Translations under genes and position numbers: made by a program | Part shown: positions 1 through 64,000 of the stretch, piece after piece | Position numbering within the stretch: position 1 is the stretch's first letter | Layout: every line of letters starts with the position of its first letter | Assembly (NCBI GenBank): GCA_947623505.1 | Contig: CANQGT010000003.1 | Coordinates: 62,001-126,000 of the forward strand | DNA length: 64,000 nt | Origin: an uncultured Clostridia bacterium | GTDB lineage: Bacteria > Bacillota > Clostridia > Oscillospirales > Acutalibacteraceae | Direction: 5' to 3' | The notes under the pieces: generated by a model | The model's database searches: none | Seen by the model: the letters and a program-made list of their open reading frames with translations, nothing else | Told to the model about the DNA's origin: nothing

Positions 1-6
1 ATTCAC
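1..6 (-). CDS. possible start of the next gene downstream of the HlyD adaptor (edge-truncated)
   Basis: Immediately after the adaptor stop codon the minus strand carries AGGAGA followed eight bases later by GTG at 6-4, so a new reading frame may begin here and run off the window. In this family the next gene is usually an ABC transporter ATPase (MacB-like). Only two codons are visible, so the identity is pure inference from context. Confidence 0.25.
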
Positions 7-18
7 TGCGGTTTCTCC

Positions 19-1641
19 TTAATTTGAAACTTTTACTTCAAAGGAATCTTCTTCATAGGTGGACAAAGGCGCGTAAATTACCCTGTCTCCCTCTTTAAGA
101 CCGCTCTTTATCTCATATTCGGTGTAGGACATTGCGCCTGTTTCAATCTTCGTTTTGGTGACTGTTTCCTCATCTTCGTTATAGAGATAAACATACGTCC
201 CCGTCTTATCGTGTATCATAGATTCAGAGGGAATCGTCGGCACACCGATATGCTCGCCCACGGAAATTTCCACTCCTGCGTCGAATCCGACTATAATATT
301 ATCGTCGGGATTGTCAACGGAAATCTTAACGTCTACGCCCGCGCCTGTTTGAGTCAGGCTGGAAATTCCGCTGATGCCCATCATTGAACCTACCGAATCC
401 AACAATGAACCGTCCGAGCCGCCTCCGGCGATAGGAGCCTTTGAAATAACGGTGCCCGTGTATTTTCCGTAAGCGGTAGTTATCTCAACGGGCATACCCG
501 CTTCCACCTTATGAATATCATACTCACCGAGTGAAACGGTAACGGTCATTTTATTGAGGTTTTGCAGAGTGATCCCGCTTGAAATAAGAGATGTCTGCTG
601 CCCCGGGGCTATTGAGCAATCCGTTATAACACCGTCAAAATCAGCAGTCCAGCCCGCAGCCAAAGCCTGCTTTGATTCATTAAGAGCGTTCAGCGCTTCT
701 TTCGTTGTGTTCATAAGCTCTTTTCTCGTATCCAAAAGCGTATCCGAAGAAAGCGTGGAGTAAATCTGCTTTTCCGCGTTATAGGAAGCCATCATAATCT
801 CATCGTAGGCAAGCTTTGCAGCGTCTTTTTGAAGCTGAGAAAGCGATGAATCCGCCGCGTTCGCGCCCCACTGCTGAGAATTTATCACCGCCCTGATCTG
901 CTCAATGGCCTTTTCAAGAGAAACGTTGAGCGTTGACTCGTTAATATTTCCCTTATCTATCTCACGGTTGAGCGCATCCGCCACCGCGTCGGCAATAGCG
1001 CTCGGCGACGTGACTCCGTCATCAAGCTGCCCGGCAAGCGTCTGCATAACAACGGACAGTATCAAATTTGTAGTCTGAGCGTCATCGGAAAGCGAATTAA
1101 CTATATCCGTTATCTGCGCAACAGCCTTATTGTAAGAGTCCGCGATTGAGGACTGCAATTCTCCGCTTCCGGTTGAAACGCTTTTCTGAAGAGCGTTTAT
1201 TTCCTTTTGAAGAGCGGATATTTTGCCGTTTAATTGAGAAAGATTTGACTTTGCCTTTTTTTGGGAGGCCAAAGCCTCGTTATATCCGTCCTTTGCCTTG
1301 TCGTAGGATTTTTGAAGATTTTTTATCTGCTCTTCATACGCGGAAGTATCAAAAGTAGCAAGTCTGTCGCCCTTCTTTACCTCATCGCCGACCTGAACAA
1401 AAACCTCTTTAACCGTTGCCACAGCGTCTACCTTATAGTCTTTTACCGTGCCGGCCGAAACCTTTCCCGTGGCGTCAACCGTTTCGTAAATATCGCTTTT
1501 GCCTATCGTGTAAAGCTCAACGTGCTCAATGCTTTGCTCAATGGCGTAAGCGGTTATTCCCGCGGCAATACCGGCAACGGCAATTAAAATGCACACAATG
1601 ATAATTATTTTTTTCTTTTTGCTTTTTTTAACAACAGCCAT
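19..1641 (-). CDS. HlyD/MacA-type efflux periplasmic adaptor (membrane fusion) protein, 540 aa
   Basis: Likely adaptor subunit of an ABC exporter, anchored by an N-terminal membrane segment (about residues 11-33, after a KKSKKKK basic patch) with the rest outside the cell. A lipoyl-like half (VDAVATVKEVFVQVGDEVKKGD) is followed by a long, mostly helical coiled-coil region (about 100-330), a second lipoyl half and a beta-barrel domain; the C-terminus has the usual GLKEGDRVI motif. The coiled-coil region is longer than in typical MacA and contains a low-similarity insert. An upstream in-frame ATG at 1683 was rejected because the sigma-A promoter at 1689-1717 would start RNA near 1682; ATG 1641 with AGG just upstream fits. 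Family assignment is secure; the substrate is unknown. Confidence 0.85.
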   Translation of the reverse strand: MAVVKKSKKKKIIIIVCILIAVAGIAAGITAYAIEQSIEHVELYTIGKSDIYETVDATGKVSAGTVKDYKVDAVATVKEVFVQVGDEVKKGDRLATFDTSAYEEQIKNLQKSYDKAKDGYNEALASQKKAKSNLSQLNGKISALQKEINALQKSVSTGSGELQSSIADSYNKAVAQITDIVNSLSDDAQTTNLILSVVMQTLAGQLDDGVTSPSAIADAVADALNREIDKGNINESTLNVSLEKAIEQIRAVINSQQWGANAADSSLSQLQKDAAKLAYDEIMMASYNAEKQIYSTLSSDTLLDTRKELMNTTKEALNALNESKQALAAGWTADFDGVITDCSIAPGQQTSLISSGITLQNLNKMTVTVSLGEYDIHKVEAGMPVEITTAYGKYTGTVISKAPIAGGGSDGSLLDSVGSMMGISGISSLTQTGAGVDVKISVDNPDDNIIVGFDAGVEISVGEHIGVPTIPSESMIHDKTGTYVYLYNEDEETVTKTKIETGAMSYTEYEIKSGLKEGDRVIYAPLSTYEEDSFEVKVSN

Positions 1642-1688
1642 ATCCTGCAAACCCCGTAACATCAAAGAATTATATAATTTCAAGATTT

Positions 1689-1717
1689 AGTATAATTCCG
1701 ATTTGTATAAAAGTCAA
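1689..1717 (-). promoter_or_regulatory. sigma-A promoter of the HlyD adaptor gene
   Basis: Minus strand TTGACT (1717-1712), 17-base spacer, TATACT (1694-1689). It separates the adaptor gene from the purine operon upstream. Predicted transcription start is near 1682, giving a leader of about 40 nt. Confidence 0.75.
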
Positions 1718-1783
1718 TAACTGACAGTAAACGCATTTGTAAACATTTAGTTAAAAATTTTTTAATAAAAATATGAAAGAATA

Positions 1784-3058
1784 TCACCGCTCAGCGAGGG
1801 CTCTTTTTCCTATATCTTTTCTGAAATGCTTTCCTTCAAAATTTATTTTTTCAACGGCGGCATAGGATTTTTCAAGCGCCGATTTCAGATCTTTTCCAAG
1901 CGCCGTAACGCCTAAAACTCTTCCTCCCGAGGTTACTAATTTCCCGTCCTTAATAGCGGTTCCCGCGTGATAGACGGTAACGCCGCCGAGCTGACCGTTT
2001 TCAAGACCGTTTATCTCAAGTCCCTTTTTGTAGGCTTTCGGATAACCGCCCGAAGCTATGATAACGCAGGCGCAGGCTTCATCCGACCATTCAATATCAA
2101 TCTCCGAAAGCGTTGCGTTGTTTATAGCCTCAAAAATATCCATAATATCTGTTTTAAGGCGAGGCAGAACCACCTGCGTTTCGGGATCTCCGAATCGGCA
2201 GTTATATTCAATCACCTTCGGCCCTTTCGGCGTGAGCATAAGGCCGAAATACAGGCAGCCCTTAAAGGTTCTGCCCTCGGCGTTCATGGCGTTTATCGTG
2301 GGAATGAATATTTTTTCCATACATTCCTTCGCGATTTCCTCGGTGTAACAGGGATTCGGCGAAACGGTGCCCATACCACCCGTATTCAGCCCTTTATCGT
2401 TATCGAGGGCTCTTTTATGATCCATTGAGGAAACCATCGGCTTAACGCATTTTCCGTCTGTAAACGCGAGCACCGAAACCTCGGGGCCCGTGAGAAATTC
2501 CTCAACAACGACCTTATTGCCGCTTTCGCCGAAAACCTTATCCTCCATTATCTCTTTTACGCCCGCCTGAGCCTCTTTAAAATTTTCGGGTATAATAACG
2601 CCCTTGCCGAGAGCGAGGCCGTCCGCCTTGATAACCGCGGGATATTCATTTTTTTCTTTAATATAATCAATAGCTTCGCTCGGATCGTCAAACACTTTAT
2701 ATTCCGCCGTGGGTATGCCGTATTTAAGCATAAGATTTTTTGAAAAGACCTTTGAGCCCTCTATTATCGCGGCCTTTGCCGATGGGCCGAAAGTCGGAAA
2801 GCCGGCTTCGTTAAGAGCGTCAACCATTCCGGCAACAAGCGGATCGTCGGGGGCCACAACGACAAAATCGGCCTTTATTTCCTTTGCCAGCGCAACAACG
2901 CCATCTATATCGGTTGCCGCGACCGGATAACACCTCGCGTCATATGAAATGCCGCCGTTGCCGGGGCAGCACGCGATCTCCGTGACCTTGGGCGATTCCT
3001 TTATTTTTCTGATAAGCGCGTGTTCTCTGCCGCCGCCGCCTACTACTAAAACCTTCAT
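1784..3058 (-). CDS. purD: phosphoribosylamine--glycine ligase (GAR synthetase)
   Basis: Second step of de novo purine synthesis: joins glycine to phosphoribosylamine using ATP. At 424 aa it is full length. It opens with the GGGGREHAL nucleotide-binding loop and carries an ATP-grasp domain with KADGLALGKGV (about residues 144-154) and the FGDPETQ metal/ATP motif (about 290). The start has AGGAGTG six bases upstream. It is the last gene of the purE-purM-purN-purO-purD run, separated from purO by a 64-base gap holding a hairpin. No GC-rich terminator follows, only A/T-rich sequence. Confidence 0.97.
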   Translation of the reverse strand: MKVLVVGGGGREHALIRKIKESPKVTEIACCPGNGGISYDARCYPVAATDIDGVVALAKEIKADFVVVAPDDPLVAGMVDALNEAGFPTFGPSAKAAIIEGSKVFSKNLMLKYGIPTAEYKVFDDPSEAIDYIKEKNEYPAVIKADGLALGKGVIIPENFKEAQAGVKEIMEDKVFGESGNKVVVEEFLTGPEVSVLAFTDGKCVKPMVSSMDHKRALDNDKGLNTGGMGTVSPNPCYTEEIAKECMEKIFIPTINAMNAEGRTFKGCLYFGLMLTPKGPKVIEYNCRFGDPETQVVLPRLKTDIMDIFEAINNATLSEIDIEWSDEACACVIIASGGYPKAYKKGLEINGLENGQLGGVTVYHAGTAIKDGKLVTSGGRVLGVTALGKDLKSALEKSYAAVEKINFEGKHFRKDIGKRALAER

Positions 3059-3094
3059 AATAGCACTCCTTATAAATCCTGATAATCAACTAAA

Positions 3095-3116
3095 GCAAAG
3101 GGAAAATTCCCTTTGC
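3095..3116 (-). promoter_or_regulatory. perfect intercistronic hairpin between purO and purD
   Basis: GCAAAGGGAA (3095-3104) and TTCCCTTTGC (3107-3116) form a 10-bp stem with a 2-base loop. The minus-strand tail is only TTTAG, so this is more likely an mRNA processing/stability element or weak attenuator than a full terminator. It lies 37 bases before the purD start. Confidence 0.55.
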
Positions 3117-3122
3117 CCGTTT

Positions 3123-3830
3123 TTACAATACGTTTTTATTTACTATTCTGTCCTGCTCCGCTCCCGTCTCAAGATCGATAAAGCGGGTGAAAAGAGAAAC
3201 CTTATTGTCGCTGTTGAGATTATCCCAAACAACGGACGTAAATTCGTCTATATCGTTTGTTTCAACGGCGACAGGCGTTGGCTCGCCCTCAAACGAAGGT
3301 ATCGGACTGCCGTCGCATTTGTAAGTGTGTATAAAATGGCCGAGACCGGCTTTTGCGGGGTATTCAAAGAAAAATCTGAGACATTCAGGCTCGCCCATAT
3401 TTGATTTGAGAATGGAGAGATTATAGTCTCCGTTCGGCTTTACAACGCCGGAAATTCTCGGCGTGTAGTTGGGCGCGTCGGGCTCAAATTCGCGTGTGAG
3501 CAACGCATGACGGTAACAATGCCCCTCTTTCATAAAATCACATATGGTATCCGTCTGATCGCCGTTTGTAACAATAGTTTTTCCGTCCAATTTAAGCACG
3601 GGATTATATATGATGAGGCTCGGATCGACCATTTTGGACTCGTCAAACGCTTTTGTGCGTATGCCTCCCCTATCGTTTTTTTCAAAAACACGGTTGCGGC
3701 TGTTTTCGCTTCTGCCCATAATAAAATAAGCGATAACGGCGTTTTTGCCGTTCGGCGTTTTGCCGATTATAATGCCCCTGCCCGGATATGTATTTGAGGA
3801 TAATTCCTTTGCAATATTCTTTATTTCCAT
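3123..3830 (-). CDS. IMP cyclohydrolase, PurO-type, 235 aa
   Basis: Predicted to close the ring of FAICAR to give IMP, the last step of purine synthesis. The protein resembles the PurO-like single-domain IMP cyclohydrolase family (GRGIIIGKTPNGKNAVIAYFIMGRSENSRNR near the N-terminus, YTPRISG near residue 125), not the MGS-like N-terminal domain of bifunctional PurH. The start at 3830 is chosen for its AAAGGTGATAAT ribosome site; a longer frame beginning at 3851 would run into purN. It sits between purN and purD, which supports the purine role. The AICAR transformylase must be encoded elsewhere. Confidence 0.85.
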   Translation of the reverse strand: MEIKNIAKELSSNTYPGRGIIIGKTPNGKNAVIAYFIMGRSENSRNRVFEKNDRGGIRTKAFDESKMVDPSLIIYNPVLKLDGKTIVTNGDQTDTICDFMKEGHCYRHALLTREFEPDAPNYTPRISGVVKPNGDYNLSILKSNMGEPECLRFFFEYPAKAGLGHFIHTYKCDGSPIPSFEGEPTPVAVETNDIDEFTSVVWDNLNSDNKVSLFTRFIDLETGAEQDRIVNKNVL

Positions 3831-3840
3831 ATTATCACCT

Positions 3841-4464
3841 TTATTCAACAACAGTTTTGTTTCCGATTATTTTTATTCTGCCCTCGCAAAAAAGGGAAAC
3901 CGCTTTCGGCAGTATTTTCCATTCGCACTGCTCCATAACTCTTTTTTGAAGCGTTTCCGGCGTGTCGTCATTATTTATATTGACGGCTTTCTGAATAATT
4001 ATCGGCCCTCCGTCGCAATCCTCGGTAACGAAATGAACCGTCGCCCCCGTGAGCTTTACTCCGCTTGCCAAAACCGCCTCGTGAACGTGAAGTCCGTAAA
4101 ATCCCTTGCCGCAAAACGACGGGATAAGAGCGGGGTGAACGTTCATCATTCTGCCCTCAAACGCCTTAACTATCTGCCCGTCAAGAATGGTCATAAACCC
4201 GGCATAAACAACGAGATCGGCCTTTTCCTCAATGAGAGCTTCCGTAACCGCTTTTGTGTAGGCGTGAATATCGGAATACTCCTTTCTTGGAATAACGCGT
4301 GTGGGAATACCGTTCTGCTTTGCCCTTTCAAGGGCGTAAACTCCGTCCTTGGAGGAAATAACAGATGTTATTCTGCCGTTTTTTATCTCTCCCCTGTTTT
4401 GAGCGTCGATAAGCGCCTGAAGATTCGTTCCTCCGCCCGAAACAAGAACGGCTATGTTCAGCAT
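3841..4464 (-). CDS. purN: phosphoribosylglycinamide formyltransferase
   Basis: Transfers a formyl group from 10-formyl-tetrahydrofolate to GAR. The 207-aa length is normal for PurN. Visible family motifs are [13 protein letters not shown] at the N-terminus, [13 protein letters not shown], and the catalytic [22 protein letters not shown] block with an Asn-His-Asp triad (Asn and His around 105-110, Asp in TEDCDGGPI). It overlaps the purM stop by 7 bases, indicating translational coupling. Confidence 0.96.
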
Positions 4465-5495
4465 AACTCCACTCCCTTTTCGCCCGCTTTGATCTCACCT
4501 ATAACCGCCGCTTCCTCGCCGCAGGCTTTAAGAATACGAACGGCCTCGTCGGCTTTTTCACCGTCAACGGCAATAACAAGGCCGATTCCCATATTGAAAG
4601 TGTTATACATATCCCTTTCGGATATTTTGCCCTGCTTTTGTATCAAATCGAAAATCGGCTTTTTAAAGCATTTTTCCTTTTCGATAACGGCGGTGAAGCC
4701 GTCTTTCAGCATACGCGGCACATTTTCGTAAAAACCGCCTCCCGTGATATGGGATATGGCGTTTACTTTGACTTTATCCATAAGCTCGAGCAGCGGCTTT
4801 ACATATATTTTCGTAGGTGTAAGCAGTTCCTCGCCGAGAGTTTTGCCAAGCTCGTCAACATAGGTATTGACGCGCTCTTCATTTATGCCGAAAACCTTTC
4901 TGATAAGGGAAAATCCGTTTGAATGAACGCCCGACGACGCAACGCCGATAAGGGCATTGCCCGCGTTTAAGCCGTCGCCCGTAACTATATTATCCATATC
5001 GGCAATTCCGACCGTGAAACCCGCGAGATCATATTCCTCATTAGGCATAAGCCCGGGATGCTCGGCAGTTTCGCCTCCCACAAGTGCGCAACCCGCCTGA
5101 ACGCAGCCGTCCGCCACGCCTTTTACTATCTGTTCGATTTTTTCGGGATAATTTTTGCCGCAGGCGATATAATCAAGGAAAAATAACGGTTTTGCCCCGC
5201 TGCACGCAACGTCGTTCACGCACATAGCAACGCAGTCGATACCTATCGTGTCGTGCTTATCCGTAAGAAACGCTATCTTTAGCTTAGTGCCGACTCCGTC
5301 CGTTCCGCTTACGAGCACGGGATGTTTATAATCCTTCGCGGCAATTTCAAACATACCGCCGAAGCCGCCTATTCCGCCGACAACGCCGGGTATTACGGTT
5401 TTTGCCACATGGGATTTGATTCGCTCAACGGATTCATACCCCGCCGTAATATCAACGCCGGATTCCGCATAGCTTTTGCTGAAACTTTTTTCCAT
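4458..5495 (-). CDS. purM: phosphoribosylformylglycinamidine cyclo-ligase (AIR synthetase)
   Basis: ATP-dependent ring closure that makes aminoimidazole ribotide. The 345-aa protein shows the full PurM layout: YAESGVDI near the N-terminus, [17 protein letters not shown] (about 62-73), [18 protein letters not shown] and the glycine-rich [13 protein letters not shown] motif (about 245). It lies 16 bases after purE and overlaps purN, so the three are one transcript. Confidence 0.97.
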
Positions 5496-5511
5496 AAATG
5501 AAACTCCTTGT

Positions 5512-6009
5512 TTATATGTCCTTGAGTTTTTCCTGAAGCGCTCTGTCCTTTTCTATTACGGCGTTCGCCATATCACGCCTCATATCGGCTAACTTCGCCA
5601 TAAGCGCGTCATCGCCGACGGCAAGTATTTCGGCCGCGAGAAGCGCCGCGTTTTTCGCCGCGTTTACACCGACCGTGGCAACGGGAATACCGGGCGGCAT
5701 CATAACCGTGGCGAGCATAGCGTCCATACCGTCAAGTACCTTCGCTGAGCAGGGTATTCCGATAACGGGAAGCGTTGTAGAAGCGGCGAGAACGCCGCCA
5801 AGATGAGCGGCCATTCCGGCGGCGGCGATTATCACTCCGAAGCCGTTTGACGCCGCGTTTTCCGCGAATGCCTGAGCCTCTTTCGGTGTGCGGTGAGCGC
5901 TCATAATTCTTACTTCGGTTTCAATGCCCAGCTCTCTGAGCTGCTTTATCGCGGGCGTAATTGTGGGCAGGTCGCTGTCCGATCCCATAATGATTGCAAC
6001 TTTTTTCAT
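5512..6009 (-). CDS. purE: N5-carboxyaminoimidazole ribonucleotide mutase
   Basis: Class I PurE, which rearranges N5-CAIR to CAIR; the 165-aa size is typical. Signature MGSDSDLPT at the N-terminus, the SAHRTP loop (about 42-47, catalytic His) and [14 protein letters not shown] are all intact. It is the first gene of the purine operon, about 45 nt behind its own promoter, and starts after a GGAGGAAC ribosome site. No adjacent purK, so ATP-dependent N5-CAIR synthesis must be encoded elsewhere. Confidence 0.97.
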
Positions 6010-6060
6010 AAAAACGTTCCTCCGATTCGGCAGGAAACGCCCCGCCGTCCTGATTTTTAT

Positions 6061-6089
6061 ATTTTACAATATACTCTTTTCTTTTGCAA
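6061..6089 (-). promoter_or_regulatory. sigma-A promoter of the purine operon
   Basis: Minus strand TTGCAA (6089-6084), 17-base spacer, TAAAAT (6066-6061). The leader to purE is only about 45 nt, too short for a purine riboswitch. Confidence 0.7.
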
Positions 6090-6100
6090 TAGAAATAAAT

Positions 6101-6137
6101 AAAAAACGCAAAAAGGAACGCCGTTAAAGCGTTCCTT
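6101..6137 (-). terminator. rho-independent terminator of the S10-spc-alpha operon
   Basis: AAGGAACGC (6113-6121) pairs with GCGTTCCTT (6129-6137) around a 7-base loop. The minus-strand product ends in TTTTTGCGTTTTTT. It lies 11 bases after the rplQ stop and separates the ribosomal operon from the purE promoter. Confidence 0.9.
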
Positions 6138-6147
6138 CGATATTATC

Positions 6148-6489
6148 TTATACAAGCTCTATAATGCACATTTCGGCTGCGTCGCCGCGGCGGGGGCCTG
6201 TTTTGATAATACGGCAATAACCGCCGTTTCTTTCGCTGTATTTGGGAGCGATTTCATCAAAAAGTTTCTTGACAACGTCCTCTTTCGTGACGTAGGCAAG
6301 AACCTGCCTTTTTGAATGAAGGGTATCGTTTTTGCCGAGAGTGATCATCTTCTCGGCCATTGCACGAACTTCCTTTGCTCTTGTAACGGTTGTTTCAATC
6401 TTGCCGTTTTCTAAAAGATAAGTAACCATTCCTCTGAGCATAGCTTTCCTGTGGTCGGTAGTTCTGCCCAATTTTCTGGTACCTGGCAT
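6148..6489 (-). CDS. rplQ: 50S ribosomal protein L17
   Basis: Large-subunit protein L17, 113 aa, starting [19 protein letters not shown], the diagnostic N-terminus, and ending in the conserved [14 protein letters not shown]. It is the last gene of the ribosomal super-operon, 14 bases after rpoA and directly followed by the terminator, the standard bacterial position. Confidence 0.98.
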
Positions 6490-6503
6490 AGAAATTCCCT
6501 CCT

Positions 6504-7460
6504 TTAGTCCTCATCATGACTCAGGCTGAAACCGAGAGACGCAAGCTTGCTGATAACTTCGTCAAGGCTCTTGCGCCCGAGATTTCTGACTTTCATCATA
6601 TCTTCTTCGGATTTTTCGATTAAATCTTCTACTGTATTGATTCCCGCCCTTTTAAGGCAGTTGAAAGAGCGAACCGAAAGGTCAAGCTCTTCTATTGTCA
6701 TCTCAAGAACTTTTTCCTTGCCGTCGTCATCCTTTTCAACCATAATCTCCTTGCTGCCTACCTCTTCGGAAAGGTCGACAAAAAGCTTGAGATGATCGTT
6801 AAGGATCTTCGCGGCAAGAGAAGCCGCCTCGTCGGCAGGGATAGTTCCGTCCGTCTCAACGTCGAGAATAAGCTTATCAAGATCCGTCTGCTGTCCTACA
6901 CGAGTGTTCTCAACGGTGTAATTCACTTTAAGAACGGGTGTATAAATGGAGTCCACGGCGATAGTGCCTATCGGCAGATCCATTATCTGTTTGTTGCGGT
7001 CGCAGGGAACGTATCCCCTGCCGCTGTCGGCGGTGAGCTCCATAATGACCTCCGCGCCCTCGTCAAGATACGCGATGTGAAGATCCGGATTCAGGATCTC
7101 GACATCCGAACCGTGCTCTATATCGCCCGCGGTGATTTCTCCCTCGCCGCGCGCGTTTATATAGAGAGTTTTCGGATTTTCATCGTGTATTTTAAGAATA
7201 ATGTTTTTAAGGTTCAATACGATTTCCGTAACGTCTTCCTTAACGTGCGGAATGGTAGAAAACTCGTGTAATACACCATCAATCTTAACGGAAGTTATGG
7301 CGTAGCCCGGAAGTGAGGAAAGAAGAACTCTTCTCATTCCGTTTCCGAGAGTTGTGCCGAAGCCTCTTTCAAGGGGTTCTACGACAAATTTGCCCACGCT
7401 TCTGCTTCCCTGAGTAGATAACTCTACTATTTCGATATTCGGCTTGTCAATTTCTATCAT
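6504..7460 (-). CDS. rpoA: DNA-directed RNA polymerase subunit alpha
   Basis: RNA polymerase assembly subunit, 318 aa, the usual Firmicutes length. The N-terminal dimerisation domain (about 1-230) contains [29 protein letters not shown]. After a charged linker ([10 protein letters not shown]) the C-terminal domain (about 250-318) has the helix-hairpin-helix [22 protein letters not shown] that binds UP elements and activators. The gene lies between rpsD and rplQ as in other Firmicutes. Confidence 0.98.
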
Positions 7461-7511
7461 TTATAAGCCTCCTAAATTAAATTTGCTGAAAACAAAAGAA
7501 ATCATCAATTA

Positions 7512-8138
7512 TTATTTGGAATAGAACTCAACGATAAGATGCTCCTCAACGGGAGTTTCTATCTCTTCCCTTTCGGGTGCTCTGAGGATTTTAACCTCCA
7601 TGGCGTCTGAATTCTTCTCCATCCAAACCGGAACGGGTCTTGAATCGTTTGCCTCGGCAATACCCTTGAATTCATCGGTTGCCTTGCTTTTTTCTCTTAC
7701 GGCAACAACATCACCGGCTGAGAGCAGATAGGACGGAATATCGACTTTTCTGCCGTTTACGGTGAAATGAGCATGGTTTACGAACTGCCGGGCCTGCGCT
7801 CTTGAGCTTGCCATACCTGCCTCGTAAACTACGTTATCCAAGCGGCTTTCACAAAGCTGAAGAAGATTTGTACCGGTAACGCCGGCTTTTCTTTCAGCCA
7901 TAAGAAAATATTTGTGGAACTGGCTTTCGGAAATTCCGTAATAGCGGCGCGCGCTTTGCTTTGCGCGGAGCTGTAATCCGTATTCCGAAGTCTTTTTGCG
8001 GTTTTGACCGTGCTGGCCGGGCGCGTATGAGCGGCGGTCTATAGCACATTTGCCTGTGTAGCACCTGTCGCCCTTAAGGAAGAGCTTTTTGCCCTCGCGG
8101 CGGCAGAGCTTGCAGACAGGTCCGTTATATCTTGCCAT
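7512..8138 (-). CDS. rpsD: 30S ribosomal protein S4 (zinc-binding form)
   Basis: Primary 16S rRNA binding protein, 208 aa. Cysteines at 9, 12, 26 and 31 form the zinc-binding C+ version of the N-terminal domain. The central S4 RNA-binding domain is visible at [35 protein letters not shown]. It sits in the alpha operon between rpsK and rpoA; in other bacteria S4 often represses its own operon. Confidence 0.98.
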
Positions 8139-8158
8139 ATCAAGTAACCTCCATTAAA

Positions 8159-8557
8159 TTATACACGACGTCTTTTCGGCGGGCGGCATCCGTTGTGCGG
8201 AATCGGCGTAACGTCTTTGATAAGAGTAACGGTGAGCCCAACCGATTCAAGCGCTCTTATAGCGGATTCGCGGCCGGAACCGGGCCCCTTAACATAAACT
8301 TCAACAGTTTTCATACCGTGCTCCATCGCGGCCTTTGCCGCTGTTTCGGCAGCGGTCTGCGCGGCAAACGGAGTGGATTTTCTTGAGCCCTTAAAGCCCA
8401 TCTCGCCGGCTGAAGCCCACGAAACCGCGTTGCCCTGCGTGTCGGCGATTGTAACGATAGTGTTGTTGAAGGTTGACTGAATATGAACTGTACCACGCTC
8501 GATATTTTTCTTCTCGCGGCGCTTGCGCGTGCCCGTGGTGGTCTTTTTTGTAGCCAT
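8159..8557 (-). CDS. rpsK: 30S ribosomal protein S11
   Basis: Small-subunit platform protein, 132 aa. Characteristic motifs: [33 protein letters not shown] and the C-terminal [18 protein letters not shown]. It lies 19 bases after rpsM in the alpha operon. Confidence 0.98.
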
Positions 8558-8575
8558 ACTTGTTTCCTCCTACAA

Positions 8576-8944
8576 TTACTTTTTCTTGTTTGCTATGGTC
8601 TTTTTGGGACCTTTTCTTGTGCGGGCATTGTTCTTTGAGGTCTGCCCTCTTACAGGAAGCCCTTTTCTGTGGCGAATGCCGCGATAGCAGCCGATTTCAA
8701 TAAGTCTTTTAATATCGAACGCAACGTCTCTGCGAAGATCGCCCTCTACGGTTACGTTCTTTTCAATGTAATCACGGATTTTGGAAACCTCATCCTCCGA
8801 CAGATCTCTGCAACGAGTGTCGGGATTGATTCCCGTTGCTTTGATAATCTGAGTGGCGGTCGTTCTGCCGATACCGAAAATATAGGTAAGGCCGATCTCA
8901 ACTCTTTTATCATTAGGTAAGTCAACACCTGAAATACGTGCCAT
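8576..8944 (-). CDS. rpsM: 30S ribosomal protein S13
   Basis: Small-subunit head protein, 122 aa. It begins [21 protein letters not shown] and has the conserved [19 protein letters not shown] basic tail that reaches the P-site. First gene after rpmJ in the canonical order. Confidence 0.98.
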
Positions 8945-8977
8945 ATTACTGTTTACCTCCGATTTTAATGTTAGGGA

Positions 8978-9091
8978 TTAACCCTGACGCTGTTTGTGCT
9001 TTGGATTTTCACAGATAACCATTACTTTTCCATTGCGCTTGATTACTTTGCATTTATCGCAAATTTTCTTAACAGAAGGTCTGACTTTCAT
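8978..9091 (-). CDS. rpmJ: 50S ribosomal protein L36
   Basis: A 37-residue protein found by translating the gap between infA and rpsM. It begins [14 protein letters not shown] and ends NPKHKQRQG. Cys11, Cys14, Cys27 and His32 form the zinc ribbon of the C+ form. An AGGAGG site precedes the ATG. Confidence 0.96.
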
Positions 9092-9111
9092 TTTGAATAT
9101 CCTCCTTTAAA

Positions 9112-9330
9112 TTACTTTGAACGCCAGATTATACGCCCTTTTGACAGGTCGTAAGGTGACATTTCAATCGTTACCCTGTCACCGGGAAGTATTCTGATGT
9201 TATTCATACGAAGCTTTCCGCTGATATGGGCTAAAACCATGTGATTGTTTTGAAGCGATACCCTGAACATTGTGTTGGGTAAAACCTCAACCACCGTACC
9301 TTCAACTTCAATCATATCTGACTTTGACAT
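9112..9330 (-). CDS. infA: translation initiation factor IF-1
   Basis: S1-like OB-fold protein that blocks the A-site during initiation. It is 72 aa from the second of two adjacent ATG codons, matching the canonical [11 protein letters not shown] start. [19 protein letters not shown] and the LSKGRI end are typical. It is followed 20 bases later by rpmJ. The KOW-domain gene that many Clostridia carry between map and infA is absent; only 86 non-coding bases separate them. Confidence 0.97.
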
Positions 9331-9416
9331 CAATTTACCTCGCTATATCAATACGATTAAGATGTTTTGCTTTAACTGGAATCACATCGCGGCGTAATCG
9401 CCTGCAATTGATTAAA

Positions 9417-10166
9417 TCAGATCTGCGTCAAAATGACGGGACCGTTCGGGGTGATTGCTACCGTGTGCTCAAAATGAGCCGAAAGCAAACCGTCCTGAGT
9501 AACAACGGTCCAACCGTCTGATAGTTGTTTTACCTTATAGGTTCCCTGATTGATCATCGGTTCAATTGCCAATGTCATTCCGGGTAACAGTCTGATACCA
9601 CGCCCTTCGTGTCCGAAGTTGGGTACGCTTGGATCTTCATGAAGCTTTCTTCCGACGCCGTGACCCACAAAATCGCGGACAACGCCGTAGCCTCTTTGCT
9701 CACAATAGGTTTGAACGGCATGGCCTATATCGCCGATTCTGTTGCCGTAGACAGCCTGCTCAATGCCTTTATAAAGACTTTCGCGGGTCGTATCTATCAG
9801 CCGCTTTGCCTCGGGAGAGCAAGTCCCTGCGGCAAAAGTGGCAGCATTATCGCCGTTATAGCCGTTTTTTTCAGCCCCCAAATCGATGCTCACTATATCG
9901 CCCTCTTTGATGATACGGTTTGCCTTTGGGATACCGTGGATAACCTCGTTGTTTACGGAAATACATGCGGTGGCGGGGAAATCGTAAAGCCCCAAAAAAT
10001 TCGGCGTGGCTCCGCACTTTTTTATATAGTCGTAAGCTATCTTATCGATTTCCTTGGTGGAAACGCCCGGCTTAACGGCTTCACCTGCCACCGATAATGC
10101 CTCAGCGGAGATCCGGCAAGCTTCTTTCATAAGCTCCAGCTCTCTTTTGCTTTTAAGCACTACCAT
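9417..10166 (-). CDS. map: type I methionine aminopeptidase
   Basis: Removes the N-terminal methionine from nascent proteins. It is 249 aa from ATG 10166, chosen because GGAGG lies 6-10 bases upstream, while an upstream extension would cover the end of adk. Pita-bread fold metal ligands are visible: Asp in SIDLGAEKNGYNGDNA, His in GHGVGRKLHEDP, Glu in LAIEPMI and Glu in HFEHTVAI. It sits one base after the adk stop, as in the standard secY-adk-map-infA order. Confidence 0.97.
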   Translation of the reverse strand: MVVLKSKRELELMKEACRISAEALSVAGEAVKPGVSTKEIDKIAYDYIKKCGATPNFLGLYDFPATACISVNNEVIHGIPKANRIIKEGDIVSIDLGAEKNGYNGDNAATFAAGTCSPEAKRLIDTTRESLYKGIEQAVYGNRIGDIGHAVQTYCEQRGYGVVRDFVGHGVGRKLHEDPSVPNFGHEGRGIRLLPGMTLAIEPMINQGTYKVKQLSDGWTVVTQDGLLSAHFEHTVAITPNGPVILTQI

Positions 10167-10167
10167 G

Positions 10168-10800
10168 TTAATCCTCCAATGCCTTAAAGACAAGCGCCGT
10201 TGTATCCTCAACGTTCTCCTGCCCCTCGACAACCGTGAGCTTGCCGAGCTTTTTGTAGAAGTCCTTGAGAGGCTCCGTCATCTCGTGATATTCCGCGAGT
10301 CTGGCGCGAACGGTTTCAGGCGCGTCGTCTTTACGCTGAATAAGTTTGCCGCCGCATGCGTCGCAAATTCCTTCTTTCTTAGGCTTTTTGTAAAGCAAAT
10401 GATAGGAATTTGCGCATTTTGAACACACTCTGCGGCCGGAAAGCCTTGCGGCAATCTTATCGTCCGGCACTTCTATATCAAGCACCTTATCTATATCCAC
10501 GCCCATATTTTGCAAGGCCTCCGCCTGCGGGATCGTGCGCGGAAAGCCATCGAGAATAAAACCGTTTTCGCAGTCCTTTTCCCTGAGCCTTTCCTGAATG
10601 ATACCTATTACCACATCGTCCGGAACGAGCTGGCCGGCATCGGTATAAGCCTTTGCCTTCAGCCCCATATTCGTTCCTTCCTTAATGGCGGCGCGGATTA
10701 TATTTCCCGTTGATACGGCGGGAATACCGTATTTTTCTACTATCTTTTCCGCCTGGGTGCCTTTTCCGGCGCCGGGCGCTCCGAGAAGTATAAGTTTCAT
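10168..10800 (-). CDS. adk: adenylate kinase (zinc-binding, long LID form)
   Basis: Interconverts ATP + AMP and 2 ADP. It is 210 aa from ATG 10800, where MKLILLGAPGAGKGTQ gives the Walker A loop. The LID domain carries a four-cysteine zinc site (CSKC and CDAC, about residues 121-146), typical of Gram-positive long-form enzymes. The AMP-binding loop GFPRTIPQAEAL is intact. Lies between secY and map. Confidence 0.97.
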   Translation of the reverse strand: MKLILLGAPGAGKGTQAEKIVEKYGIPAVSTGNIIRAAIKEGTNMGLKAKAYTDAGQLVPDDVVIGIIQERLREKDCENGFILDGFPRTIPQAEALQNMGVDIDKVLDIEVPDDKIAARLSGRRVCSKCANSYHLLYKKPKKEGICDACGGKLIQRKDDAPETVRARLAEYHEMTEPLKDFYKKLGKLTVVEGQENVEDTTALVFKALED

Positions 10801-10816
10801 AAGCGCTGCCCTTCCG

Positions 10817-12166
10817 TTAATCAAGGAAGCCTCTGTAGTGGCGCATCATCATCTGAGACTCAAGCTGGCGAACCGTTTCAAGAGCTACGCCGCAGAGAAT
10901 GATGATAGAAGTACCGCCGAGAGAAATCGACATACCGCCGTCCGTTCCTTCGGGAGTGATCGGCGGAATCGCCGCTTCGCATACAAGCGACCAAACTATC
11001 GGGAAGAGTGCTACTACCGCAAGCATAAGAACGCCGATAAGAACGAGCCTTGAAATAACTCTGAAAATATAGTCCGAGGTCGGTCTGCCCGGTCGAATAC
11101 CTGGTATGGCGCCGTTGTTCTTGCGAAGATTGTTTGCCATTTCAATAGGATTGTACTGAATCGTGCTGTAGAAATAAGCAAAGAAAATAATCAGCACGAA
11201 ATACATAATTGCGTACCACCAACTGTCGCTCTGGAACGCGCCGAAGAATTTCTCCCAAAACGTACCCGCGTACTTTTCCGACGGGATAAACATCTGAACG
11301 GTGGCGGGAAGCGAAAGAATGGAAGAAGCGAATATGATTGGCAGAACGCCGCTCATATTTACCTTGATAGGCATATGGGTGGACTGACCGCCGTACATTT
11401 TTCTTCCGACAACGCGCTTAGCGTACTGAATCGGTATTCTTCTTTCGGCATTATCCATATATACGATATAAACTATCATAAGCAGGAATATAACGACAAC
11501 TACAGGTACGAGTATTGTGTAAACGAGACGCCCCGTGCGCAGATACTGCAAAAGCTGCTGCATAAGCGTGGGGAAACGCGAAACTATACCGGCAAAGAGT
11601 ATGATTGAAATACCGTTGCCTATACCGTCCATAGTTATCTGCTCGCCGAGCCACATTATGATTGCCGTACCCGCCGTGAGCACCGCAACGATTACAATGC
11701 CCTGGAATACGGCGGCGAAGCCGGTGAATGCCGCGCCGTTAGCGTCAACCATAAGATAATTATTGGCACGAAGGAAGAAATAATATGCAAGAGACTGAAG
11801 AATTGCAAGGGCAACCGTAACGTAACGGGTGATCGAAGCTATCTTCTTTCTGCCTTCCTCGCCCTCTTTCTGCAAATTTCCGAGAGCCGGAATCGCAACG
11901 GCGAGAAGCTGCATAATAATTGAAGAGTTGATATACGGGGTAATCGACATCGCGAATATCGTTCCGTAAGTGAACGCGCTACCGGTCATAAGGCTCAGAT
12001 AAGTAAGTATCGTATTGCCCTTGCCCACGTCTATTTCCTCAACAATATTGAGAAACGGAACGGGAATTACCGAACCTATGCGGAATATAAGAATTATAAA
12101 TGCCGTAAAAATAAGCTTTTTTCTTATTTCGGGAACCTTCCAAGCGTTTACGAGGGTTTTTATCAT
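10817..12166 (-). CDS. secY: preprotein translocase subunit SecY
   Basis: Channel-forming subunit of the Sec translocon, 449 aa, with ten predicted membrane helices. Signature segments include GIGNGISIILFAGI, IRPGRPTSDY in a cytoplasmic loop and the C-terminal ESQMMMRHYRGFL. It begins immediately after rplO with no spacer, so the two are co-translated. Confidence 0.98.
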   Translation of the reverse strand: MIKTLVNAWKVPEIRKKLIFTAFIILIFRIGSVIPVPFLNIVEEIDVGKGNTILTYLSLMTGSAFTYGTIFAMSITPYINSSIIMQLLAVAIPALGNLQKEGEEGRKKIASITRYVTVALAILQSLAYYFFLRANNYLMVDANGAAFTGFAAVFQGIVIVAVLTAGTAIIMWLGEQITMDGIGNGISIILFAGIVSRFPTLMQQLLQYLRTGRLVYTILVPVVVVIFLLMIVYIVYMDNAERRIPIQYAKRVVGRKMYGGQSTHMPIKVNMSGVLPIIFASSILSLPATVQMFIPSEKYAGTFWEKFFGAFQSDSWWYAIMYFVLIIFFAYFYSTIQYNPIEMANNLRKNNGAIPGIRPGRPTSDYIFRVISRLVLIGVLMLAVVALFPIVWSLVCEAAIPPITPEGTDGGMSISLGGTSIIILCGVALETVRQLESQMMMRHYRGFLD

Positions 12167-12610
12167 TTATAACACCTCCGCCTTGCCGCCTGCAGCCTCG
12201 ATTTTAGCCTTTGCCGATTCGCTTACGGCAGCGGCCTTAACCGTTAAGGCCTTGGTGAGTTCGCCCTTTCCGAGAATCTTGATGCCGTCAAGCTCCTTCT
12301 TGATTAAACCGACTTCCCTGAGGCTGGCGGCGTCTACCGTTGCGCCGTCCTCAAATCTTTCCTCAAGAGAAGAAAGATTTACAATCGCGTACTCGGTTCT
12401 GAAATGATTGTTGAAGCCCCTTTTCGGAACACGCCTTTGGAGAGGCATCTGACCGCCCTCAAAACCCGGGCGGCGGCTGTAGCCCGAACGCGCCTTTGCG
12501 CCTTTGTGACCTTTTCCGGCGGTTTTGCCCTGCCCTGAACCGGCGCCGCGGCCGATCCTTTTAACAGCCTTTTTGGAGCCTTCGGCAGGAGAAAGTTCAT
12601 ATAATTTCAT
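12167..12610 (-). CDS. rplO: 50S ribosomal protein L15
   Basis: Large-subunit protein L15, 147 aa. The glycine/arginine-rich N-terminus ([24 protein letters not shown], listed here as a motif region of residues 20-43) and [18 protein letters not shown] are diagnostic. Lies between rpmD and secY. Confidence 0.98.
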
Positions 12611-12626
12611 CTATCTGCACCTCCTC

Positions 12627-12806
12627 TTAGCCTTTGGAAACTTCTACAAGGTGAACGATCTTGTTGATCTTACCCTGAGTTTGAGCATTGTCCGGCTGGA
12701 CAGTCTCGTTTCCGATTTTACGAAGGCCAAGGGAGCGGGCGGTGGCGATTTGATCCTTCTTGCAGCCGATTAAACTTTTGACAAGCCTGATTTTGATTTC
12801 TGCCAT
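12627..12806 (-). CDS. rpmD: 50S ribosomal protein L30
   Basis: A 59-residue protein found by translating the gap between rpsE and rplO. It begins MAEIKIRLVKSLIGCKKDQ and has RSLGLRKIGNETVQPDN, the L30 signature. It follows GGAGGGG. Position rpsE-rpmD-rplO is canonical. Confidence 0.96.
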   Translation of the reverse strand: MAEIKIRLVKSLIGCKKDQIATARSLGLRKIGNETVQPDNAQTQGKINKIVHLVEVSKG

Positions 12807-12819
12807 TTTCCACCCCTCC

Positions 12820-13320
12820 TTAACCTAATATTTCTTTTGCCGACTTGCCGCGAATAAGAGCCACCTGATCGGCGGTGCGAAGCTGAGCAAGTCCGTTCAT
12901 TGTTGCCCTTACAACGTTATACGGATTGTTTGAGCGGATAGCCTTTGTACGAATATCGGCTATGCCGACCGTTTCAACAACCGCGCGCACGGGGCCGCCG
13001 GCGATAACGCCGGTACCTTTGGGGGCGGGCATAAGCAGAACCTCGCCGGCTCCGAACTTACCCTTAACGTCGTGCGGAATGGTTGTGCCTCTGAGGGCAA
13101 CTCTGATAACGTTCTTTTTAGCGTCCTCTATGCCTTTGCGTATAGCGTCCGGAACTTCGCCCGATTTACCTACGCCGAAGCCTACAAGGCCGTTTCCGTC
13201 TCCCACTACCACGAGCGCCGAGAATTTATAGATTCGGCCGCCCTTAACGGTTTTGGATACACGGTTGATAGTAACAACTCTTTCTTCAAGCTCTATTGAA
13301 GATACGTCAATCTTTGCCAT
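12820..13320 (-). CDS. rpsE: 30S ribosomal protein S5
   Basis: Small-subunit protein involved in decoding accuracy, 166 aa from ATG 13320 (GAAGGAGGT upstream; a longer frame overlaps rplR and is rejected). Double-stranded RNA-binding fold: [20 protein letters not shown] and [24 protein letters not shown]-terminal [15 protein letters not shown] is conserved. Confidence 0.98.
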
Positions 13321-13339
13321 AAAGTATTTACCTCCTTCG

Positions 13340-13699
13340 TTAGAACTCAAGTCCGCCTTCACGGGCGCCGTCCGCAACTGCGGCTACACGGCCGTGATAA
13401 ACGTATCCGCCGCGGTCAAAAACGCATTTATCAATGCCCTTTGCCTTGGCTCTGTCTGCTAATGTTTTGCCGACAGCCTTAGCTGCCTCGATATTTCCGC
13501 CATACTGCGTGAAATCCTTTTCCACCGTTGACGCCTGAGCGAGAGTTACGCCCGCAACGTCGTCGATAAGCTGAACGTAAATATTGCTGAGGGAGCGATA
13601 TACGTTAAGTCTTGGACATTCAGCAGTGCCGGAAATCTTTGAGCGTACTCTTTTATGACGCTTTTGTCTTGCCTTATTGGCATCCTGTCTTGAAACCAC
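13340..13699 (-). CDS. rplR: 50S ribosomal protein L18
   Basis: 5S rRNA-binding protein, 119 aa. Motifs [12 protein letters not shown] near the N-terminus and [27 protein letters not shown] at the C-terminus (in two blocks). Canonical position between rplF and rpsE. Confidence 0.98.
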
Positions 13700-13717
13700 A
13701 GTAACTCACTCCTTCCC

Positions 13718-14257
13718 TTACTTCTTACCTGTTTTTCCCTCTTTGCGGCGGATATGCTCTTCGGCGTATTTAATACCTTTGCCTTTGTAAGGCTCCGGCG
13801 GTCTCTTTTCGCGAACCTGAGCCGCGAACTGGCCTACCGCCTGCTTATCCGCGCCAGAAATGATTATCTGGGTTTGGGAGGGACATTCGATTTTTATACC
13901 TTCGGGAGCGCTCATAATGACCTGATGCGAATAGCCGAGATTCATTACAAGATTTGAGCCCTGAAGCTGAACACGGTAACCTACTCCGTTTACTTCAAGA
14001 ACCTTTTTGAAGCCTTCGGTAACACCGTGCACCATATTTGCGATAAGGGCGCGGGTAAGACCGTGAAGCGCTCTGTTTTCCTTATTGTCGTTCGGCCTTG
14101 AAACTTTGATTTCGCCGCCTTCAACACTGACGCCGATGTTCGGGTTTTTATCCATGGTAAGAGAGCCGTTCGGCCCTTTTACGGTAACAGTGTTGCCGTC
14201 GAGTGAAAAATCGACGTTGGCGGGAATTGCGATCGGCTTTAAGCCTATACGTGACAT
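13718..14257 (-). CDS. rplF: 50S ribosomal protein L6
   Basis: Large-subunit protein near the factor-binding site, 179 aa. MSRIGLKPIAIPA at the start, the KGPNGSLT repeat region, and the C-terminal signature PEPYKGKGIKYAEEHIRRKEGK. Between rpsH and rplR. Confidence 0.98.
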   Translation of the reverse strand: MSRIGLKPIAIPANVDFSLDGNTVTVKGPNGSLTMDKNPNIGVSVEGGEIKVSRPNDNKENRALHGLTRALIANMVHGVTEGFKKVLEVNGVGYRVQLQGSNLVMNLGYSHQVIMSAPEGIKIECPSQTQIIISGADKQAVGQFAAQVREKRPPEPYKGKGIKYAEEHIRRKEGKTGKK

Positions 14258-14272
14258 CCTAACTGCACCTCC

Positions 14273-14671
14273 TTACCAAATGAAAGCCAGAACTTCGCCG
14301 CCGACATTCTGCCTGCGCGCTTCTCTGTCCGTCATTACGCCTTTTGAAGTGGAAATTATGGCTATTCCGAGCCCCTTCATAACCTTAGGCATATCCTCAA
14401 CATTTGAGTATTTGCGAAGGCCGGGCTTTGAAACCCTGCGAAGCCCCGTGATAACCTGGGATTTACCCTCGCCGTACTTGAGCGACGCGCGGATAACGCC
14501 TTGCTTTCCGTCTTCAATAACTTTATATCCTTTTAAATATCCTTCATCAACAAGAATCTGAGCGATTGCCTTCTTCATGTTTGACGCAGGAATATCTACC
14601 GTATCGTGCTTTGCCGAATTGGCGTTACGTATCCTCGTAAGCATATCGGCAATAGGGTCTGTAATATGCAT
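14273..14671 (-). CDS. rpsH: 30S ribosomal protein S8
   Basis: Central-domain 16S rRNA binder, 132 aa. [18 protein letters not shown] start and [20 protein letters not shown] end are diagnostic. In E. coli S8 represses the spc operon; no equivalent target is obvious here by eye. Confidence 0.98.
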
Positions 14672-14710
14672 TGATATTTCCTCCTTATAAATTTAAGCAA
14701 TTCTCAGTTC

Positions 14711-14896
14711 TTACCAAGAAGATTTTGTCATTCCCGGGATCTCGCCTTTGTGGGCAAGCTCACGGAAGCATATACGGCATATGCCATACTTACGAAGATA
14801 AGCATGAGGTCTACCGCAGATCTTACATCTGTTATGCTGTCTTGTAGAATACTTAGCGGGCCTTGCCGCCTTAACTTTCATTGATGTTTTTGCCAC
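14711..14896 (-). CDS. rpsZ: 30S ribosomal protein S14, type Z (zinc-binding)
   Basis: Short zinc-containing S14, 61 aa. Cys24, Cys27, Cys40 and Cys43 form the zinc ribbon (CKIC and CRIC). In Firmicutes a longer zinc-free paralogue is often made under zinc starvation; none is seen in this window. Confidence 0.97.
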
Positions 14897-14908
14897 GATA
14901 ATCCCTCC

Positions 14909-15451
14909 TTAATTCGCAAACGGAGCGCCGAAAAGTGTGAGCAGCTCTCTTGCTTCTTCGTCGGTTTTCGCGGTGGTAACCATAATGATATCCATACCGC
15001 GCACCTTGTCGATCTTATCATAATCGATTTCGGGGAATATCAACTGCTCCTTGATACCCATGGCATAATTGCCGCGGCCGTCAAACGAGTTTGGATTTAT
15101 ACCCCTGAAGTCGCGCACTCTCGGAAGGGCGAGGTTGAATAATCTGTCAAGAAATTCATACATCTTGTCGCCTCTGAGAGTTACCTTAACTCCTATCGGC
15201 ATACCTTCACGCAGCTTGAAGTTCGCAACGGACTTCTTCGCGCGGCACACTATCGGCCTCTGGCCGGAAATAGTGGAAAGATCGTCGATTATGGCGTCCA
15301 CTACCTTTGAATTATCGCGGGCTTCGCCGCATCCTACATTGAGAACGATTTTGTCGAGCTTGGGGATTTGCATAACTGACTTATACTCGAATTTCTTCAT
15401 CAAAGCGGGAGCTATCTCGCTCTTGTAGGTTTCTTTTAACCTTGCAGCCAT
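14909..15451 (-). CDS. rplE: 50S ribosomal protein L5
   Basis: 5S rRNA-binding protein, 180 aa. [33 protein letters not shown] and the C-terminal [19 protein letters not shown] are conserved. Lies between rplX and rpsZ. Confidence 0.98.
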
Positions 15452-15471
15452 TTGTTACGTTCCTCCCTTTC

Positions 15472-15780
15472 TCAAAATTCGTTGCCGCAGTTTTCCTGCT
15501 TGCAAACGCGCTTGCCGTTTTTATGCCCTACTCTTGTGGCTTTGCCGCATTTTGGGCAGACAAGCTGAACCTTAGAGGCATAGAGCGCGGATTCAACCTG
15601 AATAAGGCCGCCCTGATCGCCCATCTTTCTGGGCTTAACGTGCTTGGTAACAAGATTTACCTTTTTAACTATTACCTTGCCTTCCTTGGGGCTTACGGCG
15701 ATGACCTCGCCTCTCATACCTTTTGACTTACCGCTTAATACCTGAACGGTATCTCCGGTTTTTACGAACATTTTACTCAT
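15472..15780 (-). CDS. rplX: 50S ribosomal protein L24 with C-terminal zinc ribbon
   Basis: Assembly-initiating large-subunit protein, 102 aa from ATG 15780; a longer frame overlaps rplN and is rejected. KOW motif KTGDTVQVLSGKSKGMRGEV at the N-terminus. C-terminal CPKC and later Cys pair (about residues 78-98) suggest a zinc-binding tail, seen in many Clostridia. Confidence 0.97.
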   Translation of the reverse strand: MSKMFVKTGDTVQVLSGKSKGMRGEVIAVSPKEGKVIVKKVNLVTKHVKPRKMGDQGGLIQVESALYASKVQLVCPKCGKATRVGHKNGKRVCKQENCGNEF

Positions 15781-15793
15781 ATCGGCACCTCCA

Positions 15794-16162
15794 TTAAAGC
15801 ACTTCGGGAGCAAGAGAAAGAATCTTCATATAATCCTTATCACGAAGCTCTCTCGCAACCGGCCCGAAAATACGTGTGCCTCTGGGAGTTTTATCCTCCC
15901 TTATAATTACGGCAGCATTTTCATCAAAACGAATGTACTGACCGTCGTCACGACGTACACCTTTAGTTGTACGAACGATGACTGCTTTAACAACTTCGCC
16001 TTTTTTGACAACGCCGTTCGGAGCGGCCTTTTTAACGCTGGCCACGATAACGTCGCCGATATTCGCGTATCTTCTGCCCGAACCGCCGAGAACTCTTATG
16101 CAAAGTATCTCTTTGGCGCCGGTGTTGTCGGCAACTTTAAGACGACTTTCCTGTTGTATCAC
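15794..16162 (-). CDS. rplN: 50S ribosomal protein L14 (GTG start)
   Basis: Inter-subunit bridge protein, 122 aa, the exact family length. The start is GTG at 16162, placed by GAAGGAGG upstream and by the L14 N-terminus [18 protein letters not shown]. An ATG two frames away stops after two codons. The 94-base gap to rpsQ is long for this operon and contains an imperfect hairpin (CTGCAA at 16184-16189 with TTGCAG at 16206-16211). Confidence 0.96.
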
Positions 16163-16256
16163 AGCATTTTCCTCCTTCGTACTGCAAAATAACACTTTGC
16201 ATCTTGCAGTTATTATTTTAAAACTAATTTATAAAAGCTAATGTAATTCGTAATGA

Positions 16257-16514
16257 TTACTTTGCCTTTTCAATAATATTCACAACGCGCCATCTTTTGT
16301 CCTTGCTGAGGGGGCGTGTTTCCATAATAAGCACTTTATCGCCTACGCCGCAGGTATTTTCCTCGTCGTGAGCCTTGTACTTAACAGTTCGGTTGATTAT
16401 CTTGCCGTAAAGAGGATGACGAACCTTGTCTCTTATAGTAACGACCACGGTTTTATCCATCTTATCGCTTGTAACGATACCGACTCTTGTTTTTCTGAGG
16501 TTTCTTTCGCTCAT
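16257..16514 (-). CDS. rpsQ: 30S ribosomal protein S17
   Basis: 16S 5'-domain binder with OB fold, 85 aa. [17 protein letters not shown] and [19 protein letters not shown] are signatures. Follows rpmC by 18 bases. Confidence 0.98.
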
Positions 16515-16532
16515 TTTTTAAACCCTCCTATC

Positions 16533-16736
16533 TTAAGAATTTGAGTCTGCAAGCTCAAGCTCGCGCTCCACGGTTTTGATGCGGGCGATGTCTTTTCTTA
16601 CAGCTTTGATTCTCATCGGGTTGTCGAGCTGATTGATAGCCTGCTGAAAATGAAGATTGAAAAGCTCTTCCTTAAGCTGAGCAAGCTTCGCGGCGCGCTG
16701 TTCGGCGCTTAAAGCTCTGATTTCCGCTGCTTTCAT
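16533..16736 (-). CDS. rpmC: 50S ribosomal protein L29
   Basis: Two-helix protein at the exit tunnel, 67 aa. KAAEIRALSAEQRAAKLAQLKEELFNLHFQ (in two parts) and KAVRKDIARIKTVERE are characteristic. It shares one base with the rplP stop. Confidence 0.97.
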   Translation of the reverse strand: MKAAEIRALSAEQRAAKLAQLKEELFNLHFQQAINQLDNPMRIKAVRKDIARIKTVERELELADSNS

Positions 16737-17161
16737 TACTGCTCGCCTCCCTCTTGTCCTTTAACAACAAATTTGCATTTGATAGGAAGTTTGTTTGCGG
16801 CAAGGCGCATTGCCTCGCGTGCGATACTTTCCTCAACACCCGAAAGCTCAAACATAACTTTTCCGGGCTTAACTACCGCTACCCAGTAGTCAACATTACC
16901 TTTACCTTTACCCATACGGGTGTCGGCAGGTCTTGCGGTGATCGGCTTATCGGGGAAAATCTTAATCCAAACCTGACCTCCGCGCTTTGTGTAACGTGTC
17001 ATTGCTATACGGGCCGCTTCTATCTGAGCCGCCGTTATCCACGCGGGCTCGGAAGCCTGAAGACCGAACTGACCGTAAGTTACCTTGTTTCCTCTTGAAG
17101 CTTCGCCGGTCATACGACCTCTCTGCTGCTTACGGTGTTTAACTCGCTTAGGTAAGAGCAT
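16736..17161 (-). CDS. rplP: 50S ribosomal protein L16
   Basis: tRNA-accommodating large-subunit protein, 141 aa. [17 protein letters not shown] start, [20 protein letters not shown] and [20 protein letters not shown] conserved. One-base overlaps with both neighbours. Confidence 0.98.
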
Positions 17162-17874
17162 TACTGATTTCCTCCTTCCTTACGGCGTTCCCTCGGGCGG
17201 CGGTTATTGTTTCTTCTCGGAGCCCTGTTTCTTGACTCGTGAAGAACCTCGCCCTGATAAATCCAAACCTTAACGCCTATGCGACCGTATGTTGTGGCTG
17301 CCTCAGCGGTGCCGTAATCAATATCGGCACGGATAGTCTGAAGCGGGATCGTTCCTTCCTTATACGTCTCGGTGCGGGCAATTTCGGCGCCACCGATACG
17401 GCCGGATACCTGAACCTTTATGCCGCGTGCGCCGAATCGCATAGTGTTGCGGATTGCCTGCTTAACGGCGCGGCGGAAGGAAACACGCTTTTCAAGCTGC
17501 GTTGCGATGCTCTGCGATACAAGAATCGCGTTGAGATCGGGCTGCTTGATTTCCATAATGTTGATGAAAACCTCATCGGGGTTTTTATTGAGCTTTTTGG
17601 CGCAAATAGCCTTGAGCTTTTCAATTTCCGCTCCCTGCTTGCCGATAACCATACCGGGCTTGGCGCAGTGGATATTGATTCTTACGCGCTTTGCGTCGCG
17701 CTCTATTTCGATTTTCGGAACACCTGCACTTTTGAGCGTTTCAAGCAAATACTCGCGAAGATTATGATCTTCGATAAGAGTTTTCGCGAAATCGCCCTTC
17801 TTGGCATACCAGCGGGAGTCCCAGTTTTTGATAATACCGATTCTTAAACCGGTCGGATTACATTTCTGTCCCAT
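17161..17874 (-). CDS. rpsC: 30S ribosomal protein S3
   Basis: mRNA-entry protein with KH domain, 237 aa. [20 protein letters not shown] start; the KH loop [15 protein letters not shown] is at about residues 73-87. The C-terminal tail is an unusually Arg/Asn-rich run ([20 protein letters not shown]). Confidence 0.98.
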
Positions 17875-17891
17875 CTGACTTTTCCTCCTGC

Positions 17892-18230
17892 TCAGTCTTC
17901 CGTTTCTTTAACGGTAATTGTAATGTGTGATGTTCTCTTGTTTATTCTGTAAGCTCTTCCCTGCGCTCTCGCCTGAATCCTCTTGAGCGTGGGGCCGGCA
18001 GTTACATTGCAGTAGCTTACGAATAATCTGGATACGTCCATATTGTTGTTTGTTTCCGCATTCGCCATTGCCGAATTGAGAACCTTGAGAAGTATCTCCG
18101 AAGCGGCCTTCGGCGTGTGCTGAAGAATTGCCTTGGCCTTGTCGCAGGGCTGATTTCTGATTAAGTCAAGAACAATCTGAACCTTACGGGGAGAAATACG
18201 AACGTATGTTGCTTTAGCTGTTGCTTCCAT
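17892..18230 (-). CDS. rplV: 50S ribosomal protein L22
   Basis: Exit-tunnel protein, 112 aa. [20 protein letters not shown] start and the C-terminal beta-hairpin [20 protein letters not shown] that lines the tunnel. Between rpsS and rpsC. Confidence 0.98.
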
Positions 18231-18249
18231 AGCTTAAATCTCCTTTCGA

Positions 18250-18522
18250 TTATTTTGACGTCTTCGAGCCTGCGTGGCCGCGGAACGTTCTTGTGGGGGC
18301 AAATTCGCCCAACTTGTGCCCAACCATATCCTCCGTAACATATACGGGAACATGTTTTCTTCCGTCGTGAACAGCAAAGGTGTGACCTACGAATTCAGGG
18401 AAGATCGTGGAACTTCTTGACCAGGTTTTGATAACCTGTTTGTCGCCCTTGGCGTTGAGAGCCTCGACCTTTTTGTAAAGACTTGCTTCAACATAGGGTC
18501 CTTTTTTAGTACTTCTGCTCAT
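18250..18522 (-). CDS. rpsS: 30S ribosomal protein S19
   Basis: Head protein, 90 aa. [41 protein letters not shown] and [14 protein letters not shown] are diagnostic. Follows rplB by 20 bases. Confidence 0.98.
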
Positions 18523-18541
18523 TTAATCTTCTCCTTTCTTC

Positions 18542-19375
18542 TTATTTGCCGTTGCGGCGTCTTACTATCATCTTATTTGAGGCTTTTTTCCTGTCGCGTG
18601 TCTTATATCCGAGAGCGGGCTTGCCCCACGGAGTAACAGGGCCGGGTCTGCCTATGGGAGACTTTCCTTCACCGCCGCCGTGGGGGTGATCGTTCGGGTT
18701 CATAACGGAACCGCGCACGGTAGGTCTCCAACCCATATTGCGTCTGCGGCCTGCCTTACCGATTTTAACATTGGCGTGGTCGGCGTTGCCTACGGCGCCT
18801 ATCGTTGCCATACATTCGGCGGGAACATTGCGAAGCTCGCCGGAGGGGAGCCTAAGCAACGCATAAGGCCCTTCAAGAGCCATAAGCTGAGCGCTGTTTC
18901 CTGCCGAGCGGGCAAGCTGTGCGCCTCTGCCGGGATAAAGCTCAACGTTGTGGATTATTGTGCCGACGGGTATGTTCTTAAGGGGAAGCGCATTGCCCGC
19001 AACAATATCGGCGTGGGGGCCGGATACGACCTTGCCGCCCACCTTGAGCCCTTCGGGGGCGATGATGTAATTCTTTACGCCGTCCTCATACTGGATAAGA
19101 GCGATGTGAGCCGAACGGTTCGGATCGTACTCTATCGTTTTAACCTCGGCCGGCATATCGAACCTCTGCCTCTTGAAATCAATTATACGGTATTTTCTTC
19201 TGTTTCCGCCGCCGCGGTGGCGAACGGTTATTCTTCCGTAGGAGTTACGGCCGGATTTTTTGCTGAGAGACTCAAGCAAAGATCTTTCGGGAGCAACCTT
19301 TGAGAGGGAAGAATAATCGGTTACCGACATATTTCTTCTTGACGGAGTAGTCGGCTTGTAATTTTTGATTGCCAT
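18542..19375 (-). CDS. rplB: 50S ribosomal protein L2
   Basis: Peptidyl-transferase-centre protein, 277 aa. [18 protein letters not shown], and the catalytic-region block [20 protein letters not shown] are intact (the conserved His lies in DHPHGGGEG). It is preceded by a 103-base spacer, the longest inside this operon, which holds a structured element ending at its ribosome site. Confidence 0.98.
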
Positions 19376-19387
19376 TATTATTTCTCC

Positions 19388-19440
19388 TTTCCGGATAACT
19401 TTGCGATGGGATGGCGCCCATCATACCTCATCATCCGAAA
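19388..19440 (-). promoter_or_regulatory. structured leader directly before rplB
   Basis: On the minus strand TTTCGGAT (19440-19433) can pair with ATCCGGAAA (19396-19388, one bulge). Inside it GATGGG (19422-19417) pairs with CCCATC (19410-19405) across six bases. The outer stem reaches the GGAAAGGAG ribosome site of rplB, so it could control rplB translation. The structure was drawn by eye. Confidence 0.4.
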
Positions 19441-19478
19441 TATTCTCAAATTTTTCTATACTGATTTATATAGGCCGA

Positions 19479-19775
19479 TTACATCATATCGTTAAAGAAC
19501 TCGATATCCTTTGAATCCTCGGTGAGGGTAACTATCGCTTTCTTCCACGAAGGGGTGTAACCGCTGTGAACGCCCTGGCGGCGCTCATGACCGCGAACGT
19601 TCATCGTGTTGACCTTTAAAACCTTTGTTCCGGGGAACACGGCTTCAACGGCCTTTGCTATTTCTATCTTGTTGGCGTTTTTCGCAACCTTGAAGGTATA
19701 TTTTTTCATCATAAGCCCCGCCATTGACTCTTCGGAAATGATGGGCTTAAGAATTATATCCTGAGCAGCTTTCAT
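19479..19775 (-). CDS. rplW: 50S ribosomal protein L23
   Basis: Exit-site protein and trigger-factor dock, 98 aa. DIILKPIISEESM start, KYTFKVAKNANKIEIAKAVE, and VNTMNVRGHERR are conserved. Shares one base with the rplD stop. Confidence 0.97.
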   Translation of the reverse strand: MKAAQDIILKPIISEESMAGLMMKKYTFKVAKNANKIEIAKAVEAVFPGTKVLKVNTMNVRGHERRQGVHSGYTPSWKKAIVTLTEDSKDIEFFNDMM

Positions 19776-20398
19776 TACGCATATACCTCCTCAATCTTCT
19801 TTGCCGCGTCCTTGAGCACCACAAAATCGTTGCAGTTAAGAATATCGTAAACGCAAAGCGTATTTACCGTAACTACCTTAACGCCCTCGATGTTGCGCGC
19901 GCTCTTATAAATAACGTCGTCATTTTCGGCAAGCACAAGAAGAACCTTCTTACCTGTCTTGAGCTTTGTGAAGATTTCCGCCATTGCCTTTGTCTTTATG
20001 CCGTCAAGCTCTATTTTGTTGACAATCATCATTTCGGACTCGGCAACCTTGCTTGAAAGAGCGGATTTCATCGCAAGTCTCTTTACCTTTTTGTTTACGC
20101 TTACTTTATATTTTCTCGGTTTGGGGCCGAGAGCGATTCCGCCGTGAGTCCACTGCGGGCTTCTTGTTGAACCCTGACGGGCTCGGCCCGTGTCTTTCTG
20201 CCTCCAGGGTTTTGCGCCGCCGCCCGATACTTCGGAACGAGTGAGAGTGGACTGAGTGCCCTGGCGCTGCGCCGCAAGATAGCTTACTACGGCGAGGTGC
20301 ATTGCGTATTTGTTCGGCTCAATACCGAATACGGAATCCGCAATCTCCATTTTCGAGGTCTTGCGACCTTCCTGGTTATAAACCTGAACCTGTGCCAT
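19775..20398 (-). CDS. rplD: 50S ribosomal protein L4
   Basis: Exit-tunnel protein and, in E. coli, autogenous repressor of this operon; 207 aa. The internal loop GTQSTLTRSEVSGGGAKPWR and QKDTGRARQGSTRSPQWTHG is the tunnel extension. Between rplC and rplW. Confidence 0.98.
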   Translation of the reverse strand: MAQVQVYNQEGRKTSKMEIADSVFGIEPNKYAMHLAVVSYLAAQRQGTQSTLTRSEVSGGGAKPWRQKDTGRARQGSTRSPQWTHGGIALGPKPRKYKVSVNKKVKRLAMKSALSSKVAESEMMIVNKIELDGIKTKAMAEIFTKLKTGKKVLLVLAENDDVIYKSARNIEGVKVVTVNTLCVYDILNCNDFVVLKDAAKKIEEVYA

Positions 20399-20415
20399 AT
20401 CTGTCTCTCCTTTCG

Positions 20416-21048
20416 TTAAGCTTTAACAGCGTCGGCGATAACTACTATCCCGCCTTTGGGACCGGGTATTGCGCCCTTTATCGCGATAAGATTGTTTTCG
20501 GCGTCTACCTTCGCAACCGTAAGATTCTGCACCGTTACCTTTTCGCAGCCGTAATGTCCGGCCATCTTTCTGCCCTTGAATACTCTTGAGGGGCTTGAGC
20601 ACGCGCCAAGTGAACCCTGATGACGCGATACGGGGCCCGTACCGTGAGATTCACGCAGCCTTGAGAAATTCCAGCGTTTGATCGCGCCGGCAGTTCCGTG
20701 GCCTTTTGAAGTGCCTTTAACGTCTACGATCTCTCCCTCGGCGAATGTATCAGCCTTGAGAATATCGCCTACGTTCACCGCGGAGCAATCCTCCAAACGA
20801 AATTCCTTGAGCGTTTTTTTCGGCGCAACGTCGTTCTTCGCGAAGTGACCTTTCATAGGCTTGTTGAGCTTGCTGAGCTTCACATCGCCAAAGCCGACCT
20901 GAACGGCGTCATATCCGTCGTTTTCCGCAGTCTTCTTCTGAGTGACTACGCACGGTCCCGCCTCAACAACGGTTACGGGGATTACCTTTCCGTCTTCCGT
21001 GAAGATTTGAGTCATACCGATTTTCTTTCCAATAAGACCTTTTTTCAT
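20416..21048 (-). CDS. rplC: 50S ribosomal protein L3
   Basis: Early-assembly large-subunit protein, 210 aa. [20 protein letters not shown] start and [15 protein letters not shown] plus [15 protein letters not shown] (includes the Gln often methylated in other species). Second gene of the operon. Confidence 0.98.
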
Positions 21049-21103
21049 AACTTATTTCCTCCTTGGTTATTGGTTGGTTTCCCAACTTGACCTCGACGGC
21101 GCT

Positions 21104-21418
21104 TTATAATTTGATTTCGATTTCCACGCCCGCCGGGAGCTCAAGACTTGTCAGCGCCTCAACGGTCTTGTTTGAAGGTCTGAGTATGTCAATGAGTCTT
21201 TTGTGTGTCCTCTGCTCGAACTGCTCGCGGCTGTCCTTATACATATGAACAGCGCGAAGGATCGTAACAACTTCCTTCTCCGTGGGAAGCGGAATGGGGC
21301 CGCTTACCTGAGCGCCGGTGTTCTTCGCAGTTTCAACGATTTTTTCCGCAGCCTGATCAACAAGAGTGTGATCATAGCCCTTGAGCCTTATGCGGATTTT
21401 TACTTTGCTTGCTGCCAT
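21104..21418 (-). CDS. rpsJ: 30S ribosomal protein S10
   Basis: Head protein and NusE antitermination factor, 104 aa. The start is ATG 21418 after CAGGAGG, giving the family N-terminus [17 protein letters not shown]. An in-frame TTG at 21487 is rejected: it would add 23 residues alien to S10, and its ribosome site is only two bases away. First gene of the operon. Confidence 0.97.
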
Positions 21419-21748
21419 TTCTTTTTCCTCCTGTAAAATACTGGAGCGTTTTCCACCCGTTTTCAAACACCCGTCCGTGTGTTTCAAAGCCTCCTTTTAA
21501 ATAACCGAATGACAAAAAAGTCATTCGGGCAGGCTTATCGGCACGCAGCGCAGATGTACGCAAGCCATCGCGCGGGCCGTCTGAAAATCGGTATGATTTC
21601 GCCCGGTTTTAAATCGGACATACTCCGCCGAAATTCCCGCGCAGTGCAGCAACACGCCGCGCGCCACCTCCGGCATCATCGCATATCTTGTTGTGTGAAA
21701 CGGCGCCGTTAATATATATTATATATTAGTAGGCGCTTATCACACGCG
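21419..21748 (-). promoter_or_regulatory. long structured 5' leader of the S10 operon with candidate attenuator
   Basis: About 330 nt separate the promoter from rpsJ. Near its end CCGAATGAC (21505-21513) and GTCATTCGG (21520-21528) form a perfect 9-bp hairpin with a T6 loop, followed on the minus strand by TTATTT, an attenuator-like arrangement. Next comes an orphan AAGGAGG (21494-21488) with no properly spaced start, then a second small hairpin (AAACAC 21465-21470 with GTGTTT 21479-21484). Further upstream lies the palindrome AACGGCGCCGTT and an AT palindrome. No peptide gene is convincing. A role in autoregulation by a ribosomal protein is inference. Confidence 0.5.
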
Positions 21749-21754
21749 TTTGTT

Positions 21755-21783
21755 ATTATAATACAAGGGCATAGCCTTGTCAA
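21755..21783 (-). promoter_or_regulatory. sigma-A promoter of the S10-spc-alpha operon
   Basis: Perfect consensus: TTGACA (21783-21778), 17-base spacer, TATAAT (21760-21755). The sequence just upstream of the -35 (about 21784-21810) is A/T-tract rich and could act as an UP element, fitting a very strong promoter. No other gene or clear signal is seen between it and the rubredoxin terminator, apart from two small inverted repeats (ATCAAT/ATTGAT at 21864-21882 and a TATATA palindrome near 21900). Confidence 0.9.
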
Positions 21784-21960
21784 GCATTTTTTTGTAAAAA
21801 ATTTTTAGTGATTTTTCTACAACAAAAGCAGAAAAATTTCTGTAATTTTGCACAATAAAAAACAATCAATATTTGCCATTGATTTTCGCGGAACATACTA
21901 TATATAGTAATTGGTGCTTTTTTGGCGGCTTTAAACAAGCTATCAAATAAAAATTCACAA

Positions 21961-22018
21961 AAAGTTTACAAAATAACACTGCCGCCGGCGTTGCTTTAAC
22001 AAAATTGCCGGCGGCAGT
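21961..22018 (-). terminator. terminator of the rubredoxin gene
   Basis: ACTGCCGCCGGC (21978-21989) and GCCGGCGGCAGT (22007-22018) form a perfect 12-bp stem. The minus-strand product continues into GTTATTTTGTAAACTTTTT. It lies 18 bases after the rubredoxin stop. Confidence 0.85.
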
Positions 22019-22036
22019 ATTATGTACTCTTCAAGA

Positions 22037-22195
22037 TTACTCTTCGGCTTCAAAATCGTCTTTGCCAACTCCGCAAACGGGGCAGGTAAAATCCTCGGGA
22101 AGCTCTTCCCACGCGGTGCCGGGAGCAATACCGTTATCGGGATCGCCGGCCTCGGGGTCATAAGTCCAGCCGCAGACGCCGCATACATACTTCAT
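22037..22195 (-). CDS. rubredoxin, 52 aa
   Basis: Small electron carrier with one iron held by four cysteines, found by translating the gap upstream of the S10 operon. It begins [18 protein letters not shown] and has the second pair in [14 protein letters not shown]. The CxxC...CxxC spacing and the 52-aa size are classical. It is a single-gene unit with its own promoter and terminator, and fits an anaerobe where it serves in oxygen/ROS defence or redox transfer. Partners are not in the window. Confidence 0.95.
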
Positions 22196-22284
22196 AATCT
22201 CAACTCCCATCTAAAAATAATTCTTCCGCGAATAACATAAAAGAAATTTTAATTTCTGCGTTACCGCGAAAAAGCGTCAAAATC

Positions 22285-22313
22285 ATTATACATAAAAATC
22301 CCCGCAAAGGCAA
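22285..22313 (-). promoter_or_regulatory. sigma-A promoter of rubredoxin
   Basis: Minus strand TTGCCT (22313-22308), 17 bases, TATAAT (22290-22285). Leader about 85 nt. Confidence 0.65.
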
Positions 22314-22333
22314 GCATATCCGCCCGAATTTTT

Positions 22334-22381
22334 TCGCGGTAAAAAAACCCGCCCAATAGCCTTGCGTGCTGAGGGCGGTTG
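22334..22381 (-). terminator. strong minus-strand terminator at the edge of the peptide/antisense locus
   Basis: CCGCCC and GGGCGG (outer stem, about 22348-22379) with an 18-base loop, followed on the minus strand by GGGTTTTTTT. No minus-strand gene ends here. Its minus-strand left arm shares AACCGCCCTCAGC with the toxin-end hairpin of unit 2 (22947-22958), so it may be a relic of another unit or a fail-safe that shields rubredoxin from antisense transcription. Confidence 0.6.
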
Positions 22382-22395
22382 GCGGAACAAAATGC

Positions 22396-22424
22396 TTGAT
22401 TTTTGAATTTGCGTTTAGTATGAT
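22396..22424 (+). promoter_or_regulatory. promoter of peptide gene 1
   Basis: Plus strand TTGATT (22396-22401), 17 bases, TATGAT (22419-22424). RNA would start near 22431, right at the hairpin GGACA (22432-22436) / TGTCC (22443-22447), a typical 5'-end protecting structure. Confidence 0.75.
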
Positions 22425-22494
22425 TTATTTAGGACATCAAGTTGTCCGGCAGGGAGCTATCACTGATAACGGTAGGCGGTCAGTCCTCTTTTGA

Positions 22495-22513
22495 CAGAGG
22501 GCAGTGCCCTCTG
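22495..22513 (+). promoter_or_regulatory. hairpin in front of the ribosome site of peptide 1
   Basis: CAGAGGGC (22495-22502) and GCCCTCTG (22506-22513) form an 8-bp stem with a 3-base loop, ten bases before the AGGGGGTG ribosome site. It could modulate access of ribosomes. Confidence 0.6.
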
Positions 22514-22535
22514 ATTGAATTTAGGGGGTGGTGCT

Positions 22536-22607
22536 ATGGAATTGTTTGCAATTATTGCTTTAATTCTCTTTGCGGCCACAGGCTACATAGTAAGCATAAA
22601 AAAATAA
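22536..22607 (+). CDS. 23-residue hydrophobic peptide, candidate type I toxin (unit 1)
   Basis: ATG at 22536 follows a strong AGGGGGTG site (22523-22530). The peptide starts MELF, has an uninterrupted hydrophobic stretch with the block AATGY conserved in unit 2, and ends SIKK. One short membrane helix with a positively charged C-terminus is typical of type I toxins such as TxpA/Fst-class peptides, but no named family is recognised. The stop codon lies inside a hairpin where a convergent antisense RNA ends. Toxicity is inferred from architecture only. Confidence 0.75.
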   Translation: MELFAIIALILFAATGYIVSIKK

Positions 22608-22682
22608 CCGCCAAACCCTCGAAACGTTAGCGGTTATTTGTTAACATTCAGGGCTAACCGTCTATCGGAAAGCTCCCTGTTC
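22595..22682 (-). ncRNA. predicted antisense RNA 1 (candidate antitoxin)
   Basis: A perfect minus-strand promoter at 22689-22717 would start RNA near 22682. The hairpin AAATAACCGC (22602-22611) / GCGGTTATTT (22630-22639) followed by TTTT on the minus strand would end it after about 88 nt. The RNA overlaps the last codons and 3' region of peptide gene 1, as in txpA/ratA or bsrG/SR4-type systems. Confidence 0.7.
22602..22639. terminator. hairpin ending antisense RNA 1, possibly bidirectional
   Basis: A 10-bp perfect stem AAATAACCGC/GCGGTTATTT. The minus-strand tail is TTTTTATGC (good terminator); the plus-strand tail GTTAACATTC is weak, so toxin mRNA may read through. Confidence 0.7.
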
Positions 22683-22688
22683 ATTTAT

Positions 22689-22717
22689 ATTATAGAATCT
22701 AATCTTAATTTTGTCAA
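22689..22717 (-). promoter_or_regulatory. perfect sigma-A promoter of antisense RNA 1
   Basis: Minus strand TTGACA (22717-22712), 17 bases, TATAAT (22694-22689). It is much closer to consensus than the facing peptide promoter, as expected when the antitoxin RNA must be in excess. Confidence 0.85.
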
Positions 22718-22760
22718 CATAATCTTTAAAAATCAATGTGCGGTTGGCGGAACAAAATGC

Positions 22761-22789
22761 TTGATTTTTTAATTTGTGTTTAGTATGAT
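22761..22789 (+). promoter_or_regulatory. promoter of peptide gene 2
   Basis: Plus strand TTGATT (22761-22766), 17 bases, TATGAT (22784-22789), the same as in unit 1. The start near 22797 again coincides with a GGACA/TGTCC hairpin (22797-22801 / 22808-22812). Confidence 0.75.
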
Positions 22790-22850
22790 TTATTCAGGAC
22801 ATCAAGTTGTCCGGCAGGGAGTTATCCATAACGGTAGGCGGTTAAATCCT

Positions 22851-22866
22851 GCCCCTGAAAGGGGGC
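22851..22866 (+). promoter_or_regulatory. hairpin that masks the ribosome site of peptide 2
   Basis: GCCCC (22851-22855) pairs with GGGGC (22862-22866), so the only ribosome-site-like sequence (GGGGG, 22861-22865) lies in the stem. Sequence differs from unit 1, yet both place a hairpin at the same point. Confidence 0.6.
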
Positions 22867-22873
22867 GTTGCCT

Positions 22874-22948
22874 ATGGAATATTTGACAGTAATTGTTATT
22901 ATTCTGATTGCGGCCACGGGCTACATACTGGCAATAAAAAAGAAATAA
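22874..22948 (+). CDS. 24-residue hydrophobic peptide, candidate type I toxin (unit 2)
   Basis: Paralogue of the unit 1 peptide: starts MEYLTV, keeps AATGYI and ends AIKKK. One hydrophobic segment (about residues 4-21) with a triple-lysine tail. The coding part has diverged by synonymous and conservative changes, which suggests selection for a membrane peptide. The ATG follows GGGGGCGTTGCCT, with the G-run held in a hairpin. Confidence 0.75.
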   Translation: MEYLTVIVIILIAATGYILAIKKK

Positions 22949-23028
22949 CCGCCCTCAGCTACCAAACTTAGGCGGTATTTCTTACCAACATATTTGGGGC
23001 TAACCGTCTATCGGAAAGCTCCCTGTTC
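22935..23028 (-). ncRNA. predicted antisense RNA 2 (candidate antitoxin)
   Basis: Starts near 23028 from the promoter at 23035-23063 and ends after the hairpin formed by 22943-22953 and 22971-22980, whose minus-strand tail is TTTCTTTTTTATT. About 94 nt, overlapping the peptide 2 stop codon and 3' region. The first 25-30 nt are the same as antisense RNA 1, so cross-regulation between units is possible. Confidence 0.7.
22943..22980. terminator. hairpin ending antisense RNA 2
   Basis: AAATAACCGCC (22943-22953) and GGCGGTATTT (22971-22980), one bulged base. T-rich tail on the minus strand, only TATTTCTT on the plus strand. Confidence 0.7.
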
Positions 23029-23034
23029 ATTTAT

Positions 23035-23063
23035 ATTATAGAATTTAATCTGAATTTTGTCAA
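23035..23063 (-). promoter_or_regulatory. perfect sigma-A promoter of antisense RNA 2
   Basis: Minus strand TTGACA (23063-23058), 17 bases, TATAAT (23040-23035). Confidence 0.85.
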
Positions 23064-23101
23064 CATAATCTTTAAAAATCAATGTGCGGTTGACATAGCA
23101 T

Positions 23102-23142
23102 AAAACGCCCCGCCGATGATAGCCTTGATTTAGGCGCTTTTC
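23102..23142 (-). terminator. terminator overlapping the 3' end of spo0A
   Basis: The last spo0A codons (AAAGCGCC on the minus strand, about 23133-23140) can pair with GGCGTTTT (about 23102-23109) over eight positions with one G-T pair. The T run is short, so efficiency is uncertain. Confidence 0.45.
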
Positions 23143-23897
23143 AGGGAAAGCTTCAGTTTATCCGCTATCATTGCGATAAATTCGGAATTTGTTGGCTTAC
23201 CGCGCTGAGACTGTATGGTGTAGCCGAAATATGATGAAAGCACGTCGACGTCTCCCCTATCCCAAGCGACCTCTATCGCGTGGCGGATGGCGCGCTCAAC
23301 TCTTGACGAAGTGGTGTTGTAAAGCTTCGCAACCGTCGGATAGAGCAGTTTTGTGACGGAGCCGAGCATTTCGGGATCCTCAACCGAAAGTTTAATGGCA
23401 GTGCGCAGATACTGATAGCCCTTTATATGCGCGGGAACGCCTATCTGCCTCATAATATCGGATATAACCACCTCAATATCGTTATCGGCAAACGGATTTG
23501 AAGTGCGCTTTTTCTTTTCGGATTTCCAAGAGGAAAGGCGCTCGATACGTTTGGCGGCGGACTGCGGGGAAACGGGCTTTATAAAATAGTAATCAGCGCC
23601 CGCGTTTATCATCTGCTCTTCAAATTCGGAATTATCCATAGACGACATAAGAAGAACAAGCGGCTTTTCGGCAAGCGACTGAGCGATATGCTCCAAAACG
23701 TCCACGCCGTCAGCGTGAGACATAAAGGCGTCCATCAAAACGGCGTCAAAATGCTGCGAATCAAGCAGAGCCATAACGCGCATTCCGTCTTTTCCCGTAA
23801 GTACAACGTCAAATCCCGAGCTTTCAAGCTCTTTTTTACATTCTCTGCCGAAAGAAACCGAATCATCGGCTATAAGAACTCTTAAATTGTTTTTCAT
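23130..23897 (-). CDS. spo0A: sporulation transcription factor Spo0A
   Basis: Master response regulator of sporulation, 255 aa. The N-terminal receiver domain (1-120) has acidic pair Asp11/Asp12, phospho-acceptor Asp56 (VLMDAFM) and the switch Lys in YYFIKP. The C-terminal DNA-binding domain (about 145-255) contains the diagnostic recognition region [18 protein letters not shown] and [16 protein letters not shown]. It lies after spoIVB in the order conserved in spore formers, with its own promoter. Confidence 0.98.
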
Positions 23898-23928
23898 ATA
23901 AAAACCTCCTGTTGTGAATTTCGTTCAC

Positions 23929-23957
23929 ATATTACCATAAACGGTAAATTTTTGCAA
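23929..23957 (-). promoter_or_regulatory. sigma-A-like promoter of spo0A with flanking inverted repeats
   Basis: Minus strand TTGCAA (23957-23952), 17 bases, TAATAT (23934-23929). The spacer and -10 contain TTACC/GGTAA, and GTGAA/TTCAC arms occur just downstream (23914-23928) with a second GTGA/TCAC repeat upstream (about 23977-23991). No exact 0A box (TGTCGAA) was found. Confidence 0.55.
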
Positions 23958-24051
23958 GAGGTTTTTGCTTATTTTTGTGATTTTTTTTCACATTTTAATA
24001 AATTTGTGCTTTTACGACGCATTTTTACCTAAAAATCAGAAAGCGAGCGCG

Positions 24052-25248
24052 CTAATCCTGCGCCTCCTCGATCATAGTTTGCGCGAATATGGCGTAGCCT
24101 TTAAGCGGGTTATTTACGATAACGTGAGTTATCGCGCCTATCAGCTTTCCGTTTTGTATTATCGGCGTTCCGCTCATCCCCTGAACTATGCCTCCTGTTT
24201 TTTCAATCAAATCCCTATCCGTTATTTTTATTATCATATTTTTAACTTCGTCCGTATATGAAATTTTCGTTATTTCAGCCGAATAGACTTTCGGGCCGCT
24301 TTCATCAACGGTGCAGATTATCTGCGCAAAGCCCTTTTCCGCCTCCTGCGGAGAGGCCACCTCATATTCACAACAAACCGAAAGATCGGTGTTTTCCGTA
24401 TATTTCCCGTAAATGCCGCGATTTGTATTTTTATCAAGGCTGCCGATTGAGGCGCTTAAAAAATCGCAGCAGAGAGAGCCCGTTTCCTCGGAGGATGATT
24501 TAATGACGGAGCTCACCGTTGTTTCCACCGCTTCGCCGTTAAGAATAGGCATTATTTCGCCCGTGTCAACATCAGTTATTGGGTGGCCGAGAGCGGCAAC
24601 CGATTTCGTCAGCGGATCAAAAAAAGTTACCGTTCCTATTCCCGCGGTTGAATCGCGAACCCATATTCCCGCCTTGTAAGCGTTTTCGCTTTCGGCAAAA
24701 ACCGGCGTAAGTCTGAATGTTTTATATTTTTCGTTTCTTTTTACTTTTATAAGGTAATCCCTGCCCGAATTATCGTTCAGTATCTTTTCCACCTCGTCGG
24801 AAGAATAGACTTTTACACCGTTTATGGCAACGATTATATCGCCGACCGCGATACCCGCCTCGCGTGACGGATTCACGCTTTTGCCGTTTACATAAATATC
24901 TTTCGAGCCGACTACCATAACTCCGTTGGTGTAAAGCTTTATACCGAACGGCTGCCCCGACACAAGCACCTTTTTAACTCCGGATCTTACGATTTGCGTG
25001 CTTTTAACCGGTATTATACCGAAAAGCCGGTATTCATCCTGCGCCGTTCCGACGGATTGAGCGCTTTGATAATCCACGCTTGCCGCCGTTTTGGACGATA
25101 CCGAATATATTTTGCCTATTTCCCTATCCTGCGGACCCCGCACCACAAGCCTGTCGGGCATAAGAAAGCTGCCGAGTATAACGAACGTGAAAACGACCGT
25201 AAGCGCAATCGCCGTGAGCATATCGGCAATGCGAATTATGTTTTTCAT
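24052..25248 (-). CDS. spoIVB: SpoIVB serine peptidase (sporulation sigma-K checkpoint)
   Basis: Forespore protease that signals across the spore membranes; 398 aa from ATG 25248, chosen for GGTGAT upstream. N-terminal membrane anchor (about 10-30), a PDZ domain (about 110-195: GIAVGDIIVAINGVKV), then the S55 peptidase domain with GHPITDVDTG (catalytic His) and GMSGTPIIQNGKLIGA (catalytic Ser near residue 368). Gene order spoIVB-spo0A is conserved in spore formers. Confidence 0.96.
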   Translation of the reverse strand: MKNIIRIADMLTAIALTVVFTFVILGSFLMPDRLVVRGPQDREIGKIYSVSSKTAASVDYQSAQSVGTAQDEYRLFGIIPVKSTQIVRSGVKKVLVSGQPFGIKLYTNGVMVVGSKDIYVNGKSVNPSREAGIAVGDIIVAINGVKVYSSDEVEKILNDNSGRDYLIKVKRNEKYKTFRLTPVFAESENAYKAGIWVRDSTAGIGTVTFFDPLTKSVAALGHPITDVDTGEIMPILNGEAVETTVSSVIKSSSEETGSLCCDFLSASIGSLDKNTNRGIYGKYTENTDLSVCCEYEVASPQEAEKGFAQIICTVDESGPKVYSAEITKISYTDEVKNMIIKITDRDLIEKTGGIVQGMSGTPIIQNGKLIGAITHVIVNNPLKGYAIFAQTMIEEAQD

Positions 25249-25302
25249 AAAATCACCATAATTATTTTTGCCGCGGCTCAAAAAAATAACGCTTGTAATT
25301 TC

Positions 25303-25333
25303 TGCAAAAAAACGCCCTGAAAATCAGAGCGTT
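25303..25333 (-). terminator. terminator of the dnaE-pfkA transcript
   Basis: AACGCCCTGA (25311-25320) pairs with TCAGAGCGTT (25324-25333) with one mismatch, followed by T7 on the minus strand. It lies between pfkA and spoIVB. Confidence 0.85.
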
Positions 25334-25369
25334 TAAATTTTGATTTTTTTATGTTTAATAAGACTGCAA

Positions 25370-26338
25370 TCAAATGGAAACTTCCATAGCAACACGGAAG
25401 AGATCCTCGTCTATATGCTTTTGCATATTGAGGGCTTCAAAAATATCATAATCGACAATATCGCCGTGCCTTGACGCAACTACCTTGTTGCCGATATTTT
25501 TCATAAGCAGCTCCTTAACGGCATAATTGCCCATACGCGTTGCCATTACCCTATCCTTAACGGTAGGAGAACCGCCGCGCTGGATATGGCCGAGTATGCA
25601 GGCGCGCGACTCAACGCCGGTTTTTTCCTGAATGCTTTTGGCGAGATCAACGACGTTTACGCCAACGCCCTCGGCTACGACAATAAGGAAATGCTTTTTG
25701 TCGGTGAGCTGCGTGCGCTTCATTCTTTCGATAACGTCTTTTTCTATATCGAATTTTATCTCGGGTATAAGTATTGACGTTGCGCCTACCGCTATTCCGG
25801 CGTTCAGCGCGAGATAGCCCGAACGGCGCCCCATAACCTCGACTACGGTGCATCTGTCGTGAGATTCCGTGGTATCTCTTATGCGGTCAACGCAATCCAT
25901 AATTGTGTTAAGGCAGGTATCATACCCTATTGTATAATCGCAGCAGGCAATATCATTGTCTATCGTGCCGGGAATACCTACACAGGGAATGCCTCTTTCG
26001 GAAAGATCGCGCGCGCCTCTGAAAGAACCGTCGCCGCCGATAACGACAACGCCGTCTATGCCGTTTTCCTTGCAGGTATGTATTGCTTTCTGCATACCCT
26101 CTTCTGTGGCAAATTCGGCGGAACGTGCGCTGTAAAGCTTAGTTCCTCCCCTATGGATTATATCCGAGACCGAGCGGAGATTCATTTCGATAAAATCACC
26201 GTTTATAAGGCCGTTGTAACCTCTGAGTACTCCCAAAACTCTTATTCCGTTTACACAAGCCGTTCTTACAACCGCTCTCACCGCGGCGTTCATACCGGGA
26301 GCGTCTCCCCCGCTTGTCAGTACAGCAATAGTTTTCAT
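25370..26338 (-). CDS. pfkA: ATP-dependent 6-phosphofructokinase
   Basis: Commits fructose 6-phosphate to glycolysis, 322 aa. TSGGDAPGMNAAVR (ATP site), GGDGSFRGA, and GTIDNDIACCDYTIGYDT with the catalytic Asp. Gly at the position after GGDG supports ATP rather than PPi use. It follows dnaE as in Bacillus-type genomes and has its own promoter. Confidence 0.98.
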   Translation of the reverse strand: MKTIAVLTSGGDAPGMNAAVRAVVRTACVNGIRVLGVLRGYNGLINGDFIEMNLRSVSDIIHRGGTKLYSARSAEFATEEGMQKAIHTCKENGIDGVVVIGGDGSFRGARDLSERGIPCVGIPGTIDNDIACCDYTIGYDTCLNTIMDCVDRIRDTTESHDRCTVVEVMGRRSGYLALNAGIAVGATSILIPEIKFDIEKDVIERMKRTQLTDKKHFLIVVAEGVGVNVVDLAKSIQEKTGVESRACILGHIQRGGSPTVKDRVMATRMGNYAVKELLMKNIGNKVVASRHGDIVDYDIFEALNMQKHIDEDLFRVAMEVSI

Positions 26339-26379
26339 ATTATATTTTCCTCCATTACACGATTATGCAAAACAACATA

Positions 26380-26408
26380 ATTTTACTTAATTACAATCAA
26401 AATGTCAA
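26380..26408 (-). promoter_or_regulatory. sigma-A promoter of pfkA with upstream dyad
   Basis: Minus strand TTGACA (26408-26403), 17 bases, TAAAAT (26385-26380). Directly upstream ATAGCG (26408-26413) and CGCTAT (26420-26425) form a perfect 6-bp inverted repeat that could be the end of the dnaE mRNA or an operator. Confidence 0.75.
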
Positions 26409-26429
26409 TAGCGTAACAGCGCTATATTT

Positions 26430-29400
26430 TTACTTTATAAAAGCCACGTTTTCGTCGCCGAGTATTCTTTTGAGCTCGCTTAGCATCGTTTCGTTTACGT
26501 CAACGTACTTTTCCCTGCTCAGCAGCTCGTATTTCTTCTCGTCGGCAAAATAAAACCAAAGCGGATAGCCGCCGTCAAAAATGGACGTTATATTCTCGGC
26601 GGCGGGAATATTTTTGTCTTCTCTCGATTCAAATCTAAGAAAAAGCCCCGTTTTTCTTTTTTTAGCCGTTTTCTTTTCATCAAAATCTCGGTTTTCAGCA
26701 TTACCGATTTCGCGAGGCGCTTTTGCATTTTCGTCCGGCGGGCCGGATATTTCGTTTGCCAGCACCTTCGGCTCCTTTTCCTCCTCTATTGAAAGATTAC
26801 CCGTTACCGTTATAACCGCCCCCTTTGAAATATACCGTTCATATTCCTCAAGGATTTTTGGAAACACGATTATTTCAATGGAACCGAACAAATCCTCTAT
26901 CGTAACGAAAGCCATATCCTTTTTGTTTCGCGTCTGCTTAACGGTAATTCCGCTTACGGAGCCCACGACGGTGACTTTTTCCCCGTCCTTTATCTTTGAA
27001 AAATCGTTTTCCGCCTCCAAAAGATCTATGGTGCGTGAATAGCCGAGCCTGTTTATAACAGCGTCGTATTTGTCAAGCGGGTGGCCGGAGAGATAAAGAC
27101 CGGTCATTTCCTTTTCCATTTTCAAAAGCTCGCCTCCGGGAAATTCCTCAACATTCGGCATCTCAAAATCAAAGCCCTGAGAGCCGTCGTCGCCGCCCAA
27201 ATCGAAAAATCCCATTTGGCCGTACATACTCTTTCTTCTGTGCTCCTCAAGATTAGTTACAAGAGCCGGAAGAGCCTGAAGCATACTGCGCCTGTTTGCA
27301 CCGAGGCTGTCCATCGCTCCGCTTCTGACAAGGCTTTCCGCGGCGCGTCTGTTGAAATGGCCCGACTGAAGCCTTGAGCAGAAATCCGCCAGACTTTTGA
27401 ATTTGCCCTTTTCGCGCTCTTTTATTATTTCGTCTATAAAATCCGAGCCGAGATTTTTTATTCCGAGCAATCCGTAGCTTATAACGTTGCCCTCGGCAAA
27501 AAAGCCCTTCATCGATCTGTTTACGTCCGGAACGGACAGCCTCAGTCCGAGACGCTTGCTTTCGGCTATATACCTTGCCACCTTATTGGAGGAATCGAGC
27601 ACGGAAGTAAGCAGCGCGGCCATAAACTGAGCCGGGCAGTAACGCTTCAGGTAAGCCGTTCTGTATGCCACAAGAGCGTAGCAGGCGGCGTGGGATTTAT
27701 TGAAAGCGTATTTCGCGAAATCCGCCATTCTGTCAAAAATATCGTTAGCGTCCGCTTCGCTGACTCCGTTTTTCGCGCAGCCTTCTATAAACGTTACTCT
27801 TTCGGCCTCCATAACGTCCTTTTTCTTTTTGCTCATAGCGCGGCGCACCACATCCGCCCTGCCGTATGAATATCCGGCGAGACTTCGGAATATCTGCATA
27901 ACCTGCTCCTGATAGACCATACAGCCGAAAGTGTCCTCAAGTATGGGCTTTAAAAGCGGTGTTTTATAAGTTATTTTTTCGGGATGGCGTGAGTTTTCTA
28001 TAAACGTATCTATCTGCTTTGCGGGGCCCGGGCGGTAAAGTGAGCTTGCGGCTATGAGATGCTCAAGCCGTGTCGGCTTTAAATTCATAAGCATTTGCTT
28101 CATTCCGCTTGATTCAAACTGGAATATGCCCTCCGTCTGCCCTCTTGAAAAGATTTTATATACCTCAGGATCATCGAGCGGTATATTGTTTATATCTATT
28201 CCGGAATTTACCGCGGCGTCGTTGATAACCGTAAGTGTGCGCAGGCCGAGAAAATCCATCTTCAAAAGCCCAAGTTCTTCAAGAGCCGTCATCGTATATT
28301 GCGTAACGGTAAGACCGTCGTTTGACGCGAGCGGCACATATGAATATACGGGATCGTGAGTAATGACCACTCCGGCGGCATGCGTTGAGGTATTTCTCGG
28401 CATTCCCTCAATCTGCCTTGCCGTTTCAATAAGCTCGTTCACCTGCCGGTTTTCCTGCATAAGCGCTTTGAGCTGAGCGGATTTTTCAACGGCGTCGTCA
28501 ATTTTTATATGAAAATCATTCGGTACAAGTTTTGCGACAGCGTCGACCGAAGCGTAGGGCATTCCCATAACCCTGCCGACGTCGCGAATCGCGGCTCTCG
28601 TCTGGAGCGTTCCGAAAGTAACTATCTGCGCAACGTGATCGGAGCCGTATTTTTCGGTTACATAATCTATAACTTCCTGCCTGCGCTCGTAACAGAAATC
28701 TATATCGAAATCGGGCATCGAGACTCTTTCCGGATTGAGAAACCGCTCAAAGAGCAGAGTATATTTCATAGGATCGACATCGGTTATTCCGATGCAGTAA
28801 GCCGCAAGCGATCCCGCGCCGGAGCCTCTGCCGGGGCCTACCGGAATACCCTTGCTTTTCGCGAACGAAACGAAATCGGCAACTATAAGATAATAGTCGG
28901 TATAGCCCATTTTCTCAACCGTATTCAGCTCATATTCGAGGCGGTCGGTGTATTTTTCCGCGTCGCCCAAAAATCTTTTTTTAAGCCCCTCATAACATTT
29001 GCGCCTGAAATATTCAAAATGGTTTTCATTGTTCGGGGTTTCGTAATACGGCAACTTTGTGTGGCCGAACTCGAAATCAAAGCGGCACCTTTCGGCAATT
29101 TTGCCCGTGTTTTCCACCGCCTCGGGTATATCTGAAAACAGAGCTTCCATTTCCTCCCGCGATTTCAGATAAAATTCCTCGGAATGAAATTCAAGCCCCG
29201 TATCCTCGCCGAGAATATGGTTTGTGGCTATGCAAATCAGCACCTGCTGAATCTTACTGTCCTGCTGTTCGATATAATGAACGTCGTTCGTTACCGCAAG
29301 CGGTATCTTCGTTTCGGCGTTCAGGCGTTTTATACCCTCCTTGACCGTTTTTTGCTCATCAAGGCCGTGATCCTGAATTTCAAGATAATAGTTTCCGTCG

Positions 29401-29894
29401 CCGAAAATTTCATTATACCACAAAGCCGTGCGCTTAGCGCTTTCGTAATCCCTTTGCAAAAGCGCCTGCGGTATCTCGCCAGCAAGGCAGGCGGAAAGGC
29501 AAATAAGCCCCTCATGGTATTTTTCGAGCAGATCGTGATCTACTCTCGGCTTATAGTAGTATCCCTCGGTAAATGAAAGCGACACCATTTTTATTAAATT
29601 CTTGTAGCCCGTTTCGTTTTCGCAGAGCAAAATAAGGTGATTGTAATCCTTATCAAGCGCTTTTTCCTTATCGAAGCGCGTGCGGGGCGCAACATAGACT
29701 TCGCAGCCGATTATGGGCTTTATTCCGTGCTTTTTGCACGCCTTGTAAAAATCAACAGCCCCATACATATTACCGTGATCCGTAATTGCAAGGGACTGCA
29801 TTCCGAGCTCTTTGGCTTTAAGCACAAGCTGCTCGATACGGCAGGCGCCGTCAAGCAGAGAATACTCGGTGTGAACGTGAAGATGAGTAAACAT
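26430..29894 (-). CDS. dnaE: DNA polymerase III alpha subunit, DnaE type
   Basis: Second replicative polymerase beside PolC; in Firmicutes it extends RNA primers on the lagging strand. 1154 aa from ATG 29894. PHP domain at the N-terminus (FTHLHVHTEYSLLDG, AITDHGNMYG), palm with GPGRGSGAGSLAAYCIG (about 353-369) and catalytic aspartates PDFDIDF (395 and 397), then tandem helix-hairpin-helix and OB-fold domains (VTVVGSVSGITVKQTRNKKD). The Asn in TNDVHYIE and intact PHP residues resemble active PHP proofreading forms, but activity is not provable here. Confidence 0.97.
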   Translation of the reverse strand: MFTHLHVHTEYSLLDGACRIEQLVLKAKELGMQSLAITDHGNMYGAVDFYKACKKHGIKPIIGCEVYVAPRTRFDKEKALDKDYNHLILLCENETGYKNLIKMVSLSFTEGYYYKPRVDHDLLEKYHEGLICLSACLAGEIPQALLQRDYESAKRTALWYNEIFGDGNYYLEIQDHGLDEQKTVKEGIKRLNAETKIPLAVTNDVHYIEQQDSKIQQVLICIATNHILGEDTGLEFHSEEFYLKSREEMEALFSDIPEAVENTGKIAERCRFDFEFGHTKLPYYETPNNENHFEYFRRKCYEGLKKRFLGDAEKYTDRLEYELNTVEKMGYTDYYLIVADFVSFAKSKGIPVGPGRGSGAGSLAAYCIGITDVDPMKYTLLFERFLNPERVSMPDFDIDFCYERRQEVIDYVTEKYGSDHVAQIVTFGTLQTRAAIRDVGRVMGMPYASVDAVAKLVPNDFHIKIDDAVEKSAQLKALMQENRQVNELIETARQIEGMPRNTSTHAAGVVITHDPVYSYVPLASNDGLTVTQYTMTALEELGLLKMDFLGLRTLTVINDAAVNSGIDINNIPLDDPEVYKIFSRGQTEGIFQFESSGMKQMLMNLKPTRLEHLIAASSLYRPGPAKQIDTFIENSRHPEKITYKTPLLKPILEDTFGCMVYQEQVMQIFRSLAGYSYGRADVVRRAMSKKKKDVMEAERVTFIEGCAKNGVSEADANDIFDRMADFAKYAFNKSHAACYALVAYRTAYLKRYCPAQFMAALLTSVLDSSNKVARYIAESKRLGLRLSVPDVNRSMKGFFAEGNVISYGLLGIKNLGSDFIDEIIKEREKGKFKSLADFCSRLQSGHFNRRAAESLVRSGAMDSLGANRRSMLQALPALVTNLEEHRRKSMYGQMGFFDLGGDDGSQGFDFEMPNVEEFPGGELLKMEKEMTGLYLSGHPLDKYDAVINRLGYSRTIDLLEAENDFSKIKDGEKVTVVGSVSGITVKQTRNKKDMAFVTIEDLFGSIEIIVFPKILEEYERYISKGAVITVTGNLSIEEEKEPKVLANEISGPPDENAKAPREIGNAENRDFDEKKTAKKRKTGLFLRFESREDKNIPAAENITSIFDGGYPLWFYFADEKKYELLSREKYVDVNETMLSELKRILGDENVAFIK

Positions 29895-29939
29895 AATACC
29901 GTTCTGCCTCATTATATAAATTTATCCAATTATGCGTTC

Positions 29940-30494
29940 CTACGCTTCCTGCTTTGATTTTTGCAGAAGCTTATACATCTTTATCATACCTAAAAGATTG
30001 CCCTTAAACGCAAGTGACATTTCGGGAAGTTTTCCGAAATCGCACGGGAAATAGCGCGCGCTGTTCTTTTTTAAATGAATCACCTTGCTGCGCTTGAAAA
30101 CGTCGGCGATAAACTGAGAGCAGAAATATTTTCGTTTCTGAATCAGCGGCATACGCATAAGCCCGAAAATAAGTCCGGCTCTCGCAAAGCTGTATTTATG
30201 CCTGTTTTCAACAAATTCAAGCAGTATTTTTTTGACTATCCTGTATTTTTCCTCGGTGATTTTCATTTCGTAAAGCTCACAGGGATACGGCTTGCGATCG
30301 GGGCGAATATATTTCGTTATTTTTTCAACGATAAAGCCGTTCCAAACGAAGCTGTAAAACGTGTTGAGATCCTCGTCAAGTCCGAGCGAAACGTGGGTGT
30401 AAATTGAATTTGTCATAAATCCCACCATTTTGGAACCGGCGTCCGGAAAACTTGTGAGCAGGACGTAGATTTTTCTGTTTTTCTCTTTACCCAT
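29940..30494 (-). CDS. hypothetical protein, permuted NlpC/P60-like cysteine-peptidase fold, 184 aa
   Basis: No named gene recognised. The pattern resembles the YiiX/YaeF branch of permuted papain-fold proteins: SIYTHVSLGLDE (candidate catalytic His near residue 35), FYSFVWNGF, then YFCSQFIADVF with the candidate nucleophile Cys near residue 124. No signal peptide, so it is probably cytosolic. It sits between whiA and dnaE. Substrate unknown; hydrolase activity is inference. Confidence 0.6.
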   Translation of the reverse strand: MGKEKNRKIYVLLTSFPDAGSKMVGFMTNSIYTHVSLGLDEDLNTFYSFVWNGFIVEKITKYIRPDRKPYPCELYEMKITEEKYRIVKKILLEFVENRHKYSFARAGLIFGLMRMPLIQKRKYFCSQFIADVFKRSKVIHLKKNSARYFPCDFGKLPEMSLAFKGNLLGMIKMYKLLQKSKQEA

Positions 30495-30570
30495 AATGTT
30501 ATGCAGCCTCTTATATAATTATTATGATAAAATTCGGTCTTTTCTTTTATTATTTCCGAACAGAACTTTT

Positions 30571-31461
30571 TTAAATCTGTTTTGATATTTCGATTATTTT
30601 TTGCAGCCTGTGGTTTACGCCGCTTCTGCTGAGCGGCGGATCGCAGCTTTGAGCGAGCTCAGCAAGGCTCATATCGGGATTATCATATCGTATTTTCGCA
30701 AGCGCCCGCAGATTTTCCGGCAGATAATCGATACCCTTTTTCTTTCGTATTTTTTCTATCGCCCTAATCTGAACGGAAACGGCGTTCACCATTCTGTTGA
30801 TATTGGCCGTTTCGCAGTTTGCCTGCCGGTTCGCCTTGTTTCTGAAATCCTTAACGATTTTAATATTCATCATTTCAAACATAGCGTCCGACGCGCCCAT
30901 AATATAGAGGCAGTCCTCGATGGCCTCGCTCTCTTTGAAATATACCACACGGTAGCCGTTTCTTTCGGTGCATTTGGGCTTCAGCTCCGTTTCCTCAAGA
31001 AGAGTGAGCAAACTTTTTGAAAGATTCAGATATGAAACAGTAAATTCAAGATGATAATCCTTTTCGGGAGCGGACGCGGTGCCGCAGGAGAGAAAAGCGC
31101 CGGCAATAAAAGCATTGACGCACTTTTCGCAGTGGAAATTTGAATGATTTATTTTCAGACTTGAGCCCGTTTCATGGCCGAAAGCCTTAAACAGCTTCGC
31201 GGCGTCGCTTTTTTTTGATACGCTCACCGTAAGATTTCTTCCGCCGGCGGATTTTCTCACGGTGCAGTCTATATTGAAAAGCCGTTTCAAAAGGCTCAAA
31301 TACAATTCTGCTATGCTTTCGTTTTCGGTTTGCAGAGAAATCTTTTCTTCCGTAAAGCTCTTGCCGAAAATGCTCATTCCGTAAAGAAGCGCTTTTTTAC
31401 AGCAGGCGGATTCATATTCTGTTTTGACAAGCTCGTCCTTTACCTGAGATGAGAACGACAT
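30571..31461 (-). CDS. whiA: DNA-binding protein WhiA
   Basis: Conserved Gram-positive regulator linked to division/sporulation control; 296 aa. N-terminal LAGLIDADG-like fold (SFSSQVKDELVK start, NAFIAGAFLSCG) and C-terminal helix-turn-helix (LAELAQSCDPPLSRSGVNHRLQKI, about 262-285). Last gene of hprK-glcK-murB-rapZ-whiA, 8 bases after rapZ. The gluconeogenesis factor yvcK, often between rapZ and whiA, is absent here. Confidence 0.96.
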   Translation of the reverse strand: MSFSSQVKDELVKTEYESACCKKALLYGMSIFGKSFTEEKISLQTENESIAELYLSLLKRLFNIDCTVRKSAGGRNLTVSVSKKSDAAKLFKAFGHETGSSLKINHSNFHCEKCVNAFIAGAFLSCGTASAPEKDYHLEFTVSYLNLSKSLLTLLEETELKPKCTERNGYRVVYFKESEAIEDCLYIMGASDAMFEMMNIKIVKDFRNKANRQANCETANINRMVNAVSVQIRAIEKIRKKKGIDYLPENLRALAKIRYDNPDMSLAELAQSCDPPLSRSGVNHRLQKIIEISKQI

Positions 31462-31469
31462 TTTCGCAC

Positions 31470-32339
31470 CTAATTTCTGTTTATATCCCTATGATTCACA
31501 GATACGTTCGTCCAGCGCTTAGCGAAATGCTCCTTGAGCGCCTCCGCTATTGCCACAGAGCGGTGATTTCCGCCCGTGCAGCCGACGGCGAAAACTATCT
31601 GGCTCTTTCCCTCCTTGATATAAAGGGGATTCAGGAAATCAAGCATATCTATAAGCTTTTCAAGCAGTTGATTTGATTCGTCAAAAGAGAAAATATATTT
31701 TTTTACCTCTTCATCAAGCCCTGTTTTGCTTCTTAAACTTTCAACCCAGTACGGATTCGGCAGGCAGCGCACGTCTATAACAAAATCGGCGTCGTTCGGT
31801 ATGCCGTGCTTAAAGCCGAATGAGATAACGTGGATATTCATTATCTCTTTTTCACTGCCGAAAAGTATTTCGGAAAGGCGGTTTTTAAGCTGGCTTTCCG
31901 TTATATCGGAGGTGTCTATAACGTGGTCTGCCCTTTGCCTCAAAGGGCTTAGCATTTCCTTTTCATAAAGGAGCGCGCTTTCAATATCGCCGTTGAATCG
32001 GTTGGCGTAGGGGTGCTTTCTTCTGGTAAGCGTATAACGTTTGAGCGCAACGTGGGTTTTTATATCAAGATATACTACCCTTATGTCATAATTTTCCTCA
32101 AGAGTATTCAGCACATTCAGAAGATAGGTAAAATCGTCCGTTGAACGCGCGTCTATAACAACGGCGACCCTCTTTTTGCCGCTGCGGTTATCTATCAATT
32201 CAAGGAATGTACTGAGCAACGCGGGCGGCATATTATCTATGCAATAATATCCCGCGTCTTCCATAAAGCCTATTGCCGAGGATTTTCCCGCGCCCGAAAG
32301 GCCTGTGATTACTATAAGTTCATTTTTTTCAACAATCAT
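31470..32339 (-). CDS. rapZ: RapZ/YvcJ nucleotide-binding adapter protein
   Basis: P-loop protein of the RapZ family, 289 aa. Walker A GLSGAGKSSAIGFMEDAGYYCIDN at the N-terminus (listed as a region, residues 13-36) and C-terminal AVGCTGGNHRSVAIAE, the UDP/phosphosugar-binding signature. In E. coli it targets GlmZ RNA; the role in Clostridia is less clear. Its start overlaps the murB stop (TAATG). Confidence 0.95.
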   Translation of the reverse strand: MIVEKNELIVITGLSGAGKSSAIGFMEDAGYYCIDNMPPALLSTFLELIDNRSGKKRVAVVIDARSTDDFTYLLNVLNTLEENYDIRVVYLDIKTHVALKRYTLTRRKHPYANRFNGDIESALLYEKEMLSPLRQRADHVIDTSDITESQLKNRLSEILFGSEKEIMNIHVISFGFKHGIPNDADFVIDVRCLPNPYWVESLRSKTGLDEEVKKYIFSFDESNQLLEKLIDMLDFLNPLYIKEGKSQIVFAVGCTGGNHRSVAIAEALKEHFAKRWTNVSVNHRDINRN

Positions 32340-33238
32340 TATTCCGTTACCCTTATCTCCATTTCAAGTTTTACGCCTTTTTCTTTCAGCACCGTTTCAC
32401 TGCATATTCTGCAAAGTTCAAGAATATCGCCGCAGGTGGCATTTCCTTTGTTTATAACGAATCCCGCGTGCTTTTCGCTTACCTGAGCCCCGCCGACCGT
32501 TCTGCCCTTCAGCCCGCACTCCTCTATAAGCGCTCCGGCAAAATAGCCCTCCGGCCGTTTGAAAGTGGAACCGGCGCTCGGATATTCGAGCGGCTGCTTA
32601 GCCTTTCTGCGCGCAAGCAGATCGTCCATTTTTGCTTTTATCTCCGCCTTTTCCGCTTTTTTAAGTTTAAGGTACAGCCCCGTTATTACGCAGCCGTTGC
32701 CGTAATAGGCGGAATGGCGGTAGGAAAGGCGCATATCGCCGCCCTCCAGAAAGCCCTCGTTTCCGTTTTCGTCTATATGGTCGCACCTGAAAAGCACATC
32801 CTTCATCTCACCGCCGTAAGCGCCCGCGTTCATAAACGCGGCGCCGCCGCAGGAGCCGGGAATGCCGTAAGCAAATTCAAGACCGGAAAGTCCGTTTTCA
32901 TAAGCGAATCTGCACAGTTTCATAAGAGAAGCGCCGCTTTGGGCAAAAACAACGCCGCCATCCAAAAGCCGAATATCCGAAAATCCTCCTGAAAAGCACA
33001 TAACGCAGGCGCTTATACCGTTATCGGACACAAGCAGATTTGAGCCGTTGCCGATGGCGATGAGCCTAATGCCGTGCTTTTTGCAGCACTTCACCGTCTG
33101 AGCCGCCTGAAAAACGCTTTCGGGATATACTATCACCGCCGCGTTTCCCCCTACTCTGAACGTCGTATGATCGCGCATAGGTTCGTTTTCGGAATATTTC
33201 ATATTCAGTTTGCGCGCAAGACTGATAATCTCTGTCAA
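32339..33238 (-). CDS. murB: UDP-N-acetylenolpyruvoylglucosamine reductase
   Basis: FAD enzyme finishing UDP-MurNAc synthesis for peptidoglycan, 299 aa. DHTTFRVGGNAAVIVYP, IGNGSNLLVSD, GIPGSCGGAAFMNAGAYGGE and the catalytic Ser in YPSAGSTFKRP; type II length. Cytosolic. Ten bases after glcK. Confidence 0.97.
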   Translation of the reverse strand: MTEIISLARKLNMKYSENEPMRDHTTFRVGGNAAVIVYPESVFQAAQTVKCCKKHGIRLIAIGNGSNLLVSDNGISACVMCFSGGFSDIRLLDGGVVFAQSGASLMKLCRFAYENGLSGLEFAYGIPGSCGGAAFMNAGAYGGEMKDVLFRCDHIDENGNEGFLEGGDMRLSYRHSAYYGNGCVITGLYLKLKKAEKAEIKAKMDDLLARRKAKQPLEYPSAGSTFKRPEGYFAGALIEECGLKGRTVGGAQVSEKHAGFVINKGNATCGDILELCRICSETVLKEKGVKLEMEIRVTE

Positions 33239-33248
33239 AATATCACCG

Positions 33249-34199
33249 TTATTTTATTGAGCCGAGCAACGCGGCGCCGATTATGCCCGCGTCGTTGCCA
33301 AGCTGAGCTTTTACTATTTTTGTTTGTATTTTGCTGTGAATGGAATATCTTTCAGCCATAACGTATCTGTTAAGCGGTTTAAGAAGCGTGTCGCCCTCAT
33401 TGCAGATGCCTCCGCCAACGCAGATCATTTCCGGCTGGAGCGCGTTTACTATGTTTATAAGCCCGCAGGCGACGTATTTTATATAGTTATTGACTACTTT
33501 TATCCCCGCGATATCGCCCTTTCTCATTGCGTCAAAGGCGGTTTTGCCGTTTACTTTTCCCTCCTGCTTAACTATCTCGTGCATAACTGAATCGGGATAC
33601 TCCCTCATCGCCTCTTTTGTTTGGCAAATGAGCGCTGTCGCGGAGGCGTAAGCCTCCCAGCAGCCCTTTCTGCCGCAGGTGCAGGGAGCGCCGTCAATCA
33701 TAATTACCATATGGCCGAACTCGCCTCCGGCGAAGTTGACGCCGTTCACGATTTTTCCGTTTATGATAACACCCGATCCTACGCCCGTTCCGAGAGTTAC
33801 GGCAACGAAATTATCCGAGCCGTTCCCGCATCCGGCATATGCCTCGCCGAGCGCGGCGCAGTTCGCGTCGTTTTCTATGAAAATCGGAATATCCCCGACG
33901 CGATCTTTCAGCATTTGCCTTGCCGGAACATTGTTAAAGCCGAGATTATTGGCAAATTCTATTATGCCGTCGCCGTTTACCGTGCCCGGCGTTCCCATTC
34001 CCAAAGAGGAAATATCGCTAAGCCCCACTCCTGCAATATCCATGGCCTCGCGGCACACGCGGGCAATATCGTCAAATATCTCGTCGGCGCCGCGCGGCGT
34101 AGCGGTCGGCGTTTTCGATTTTCCGAGAATACCGTATTTTTCGTCCACAACGGCGGCCACGATATTTGTTCCGCCCAAATCAACACCAATATTATACAT
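33249..34199 (-). CDS. glcK: ROK-family glucokinase
   Basis: ATP-dependent glucose kinase, 316 aa. IGVDLGGTNIVAAVVD phosphate loop, FIENDANCAALGEAYAGCG (catalytic Asp), GTGVGSGVIINGKI, and the zinc motif GEFGHMVIMIDGAPCTCGRKGCWEAYAS with CxCGxxGC. Clustered with hprK, which suits a carbon-catabolite control unit. Confidence 0.93.
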   Translation of the reverse strand: MYNIGVDLGGTNIVAAVVDEKYGILGKSKTPTATPRGADEIFDDIARVCREAMDIAGVGLSDISSLGMGTPGTVNGDGIIEFANNLGFNNVPARQMLKDRVGDIPIFIENDANCAALGEAYAGCGNGSDNFVAVTLGTGVGSGVIINGKIVNGVNFAGGEFGHMVIMIDGAPCTCGRKGCWEAYASATALICQTKEAMREYPDSVMHEIVKQEGKVNGKTAFDAMRKGDIAGIKVVNNYIKYVACGLINIVNALQPEMICVGGGICNEGDTLLKPLNRYVMAERYSIHSKIQTKIVKAQLGNDAGIIGAALLGSIK

Positions 34200-34214
34200 T
34201 TTATCCTCCTGTCT

Positions 34215-35180
34215 TTAGGAATTCTTCCAAATTTCAAGTTCCTTTTCCTCCGCCTCGAAATCCTCCATTCCGAGGCTCGCCATAAGCTCGCGGGCGGCAT
34301 TGTAGCCCATTTTCTTTTGGCGGTTGTTCATTGCCGCCGTTTCTATGATAACGGCGAGATTTCGCCCGGGATTTACCGGAACCGTTATAACAGGAACCTT
34401 AACGTCAAGTATTATGGCGTATTCACTGTCTATTCCGAGGCGGTCGTAAGCCTTCGTTGAATCCCACGGCTCAAGCTGCACCACCATATCGATTTTTTCC
34501 GAGGCTTTAACGGAGCCCATACCGAAAAGGCGGCGGGCGTTTATAATGCCTATGCCCCTGAGCTCGATAAAGTGGCGTATGTTGTTCGGCGAAGCGCCCA
34601 CAAGCGTATGAGCATCGGTTTTTCTGATTTCAACCGCGTCGTCCGCTATGAAACGGTGGCCTCTCTTTATCAGTTCCACGGCGGTTTCGGATTTTCCCGC
34701 GCCGCTCTCGCCGAGAATAAGAACTCCTTCGCCGTAGACCTCGCACAAAACGCCGTGGCGCGTTATACGCGGGGCAAGGCTTGAATTGAGATACTGTATA
34801 AGCGACGCGAGAAACGGAGAAGTCTCTTCCTGAGTGCGCAAAAGAGGCACCTTATATTTTTCACAGGCGGATTTGAAATAATCGGGTATCTCAAGTCCTC
34901 TTGTGATAACGGCGGCGGCGGGGTGCATTCCCAGCCAGCAACTGAGCGCCTTGTCTTTATCCTCGTCGCTCATATTCTGCAAAAAGCCGAATTCCGTCCA
35001 CCCGAGTATCTGAATACGAAGCGGGTCAAAATAATCAATGTAACCGGTAAGCACTATTCCCGGGCGGTTTATTTCGTTTGTAACCACAAGAATATCATTT
35101 GCGTCCTTCGGAAGATAAATCACTTCAAGGGAATGATTTTCAATTATTTTTTGTAGAGAAACCGAATAGCTTTCCGACAT
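34215..35180 (-). CDS. hprK: HPr kinase/phosphorylase
   Basis: Bifunctional sensor enzyme that phosphorylates Ser46 of HPr to govern catabolite repression; 321 aa. Walker A GESGAGKSETAVELI (about 155-169), the following RGHRFIADDAVEI catalytic loop, LRGIGIINARRLFG signature and the C-terminal NPGRNLAVIIETAAMN. First gene of its operon, with GGAGGT before the start. Confidence 0.97.
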   Translation of the reverse strand: MSESYSVSLQKIIENHSLEVIYLPKDANDILVVTNEINRPGIVLTGYIDYFDPLRIQILGWTEFGFLQNMSDEDKDKALSCWLGMHPAAAVITRGLEIPDYFKSACEKYKVPLLRTQEETSPFLASLIQYLNSSLAPRITRHGVLCEVYGEGVLILGESGAGKSETAVELIKRGHRFIADDAVEIRKTDAHTLVGASPNNIRHFIELRGIGIINARRLFGMGSVKASEKIDMVVQLEPWDSTKAYDRLGIDSEYAIILDVKVPVITVPVNPGRNLAVIIETAAMNNRQKKMGYNAARELMASLGMEDFEAEEKELEIWKNS

Positions 35181-35211
35181 TTTTTTACCTCCGCGCTATT
35201 ATACAGTTTTT

Positions 35212-35241
35212 ATTATATAATATTTAAACATTAAATTGCAA
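35212..35241 (-). promoter_or_regulatory. sigma-A promoter of the hprK operon
   Basis: Minus strand TTGCAA (35241-35236), 18 bases, TATAAT (35217-35212). A second TATAAT lies closer to hprK (about 35199-35204) without an obvious -35. Confidence 0.6.
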
Positions 35242-35363
35242 CCTGAAAAGCGTTTTTTTATAAACTTATTATGAATAATCAAAGTCGGGATTTACTTTTT
35301 CATTAAATAATGATATATTTACAGTAAAGTTTTGTATATACCTGACGGCTTTAGGTGAGGGTT

Positions 35364-36563
35364 ATGGATCAACATCTTAAAATTGCAATAGGGAGCGATG
35401 CTTTTCCGCCGACTACGGACGGTATAAGCAACGTTGCGGCAAGCTATGCCGAAATACTTAACAAAAACGGCTGCGAGGCGGTCGTAATTACTCCAAAAAA
35501 TCCGAATCAGCAGGATATAAAATACCCGTATGAGATATTCAGATACAAAAGCTGGTGGCTCCCCTCAAAAGAGGGCTACAGCGTCGGCTGGCCTTTTAAA
35601 GAAACTCTGCATTACGAGATCGTAGACAGAAATTTTGATATTCTGCACAGTCACGCTCCGCTTGCCACGAGCTATTATTTCCGACTCGTAAACAGAATAA
35701 AAAGAATACCCACCGTATTGACTTATCACACAAAATATGAATACGACATAGAAAAAAGAGTGCCGACCGAGGCGGGTAAGAGATTCGCGGGTAAATTTCT
35801 TCTTAACAATATAAATTCGGCAGACGAGGTTTGGGTAACGAGCAGCGGCTCCGTTGAAAGCCTGCGAAAGCTCGGATACGAGGGCGACTGCGTTGTTATG
35901 CCGAACGGCTGCGATATGCCTAAAAAGGACTTTTCGCCGGTGCTTATCGGCAAGATAAAAAAGGAGCATAATATTCCCGAAAATGTTCCGATTTTCATTT
36001 ATGCGGGAAGAATGATATGGTATAAAAACATTCGCCTTATACTTGAGGCTTGCAGAAATCTAAAAAAAAGCGGAAAGGATTTCCGCCTTATAATGCTCGG
36101 TTTCGGCCCCGACGAAACGGCAATGAAGATAAAATGCAGAACTATGGGCTTATCGGATAAAACGATATGGCTCGGCAAGCTGCTTGATCGAGAACTTATT
36201 CAGCAGTATTACGCGGCGGCGGATATTCTTCTTTTCCCATCAACATTTGACACAAACGGCCTTGTTGTAAGAGAAGCGTCTTCCTGCTGCACGCCTTCGC
36301 TGCTTGTTCGCGGTTCCTGCGCCGCCGAAGGTATAGAAGACGGAGATACCGGATTTTTGTGCGAGGAAAACGCGGAAAGCATTGCTCGGGTACTTTCCGG
36401 AATAATGAACAACGGCGATTTGATGAAACGTGTTGGAAAAACGGCGCAGGAAAAAATATATATAAGCTGGGAAGAAGCCGTTTCAAAAGCGCTTGAAAGA
36501 TACGAAAAGGTCATAAACGATTTTTATTCGGTCGGAAAAAGCAGCGAGGAATATAAATACTGA
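35364..36563 (+). CDS. GT4-family glycosyltransferase, 399 aa
   Basis: The only long plus-strand gene. N-terminal Rossmann half begins IAIGSDAFPPTTDGISNVAA; the C-terminal half has IFIYAGRMIWYKNI and the acceptor/donor motif FDTNGLVVREASSC (GT-B fold, retaining). It resembles diacylglycerol or phosphatidylinositol glycosyltransferases of Gram-positive bacteria, so a membrane glycolipid product is likely but unproven. ATG 35364 follows AGGTGAGG; a GTG three codons upstream overlaps that site and is rejected. It is divergent from hprK and ends at a shared terminator. Confidence 0.88.
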   Translation: MDQHLKIAIGSDAFPPTTDGISNVAASYAEILNKNGCEAVVITPKNPNQQDIKYPYEIFRYKSWWLPSKEGYSVGWPFKETLHYEIVDRNFDILHSHAPLATSYYFRLVNRIKRIPTVLTYHTKYEYDIEKRVPTEAGKRFAGKFLLNNINSADEVWVTSSGSVESLRKLGYEGDCVVMPNGCDMPKKDFSPVLIGKIKKEHNIPENVPIFIYAGRMIWYKNIRLILEACRNLKKSGKDFRLIMLGFGPDETAMKIKCRTMGLSDKTIWLGKLLDRELIQQYYAAADILLFPSTFDTNGLVVREASSCCTPSLLVRGSCAAEGIEDGDTGFLCEENAESIARVLSGIMNNGDLMKRVGKTAQEKIYISWEEAVSKALERYEKVINDFYSVGKSSEEYKY

Positions 36564-36587
36564 TAATTCGATTTACAGCAACATAAA

Positions 36588-36625
36588 AAAACGCCTCGGG
36601 AACTCCGTTCCCGAGGCTCGTTTTA
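36588..36625. terminator. bidirectional terminator between the glycosyltransferase and nrdR
   Basis: GCCTCGGGAA (36593-36602) pairs with TTCCCGAGGC (36608-36617); A-run on the left and T-rich sequence (TCGTTTTATTTATTT) on the right serve both converging genes. Confidence 0.9.
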
Positions 36626-36626
36626 T

Positions 36627-37073
36627 TTATTTCAGCTTAGATATTTCCTCTATAAACGACGAGGCGGAATCAAAAGCCTTATAGACCGATGCAAAGCGGA
36701 CGTATGCCACCTCGTCTATTTCCCTAAGCTTTTCCATTATCAGCTCGCCGATACGAACGCTGGTAACTTCCCTGTCGGCGGAGCTTTGAAGAGCCGCCTC
36801 TATCTGAGAGATCGCTTCGTCGAGCTCCTGTGAGGTTATCGGCCTTTTTTCGCACGCGCGCAGCATTCCTTTAAGCACCTTGTTTCTGTCGAAAACCTCG
36901 CGGCTCTTATCTTTCTTTACAACGATTATCGGCAAGTTTTCTATCGTTTCATACGTCGTAAAGCGCCTGCCGCATTTTATACATTCTCTGCGGCGGCGTA
37001 TGCGTTCATTCTCGTCTGTCGGGCGCGAATCGATTACCTTGCTTTCCTCATACCCGCAAAACGGACATTTCAT
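36627..37073 (-). CDS. nrdR: transcriptional repressor NrdR
   Basis: Nucleotide-sensing repressor of ribonucleotide reductase genes, 148 aa. N-terminal zinc ribbon ([15 protein letters not shown] ... [12 protein letters not shown]) followed by an ATP-cone (about 49-136: [20 protein letters not shown]). No nrd gene in the window. It has its own promoter with a NrdR-box-like sequence just upstream. Confidence 0.97.
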
Positions 37074-37164
37074 AGCAAACCCTCCCTCTTAGGCTCTTAC
37101 GAAAAACAGCGTATATATACCCGAAAAACGGATTTTTTTAATTCTGATTTTCGGAAACAAGGTT

Positions 37165-37222
37165 ATTATAGCACAAGATATAGAGAAATGCAAGTATTTT
37201 TACTTTACACAATATATTGAGC
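37165..37222 (-). promoter_or_regulatory. nrdR promoter with an upstream NrdR-box-like sequence
   Basis: Minus strand TTGCAT (37193-37188), 17 bases, TATAAT (37170-37165). Upstream, ACACAATATATTGAGC (37207-37222) resembles one NrdR box (ACACwATATawTGTGT type). No second box at the usual 31-32 base spacing was found. Confidence 0.5.
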
Positions 37223-37224
37223 TT

Positions 37225-38097
37225 TTACGCTTTTATTTGAGAATTTCCCTTATTGTTGTATATGAACATCCAAACGGCCATTGAGCAGATGATAAAATAC
37301 CCCACAAACGACCATATATCGGGAATATCACCGAAAACGAAAAAGCCCGTTATGGCGGCAAACACCACCTGTGAATAATCGTAAACGGATATTTCGCGGC
37401 TCGGAGCGTAGGTGTAAGCCGCGGTGATAGTGAACTGCCCTCCCGCGGCGCAGAGGCCTGCCGCCAAAAGCGCGCCCCACTGCCACAATTCCATATGATG
37501 ATAATTAAAAATCAGATACGGAGCCGTAACAAGGCTTGAAAACGCCGAAAAAATGAAAACGGTGAGCTTTCCGTTTTCGCCCATTTTACCGAGCTTGCGA
37601 ACGCAGGTGTAGGCACCTCCCGCGCACATTCCGCCTATAAAGCCCAAAATCGAGGCAAAGAGATTTTCATTGCCGAAAGTCGGTTTTATAATGAAAAGCG
37701 CGCCTATGAAAGCGATAAAAATCGCGGCCGCCTGCTTCGGTTTTACCCTTTCTTTAAGAAATAGCGCCGAAAAAATCAAAGCGAAAAAAGGGCTCATTTT
37801 ATTCAGCATAGACGCGTCCGAAAGATCTATTTTATCAAGTGCGTAAAAATTGCCTATAACTCCGCCGAGACCTATGACGGAGCGCAGGATATGATATTTC
37901 AGGCAGCCCTTACGCGGCTTCAGGCTGTTTTTCGCCTTCAGTATAGCGAACAGGGCAAAAAACATTGCCACAAAATTTCTGAAAAACACCTTTTGAAACG
38001 TGGGAATATCGCCCGACAGTCTTACAAAAGTGTTCATACCCGTAAAGCATACGGCGGAAAGAACGATGCAGACAACGCCTTTCGTTTTCGCGTTCAT
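37225..38097 (-). CDS. EamA-type DMT-superfamily transporter, 290 aa
   Basis: Membrane exporter with ten predicted helices in two EamA repeats (about 5-135 and 150-285). VVCIVLSAVCFTGMNTFVRL at the N-terminus, and KMSPFFALIFSALFLKERVK closing the first repeat. Such proteins export amino acids or metabolites; the substrate cannot be told. ATG 38097 is chosen as the first methionine after the upstream aminotransferase stop at 38112; no clear ribosome site, so coupling to that gene is likely. Confidence 0.85.
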   Translation of the reverse strand: MNAKTKGVVCIVLSAVCFTGMNTFVRLSGDIPTFQKVFFRNFVAMFFALFAILKAKNSLKPRKGCLKYHILRSVIGLGGVIGNFYALDKIDLSDASMLNKMSPFFALIFSALFLKERVKPKQAAAIFIAFIGALFIIKPTFGNENLFASILGFIGGMCAGGAYTCVRKLGKMGENGKLTVFIFSAFSSLVTAPYLIFNYHHMELWQWGALLAAGLCAAGGQFTITAAYTYAPSREISVYDYSQVVFAAITGFFVFGDIPDIWSFVGYFIICSMAVWMFIYNNKGNSQIKA

Positions 38098-38111
38098 ATT
38101 TTTCAACGCCG

Positions 38112-39371
38112 TCAACCCGCGAGCTTTTCTATGCAGGCAAGCTGAACGCATATGCAAAGCAGCTCCGCCGCGAGTTCAAGCTCATCCGACGGCGGAAAAG
38201 TGGGAGCTATGCGTATGTTGCTGTCCCTCTCGTCTATGCCGTAAGGATAAGTGGCGCCGACAGAGGTAAGCACTACCCCCGCCTCTTTGCAGAGCTCTCC
38301 CACTCTTTTGGCGCAGCCGTCCATAACGTCGAGGCTGATGAAATATCCGCCTCTCGGGGTTATCCAAGAGGCTATGCCCTTGCCTCGAAGTTCGTTTTCA
38401 AGATGCTTGAGCACTATATCAAACTTCGGCTTCAGTATCGCCGCGTGCTTTTTCATATGCTCGCGTATTCCGTTTACGTCTCCGAAAAATTCCGCGTGGC
38501 GGTGCTGATTCATTTTATCATAGCTGATAGTCTGCGCTCCAAGGCGCTTTTTTATGGCGGCAATATTGTTTTTGCTTGCCGCGAGGGCGGAAACTCCGGC
38601 GCCCGGGAAAGTTATTTTTGAGGTGGAGCAAAATTCAACCAGCATATCCTCGTTTCCGTATTTCGGCAGAATATCAAAGATATTGAGCAGCTCGTCGCCA
38701 TCGTCAAAAAGATCGTGAACGCAGTAGGCATTATCCCAAATGATTCTGAAATCCTCAGCGGCGGGTTTCATAGAGGCTATTCTTTCAACAACGGCCGCGC
38801 TGAAGGTAACGCCCTGCGGATTTGAATATTTCGGAACACATACCATTCCCTTTACCGCCGGATCTTTTATATACTCTTCAACGGAATCCATATCGGGGCC
38901 CTCGGCGGTCATTCCTATATTTATCATCTTTATGCCGAAATACTCAAGAATGGTAAAATGCCTGTCATATCCCGGAACGGGGCAAAGGAATTTCACTTCG
39001 GGCAGACAGCGCCACGGAATATCGCCCGCGCCGTGCGTAAAGCACTGGCAGATATAGTCAAACATTAGGGTAAGGCTTTCATTCGGGCCGATTATAACGT
39101 TTTCCGGCGAAACTCCCATAAGATCCGCAAACAGCTTTTTGCAGGCGGGAATACCGTCGAGAAAGCCGTAATTTCTCACGTCTATCCCGTCTGAAATATA
39201 GCTTTCAACGTCGTTGAGCCCCTTTGAAAGCTCAAGCTGATCAGCTCCGGGCTTTCCCCTGCTCATATCGAGTTTCAGCCCTTTCGCCTTGAAATCGTCA
39301 TAACGACGAAGAAGAAGCTTTTTCCGCTCTTTCAGTTCGCCGGCGGTCATCTCCGTGTATAATTCAGACAT
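38112..39371 (-). CDS. PLP-dependent aminotransferase, aspartate aminotransferase Ic type, 419 aa
   Basis: Class I/II fold enzyme of the PF12897-like group. KGLKLDMSRGKPGADQLELS at the N-terminus is specific to the group; ESLTLMFDY, PKYSNPQGVTFS, WDNAYCVHDLF and the PLP lysine in CSTSKITFPGAG. Predicted to make aspartate/glutamate. It has its own promoter and is followed directly by an EamA transporter, which might export an amino acid. Substrate from family knowledge only. Confidence 0.88.
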   Translation of the reverse strand: MSELYTEMTAGELKERKKLLLRRYDDFKAKGLKLDMSRGKPGADQLELSKGLNDVESYISDGIDVRNYGFLDGIPACKKLFADLMGVSPENVIIGPNESLTLMFDYICQCFTHGAGDIPWRCLPEVKFLCPVPGYDRHFTILEYFGIKMINIGMTAEGPDMDSVEEYIKDPAVKGMVCVPKYSNPQGVTFSAAVVERIASMKPAAEDFRIIWDNAYCVHDLFDDGDELLNIFDILPKYGNEDMLVEFCSTSKITFPGAGVSALAASKNNIAAIKKRLGAQTISYDKMNQHRHAEFFGDVNGIREHMKKHAAILKPKFDIVLKHLENELRGKGIASWITPRGGYFISLDVMDGCAKRVGELCKEAGVVLTSVGATYPYGIDERDSNIRIAPTFPPSDELELAAELLCICVQLACIEKLAG

Positions 39372-39403
39372 ATCTTTGCCCTCCGCTCTGATTTAATGGA
39401 AAT

Positions 39404-39432
39404 ATTCTATCACTTTTATATATACTTTGCAA
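39404..39432 (-). promoter_or_regulatory. sigma-A promoter of the aminotransferase
   Basis: Minus strand TTGCAA (39432-39427), 17 bases, TAGAAT (39409-39404). The -35 lies just beyond the 3' end of the small dinB-linked gene. Confidence 0.65.
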
Positions 39433-39438
39433 GAATTT

Positions 39439-39669
39439 CTAAACAACAAGTTCGATAAACCACCTTGTCTCCTCAAGGAAAAGATAAATTTCCCTGCCTT
39501 CAACGCCGCATTTATAGCGTATCCCCGCTCCTCCGGATTTTAAAGAGGCGGCGGGGCGGATATCGAAAACCCTGTCCACCTCATATCTTTCGCCGTCAAC
39601 GGCCACCGCCTTCGGAAGAATGTTTCCGTCCGTGCCGAATACGGCGGTGACCTCCACATAATTTTTCAT
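39439..39669 (-). CDS. hypothetical 76-residue protein coupled to dinB
   Basis: No named family recognised. All-beta-looking, with EVTAVFGTDGNILPKAVAVDG, RYEVDRVFDIRPAASLKSGG, then a block ending FLEETRWFIELVV. Its ATG overlaps the dinB stop by four bases (ATGA), so it is almost certainly co-translated. It may be a polymerase or SOS partner; function is inferred only from coupling. Confidence 0.75.
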   Translation of the reverse strand: MKNYVEVTAVFGTDGNILPKAVAVDGERYEVDRVFDIRPAASLKSGGAGIRYKCGVEGREIYLFLEETRWFIELVV

Positions 39670-40928
39670 ATCGCGTTAATCTCCTTTTTAGCCTTATATT
39701 CCTTAAAATATCCGATGGGATGTATGGTGTTGTCATCGTGCGGATCAAACCTGCTCAGCCCCGTATCGGCAAGCATGGAAGCCCTCTGCACGGCATAGCT
39801 GCCGAAGCGCCGCCTTATACCGTCCACCGCCGTTTCTATCCTTTCCAGCTTTTCGCGCTTTTCCACGCTTCCCGCCAAATCAAGCTGCACCGCGTCCTCA
39901 ATATCAAAATCCGAAACCGAAACGCCTATACTGCGCAGCGGATTTTTCCATTCGTAATTTTCGGTAAACAGCTTCATAGCCATAGCTATTATTTCGCCCG
40001 AAACATCGGTGTGATTTTTGAGTTGCCCCTGCCTTGTAAAATGATAAAGATTTTTGTCTCTCAGAGTTATCGTAACCGTTTTTCCCTTTAAGCCCTGCTC
40101 CCTCATTCTGCGCGCGACACTCTCGCCGAGAACGGTAAAAACCGTTTTGACATCGGCGTTATTCACCATATCGCGCGGCGTGGTCGTGGAGTTTCCAACG
40201 CTCTTTACCGCCTCTTCATCGTTAATATGACGAACGGGAGTGAGATCCAGACCGTTTGAAAAATTGTGAAGAACCCTGCCGTTTTTTCCGAAAACGCAGG
40301 TGAGAAAGCCCATATCTGCTTCTGCGAGCTCCCCTATCGTGTATATTCCGTATGAGGCAAGCTTTTTTACCGTGGCGGGGCCGACAAAGAGCAGATCGCC
40401 GCACGGGCTGTTCCAAACTATATCGCGGTAATTTTCTCTGTTTATCACGGTCACCGCGTCCGGCTTTCTATAGTCCGAGCCGAATTTGGCAAATATCTTG
40501 TTCCACGAAACGCCGATGCTGACCGTTATGCCAAGCTCTTCTTTTACACGATTTCGTATTTCTTCGGCTATTTTTTCGCCTGAGCCGCAGCCCGTAACGT
40601 CAACCCAATTTTCATCAAGACCGAACGGTTCAACATAATCCGAATATTCGCCGTATATCTTCTTTGCCATATTTGAAAATCGAACGTACAGCGGAAAATT
40701 CGGCGGCACCACTATAAGATCGGGGCATTTCAGCCGCGCCTGCCACAAAGGCTCCGCCGTTTTTATCCCGTATTTTGCCGCTATTTCGTTTTTTGTAAGA
40801 ATTATACCGTGGCGGCTTTCCTCACTGCCGCCCACCGCAACGGGCTTATCGCGGATTTCGGGATTGTGAAGACATTCCACCGAGGCATAAAATTTGTTGC
40901 AGTCTATATGCAGAATCGTTCTTTCCAT
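39666..40928 (-). CDS. dinB: DNA polymerase IV (Y-family translesion polymerase)
   Basis: Low-fidelity lesion-bypass polymerase, 420 aa from ATG 40928. Active-site motifs ILHIDCNKFYASVE (catalytic Asp), YVEPFGLDENWVDVTG (the usual SIDE is changed to GLDENWVD, with acidic residues kept) and SIGVSWNKIFAKFGSDYRKPD. Little-finger domain at about 240-345. No clear beta-clamp QLxLF motif at the C-terminus. Longer upstream frame covers the promoter and is rejected. Confidence 0.93.
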   Translation of the reverse strand: MERTILHIDCNKFYASVECLHNPEIRDKPVAVGGSEESRHGIILTKNEIAAKYGIKTAEPLWQARLKCPDLIVVPPNFPLYVRFSNMAKKIYGEYSDYVEPFGLDENWVDVTGCGSGEKIAEEIRNRVKEELGITVSIGVSWNKIFAKFGSDYRKPDAVTVINRENYRDIVWNSPCGDLLFVGPATVKKLASYGIYTIGELAEADMGFLTCVFGKNGRVLHNFSNGLDLTPVRHINDEEAVKSVGNSTTTPRDMVNNADVKTVFTVLGESVARRMREQGLKGKTVTITLRDKNLYHFTRQGQLKNHTDVSGEIIAMAMKLFTENYEWKNPLRSIGVSVSDFDIEDAVQLDLAGSVEKREKLERIETAVDGIRRRFGSYAVQRASMLADTGLSRFDPHDDNTIHPIGYFKEYKAKKEINAI

Positions 40929-40945
40929 ACTTTTTCGCCTCTTAT

Positions 40946-40988
40946 CGAACATTTGTTTTATTATATGCCGAAACGGCATATTTGTCAA
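40946..40988 (-). promoter_or_regulatory. dinB promoter with palindromic operator and LexA-like box
   Basis: Minus strand TTGACA (40988-40983), 17-base spacer, TATAAT (40965-40960). The spacer holds a perfect inverted repeat TATGCCG (40964-40970) / CGGCATA (40974-40980). At the start site lies AAAACAAATGTTCG (40959-40946), two changes from the Gram-positive SOS box CGAACnnnnGTTCG. Confidence 0.75.
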
Positions 40989-41050
40989 TAAGAGCCGCGC
41001 AATTTTATTTTTTTCCATATGACGGAGTAAAAAATTTCCCTTTATAAAAA

Positions 41051-41077
41051 TAAAAAGCTCCCGATTTTTATCGGGAG
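41051..41077 (-). terminator. terminator of the RNA methyltransferase gene
   Basis: CTCCCGAT (41058-41065) and ATCGGGAG (41070-41077) with a 4-base loop, followed on the minus strand by CTTTTTATTTTTAT. Confidence 0.9.
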
Positions 41078-41099
41078 AGCCTTTTCAAAATAATTTAGT

Positions 41100-42215
41100 T
41101 TAACTGAAATACATATAATATTGGCATTTTATCATACCGTTATAAAGCTTTCTGCGCCTGTTCGCCCGCCTGCCGAAGCATTTTTCAAACTCCTCGTCCG
41201 GCGAGATTATACCGTAGCTCCAACCGTGTTTTTCGGTGAATTTGCCGCCCATAATATCATAGAGCTTTTGCGCCTCTTTAATATCCAGCATACGCTCGCC
41301 GTAAGGCGGATTTGTTACAAGCGTGCCCTTTTCGCTCAGGGGTTTAAAATCTCCGATGCCGGCGCGTGATACCCGCAAAAATCCGGATACGCCGGCGCGT
41401 TCGGCGTTTTCAACAGTAAGCCTTACCGCGCGGGGATCGATATCCGAACCGAAAGCGGCAAAATCAACTTCCTTTTTTTCAAGACCGCGGCAGCGCTCTA
41501 TTTCATTTTTCCATACGCTTTCGGGAAAAAGCCCCCACCTGTCGGCGTCAAAATTTCTGTTCAGTCCGGGGGCAATGTTGTTCGCAAACATAGCGCCCTC
41601 GATCAGAATCGTTCCGCTTCCGCAGAAAGGATCGTACAGAGTGTGATAATGGCGCAGTTTTGAAAACGCGCAGAGAGCCGCGGCGAGCGTCTCCCGTATA
41701 GGAGCCTCGTTCGCCTCCGGTCTGTAACCGCGTTTGTGCAGACCCGTTCCCGAAGTATCCAGCATTACCGTTACCTCATCCTTGATTATCGAAAACCGAA
41801 TTTTGTGAACGGGCCCCGTCTCCTCAAACCACGAAACGCCGTAATCCTCTTTAAGGCTTTCGACTACGGCTTTTTTTATTATTTTCTGGCAGTCAGGAAC
41901 GGAATGAAGCTCGGAATTAAGACAATGCCCGTTTACGGGAAACGCATCGGCGCTGCCTATAAAATCGCTCCAGTTAAGCGCTTTTACCTCATCGAAAAGC
42001 TCGCCGAACGTAACGGCTTTGAATCTGCCGAGAACGATGAGTATTCTTTCGGAAAAACGGCTCGCGAGATTTGCCCTTGCCAAAACGTTTTCGCCGCCCT
42101 CAAAAAACACCCTGCCGTTTTCCGCCGAAACGTTTTTTGCCTCAAAGGAGCGCAGTTCCTCGGCAACAAGACTTTCCGTTCCGAAAAGGCACGGCGCGCA
42201 CATATAAAGATACAT
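41100..42215 (-). CDS. THUMP-domain class I RNA methyltransferase, RlmL/YpsC type
   Basis: SAM-dependent N2-guanine methyltransferase of 23S rRNA, by family; 371 aa. N-terminal ferredoxin-like/THUMP region (about 1-155: CAPCLFGTESLVAEELRS), then Rossmann methyltransferase with YDPFCGSGTILIEGA (SAM site) and the catalytic TNPPYGERM. It starts two bases after the fumarase alpha subunit stop. Lacks the fused RlmK half of the E. coli protein, as usual in Gram-positives. Confidence 0.92.
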   Translation of the reverse strand: MYLYMCAPCLFGTESLVAEELRSFEAKNVSAENGRVFFEGGENVLARANLASRFSERILIVLGRFKAVTFGELFDEVKALNWSDFIGSADAFPVNGHCLNSELHSVPDCQKIIKKAVVESLKEDYGVSWFEETGPVHKIRFSIIKDEVTVMLDTSGTGLHKRGYRPEANEAPIRETLAAALCAFSKLRHYHTLYDPFCGSGTILIEGAMFANNIAPGLNRNFDADRWGLFPESVWKNEIERCRGLEKKEVDFAAFGSDIDPRAVRLTVENAERAGVSGFLRVSRAGIGDFKPLSEKGTLVTNPPYGERMLDIKEAQKLYDIMGGKFTEKHGWSYGIISPDEEFEKCFGRRANRRRKLYNGMIKCQYYMYFS

Positions 42216-42217
42216 AA

Positions 42218-43063
42218 TTATATCTCCCTTTGAGCGTGGCGGGTTACATGGCAGCCGACGTTCACCGCGACCGGCAGCCCCGCGATATGGGTGGGATAAG
42301 TTTCAATATTTACCGCAAGCGCGGTCGTTACGCCGCCGAATCCCTGCGGGCCTATGCCAAGCGAATTTATTTTTTCAAGAAGCTCAAGCTCCATCTCTTT
42401 ATAAAACTCATCGGAATTTCTTTGCGAAACGGGACGGCAAAGCGCTTTTTTCGCCAAAACCGCGCAGTATTCAAAATCCCCGCCTATACCAACGCCTATC
42501 ACAACGGGCGGGCAAGGATTTGAGCCGGCTTTTTTCACCGTATCCGCAACAAAACCGATTATATCTTCACGCTTTGCGCTGGGCGTGAACATATGCAGCG
42601 CGCTCATATTTTCGCTGCCGAAGCCTTTCGGAGCGGCAGTCAGCTTTATTTTGCCGCCCCCCACAATTCTTGTATGTATTATCGCGGGCGTATTGTCGCC
42701 CGTATTTACCCTGTCGTAAAACGGATCTCTAACCACCGATTTGCGCAAAAGCCCATCGGTATAACCGAGGCTCACTCCCCTGTTTACAGCTTCCTCAAAT
42801 TCGCCGCCCACAAGGTGGACTTCCTGCCCTATCTCGGCAAATATTACCGCCATACCGGTATCCTGGCAAACGGGAATATCGAGCTCCCTCGCGGCGTCTA
42901 TATTAGCCTGCAAATCGCCGAGTATGGACTTTGCCGCCTCGCCGCTCTCACTTTTTTCCGCGCACGCTATGCTTTCAACCAAATCGCGCGGAAGAATTTT
43001 ATTTGCCTCTATAACAAGCTCTTTAACAGCCTGTGTTACAAGCGAAACGTCTATCTCTCTCAT
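42218..43063 (-). CDS. fumarate hydratase class I, alpha subunit
   Basis: Iron-sulfur hydro-lyase subunit, 281 aa from ATG 43063 (GAGAGGT upstream). CQDTGMAVIFAEIG, the SNPCPPVVIGVGIGG motif and the C-terminal VNVGCHVTRHA supply the Cys ligands of the [4Fe-4S] cluster. The partner beta subunit normally follows directly, but here the next gene is an RNA methyltransferase. It may alternatively be a tartrate dehydratase alpha subunit. Confidence 0.9.
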   Translation of the reverse strand: MREIDVSLVTQAVKELVIEANKILPRDLVESIACAEKSESGEAAKSILGDLQANIDAARELDIPVCQDTGMAVIFAEIGQEVHLVGGEFEEAVNRGVSLGYTDGLLRKSVVRDPFYDRVNTGDNTPAIIHTRIVGGGKIKLTAAPKGFGSENMSALHMFTPSAKREDIIGFVADTVKKAGSNPCPPVVIGVGIGGDFEYCAVLAKKALCRPVSQRNSDEFYKEMELELLEKINSLGIGPQGFGGVTTALAVNIETYPTHIAGLPVAVNVGCHVTRHAQREI

Positions 43064-43073
43064 TTTACCTCTC

Positions 43074-43106
43074 CGAAAAAACAAAAGCCGAGAGTTGCTC
43101 TCGGCT
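43074..43106 (-). terminator. terminator after ftsB/divIC
   Basis: AGCCGAGAG (43086-43094) and CTCTCGGCT (43098-43106) around TTG, followed on the minus strand by TTTGTTTTTT. Ends the spoVB-to-divIC block. Confidence 0.92.
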
Positions 43107-43111
43107 GAAAT

Positions 43112-43420
43112 TTAGTTGCTGCCCGAAATATCATAAAATACTATTTCGTTCGATTTAACGTATCCGTTTTCACGCGCCTTCTGCTCCATATAAGCGTCCT
43201 TATTATCCGACTTCAGAATCGCGTTAAGCTCCTCATTTTCCGCTTTTTGCTCCGCAAGCTGCTCCTCATAGGACTCTTTCTGGCTGCGAAGCCTGCTGAG
43301 ATCCGCGCTCTGTGAAACCACAACGCCGCCGCAATAGAAAAAAATAAGCAAAAGAACAAGCGCAATGACGGAAATTTTAAGTTTATTATTCTTTTTCAGA
43401 TTCAAAAAGAAATTCTTCAT
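43112..43420 (-). CDS. divIC: septum formation initiator, FtsB/DivIC family
   Basis: Divisome scaffold protein, 102 aa from ATG 43420 (GGTG upstream; the GTG frame extension is rejected). Short cytosolic part, one membrane helix (about 17-36), then an extracellular coiled coil (LSRLRSQKESYEEQLAEQ) and the conserved ARENGYVKSNEIVFYD end. Overlaps yabQ by 35 bases. Last gene of the yab cluster, as in Bacillus. Confidence 0.9.
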   Translation of the reverse strand: MKNFFLNLKKNNKLKISVIALVLLLIFFYCGGVVVSQSADLSRLRSQKESYEEQLAEQKAENEELNAILKSDNKDAYMEQKARENGYVKSNEIVFYDISGSN

Positions 43421-43871
43421 TGCTTTCACCTGATTTTTCCTTGATTTTCTTCTTTCTTTTATTTTTCGACTTCTTTTTTGACTGTAAAGCCTTACGGCTT
43501 AACGCAAAAATATTATAATACAGTTTTTTAATATTTTGCAATACTTTTTTTAAACTTTTTAAACAATATTTAAATATTTTTCGTAAAACGGACGCAATAA
43601 ACCGTTCCGGAACGGCAGTAACACGGTAAACGGTGAGAATATAAATTAAAAAGCCTAAAACGGAAGCTGTAAAGTATATTACCCTTACACTTCCGTTATT
43701 GTAACTCAAAAGCAATATAAAAATAACGGGCGAGGCAATAAGAAAAAACAGAAAATCGAGCAGAAAAACAGCCGCTTTTTTGGCAAAGACGAGGCGAAAA
43801 AGGCGGATAATGTCATAAAGCGCGCCGAGCGCTATGCCCGCAATCAAAAAGGCCTCAAGGCTCTCTTTCAT
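43386..43871 (-). CDS. yabQ: spore cortex biosynthesis protein YabQ
   Basis: Membrane protein needed for spore cortex in Bacillus; 161 aa. About four hydrophobic segments in the first 100 residues (FLIAGIALGALYDIIRLFRL at the start is the family signature), then a long lysine-rich tail (SKKKSKNKRKKKIKEKS). Overlaps yabP by four bases. Confidence 0.9.
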   Translation of the reverse strand: MKESLEAFLIAGIALGALYDIIRLFRLVFAKKAAVFLLDFLFFLIASPVIFILLLSYNNGSVRVIYFTASVLGFLIYILTVYRVTAVPERFIASVLRKIFKYCLKSLKKVLQNIKKLYYNIFALSRKALQSKKKSKNKRKKKIKEKSGESNEEFLFESEKE

Positions 43872-44140
43872 TTAAACAATCCTTTAAAAAGGCCCTTGCT
43901 TTTTTCCGTTTTACTGCTGTAAACAAGAGCGACAACCTCGCCTGTTATCTGAAGCAGACCGGCGTCAAGATTGAGCTCCTGAACATGCAACTTGGAGCCG
44001 TTGACGGTAAGACAGCCGTAATCGGTGTAAGCCGTTACCTTTTCCTCATCGAAAGAATCCACGTCGGTAACTCCCGTCAGCTTCAGCCCGCTGCGGTTTT
44101 CAAGACTGAGGCTATGGTCTTTCTTTATTTTTGTTTCCAT
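43868..44140 (-). CDS. yabP: sporulation protein YabP
   Basis: Small spore protein, 90 aa, in the YabP/YqfC family; HSLSLENRSGLKLTGVTDVD and LHVQELNLDAGLLQITGEV are typical. Precedes yabQ. The C-terminus has a duplicated KGLFKGLFK. The promoter region carries a long imperfect inverted repeat. Confidence 0.92.
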   Translation of the reverse strand: METKIKKDHSLSLENRSGLKLTGVTDVDSFDEEKVTAYTDYGCLTVNGSKLHVQELNLDAGLLQITGEVVALVYSSKTEKSKGLFKGLFK

Positions 44141-44150
44141 AAAATCACCC

Positions 44151-44193
44151 GTTTCATATATGACAAAGCAAGCTCTTGTTATATATATGAAAC
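44151..44193. repeat. long imperfect inverted repeat upstream of yabP
   Basis: GTTTCATATAT (44151-44161) and ATATATGAAAC (44183-44193) are exact 11-base arms; inside them CAAG and CTTG extend the symmetry. It lies 11 bases before the yabP start and might be an operator, sporulation promoter element or mRNA hairpin. No confident sigma-E or sigma-K match was made. Confidence 0.6.
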
Positions 44194-44262
44194 AGGCGGC
44201 GGTTTAATGATTTATTAAAAAACAAAAGAAGTTTAATATTTATCCGCGGCATTTGTTTTTAT

Positions 44263-44505
44263 TTAATCAAGCCGCCGATACATCTTGGCAGCGTCCTCTT
44301 TAAGCGCATGCTCGCTTATTTCAAGAACTTCATAGGAATCGGAAACGGCGCCCATATTGACCGTTATAACGTCGCCCTTTTTAACTTCGTAAGACGCGCG
44401 CTGAACCCGGCCGTTTACCTCGATTTTTCCCGCGTCGCACGCTTCGTTCGCAACGGTTCTTCGTTTTATTATGCGGGAAATCTTCAAGTATTTATCAAGT
44501 CTCAT
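44263..44505 (-). CDS. rqcP: S4-domain RNA-binding protein RqcP (YabO)
   Basis: Ribosome quality-control factor that helps RqcH add alanine tails; 80 aa. A single S4 domain: MRLDKYLKISRIIKRRTVAN and GKIEVNGRVQRASYEVKKGD. Between hup and yabP in the conserved yab order. Confidence 0.92.
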   Translation of the reverse strand: MRLDKYLKISRIIKRRTVANEACDAGKIEVNGRVQRASYEVKKGDVITVNMGAVSDSYEVLEISEHALKEDAAKMYRRLD

Positions 44506-44509
44506 AATT

Positions 44510-44545
44510 TCTCCGAAAAAATTAAGCCGCCACTTTTGTGGCGGC
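44510..44545 (-). terminator. terminator after hup
   Basis: GCCGCCAC (44526-44533) and GTGGCGGC (44538-44545) around TTTT, followed on the minus strand by TTAATTTTTTC. Likely makes hup mRNA more abundant than rqcP mRNA downstream. Confidence 0.85.
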
Positions 44546-44555
44546 CGACGCGGGT

Positions 44556-44828
44556 TTATTTTACAGCGCCCTTAAGAGCGGAGCCGGCCTTAAAGGACGG
44601 AACCTTGGAAGCGGCAATTTTGATTTCCTCGCCGGTGCGGGGATTTTTACCGGTGCGTGCCGCACGGGTCTTTACTTCAAAAGTACCGAAGCCTACAAGA
44701 GCTACTTTTTCGCCGTCCGCGAGAGCGCCGGTGATAGCGTCGAAAACGGCCTTAACCGCTGCGTCAGCGTCTTTTTTGGAAATTTCCGCTTTAGCTGCAA
44801 CAGCTGCAACAAGATCAGTTTTGTTCAT
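44556..44828 (-). CDS. hup: DNA-binding protein HU
   Basis: Nucleoid-associated protein, 90 aa. [20 protein letters not shown] start; signature [23 protein letters not shown] with the DNA-contacting proline. Starts directly after the mazG stop. Confidence 0.97.
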
Positions 44829-45656
44829 TTATTTTTCCTCCATTTTATGCCTTTCGGCAATAATAATTTTTGCCCTTTCCCAAAGAATATCAAGCGTTTC
44901 GATATCCGCGGACTTCATATCGATATTCTGTTCCCGCGCAAGCGTTTCAACAAGTTTAAACCGATCCATAAATTTATCGGTTGAGGCCGTGAGTGCCTCC
45001 TCCGAATCAACATCTATAAATCTTGAAATATTAACGCAGGAAAAAAGAACGTCGCCGAATTCGGCCTCAATCTCTTCACGATTATTCCCGGGTAAAGCGC
45101 TTTTTAACTCGTCAATCTCCTCATACAGCTTATTAACAGCTCCGTCAAGCTCCTGCCAATCAAAGCCTGCTTTGGCTGCCTTTTGCTGAATTTTTTGGGC
45201 CCTCATAAGAGCGGGAAGCTCACGCGGCACCTTTAGCATTGATTCGCTTTGGTTTTTTATGCCCTTTGTTTTGAATTTAACGGCGTCCCAACTGTCAAGC
45301 GCCTCTTTGCCGTTTTCGGCAGCCACGTTTCCGAAAACGTGGGGATGGCGCACTATTAGCTTTTGGCATATTTCGTTTGCAACGTCGTTGAAATTGAAAG
45401 AACCCTTTTCCCTTTCCATTTCACAATGGAGCGCCACCTGAAGCAGAATATCGCCAAGCTCTTCGCGAAGCCCGCCGGTATCCTTTTTGTTGATTGCCTC
45501 AACGACTTCGTAAGTCTCCTCAATGAAATTCTTTTTGATGGATTCGTGGGTTTGCTCTCTATCCCAAGGACAGCCGCCCGGAGCTCTTAAAACGGATACG
45601 AGCCTGATAAGGTCGTAAACATCATAAGAATCCTTAAATTCAAAATCGACCGCCAC
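44829..45656 (-). CDS. mazG: nucleoside triphosphate pyrophosphohydrolase MazG (GTG start)
   Basis: Removes aberrant NTPs; 275 aa. Two MazG repeats: the N-terminal one with CPWDREQTHESIKKNFIEETYEV and EELGDILLQVALH (ExxE and ExxD metal residues), the C-terminal with LYEEIDELKSAL and EFGDVLFSCVN. The GTG start follows AAAGGGTG. Corresponds to yabN without the N-terminal methylase half. Confidence 0.96.
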   Translation of the reverse strand: MAVDFEFKDSYDVYDLIRLVSVLRAPGGCPWDREQTHESIKKNFIEETYEVVEAINKKDTGGLREELGDILLQVALHCEMEREKGSFNFNDVANEICQKLIVRHPHVFGNVAAENGKEALDSWDAVKFKTKGIKNQSESMLKVPRELPALMRAQKIQQKAAKAGFDWQELDGAVNKLYEEIDELKSALPGNNREEIEAEFGDVLFSCVNISRFIDVDSEEALTASTDKFMDRFKLVETLAREQNIDMKSADIETLDILWERAKIIIAERHKMEEK

Positions 45657-45689
45657 CGAAACACCCTTTCCGATTGACCTGTTATAACA

Positions 45690-45718
45690 ATAATACTATA
45701 TGGCGGTTATAATTTCAA
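45690..45718 (-). promoter_or_regulatory. sigma-A promoter of mazG-hup
   Basis: Minus strand TTGAAA (45718-45713), 17 bases, TATTAT (45695-45690). Overlaps the end of the upstream spoVB-like gene. Confidence 0.6.
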
Positions 45719-45722
45719 GTAT

Positions 45723-47411
45723 TTAAGCCATTTTTTTACTTGATTGCAAAAATTTGATTTCAGAAAATGTTATAAGTTTTGACAATATGCACACTATTGT
45801 AAAAAACAAAAGATATATTCCGCTTAAAATTACGAAATCAAGAACATAGCCGTTTTCACCAAACACGTTTTTTTGCATAAGCCGGGCAACGGCAAACGCC
45901 CCGACCGAGCAGAAAAGCGGTTTAAAAAGAAGATCGGATATTTTATATTTCGTGCGCGAATACTTTCCGAATATATAAAGATTTGCCGCGAGGATAACAA
46001 GGTAACCCGCCGCTCCGGAAATAACAGCGCCGTAAAGATTATATCGGTAATCGGCCACCAGCAAGAAATTGAGCCCCACCCTCACCGCGGCGGAAACGAT
46101 GAAAGACGGTATGCTTTTTTTGGCGCAACCTATCGCCTGAACGGAAAATACGCTTACGCTTGCAAGGCAGTAAAAAATCATAGTAAAACCGTAGTAATAC
46201 ACCAAATCGGAGCAGCCTATCACTATATCGTAATTCGACGAACGATAAAGTATATTAAGCATATTTTCCGCCACAAGTGAGAGATAAAGCCCTCCGCCGA
46301 AGCCTATTATCGAAGTATATTTGAAAATGCTGTTCGCAAGAGCTGTAAGCCTCTCGCCGCTTTGGGATTCAAACGCTGCCGAGACGGCGGGAACGGCGGC
46401 AACACCGAGGGCTATTGAGAATCCGGGCAGCAGCATTTTAAAATCCTGCGCCGAGGAAAAAAGGCCGTAAATATACGTAACGGCGTCCTCTGCCGTTGTT
46501 GAGCTCATTTTAAGGCATTCGCCGTAAGCGTTCATAAGCTCTTCTCTGCCGCATAGCGAAAGGCAATACTGCACCGAAGCGTTATCAAAAAACGTTGAAA
46601 GGCTTTGTATAACGGTTGAAACGATTATCGGAGCGGAAAAGGAAAGCAGTTCCGAAAGGCTTTCGCCCGTTTTGTATTTTTTTAGGGGCGTGTAAGAATT
46701 GTATTTTACGCCCGTGTATATCCACACATATATCCAGCTGAGCAGAGAACCTACCGTCACCCCTCCCATTGCCGCCGCGGAAGTAAGCGGATATACGACC
46801 GCGAGAGCCGCTTCCTCGCTTTCGCATACCGTTGAGAAAATCGCGCCGTTTTCAAGATACATACCGTAGAGCCAGCTCATCGAATATTTTGCGAAAAGAA
46901 GGCCGAAAACCAGCTTGAACGCCGCCTCAAGCACCTGACTTACGGCGGTGGGAACCATATTCATATATCCCTCGGCAAGAGAGCGCCTGCACGCCGCCAT
47001 AGACGAAAAAAGCACATTCGGAGCAAGTACAAGAATAGTGTAAATGCTTTTCGGAGAGGAGGACACAAACTGAGCGTACGGCTTTGCGAAAGCTATCATA
47101 AACGCCGTGCCAGCAATACCGATAATGAAAAAAAGAAGCGACGACGATTTTTTAAGCGAGTGAATTTTCGCGTTGTCGCCGATTTCGTTATACTTGCTTA
47201 CCAAATGCGACAGCGCAACGGGCAGTCCGCCCATAATTATTGCGTGGATAGGCATATAAAAATTGTACGCTATGTTGAAATATCCCCTGCCTGTAGCGCC
47301 TATATAAGCGGTAAGCGGGATTTTATACACGGCGCTTACAGCCTTTACGATTATTGAAGATAGAAGCAGCAAAAACGCCGAACCGATATATTTTTGTTTT
47401 ACGTTATTCAA
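45723..47411 (-). CDS. spoVB: SpoVB/MurJ-like polysaccharide flippase (MATE/MVF superfamily)
   Basis: Multi-pass membrane protein, about 14 helices, 562 aa; lipid-linked precursor flippase needed for spore cortex in Bacillus (SpoVB/YabM). Starts at TTG 47411 after GGTGAT, giving NNVKQKYIGSAFLLLLSSI. Motifs GRGYFNIAYNFYMPIHAIIMGGLP and PAVSAAFES. A terminator lies just upstream of this start. Position before mazG matches yabM-yabN. Vegetative lipid II flipping cannot be excluded. Confidence 0.88.
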   Translation of the reverse strand: MNNVKQKYIGSAFLLLLSSIIVKAVSAVYKIPLTAYIGATGRGYFNIAYNFYMPIHAIIMGGLPVALSHLVSKYNEIGDNAKIHSLKKSSSLLFFIIGIAGTAFMIAFAKPYAQFVSSSPKSIYTILVLAPNVLFSSMAACRRSLAEGYMNMVPTAVSQVLEAAFKLVFGLLFAKYSMSWLYGMYLENGAIFSTVCESEEAALAVVYPLTSAAAMGGVTVGSLLSWIYVWIYTGVKYNSYTPLKKYKTGESLSELLSFSAPIIVSTVIQSLSTFFDNASVQYCLSLCGREELMNAYGECLKMSSTTAEDAVTYIYGLFSSAQDFKMLLPGFSIALGVAAVPAVSAAFESQSGERLTALANSIFKYTSIIGFGGGLYLSLVAENMLNILYRSSNYDIVIGCSDLVYYYGFTMIFYCLASVSVFSVQAIGCAKKSIPSFIVSAAVRVGLNFLLVADYRYNLYGAVISGAAGYLVILAANLYIFGKYSRTKYKISDLLFKPLFCSVGAFAVARLMQKNVFGENGYVLDFVILSGIYLLFFTIVCILSKLITFSEIKFLQSSKKMA

Positions 47412-47423
47412 AAAATCACCGCG

Positions 47424-47456
47424 AAAAAAAGCAGCGCAAAAAAGATTTTGCACTGC
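47424..47456 (-). terminator. terminator immediately upstream of the spoVB start
   Basis: GCAGCGCAAAA (47431-47441) pairs with TTTTGCACTGC (47446-47456, one G-T pair), followed on the minus strand by T7 only 13 bases before the TTG. It ends the coiled-coil gene transcript but leaves no room for a separate spoVB promoter between it and the start. Confidence 0.85.
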
Positions 47457-47497
47457 CTTGATATTATCTTTTTAAATTCCGCAATAGTGTGATTTTA

Positions 47498-48004
47498 TTA
47501 TTCCCGATTTTCGGCGGACTGCCCGCCGCTTTGAGGCTGAGCTTCGCTTTGCGCGGCTTTTGCCTCATCGTCCTTTTCCTGCTGCGAAACGGATTTAAAG
47601 GCGTTTTTCGCGCTGCGCTTTACTTCCTCCATCTGCCTTTTTAATACTCTGCCCGCCTCCTGAGAAACGTTTTTCATTTCGCTTTTCAATTCGGCGGCTT
47701 CTTTTTTCAGTTCTTCGGAATCAGCGCCTCGGTTTTCGTCGAGCTCGGCTTTCAGGGCGTTCAACTTTTCCCTGTAAGAGGTTATCTGAGCGCAGAGCAT
47801 ATCCATTTCGGCCTGATCGGTCTCTTCGCCCTCTGAAGCCGAAAACGCAAGCATACCGTATTTTTCATAAAATTTGGAAAGTTTTGATTTTACGTCAAGA
47901 TACTCTATTCTCTTGCGTGAAAGGTCTATCGCCTTAGCTCCCCTTTTGTTTAAACTCTCGGCCACGATACGTGTTTTATTTAACAATTCGTCAAAATTCC
48001 CCAT
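47498..48004 (-). CDS. hypothetical coiled-coil protein, 168 aa
   Basis: No named family recognised. Starts MGNFDELLNKTRIVAESLNKR after AAGGTG (the GTG extension is rejected). Mostly helical with heptad-rich stretches at about 20-60 and 75-140 (EELKKEAAELKSEMKN), and a disordered Gln/Ser/Glu tail. Similar small proteins occur in Clostridia as predicted cytosolic stress or division-linked factors, but function is unknown. Confidence 0.75.
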   Translation of the reverse strand: MGNFDELLNKTRIVAESLNKRGAKAIDLSRKRIEYLDVKSKLSKFYEKYGMLAFSASEGEETDQAEMDMLCAQITSYREKLNALKAELDENRGADSEELKKEAAELKSEMKNVSQEAGRVLKRQMEEVKRSAKNAFKSVSQQEKDDEAKAAQSEAQPQSGGQSAENRE

Positions 48005-48118
48005 ATTTTTCACCTTTTAAAATAAAATAGATAGCCTTTATAAATCAATTATATTACAGACAGAACAATCTTTCAATACTTTCCGTAATCTTTTTTGAAA
48101 ATCAATGCGTGTTTGCCG

Positions 48119-49570
48119 CTATATATTATATTCGCCGAAGAAATCGGTTATACTTTTCTTTCTTCTGAGTATCTCGTCGAACCTGTCTATATATTCATAC
48201 GGGTATTTGTAGTTGTATATTCTTTTGATTTTGCCGGTTTTTTGGTTTTTCAGTTTTATTACCGCTCCCGCGCCTACGGCAAGAACGGTGTGTGTTTCGT
48301 CCATCATAAAAACGTTATAGAGGCATTCCCTGCCGCTTTTGCACCAACCCACGTTTTCGTGATTTCCGAGGGACTTGCCCTGGCGGTACATATAATACGG
48401 GCTGTAGCCCGCCGCGTCAAGCGCACTTTCGGCGGCGCCAAGCATACCTGAAACAAGAAATTTCGGTGAGGAATCAAACGCGGCCTCCCTCGTTGCCATA
48501 TAAGCGCCGCTTTTCAGCGAAAGAGTGTGCACCGTTACCGACTCCGCGCCGAGCCCGATTCCTGTTTTGATACTGTTTTCAAAAGACGCAATATCATCCT
48601 TCGGAAGTCCGGCGATAAAATCCATATTTATATTGTCAAAGCCCTGTTCTCTCGCGAGGGAAAAGGCTCTCAGCGTCTCCTCGGCGCTGTGCCGCCTGCC
48701 TATCGCCTCAAGCACTTCGTTACTGAAGGTTTGCGGATTTATGCTTATCCTCGAAACTCCCGCGCTTTTCAGGGCTTTAAGCCTGTCGGCGGTTACGGTG
48801 TCCGGACGGCCGGCCTCAACGGTATATTCCCTGTTTGTGCCGAGATCGAAGTTTTTCTCCACCGCCTCAAAAAGCGTTGAAAGCATATCCGCGCCGAGAA
48901 CCGTCGGCGTGCCTCCGCCGAAATAAACGCTTTCAAGCCTCAGACCGAGCGCTTTCGCGTAAACGCCCGTTTCCTCTATCTCTTTTACCAACAGCTCAAC
49001 ATACGGCTCAACAAGCCTTTGAGCGTTTTCAATACTGTGCGAAACGAAAGAACAGTAAGAGCACCTTGTGGGGCAGAAAGGAATGGAAACATAAAGCGAA
49101 AAGCTGTTTTCTCGCGACATCGCGATTATTTTGTTTTCACTGCTCATAACACGGCAGACGAGCCGTATTTTTTCATCGCTCACAAGATATTTTTCACGGA
49201 ATATACGCTTTGCCTCTTCCTGCGAAAAAGCGTCCGTAAGCGCATGCATACGCCTTGCGGGACGAACGCCGTAAAGCAGCCCCCAAGGGTAGGTTATTCC
49301 GAGAATTTCGGAAAAAGCCTTATAGAGCATTACGGACAGAGCGTTTTGCCTGTCCGTGTTTTCATCCGCTTTTCGGTTGAGCACCCTGCGTTTTTCATAC
49401 ACTCTCGCGTCAACAATCAGGGTATTTTCCCGAATTTCCGTTATAACGCATACGGGGTCGTCAATGCCGTTTTCCGATTCCGTAACTTTTATTTTTTCAT
49501 AAGGAAAAAATATTTCGCTTATGTTTTCCATATCGTAGCGATAAGTATGATTTTTAACGATAACTACCAT
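48119..49570 (-). CDS. hemZ: oxygen-independent coproporphyrinogen dehydrogenase-like radical SAM enzyme HemZ
   Basis: Radical SAM protein of the HemN/HemZ group, 483 aa. A distinctive N-terminal domain (about 1-160) precedes the radical SAM core with CPTRCSYC (about 168-175), FGGGTPTVL and ISINPQTFSNEVLEAIGRRH. Often annotated coproporphyrinogen dehydrogenase; in anaerobes without other heme genes the true substrate is uncertain. Last gene of the his-recJ-rel run. Confidence 0.9.
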   Translation of the reverse strand: MVVIVKNHTYRYDMENISEIFFPYEKIKVTESENGIDDPVCVITEIRENTLIVDARVYEKRRVLNRKADENTDRQNALSVMLYKAFSEILGITYPWGLLYGVRPARRMHALTDAFSQEEAKRIFREKYLVSDEKIRLVCRVMSSENKIIAMSRENSFSLYVSIPFCPTRCSYCSFVSHSIENAQRLVEPYVELLVKEIEETGVYAKALGLRLESVYFGGGTPTVLGADMLSTLFEAVEKNFDLGTNREYTVEAGRPDTVTADRLKALKSAGVSRISINPQTFSNEVLEAIGRRHSAEETLRAFSLAREQGFDNINMDFIAGLPKDDIASFENSIKTGIGLGAESVTVHTLSLKSGAYMATREAAFDSSPKFLVSGMLGAAESALDAAGYSPYYMYRQGKSLGNHENVGWCKSGRECLYNVFMMDETHTVLAVGAGAVIKLKNQKTGKIKRIYNYKYPYEYIDRFDEILRRKKSITDFFGEYNI

Positions 49571-49576
49571 TGCCTG

Positions 49577-50191
49577 TTATTTCATATAAGGATTGTTTTC
49601 TTTTTCAAAATCAAGTGTGGAAAATTCATCGTGCCCGGGATAAACCGTGTAGTTTTTTTCAAGAGAAGCGAGACGGGCAAGGCTTTTTTTCATTTCCTCA
49701 AAGGAGCCGCCGGGAAAATCCGTTCTGCCGCAGTCGCAGCAAAACAGAGTATCTCCCGTAAAAAGAAAATCGCCGATAATATAGCAAAGCCCGCCCTTTG
49801 TGTGCCCCGGGGTGGAAATCACCCTTATTTCTTCGGAGCCGAACGGCAGAACGTCGCCGTCGCCGACCGTTATATCGGCCTCGGCGTTATTATGAACACC
49901 GCCGCAGAAAACGGCAAGACTTCGCTTGCCGGACGAGAGCATGCCCTCGTCTTCCCTGCTTATAACGACTTTCGCGCCGTATTTTTTACGAATTTCCCCC
50001 ACTCCGCCTATATGGTCAAAATGGCCGTGGGTGAGAAGAATATATTCAAGCCGCGCCGAGCCTATAAAATCAAGCATTTTTTCGGAAGCCTCGGTGCAGT
50101 CAACAAGCAGCGATTTGCCGCTTTCATCATCGGTTACAAGATAACAGTTGTTTTGAAGCTCTCCGAGCACTATGGATTTTAATTTCAGCAT
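49577..50191 (-). CDS. metallo-beta-lactamase-fold hydrolase, glyoxalase II-like (YqgX type)
   Basis: 204 aa, cytosolic. LGELQNNCYLVTDDESGKSLLVDC N-terminus (region), LTHGHFDHIGG (HxHxDH metal site), TPGHTKGGLCYIIG and the C-terminal YPGHDEFST. Likely acts on a thioester. Between dtd and hemZ, a position conserved in many Clostridia. Substrate unknown. Confidence 0.88.
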   Translation of the reverse strand: MLKLKSIVLGELQNNCYLVTDDESGKSLLVDCTEASEKMLDFIGSARLEYILLTHGHFDHIGGVGEIRKKYGAKVVISREDEGMLSSGKRSLAVFCGGVHNNAEADITVGDGDVLPFGSEEIRVISTPGHTKGGLCYIIGDFLFTGDTLFCCDCGRTDFPGGSFEEMKKSLARLASLEKNYTVYPGHDEFSTLDFEKENNPYMK

Positions 50192-50216
50192 TTAAGCCAC
50201 CTCTGTATCCGGTTTT

Positions 50217-50672
50217 TCAGCGTAATAAATTATCCGTATCAAGAATTATGGTTACGGGGCCGTCGTTCACAAGCGAAACCTTCATATCGGCTCCGAAACG
50301 CCCCGTCTCCACCTTTTTGACGCCAGCCTTTTTAAGCCCCTCAACAAAATACTCATAAAGCGCGTTCGCCTCTTGCGGAGGGGCGGCGGAGGTGAAACTC
50401 GGACGCCTTCCGTGGGCGCAATCGGCGCAAAGCGTGAACTGCGAAACCGCAAGGATCTCCCCGCCTATGTCAACGCAAGAAAGATTCATCTTGCCGTTTT
50501 CGTCCTCAAAAATACGGAGATACGGTATTTTTTTCAAAAGAATATCCGCCTGAGCGCCCGAATCCCCGTCCGCGACGCCGAGAAGTATCAACAGACCTTT
50601 TCCGATTTCCCCGACTGTTTCGCCGTTTATTTTAACGTTTGAGGAAAGCACGCGCTGAATAACCGCTTTCAT
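50217..50672 (-). CDS. dtd: D-aminoacyl-tRNA deacylase
   Basis: Proofreads D-amino acids and glycine from tRNA, 151 aa. [17 protein letters not shown] start, [20 protein letters not shown] with the SQFTL signature, and GPVTIILDT (the cross-subunit Gly-cisPro is NDGPVT). Starts one base after rel stop. Confidence 0.96.
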
Positions 50673-52862
50673 TTAAACACCGCTTCTTTCTATGTGATAT
50701 ACACCCTGTATCTTTCTTATCGATTTTACGATATTATCAAGATGTTCCTTGCTGTTTACGGCGACGGTGAGCGTTGTTCTGCAATTTCCGTCATTTATCG
50801 GACGCGCGTTTATCGAATGAATTTTAACGTGCATATTCATCAGCCTGCTCGTTATATCCAAAACAACGCCGTCTCTGTCAATCGCGTAAACCTCAACAGT
50901 CGATTTCATTTCGACTTTCACGTTTTCGTCCCAATGCGCCTTTATCCATCTTTCGGGCTCGGCGCAGTTTTCAATATCGGCGGGGACGTTTATGCAGCTT
51001 CTTCTGTGGATAGTAAGGCCGTGACCGCGCGTTATAAATCCCACTATTTCTTCGCCGGGCAGAGGCGAACAGCACTTTGCCGTTTTGATAAGGCAGTTGT
51101 CTATTCCCTCAACGATTATACCGTTTGAAGACGGGGCCGTTTTGCGCATTCTGTCGGCGGAAACGGGCGCGGGTCTCTCCGTTTCCTTATCCTCTTTCCA
51201 ATTTCGATTGTACTCGTCCTTGATACCGGGCATAAGGCGGCTTATCTGAATACCGCCGTAGCCGACAGCGGCATAAAATTCATCGGTATCGGAAAAATGC
51301 TGACGCAGCGCTATTTTACGCACAAATTCATCGTATTTTTCACCGGCAAGGCGAATAAAATTACGGTGAAATTCCCTGTCCACTATATCCTTGCCCTCAA
51401 CGATATTTTCATCTCGGCGTTCACGCTTGAACCAAGTGCGTATCTTGTTTCTCGCCTCGCCCGTTTTAACTATCGCGAGCCAGTCCTTGCTCGGCCCCTT
51501 ATTCGGCTGATTTGAAGTGAGTATCTCTATTCTTTCACCTGTTTTTATCTCGTAATCAAGAGGGACTATTCTGCCGTCCACCTTTGCGCCGACCATTCTG
51601 TTGCCTACCGCGGAATGTATGGCATAGGCGAAATCAATTACGGTGGAGCCTATCGGGAGGCTTCGTATATCGCCCTTAGGCGTAAAGACATAAACCTCGT
51701 CGATCGAAAGATCGCCCTTGATATTAGCGACAAGCTCCTCGGCGGTGTCGGTCTCCTCGCCCGCCTCAACCATTCTGTGTATCCACGAAAGCCCCGCGTC
51801 AAGATTATCCTTGCCGCCCTTGCCGAGCTTATATTTCCAATGGGCGGCAATTCCGTATTCGGCGGTCTTGTGCATATCCCATGTTCTTATCTGAATTTCA
51901 AACGGCACGCCCGTCTGCGAAAGCACCGTGGTGTGGAGCGACTGATAGCCGTTCGGCTTAGGGGTTGAAATATAATCCTTAAATCTGCCGGGAATGGGCT
52001 TGAACATATCGTGAACTATGCCGAGAGCATTGTAGCAGTCTATCATTGAATTAACTATTATCCTAACGGCGTAAATATCGTAAATCTCTTCAAAGGACTT
52101 GCCCTTTACATAGACCTTTCTGAATATGCCGTGAACGGATTTTACCCTTGCCGTGATATTCACGTTATCCATAACGGCGGTTATCCTTTCGCTTACCTGA
52201 GCTTTTATTTCGTTAAGGAATTTTTCGCCCTCCTGCTTTTTCATAGAAAGCGAATTTTCAATCTCTTTATAGGCGATGGGATCAAGATAATACACGGCAA
52301 TATCTTCAAGCTCGTCTTTTATCGCGCGGATACCGAGACGATGAGCGATAGGCGCATATATCTCAAGGGTTTCAAGGCTCTTTTCCCTTTGCTTATATTC
52401 GGGCATATGCTCAAGAGTTCTCATATTGTGAAGTCTGTCGGCAAGCTTTATGATTATAACGCGCACGTCCTTATTCATCGCCATAAACATTTTGCGTATG
52501 TTTTCCGCCTGAACCTCTTCTTTTGTGGAAAGCGGGATCTTGCCCAGCTTGGTAACGCCGTCAACAAGCAGTTCAACATCATCGCCGAACCGTTCTTTTA
52601 TAAACGGCAGCGTATATTCGGTATCCTCAACAACATCGTGGAGAAGGGCGCTTATAATACATTCGTTATCCATTCCGAGCTTGAAAAGTATCTTCGCAAC
52701 GGCAACGGGGTGCATAATGTACGGTTCGCCCGAGCGCCTTTTCTGGCTACCGTGCGCTTCTTTCGCGACATTATAAGCTTCTTCTATTTTCTTTACGTCG
52801 TATTGAGGATATTTTTTGATTTCCTCCAAAAAAGAGGAGAAACCGTCGTCATATTCAGCCAA
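50673..52862 (-). CDS. rel: bifunctional (p)ppGpp synthetase/hydrolase Rel
   Basis: Long RSH protein, 729 aa. HD hydrolase domain (about 30-180) with LLHDVVEDT; RFKDYISTPKPNGYQSLHT marks the synthetase domain (about 240-350) and its RFKD loop is that of a bifunctional enzyme. TGS domain (about 395-455), a zinc-finger/helical part with CCSPLPGEEIVGFITRG, and a C-terminal ACT domain. Overlaps recJ by eight bases. Confidence 0.97.
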   Translation of the reverse strand: MAEYDDGFSSFLEEIKKYPQYDVKKIEEAYNVAKEAHGSQKRRSGEPYIMHPVAVAKILFKLGMDNECIISALLHDVVEDTEYTLPFIKERFGDDVELLVDGVTKLGKIPLSTKEEVQAENIRKMFMAMNKDVRVIIIKLADRLHNMRTLEHMPEYKQREKSLETLEIYAPIAHRLGIRAIKDELEDIAVYYLDPIAYKEIENSLSMKKQEGEKFLNEIKAQVSERITAVMDNVNITARVKSVHGIFRKVYVKGKSFEEIYDIYAVRIIVNSMIDCYNALGIVHDMFKPIPGRFKDYISTPKPNGYQSLHTTVLSQTGVPFEIQIRTWDMHKTAEYGIAAHWKYKLGKGGKDNLDAGLSWIHRMVEAGEETDTAEELVANIKGDLSIDEVYVFTPKGDIRSLPIGSTVIDFAYAIHSAVGNRMVGAKVDGRIVPLDYEIKTGERIEILTSNQPNKGPSKDWLAIVKTGEARNKIRTWFKRERRDENIVEGKDIVDREFHRNFIRLAGEKYDEFVRKIALRQHFSDTDEFYAAVGYGGIQISRLMPGIKDEYNRNWKEDKETERPAPVSADRMRKTAPSSNGIIVEGIDNCLIKTAKCCSPLPGEEIVGFITRGHGLTIHRRSCINVPADIENCAEPERWIKAHWDENVKVEMKSTVEVYAIDRDGVVLDITSRLMNMHVKIHSINARPINDGNCRTTLTVAVNSKEHLDNIVKSIRKIQGVYHIERSGV

Positions 52863-54885
52863 GGTGCAATCTTCCTTTCAGAGCCTTGAGGACAGGCGCG
52901 TTCATCAAATCGACTTTTTCGCTCACGGGCAAAACGGAAATAACGTTTCCCTCAACGGAAACGAGCCCGCATTCCTCAAACGCCGCAACGGCGTATTTGA
53001 GCTGACCGTAAGTAATTCCGCTTAAAGCGAAATAGAGCGTATCAAAGCCGTATCTCCATATTTTTTTTGATTTTAAAAGCCTATATACGGCGGAGCATAT
53101 CTCCCTGTCGGGGTAAAGCCCGCCGACTTCTTCGGAAACTCCGGCTTCAAACCGCTCGTAAGCGGATTTTTCTTTTATAAATTTTTCGCCGTCAATACCG
53201 CTTTTTCTTATATCGACCGCTTTCACGGAAAGATATTCCTTTCCGTTATAGAAATGAGAGCCTGCCTTTACGGCGGCGTCTATTTTGTCTCCGACGGCAA
53301 AGGGGAAATTCTCCGCCGCGCAGTTGAACATAACCATTCTTAATTTTTTACCTTTTTTTTCGCATTCGAGCCTCATATGCTTTCCGTCGGAAGACGGATT
53401 TGCCGAAATAAGCGTAAGCCCGATAAGCGCAAACACCGGCTCCGGATTTCCCGCTCCAAAAGGTTCGAGCGATCCAAGGCTTTTTACGAGACCGAGATCA
53501 AGATAAAAAGGCGACAGCTTACAATCGATATTTATTTCACGCACCGGAGCCTCGCCGAACGCGCTTAAAGCATAATCGTTTATGCGTTTTTCAAAAAGCG
53601 GTATTTTATCGGCGGAAAGGCTGAGCCCCGCCGCCATAGGATGCCCGCCGAATTTATCGAGAATATCGGAGCAGGCCGATATTGCGTCAAAAATATCAAA
53701 GCCCTCAACGCTTCTTGCCGAGCCCGTGGCAAGCCCGTTTTCGTCAACGGAAAAAATAACCGCCGGTTTTCCGTATTCCTCGCATACGCGCGCGGCGGCA
53801 AGGCCGATAACTCCGCAGTGATATTCGCCCGAGGCGATAACCAAAACTCTTTTTTCAAAGGCGCTCGGTGAGGCGCTGATTTTATGCTTTACGCTTGAAA
53901 TTATTTCCGTTTCAAGCTCCTGCCTGTGAGAATTGTCCATATTAAGCTGCTGCGCCTTAAATACGGCGTCGTCGTAATCCTCGGCAATAAAAAGCTCCAA
54001 AGCGCGGTAAGCGGAATCAACTCGCCCCGCGGCGTTTACGCGCGGGCAGAGAAAAAAGGCGACGTCTGATGCGCTGAGAGCTCTGCCGTCTATATCCGCG
54101 GCCTTTTTAAGCGCACGCGCGGCGATGCTCGATCCGCCGTTTATCATTTCAAGACCCGCTGTTACCAACGCCCTGTTTTCGCCGACAAGGGGAACGGAAT
54201 CGCCTATCGTTCCTATCGCGGCAAGGTCGGCAAAGCGGGCGAGCATATCGTCCGTGTCTCCGTAAAGCGCGCAGGCGAGTTTGAACGCCACTCCTACTCC
54301 CGCGAAATCGGCAAAGGCGTTGCCGTTATCCTCACGATGGGGATTTACAACAGCGACCGCCTCAGGCAAAGCGCCGCCTATCCGATGATGATCCGTGATA
54401 ATAAGCTCCATTCCGAGAGAACGGATATAGGCCGCCTCATCAACGGCGGAAATGCCGTTATCGACCGTTATTATCAGGCGGGTGCCCTTTTCTTTAAGTT
54501 TATCTATCGCGGCGGTATTTATACCGTAGCCCTCGTCCGTTCGCGACGGAATATAGCAATCGACTTCCGCTCCCATATCCCGCAAAAGCATAAAGAGCAT
54601 TGAAGCGGCGGTAACGCCGTCGCAATCGTAATCCCCGTAAACGGTTATTTTTTCACCGCGCTCCGTTGCAAGCTCTATTCTTTCAACGGCTTTATCCATA
54701 TCCTTCAGTTCAAAAGGATCTCCGAATTTGCGGGAGGAGGACAAAAATTCCGAAACCTCCAAATCGCCGCTGATACCTCTTGAAACAAGAAGAAAAGCGA
54801 CGAACGGATCTATATTGAATTTTTCGCTCAACTCGGATGCTTTTACCTTGTCCGCGTCCGCGATTTTCCATTTTTTAAATACCAT
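52855..54885 (-). CDS. recJ: single-stranded-DNA-specific exonuclease RecJ
   Basis: 5'-3' ssDNA exonuclease for repair and recombination, 676 aa. DHH motifs: VYGDYDCDGVTAASML, ITVDNGISAVDEA, ITDHHRIGG; DHHA1 with FGGHPMAAGLSLS; OB-fold after about 450. A C-terminal extension of about 120 residues has a winged-helix-like region. Shares a TAATG junction with hisE. Confidence 0.96.
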   Translation of the reverse strand: MVFKKWKIADADKVKASELSEKFNIDPFVAFLLVSRGISGDLEVSEFLSSSRKFGDPFELKDMDKAVERIELATERGEKITVYGDYDCDGVTAASMLFMLLRDMGAEVDCYIPSRTDEGYGINTAAIDKLKEKGTRLIITVDNGISAVDEAAYIRSLGMELIITDHHRIGGALPEAVAVVNPHREDNGNAFADFAGVGVAFKLACALYGDTDDMLARFADLAAIGTIGDSVPLVGENRALVTAGLEMINGGSSIAARALKKAADIDGRALSASDVAFFLCPRVNAAGRVDSAYRALELFIAEDYDDAVFKAQQLNMDNSHRQELETEIISSVKHKISASPSAFEKRVLVIASGEYHCGVIGLAAARVCEEYGKPAVIFSVDENGLATGSARSVEGFDIFDAISACSDILDKFGGHPMAAGLSLSADKIPLFEKRINDYALSAFGEAPVREINIDCKLSPFYLDLGLVKSLGSLEPFGAGNPEPVFALIGLTLISANPSSDGKHMRLECEKKGKKLRMVMFNCAAENFPFAVGDKIDAAVKAGSHFYNGKEYLSVKAVDIRKSGIDGEKFIKEKSAYERFEAGVSEEVGGLYPDREICSAVYRLLKSKKIWRYGFDTLYFALSGITYGQLKYAVAAFEECGLVSVEGNVISVLPVSEKVDLMNAPVLKALKGRLHLG

Positions 54886-55208
54886 TACGAATTTTTATCC
54901 ACCTGATGGAATTTTTTTAAATTAGAGCGTTTTTCGGCTCTTTTCCTAAGTTCATCTTCAATATCTTCGGGCGTTATGCCCTGATACGCCATCATTACAA
55001 GAATATGGTATATAAGATCGGTTATCTCGTAAACCGTTTCGCTTTTATCGCTGTTTTTCGCGGCAATCACCGTTTCGGTGCATTCCTCGCCGACCTTTTT
55101 TAATATTTTATCGATACCCTGCTCAAAAAGATAGGCGGTGTAAGAGCCCTCGGCCTTTTCGCTTTTTCTTTCCAAAATCACCTGATATTCGTTTTTTATG
55201 AGATCCAT
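54885..55208 (-). CDS. hisE: phosphoribosyl-ATP pyrophosphatase
   Basis: Second step of histidine synthesis, 107 aa. All-alpha MazG-like fold with GSYTAYLFEQGIDKILKKVGEECTE, and EITDLIYHILVMM; EExxE metal residues in GEECTETV. One-base overlap with hisI. Encoded apart from hisI, not fused as in E. coli. Confidence 0.95.
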   Translation of the reverse strand: MDLIKNEYQVILERKSEKAEGSYTAYLFEQGIDKILKKVGEECTETVIAAKNSDKSETVYEITDLIYHILVMMAYQGITPEDIEDELRKRAEKRSNLKKFHQVDKNS

Positions 55209-55531
55209 TAAAATTCTCCCTCTATTTTATTAAAAAAGCAACTGTGGCTGCCCGTGTGGCAGGCGGAGCCCGTCTGAATAACCTTTATCAGCAGCGTATC
55301 GTCATCGCAGTCGCCGTAAACGGAAACGACCTTTTGAAAATGGCCGCTCGTTGCCCCCTTGTTCCAAAGCTCCCGCCTGCTGCGCGACCAAAACCATGTG
55401 AAGCCCGTTTCGAGAGTTCTCTTTAGGGATTCCCTGTTCATATAGGCGAGCATAAGCACCTCGCCCGTGCCGTCCTCCTGAATTATGGCGGGGATGAGTT
55501 CCGATTTTTTAAAAAACTTTTCCAAATCCAT
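55208..55531 (-). CDS. hisI: phosphoribosyl-AMP cyclohydrolase
   Basis: Third step of histidine synthesis, 107 aa from ATG 55531, which overlaps the hisA stop (TAATG) and has GAGG upstream. Motifs [49 protein letters not shown] (metal Asp residues) and [11 protein letters not shown] zinc cysteines. Confidence 0.96.
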
Positions 55532-56244
55532 TATTTGCATACCTCTATCGCATCGGAAAGCGCCAAAGTCCCCTCATAAAGGCTTTTTCCGCATATCGCT
55601 CCGTAAAGCCCCTCGTTTTTCAGCGCCGTAATATCATTTATATCGCGTATTCCGCCAGAAGCCGTTATATTGCAGGAAACGGCTTTTTTCAGTTGCGAAA
55701 GCTGAGCGATATTCGGTCCGGCCAAAGTGCCGTCCTTGGAAATATCAGTATAAATTATCGTCTTAACGCCGATATCCTCCATACGCTTTGCAAGCTCCGT
55801 AAAATACACGTCGGAGTCTTCCGTCCAGCCCTCGGCGGCGGCGTAACCGTTTTTGGCGTCGATACCGACGGCCACGGCATCGCCGTATTCTCTTACCGCC
55901 TCTTTGACAAATCCGCTGTCCTTGAGCGCCGCCGAGCCGAGAATTACTCTGCCCGCGCCGCCGTTTATATAATATTCAATATCATTCATTGAGCGAATAC
56001 CGCCGCCCACCTCCACTTTAAGAGAGGTTTCACGAGCAACGGCAAGTATTATCCGCCCGTTTACGGGTTCTTTTTTAAGGGAGCCGTCGAGATCGACAAT
56101 ATGCGCCCACCGCGCCCCCTGCTTTTCAAAACCGACCGCCGTTTTCACAACGTCGTCCGCAACGCGGCGGGCAGTAGCGAAATCGCCCTTGTAAAGCCGA
56201 ACGGGCTTGCCGTTTATTATATCTATCGCCGGAAAAATTATCAT
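55531..56244 (-). CDS. hisA: phosphoribosylformimino-AICAR ribotide isomerase
   Basis: TIM-barrel isomerase, fourth step; 237 aa from ATG 56244 (TGATG overlap with hisB). [20 protein letters not shown] start (catalytic Asp8), [19 protein letters not shown], and [13 protein letters not shown] with the second catalytic Asp. Confidence 0.96.
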
Positions 56245-56819
56245 CACAAAACTCCCTTTGTGGAAAGCACTCCGCCGGAATTTTCGGCGGCCGCCTCTTT
56301 CATAGCGTGGGCAAACGCCTTGAATATCGCCTCTATACCGTGATGGGAATTAGAGCCGTACAGCAGATTTATATGCAGAGTTATTCCCGCGTTTACGGCA
56401 AAAGCGCGGAAAAATTCCTCCGTGCAGCAGGTTTCGTAGTCGCCGCATCTTTCCTCATTGAAATCGGCCTTGAAAACAATGAAAGGTCTGTTTGAAATAT
56501 CAAGAGCGCAAAACGCGAGACTTTCGTCCATAGGAATGTAAAAAGAGCCGTAGCGATTGATACCGCCCATATCGCCGAGCGCCTTTTTGAACGCCGCGCC
56601 CAGAGCGATGCCCGTATCCTCCACGGTATGGTGGGTATCAACTTCCAAATCGCCTTTTACGCTTATTTTAAGACCGAATCCGCCGTGAACGCCGAACGCC
56701 GTGAGCATATGGTCAAAAAAGCCTATGCCCGTTGAAACGCTCACATCTCCTCCGTCAAGATTTAGGGATATTTCGATTTTTGTTTCTTTTGTGTTTCTGC
56801 AAATTTCAGCAGTTCTCAT
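56244..56819 (-). CDS. hisB: imidazoleglycerol-phosphate dehydratase
   Basis: Sixth step of histidine synthesis, 191 aa. Two metal motifs: FFDHMLTAFGVHGGF and DTHHTVEDTGIALGAAF (Mn ligands), then GSNSHHGIEAIFKAFAHAM. Stand-alone dehydratase without the phosphatase domain. Confidence 0.97.
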   Translation of the reverse strand: MRTAEICRNTKETKIEISLNLDGGDVSVSTGIGFFDHMLTAFGVHGGFGLKISVKGDLEVDTHHTVEDTGIALGAAFKKALGDMGGINRYGSFYIPMDESLAFCALDISNRPFIVFKADFNEERCGDYETCCTEEFFRAFAVNAGITLHINLLYGSNSHHGIEAIFKAFAHAMKEAAAENSGGVLSTKGVL

Positions 56820-56840
56820 AATTTCACCGCCTGTATTATA

Positions 56841-57044
56841 TCAATCGGTAAACAGACTGTTCATAAGTCCGTCTATCCTCTTTTTTCTTTCGCGTGTTTC
56901 ATCTCCGTCTATTTTAACGGTGATAACGTCGCCCTCAACGGCGTTTTCGGGCAGCACCTTTTTCGGAATATTCACAAATTCAAGGCTTTCAGTTTCGCAG
57001 ACGGCAAAATCGCCCTCAAATCTGTCGATAATAAGCTTTTTCAC
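56841..57044 (-). CDS. DUF3006 protein, 67 aa
   Basis: Small conserved protein; KKLIIDRFEGDFAVCETE and NIPKKVLPENAVEGDVITV are typical of DUF3006. In Firmicutes it often follows a ComEC-like metallo-beta-lactamase gene, as here (two-base gap). Function unknown; likely a small beta-barrel partner. Confidence 0.88.
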   Translation of the reverse strand: MKKLIIDRFEGDFAVCETESLEFVNIPKKVLPENAVEGDVITVKIDGDETRERKKRIDGLMNSLFTD

Positions 57045-57046
57045 GT

Positions 57047-57952
57047 TTATTGCCCCTTTTCGCAGTACAGCGTCAGCCGAGATTTATCGGAAACGATTGA
57101 AACGTCTCCGTTTTTATCCGTTCTGAGTATCCGCGCTCCCGCGGCTTTCAGAGTATCCAAAGCCTGCTTATGCGGGTGACCGTAAGAATTTCCGTCGCCC
57201 ACCTCTATAACGGCAATCTGAGGAGAAACGGCGAAAATGAATTTTTCGCCGGACGCGGTATCGCTGCCGTGATGACCGACCTTGAGTACGTCGGCGTCAA
57301 GCGCATACGGATATTTTTTAAGAATCTCGTTTTCGGATTCCTTTTCGGCGTCGCCCATAAACAGAAAAACGTTTTGCCCGTATTTCAGCTTTACAACGGC
57401 GGAATAATTGTTTAAATCATCGTATCCGCCGCCGACCGGCGCGAGAAATTCGATTTTCAAATCGTCTTCATTGACGATCACTCTGCCCGCCTTTGCCGTT
57501 GTTATGCCGAGGCCCTTATCCGAAATCGCCTGAAGCAGGTTTTCAAATGTTTTTGTGTCGGTTGAGGCTTTAGGCATAAATATCTCGCCTATATCAAAGC
57601 CCTCCACTATTTCGCGCATACCGCCTATATGATCGGCATGCGGATGAGTGGCAACAAGATAATCTATTTTTTCATAACCGAGAGAGCGTATTTTCGCGGC
57701 AATAACTTCGCCGCTTTCCGAAATTCCCGCATCTATCAGCATACATTTTCCTTCGGGCAGCTGAATAAATTCACTATCGCCCTGCCCAACGTCAAGAAAA
57801 TTTACAACAACGGTTCCGTCTGTTTGGAGGTTTTCGTCCGCGCTTTGGCGCTCGCCTATGGCCGCGCCGCCGAAAAAGTAACCTCCTGCCGTGACCGCCG
57901 CGAAAATCACAAGCGTTATAAGCGCGTTTATGAGCTTTTTATTTTTCTTCAT
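57047..57952 (-). CDS. exported ComEC/Rec2-like metallo-beta-lactamase protein, 301 aa
   Basis: N-terminal signal anchor (about 8-29), then the hydrolase domain with VVNFLDVGQGDSEFIQLP, THPHADHIGG (HxHxDH), LFMGDAEKESE and LKVGHHGSDTASGE. This is the C-terminal domain of ComEC as a separate extracellular protein; it may cleave DNA or phosphodiesters. Lies between hisD and DUF3006 and overlaps hisD by four bases. Role in histidine metabolism is unlikely. Confidence 0.88.
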   Translation of the reverse strand: MKKNKKLINALITLVIFAAVTAGGYFFGGAAIGERQSADENLQTDGTVVVNFLDVGQGDSEFIQLPEGKCMLIDAGISESGEVIAAKIRSLGYEKIDYLVATHPHADHIGGMREIVEGFDIGEIFMPKASTDTKTFENLLQAISDKGLGITTAKAGRVIVNEDDLKIEFLAPVGGGYDDLNNYSAVVKLKYGQNVFLFMGDAEKESENEILKKYPYALDADVLKVGHHGSDTASGEKFIFAVSPQIAVIEVGDGNSYGHPHKQALDTLKAAGARILRTDKNGDVSIVSDKSRLTLYCEKGQ

Positions 57953-59235
57953 TTTTCAAGCCTTACTCTGATTGAGTTCGCGTGAGCCGTAAGCCCCTCG
58001 GTATTTGCGAGTGTGATTATCTCTTTTCCGGCCTTTTCAAGCTCGCCTTTCGTGTAGTAGATAAAAGAGGATTTTTTTACAAAGCTGTCAACCGAAAGCG
58101 GGCTGAAAAATCTTGCCGTGCCTCCCGTAGGCAACACGTGATTAGGCCCCGCGAAATAATCCCCCAGAGGCTCCGGCGACCAGTTGCCCAAAAATACCGA
58201 ACCCGCGTTGTCGATCATTCCGATATATTTTAGCGGTTCCTCAACGCAAAGCTCAAGATGCTCCGGCGCGAGATCGTTCGCGAACTCTATCGCCTGCTTT
58301 ATATCCTCACAAACGATTATTTCGCCGTAATTATTTAATGATTCCTCTATTATTTTCCATCTTTCAAGAGAGGTGAGCTGCTTTTCTATTTCCCTTGAAG
58401 CTGTCTTTGCCAATGATTCCGAAGTTGTGAGCAATATTGCGGACGCCATTTTGTCGTGCTCCGCCTGGCTCATAAGATCAGCCGCCAAAAACTTGGGATC
58501 GGCGCTTTTGTCCGCAATTATAAGTATTTCGGACGGCCCCGCCACCATATCGATATCGACTACTCCGTAAAGCAGCTTTTTGGCCGTGGCAACAAAGATG
58601 TTTCCGGGGCCGACTATTTTATCCACCTTTGGTATCGTTTCGGTGCCGTAAGCAAGAGCGGCTACTGCCTGAGCGCCTCCGCAGAGGAACACCCTGTCAA
58701 CTCCGGCAGCGGCGGCCGCCGCCATAATATTCGGATTCGGTTCGCCGTCCTTAGACGGAGGCGTAACCATTATTATTTCTTTTACTCCCGCTATTTTCGC
58801 GGGTATCGCGTTCATCAAAACAGAGCTCGGATACGCCGCCGTGCCGCCGGGAACGTATATTCCCACCCTATGCAGACCGCGCACGCGCTGCCCCATTATA
58901 ACGCCGTTTTCGTTTGAGGTGAACCAGCTCTGCCGCGCCTGGCGCGTATGGAAATCGTAAATATTGTTTTTCGCGTCAATAAGCGCCTTTTTGAAATTAC
59001 CGTCCGCGGCGTCGAGATAAGCGTCAAGTTCTTCTTTTTCAACAGAGATTTTTTTCGGAGCGGATCCGTCGAAACGCACGGTATATTCCCTGAGCGCCTC
59101 GTCGCCGCCTTCTTTTACTCCGCCGATTATTGAAGAAACAATCTCAACGATTTTTGGATCTGTTTCGGCATTGCGCTTTTTTAAAGCCTCTATCAAAGCG
59201 TATTCGCTTTTTCCGTCCGCTTTTGTAATTTTCAT
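57949..59235 (-). CDS. hisD: histidinol dehydrogenase
   Basis: NAD- and zinc-dependent last two steps of histidine synthesis, 428 aa. RQARQSWFTSNENG, PGGTAAYPSSVLMNAIPAKIAG (region), DMVAGPSEILI and GPNHVLPTGGTAR with a zinc His. Follows the hisZG fusion by 12 bases. Confidence 0.97.
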   Translation of the reverse strand: MKITKADGKSEYALIEALKKRNAETDPKIVEIVSSIIGGVKEGGDEALREYTVRFDGSAPKKISVEKEELDAYLDAADGNFKKALIDAKNNIYDFHTRQARQSWFTSNENGVIMGQRVRGLHRVGIYVPGGTAAYPSSVLMNAIPAKIAGVKEIIMVTPPSKDGEPNPNIMAAAAAAGVDRVFLCGGAQAVAALAYGTETIPKVDKIVGPGNIFVATAKKLLYGVVDIDMVAGPSEILIIADKSADPKFLAADLMSQAEHDKMASAILLTTSESLAKTASREIEKQLTSLERWKIIEESLNNYGEIIVCEDIKQAIEFANDLAPEHLELCVEEPLKYIGMIDNAGSVFLGNWSPEPLGDYFAGPNHVLPTGGTARFFSPLSVDSFVKKSSFIYYTKGELEKAGKEIITLANTEGLTAHANSIRVRLEK

Positions 59236-59247
59236 TTATATTCCACC

Positions 59248-60861
59248 TCACACCTTGCTTGCAAGTTCCAAATCCGCAAGAAACGATTCGATTTCTTCCT
59301 TGCGCAACTTCATCGAAGCTATATTCACTATCACGCGCGCGGAAATAGGCATTATCTCTTCAACGGCGACAAGGCCGTTTTCCCTTAAAGTGGAGCCTGT
59401 TTCCACTATATCCACTATTCCGTCCGCGAGGCCGAGCAGCGGCGCAAGCTCCACGCTGCCCTCTATCTTTATAACGTCTACGTCCATTCCCTTTGATTTA
59501 AAAAATTCGCTTGCCACCTTGGGGTATTTCGACGCAACGGTTTTTCTTTTGTAACCCGCGTAAAAATCCGTTCCCTCGGGGCACGCCAGCACGAATCTGC
59601 ATTTTCCCATATTGAGATCCAAAACCTCATAAAACGAACTGCTGTGCTCAACAATAGTGTCTTTTCCGACTATTCCTATATCACACACGCCGTGCTCAAC
59701 ATAAGTGATAACGTCCGGCGCTTTCGACAGCACCGCCTCATATCCGTCAACGGGAATTATCAGCCTTCTGCCCTTGTTTTCAAGCTCGCCTGTATCAAGT
59801 CCCATTTTCTTAAACAGCCTTACCGAGGATTTTTCAAGCCTGCCCTTCGTGAGAGCTATGCGTATCGGCCTTTCGATATTTATAATCTCGTTTTTCGCTT
59901 CGCAAAGCGGATTTACGTCTACCGAAAAGCCTATTGCGGGGCAGTCAAGACCAAACTCGCCGATAAGATTATCGTATCTTCCCCCGGAGAGAACGGTAAC
60001 TCCGGAACCCTCGGCATAACCTCTGAAAATAACGCCGGTGTAATAATTCGAGCGATTGACAAGACCGAGATCTATTATTACGTTTTCCGAAACGCCGGAT
60101 TCCTCAAGCCTTTCAAAAAGCGTTTTCAGATAATCGAGCGCCTTATTTGACTCCGCGCTTTTATAGAGACTTCTCGCTTCGGCAAGCACGTCGGACGAGC
60201 CGAAAAGGCGCGGCAGCTTTTTAAGCGCGGCAACTTCGGGACATGGCTCAAGCCTGCCGAGCATATCGCCGAGCGCGGCGTAATTTTTGCGCTCCGTAAA
60301 ATTGCAAATATCCGCCTTTTGAGTCGGGGTAAGCGCCATTTTACTCAATATGGCGTTGAAAAATCCGGCGTGGCCGATTTCCAGCTTATACGAGCCGAGC
60401 ATAGATCTTTTCAGCGCCTCAACAGCCATTGAAATCACTTCAATATCGGCCTCAAGAGAACCGTCGCCCAAAAGCTCTATTCCGCTTTGAGGAATCTCGT
60501 CCGTTCTGCCCGCGAGCACCTTGTTTTTAGCAAAAATATTTTGGTTATAAAAAAGGCGCACGGGAAAATCCGCATCTTTAAGCCTTGTCGCGGCAAGGCG
60601 GGCGATAGGCATTGTGTTATCCGGCCTGAGAACCGTGGTTCTTCCGTAATTATCGGTAAGCTTATACATATCGTCGGCCTCAATGCCGCTGTTGCCGTTG
60701 CTGAAAACGTCAAAATACTCTATCGCCGGTGTGATTACCCGACGGTACCCTCTTTCTTTATAAAGAGCCGAAAGCGCCGATTCAACATTCTTTCTGTCAT
60801 CAGATTCGTCAAAAAGAAAATCCCTGCTTCCGTCCGGCGTTATGTTGGCGTATCTTTTCAT
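59248..60861 (-). CDS. hisG: HisZ-HisG fusion: ATP phosphoribosyltransferase with fused regulatory domain
   Basis: First, feedback-controlled step of histidine synthesis. Residues 1 to about 320 are HisZ, a histidyl-tRNA-synthetase paralogue (TTVLRPDNTMPIARL, LSGGRYDNLIGEFG), and about 333-537 a complete short-form HisG (IRIALTKGRLEKS, GIVGKDTIVE, DGIVDIVETGSTLRENGL). In other bacteria the two are separate chains of an octamer. The fused frame has no internal stop or shift. First gene of the operon; it starts after GGGAG. Confidence 0.94.
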   Translation of the reverse strand: MKRYANITPDGSRDFLFDESDDRKNVESALSALYKERGYRRVITPAIEYFDVFSNGNSGIEADDMYKLTDNYGRTTVLRPDNTMPIARLAATRLKDADFPVRLFYNQNIFAKNKVLAGRTDEIPQSGIELLGDGSLEADIEVISMAVEALKRSMLGSYKLEIGHAGFFNAILSKMALTPTQKADICNFTERKNYAALGDMLGRLEPCPEVAALKKLPRLFGSSDVLAEARSLYKSAESNKALDYLKTLFERLEESGVSENVIIDLGLVNRSNYYTGVIFRGYAEGSGVTVLSGGRYDNLIGEFGLDCPAIGFSVDVNPLCEAKNEIINIERPIRIALTKGRLEKSSVRLFKKMGLDTGELENKGRRLIIPVDGYEAVLSKAPDVITYVEHGVCDIGIVGKDTIVEHSSSFYEVLDLNMGKCRFVLACPEGTDFYAGYKRKTVASKYPKVASEFFKSKGMDVDVIKIEGSVELAPLLGLADGIVDIVETGSTLRENGLVAVEEIMPISARVIVNIASMKLRKEEIESFLADLELASKV

Positions 60862-60879
60862 ATATATCTCCCTGTTGCT

Positions 60880-60929
60880 TTAGCGTGTTAACGTGGTAAT
60901 ATGCTAACATATTAAACCGCGTTTGTCAA
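60880..60929 (-). promoter_or_regulatory. his operon promoter with a large operator dyad
   Basis: Minus strand TTGACA (60929-60924), 17 bases, TAGCAT (60906-60901). The dyad TTAGCGTGTTAAC (60880-60892) / GGTAATATGCTAA (60895-60907) covers the -10 and start, so a repressor here would block transcription. The leader is under 40 nt, excluding a T-box. A TrpR-like HisR repressor is a candidate binder, by inference. Confidence 0.65.
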
Positions 60930-60946
60930 CAACCAAATATAATAAA

Positions 60947-63900
60947 CTAAAACAGCGATATTTGATTGCTTTCGGGCAAATCGCCGAGAGCTCCGCAGTT
61001 CCTCAGCGACTGAACCACCGACGTTCCCACCTGCGCTCTTGCCATAAGATCATCGCAGGAAAGGAAATCACCGTTACCGTCGTTTACCGCGTCATAAATC
61101 GCTTTTGCGGCGTTTTGACCTATGCCCTTGATGGCAAGAAACGGCAGCCTTATTTTTCCGTTTTCTATTTTATACACGCGCCAGTCGGATTTATAAAGAT
61201 CGACGGGGAGAAATTCTATTCCGCGCGCAAGCATTTCTATTATGACCTGCAAAACGACGTAAGTGCCCTCGTCTTTATCCGTTTTTTCCTCTTTGTCGTC
61301 CTTTTCGCTTATTTCTTTCATTTTTCTTTTAACCGCGTCGTGCCCCGCAACGGCCGCGTCGGCGTCTATAGCCTCGCCGCGGACGGTGAAATAGGCGGCG
61401 TAAAATTCAAGCGGACGGTAAATTTTATACCACGCAAGGCGCAGAGCGGCGATAACGTAAGCGGCGGCGTGAGCCTTGGGAAACATATATTTTATTTTGT
61501 AGCAGGAATCTATGTACCACTGCTCAACGCCCACCGTTTTCATAGCCTCTTCATAGGGAGGCAGTTTTTCGGGAGCCTTGCCCTTTCTTGTTATCTCCAT
61601 AATATTGAAGCAATCTATCTTTGAAAGGGGCGACGGCTTTCCGGTTTTCTTTTCGTATGCTTCCGCTTTGTGGATAAGATACGTCATAATATCGTCACGG
61701 CAGCCGATAACCTCGGATATGGTGCAGGTTTTGTTTTGGATAAGCTCCTGCGCGTTGCCGAGCCAAACGTTTGTGCCGTGAGAAAGACCGGAAATCTGAA
61801 GCAAATCGGCAAAATTCTTAGGCTGAGCTTCCTCCAGCATTCCTATAACGAACGGCGTGCCCATTTCGGGTATGGCGAGCGTGCCTGTTTTGCAGTCGAT
61901 ATCATCAGGCGAAACGCCTATCGGCTCGGTTGAGGTTATGAGTTTATATATTTTCGGATCGCACAGATCAACGTCCATAACCGGTATTCCTGTTGAATCC
62001 TCAAGATACTTGTAAAGCGTGGGATTATCGTGGCCAAGCTCGTCCAGCTTCAGCAGAGTATCGTGAAGCGAATTTTTAAAATCGAAATGTGTTGTATATG
62101 TACCCTTGGTTTTATCGTTTGACGGGTACTGTATCGGGGTGAAATCCTCAACGGAATACTCGGAGGGAACAACTACCATTCCGCCGGGGTGCTGGCCTGT
62201 AGTTCTCTTTATTCCCGTGCAGCCGGCGGAGAGCCTGTCTATCTCTGCTTTTGAGATTCCGTTAAGCAGATCTCTTTCCTCAAGATATTTCTTCACATAG
62301 CCGTAAGCGGTTTTTTCCGCCACGGTGGACATAGTGCCCGCTTTGAAAACGTATTCCTTGCCGAAAAGCTCCTCGGTGAATCTGTGGGAGCGCGACTGAT
62401 ATTCGCCGGAAAAATTAAGGTCTATATCAGGTTCCTTATCGCCGTCAAATCCGAGGAAGGTTTCAAACGGAATTTCGTGCCCGTCTCGTTTCATCGGCTT
62501 ACCGCACACGGGGCAGTTTTTCGGCGGCAGATCAAAGCCGGAGCCGACCTCGCCATGGGTGAAAAATTCGCTGTGCCTGCAATTTTGGCAATAGTAATGC
62601 GGGGATAACGGATTTACCTCCGAAATCCCGCTTAAATGAGCGACAAGAGACGAACCTACGGAACCCCTTGAGCCGACAAGATAACCGTTTTTCTCGCTTT
62701 CCTCAACAAGGCGCTTCGCGATAACATAAAGAACGCCGAAACCGTGAGTTATTATCGAATCAAGCTCTCTTTCAAGCCTTTGCGCAACGTATTCGGGCAC
62801 GGGATCGCCGTAAAGCGCCTTTGCCCTTGACCAGCATTTTTCGGTGAGCTCCTCGTTCGCTCCGTCAATATGCGGCTGAAAAGTTCCGGGGGGTATGGGC
62901 GGTATATCGTCCATTATCATATCGGCTATTTTATTCGGATTATCGATAACAAATTCCTTTGCCCTGTCGCCCGCCCAGGCGAAATCGGCAAGCATCTCAT
63001 CGGTGGTTTTAAAATAGAGGGGGGCCTGGATATCGGCGTCCTCAAAGCCTTTTGAGGCCATTATAACAGAGCGGAATATCGCGTCATTCTCATCAAGAAA
63101 ATGCACGTCACCCGTGGCGACGGTGAGCTTGCCGAGTTTATCGGCCATGGCCACTATTTTTTTGTTTATATCTATAAGATCCTGTTCACTGTTGACCTTC
63201 CAATAGACGTTTTTTCTCTCCTCGCCCTTTTTGCCTGTAACATATTCCTCGCTGCCTGTGCGCAGCATAAAGGCATTGTTCCCGTTTGGCTGAATTTCCA
63301 AATAATCATAAAACGACGCTATTTTTTCAAGTTCTTCATCGCTTTTTTCCTCAAGTATCGCCTGATACACCTCGCCCTGCTCGCAGGCGGAGCCTATAAT
63401 CAGCCCGTCCCTCTTTTTCGCCAGCAGACTTTTGGGGATAAGAGGGCGCGATTTGAAAGTATTTATACTCGAAGAGGATATTAGTTCATAGAGATTTTTT
63501 CTGCCGTATTTTCTTTCTTCCTTAGGTATTGAGGTGTCAAAAGAAGTGTCTTCCTTTACAAGCAGAATTATATGATAACGCTTAAACTGATTGTTTTTAA
63601 GCGCCATAAAATCGGGGTACTTTTCATCATCGACAAGATAGCCCTCCATACCGAGCAGCAGCTTTATCTTGCCTTTTGCCGCCTTATATGCCTCCGGCAA
63701 AGCCTGAACAACGCCGTGGTCGGTTACGGCTATGGCTCTGTGCCCCCATTTTATCGCCCTCTCTATAATCGCTTTCGGAGTCGAAATACCGTCCATTTCC
63801 GAATAAGAGGTATGGAGATGGAGCTCCACCCTTTTTTCGGCGGCATTATCCTCTTTTTCGGCTTTTTCAACGCTTTGCACGGAATTGGGCGTTATAATGT

Positions 63901-64000
63901 ATTCATTCGCGAATTTATCGTTGTTGTAATCGCCCTTTACTATTACGGTTTTTACGCTTTCGAGCTTATTTACGAGGCGTTCCACAGCTTCTTTTCTGTC
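60947..64000 (-). CDS. polC: DNA polymerase III PolC, 5' end beyond the window; no exonuclease domain
   Basis: Main replicative polymerase, over 1017 aa visible and open to the window edge. PHP domain starts at [23 protein letters not shown] is followed after 15 residues by RYHIILLV, where PolC normally inserts a DEDD exonuclease of about 180-190 residues. Palm: [16 protein letters not shown], zinc-type cysteines CPVC, catalytic [14 protein letters not shown], and [14 protein letters not shown]-terminal [17 protein letters not shown] and helix-hairpin-helix [10 protein letters not shown]. Ends with the clamp-binding-like QISLF. Confidence 0.96.

Follow-up and report, generated by a model that had tools for sequence, protein, structure and literature searches.

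What the repeated sequence between two genes of an uncultured Clostridia bacterium encodes, and whether it belongs to a wider family, is the question raised by this locus. The window (the whole stretch of 64,000 nucleotides that was analysed) contains at 22375-23091 two direct tandem copies of one unit, which start 365 bp apart (5' end to 5' end), have 87% mean column identity, and are flanked by what we take to be two minus-strand genes, one rubredoxin-like and the other spo0A-like. The tandem copies and their small lysine-tailed peptide ORFs, already pointed out in the initial annotation, are real, and a third copy lies on a different contig of the same genome, in which our covariance model of the antisense RNA (R1) finds three copies in total. 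Comparison with relatives makes it probable (roughly 0.8) that each unit is a type I toxin-antitoxin module in which an exchangeable toxin is carried on a conserved scaffold.

Each unit consists of a sense promoter, an ORF for a membrane peptide of 23-24 residues ending in a lysine tail, and a perfect-consensus convergent promoter, from which an RNA of about 90 nt is predicted whose 3' end runs across the peptide stop codon (Table 1). The convergent minus-strand promoter proposed earlier was thus recovered in both units, together with the overlap of its predicted RNA with the stop codon. Promoter-like sites numbered 11 in 21600-24000, compared with 5.5 (sd 2.3) in shuffled sequence. The core common to relatives extends from the leader of the toxin transcript to the 5' end of the antisense RNA; the promoters lie outside it and, judged by eye, keep their position more than their sequence, and antisense promoters recur in the relatives inspected by eye, as had been expected.

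Table 1. Predicted features of the two tandem units (window positions)
Feature	Position	Strand	Basis or remark
Unit 1 toxin promoter TTGATT-17-TATGAT	22396..22424	+	9/12 consensus bases
Unit 1 toxin mRNA predicted 5' end, hairpin GGACATCAAGTTGTCC	22432..22447	+	sequence, fold; start inferred from -10 box
Unit 1 leader arm H1, includes CAGGGAGCTATC	22449..22461	+	partner 22668-22680
Unit 1 leader arm H2 CGGTAGGCGGTCAGTCCT	22470..22487	+	partner 22650-22667, one mismatch
Unit 1 hairpin 5' of Shine-Dalgarno (SD)	22495..22513	+	3' half may alternatively pair with SD
Unit 1 SD AGGGGG	22523..22528	+	sequence; mostly paired in predicted fold
Unit 1 toxin-like peptide ORF MELFAIIALILFAATGYIVSIKK	22536..22607	+	class dN/dS 0.36
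Unit 1 terminator hairpin	22599..22642	.	covariation; left arm overlaps Lys codons and stop; U-tract stronger on minus strand
Unit 1 sense region facing antisense 5' leader (leader's 3' partner)	22650..22680	+	
Unit 1 antisense (putative antitoxin) RNA	22596..22684	-	model R1, 83.8 bits
Unit 1 antitoxin promoter TTGACA-17-TATAAT	22689..22717	-	12/12 consensus bases
Unit 2 toxin promoter TTGATT-17-TATGAT	22761..22789	+	9/12 consensus bases
Unit 2 leader arm H1 CAGGGAGTTATC	22815..22826	+	
Unit 2 leader arm H2 GGTAGGCGGTTA and GCCCC	22833..22855	+	GCCCC may pair with either SD or 3' region
Unit 2 SD-occluding hairpin GCCCCTGAAAGGGGGC	22851..22866	+	sequence, fold
Unit 2 toxin-like peptide ORF MEYLTVIVIILIAATGYILAIKKK	22874..22948	+	
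Unit 2 sense region facing antisense 5' leader	22996..23025	+	
Unit 2 antisense (putative antitoxin) RNA	22937..23030	-	model R1, 80.5 bits
Unit 2 antitoxin promoter TTGACA-17-TATAAT	23035..23063	-	12/12 consensus bases

DNA matches to the units (E<=0.01) were found in 32 of the 60 sampled genomes of the genus, the own genome included, and 28 had none; one genus genome had 14 matches, several of them partial. An exact pattern for the antisense leader retrieved 49 stretches from a species-genome collection, labelled as uncultured Clostridia, Eubacterium, Ruminococcus, Oscillospiraceae, Ruminococcaceae and similar metagenome-assembled genomes, some of them from rumen or gut samples, and a profile search of the retrieved loci yielded 70 distinct units. 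The covariance search of Clostridia genomes that had been suggested as a check revealed relatives at every rank sampled: R1 matches with E<=0.001 occurred in 68 of 300 genomes of the family sample (47 of 135 genera), 68 of 295 of the order sample, 54 of 291 of the class sample, and 14 of 299 of the phylum sample, figures for which the E-values are rough and the filters strict at such scale, and which come from nested samples that partly hold the same genomes and include the own genome. The majority of genomes at each rank had no R1 match, and the maximum number of antisense RNA relatives in one genome was 14 (R1 covariance search). Relatives were also present in a virus collection, where 22 contigs contained the exact pattern and 17 of these scored at least 44 bits with R1, some being near-identical to one another; these contigs bear additional peptide types. 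A distant DNA search of plasmids and phages with unit 1 gave no match, nor did a search of phages with one Hol_Tox-like peptide.

The antisense RNA was analyzed on 62 sequences of 85-100 nt, which share a near-invariant leader (consensus AAGGAGCUAUCCGAUAGACGGUUAGCCC), a variable linker and a terminator hairpin. In an unfitted MAFFT alignment of these sequences, RNAalifold predicted 15 pairs, 10 of which show two-sided changes. R1 was built on the 62-sequence antisense alignment, which included both window units (R1 placements 22684-22596 and 23030-22937). Among 115 distinct rows from 90 loci, 94.7% of cells were paired, 13 of the 15 pairs had two-sided changes, and the structure score was equalled in none of 500 shuffles; these rows were fitted to R1, which favours R1's own structure, and a few of them are weak. 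The predicted terminator and 5' hairpin of the antisense RNA are thus conserved with covariation on both the 62- and the 115-row alignments, in agreement with the hairpin conservation that had been anticipated.

The principal conserved structure is a predicted long-range 5'-3' helix of the sense RNA, which covaries. The toxin leader is complementary to the part of the sense RNA that faces the antisense leader, forming about 12-15 pairs, a bulge on the leader side and then 14-19 pairs; the first helix is shorter, with about 7-8 contiguous pairs, in a subset of loci (e.g., L006, L011, L013, L016, L026, L029, and L047). Of the 70 genus/family units, 59 had both ends as required, and the leader-3' duplex energy ranged from -32 to -53.5 kcal/mol in all 59. 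Own partners averaged -44.2 kcal/mol versus -41.4 for foreign ones, and none of 20000 permutations was as low; in this close set, individual foreign partners often equalled the own one, which was best in only 2 of 59 units by row and 3 of 59 by column. The distinction was sharper among 69 units from the wider search, i.e., those of 105 distinct R1 hits with an accepted ORF, a few of which belong also to the 59: the means were -43.9 kcal/mol for own, -30.8 for foreign and -21.4 for shuffled partners, z was below -3 in 63 of 69, the own partner surpassed every foreign one (about 30 tried each) in 41 of 69, and pairing was weak or absent in 6 of 69.

As both arms might be alike for other reasons, the differences between the toxin leader and the antisense leader were counted, in 109 distinct alignments kept from 126 leader pairs after removal of short, low-scoring and duplicate ones. 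There were 281 transitions that preserve pairing through G-U, 35 transitions that break it, and 103 transversions; the excess of preserving changes held in 101 alignments, was reversed in 2 and even in 6. A single site, the A of AGACGG, supplies many of the differences, and without this commonest site the ratio of preserving to breaking changes was 78:26 at positions paired in the antisense hairpin and 140:10 at unpaired positions; in 31 less redundant units it was 24:5 and 36:4, respectively. In a per-column table of the helix, based on 111 of the 126 leader pairs, 95.8% of 3237 cells pair and 31 of the 35 listed columns show two-sided changes. These counts are not independent events, since units share descent, and the leader/antisense alignments maximise identity, which favours the pairing figures. 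At two columns where the antisense RNA carries A, the mRNA mostly forms G-U pairs (92 of 111 and 63 of 106); binding of the 3' region should therefore be tighter for the antisense RNA than for the mRNA's own leader.

At the junction between peptide and antisense RNA, 142 of 155 pooled units have the end of the stop codon exactly 12 bases within the antisense RNA, counted from its 3' end; because the ORF filter confined most units to a preset register of 9 to 23, the finding is the sharpness of this register and not its presence. The most frequent final codons are AAA AAA (61) and AAG AAA (37), and the fixed register therefore places the lysine tail and stop of the peptide within the antisense U-tract and terminator stem. 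Counted as T in 8, this U-tract averages 6.68 on the antisense strand and 5.11 on the sense strand, the antisense side being the stronger in 54 of 62 sequences and the weaker in none of the 62.

Across units the leader, SD region, terminator and antisense leader are common to all and the peptide varies. The 155 pooled units with an accepted ORF (144 distinct stretches, as some loci, the window's included, were retrieved twice) encode 129 distinct peptides of 20-39 residues, all 129 of which have Lys or Arg within the last two residues. The types found on the scaffold include the AATGY type of the window, MEYYYLIITLVLIIVIIFASKK, MEYATIITLVLI..., MEQIILYLTVVLLILYFLSKK, MEMYFIFALILLYSIGFILSIKK, and MQYVTYSDLIAFAMFIVAIITLVFTILMFTHKK. 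Average-linkage clustering gave 46, 22 and 14 clusters at distances of 0.5, 0.6 and 0.65, so the number of peptide classes is soft; single linkage at 45% merged 127 of the 129 peptides and was discarded as uninformative. Two many-copy genomes contain multiple peptide versions with much the same antisense leader. Of the 105 distinct R1 hits (antisense-only matches of at least 34 bits), 69 are accompanied by a toxin-like hydrophobic ORF with an SD and a stop in register, versus 4 of 2590 random positions (0.15%), and 36 have no ORF accepted by this rule. With dN/dS values of 0.36 (12 units), 0.10 (7), 0.04 (6) and 0.11 (7) in four classes, the predicted peptides are under purifying selection, and the frames, as foreseen, are intact in relatives. 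It appears from these comparisons that the window peptide is one of many exchanged on a single RNA scaffold.

The statement that the peptide matches no nameable family also stood: the window peptides had no match in Pfam, NCBIfam or PHROGs (best E 0.065, with PHROGs rows at chance level only). Searches were extended to ten further classes in Pfam and NCBIfam, eight of these in PHROGs, and ten more in Pfam, and 4 of 20 class representatives passed the 23.3-bit cut-off of Pfam Hol_Tox (PF16935), namely MQYVTYSDLIAFAMFIVAIITLVFTILMFTHKK at 29.2 bits and three of the ten later representatives (27.9, 37.1 and 36.8 bits); three more matched it weakly (14.1, 16.1 and 13.9 bits). The window peptides differ from these scaffold partners in falling outside Hol_Tox. 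Among the ten further classes, NCBIfam showed one weak similarity to PepG1, a type I toxin (16.6 of 70 bits).

Several other explanations may be weighed against these data. The two leaders might be alike solely because both RNAs bear one hairpin to which a common protein or RNA partner binds, which would agree with the covariation of the antisense leader hairpin and its near-invariance in the genus/family set. This is improbable, as across the wider set the leader changes together with the 3' region from locus to locus, and pair-preserving differences predominate more strongly at the positions unpaired in the antisense hairpin. Still less probable, indeed very improbable, is that the flanking inverted repeats are the ends of a miniature mobile DNA element with incidental RNA features. 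The units are multi-copy and dispersed, and the closest sampled relative (Spo0A 96% identical) has no units between rubredoxin and spo0A; rubredoxin adjoins spo0A in just 2 of 30 loci (the window and one relative), so the evidence for locus turnover comes from one relative. Recognition of DNA ends does not predict arm differences that preserve G-U pairing by 281:35, peptide frames are conserved, and a clean insertion boundary, sought as mobile-element ends or target-site duplications, was absent in the single, diverged unit-free interval compared. It is the prevalence of G-U-preserving differences that lowers both of these readings.

The peptide itself could instead be a micropeptide that regulates or signals without being toxic and is controlled by the antisense RNA, considering that the peptides are very short and varied and their toxicity is a prediction. 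The Hol_Tox matches of several scaffold partners argue against this, and up to 14 dispersed copies with differing peptides, together with the virus-collection contigs, fit addiction or defence better, so that we give this reading little credence. The toxin-antitoxin module remains the preferred explanation, and the family apparently represents well conserved, undescribed bsrG/SR4-like type I modules; among the open-access papers listed, judged by titles and abstract openings, no description of it was recognised, which is weak evidence of absence.

In such a module, the sense RNA would encode a tiny membrane-inserting toxin, a local hairpin would sequester its SD, and its 5' leader would pair with the 3' region of the same RNA that lies past the antitoxin terminator. 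The antisense RNA of about 90 nt would be made from the strong convergent promoter; its 5' leader closely resembles the toxin leader and is therefore perfectly complementary to the leader's 3' partner region. It could displace the leader from the 3' arm and pair on through the terminator and stop codon, and the paired mRNA would be left untranslated and open to double-strand cleavage, as with RatA and SR4. The scaffold would be the conserved heritable part on which the toxin is swapped. We infer transcription from both promoters, read-through of the internal terminator by the mRNA, displacement, RNase cleavage and membrane toxicity.

A switch in which 5'-3' closure hides or frees the SD is not claimed. 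In predicted folds of 57 of the 59 units, the unpaired probability of the SD and start was alike in full-length (0.21), truncated (0.19) and 5'-processed mRNA (0.20), and the full-length form was less accessible than the truncated one in 19 of 57, so this thermodynamic test shows no difference and lends no support to closure-based translational control. The long-range helix also requires the sense RNA to pass a hairpin able to terminate it too. A sense terminator past the antitoxin promoter was predicted in 15 of 57 units (neither window unit among them), versus 4 of 57 on the opposite strand and 1.9% in shuffles, and the stretch upstream of the units had terminators equally often (12 of 57 on one strand, 15 of 57 on the other). 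A leader micro-ORF after an AAGGAG motif was rejected by eye, its distance to the next conserved motif being variable.

It is conceivable, if rather unlikely, that the conserved entity is an RNA control cassette rather than a toxin family, with a wobble-weakened 5'-3' lock that is opened or replaced by a near-universal antitoxin leader. The many cassettes of one genome would then act as a network of antitoxins that partly cross-talk, and toxins would turn over rapidly, perhaps as part of an arms race between phages and bacteria. Under this cassette reading, any short Lys-tailed membrane peptide may ride the cassette, because the antitoxin terminator encodes the lysine tail and stop. More generally, the modules would add to clostridial genomes a large RNA family that is absent from Rfam as far as tested, and would explain intergenic stretches left empty in annotation. 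A covariance model of the R1 type may find type I loci regardless of toxin sequence, the usual obstacle; the units would also offer a naturally covarying example of a bsrG-type long-range mRNA helix, and the numerous exchanges of toxin on a single scaffold would be material on toxin specificity and antitoxin cross-talk.

Several known type I systems share parts of this design. The fst/RNAII system (par of pAD1) has convergent RNAs with a common terminator and repeated elements at both 5' ends; its repeats are direct, so its RNAs are complementary in the repeat region, whereas the repeats here are inverted and the two leaders are alike. As described in a review, txpA/RatA resembles the units in that the antisense RNA base-pairs with the 3' end of an mRNA for a membrane toxin, and no Rfam family reached its gathering score in the whole window. 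Long-distance 5'-3' pairing and SD-sequestering hairpins in the toxin mRNA are shared with hok/Sok and aapA/IsoA as described in PMC6733600, from which the units differ in that their predicted folds show no SD switching by closure; no sequence relation to either system was found via Rfam and Pfam. The CD-RCd modules of Clostridioides difficile are likewise similar by description (a small membrane toxin with a charged C-terminus, an antisense RNA and a clostridial host), and differ in their toxins, which have 34-59 residues according to a review. PMC9045289 reports a gene for a holin-like toxin, missing from annotation and found from a start site, on the Clostridium acetobutylicum megaplasmid pSOL.

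The likeness drawn in the initial annotation to the anatomy of bsrG/SR4 (Bacillus subtilis SPbeta; Rfam RF01412) is borne out by the order of parts and the helix: both have a convergent toxin mRNA and antisense RNA with overlapping 3' ends, a long 5'-3' main helix of the mRNA that encloses the ORF, and a local SD hairpin. According to PMC6562991, SR4 pairs at the 3' end of bsrG mRNA, lengthens the helix that sequesters the SD (from 4 bp to 8 bp) and stimulates cleavage by RNase III, and RatA promotes decay only. SR4 forms four stem-loops, compared with one 5' hairpin and a terminator in the antisense RNA of about 90 nt here, and, unlike in bsrG/SR4, the Lys codons and stop of the toxin sit in the antitoxin terminator.

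Common ancestry, with the units as a clostridial branch of bsrG/SR4, is possible, though we lean against it. The units share their order of parts with the BsrG model, in which a 5'-3' main helix is followed by a final hairpin; unit 2 aligns across the whole BsrG model at 17.6 bits (gathering score 55), the nearest Rfam result for the window and short of Rfam membership; and L166, a distant R1 hit (40.6 bits), matches BsrG over the full model length at 44.5 bits (E 2.9e-7). L166 is still below 55 bits and atypical, its leader-3' pairing being no better than shuffles. The gathering score was reached in none of 60 genus genomes, though the B. subtilis control was positive; the genus rows for RF01412 all fell below the cut-off, and among the 15 rows listed G023:C24 lies by its coordinates at a unit. 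Rfam scans covered 20 of 33 genus loci, with a BsrG row from L001 only, and also 20 of 87 loci (L086-L172), which gave the L166 match. At the bsrG match in SPbeta, R1 found nothing above 5 bits, its best hit in the stretch (15.5 bits) lying outside that match. The window family apparently works like bsrG/SR4, and these scores do not place it in that family. Toxin exchange is reported for bsrG/SR4-like Bacillus loci as well (section 2.9 of PMC6562991), which favours a relationship; toxin exchange is therefore not new in principle, and its scale on the clostridial scaffold appears to be new.

In the locus of the closest relative sampled (L223, Spo0A 96% identical), the rubredoxin-like and spo0A-like genes are separated by only 329 bp, compared with 938 bp in the window, and in this one relative no units are present between them; the two intervals have diverged too far for any boundary to show.

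Elsewhere, units occur in several arrangements. Four fetched loci (L138, L144, L203, and L209) each carry 2–5 units arrayed in tandem within one short stretch, and the toxin is almost identical among the copies read in the L138 array. Two adjoining units in L014 are inverted in orientation, with the 5' half of one of them having no match. Antisense halves lacking an accepted toxin ORF (a hydrophobic, toxin-like frame passing our filter) were matched in three loci, which possibly represent orphan antitoxins or decayed units.

Locations of the features in the window and in other fetched loci
Feature	Locus	Position
S10-Clostridia ribosomal protein leader (RF03136) match	Window (L001)	21599-21687 (-) (L001 725-813)
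Promoter, minus strand	Window	21783-21755
Gut-1 RNA (RF01706) matches near a unit	L022	2504-2576 and 2728-2647
Inverted pair of units	L014	1207-1648
Antisense half without accepted toxin ORF	L030	1499-1581
Antisense half without accepted toxin ORF	L061	6424-6542
Antisense half without accepted toxin ORF	L078	2590-2670

Matches to other structured RNAs were also detected. One of the two Gut-1 matches scored over the cut-off and the other under it. The candidate ribosomal protein leader in the window scored 34.0 bits, below the cut-off of 35.1, and a promoter with 12/12 consensus positions lies directly upstream of it.
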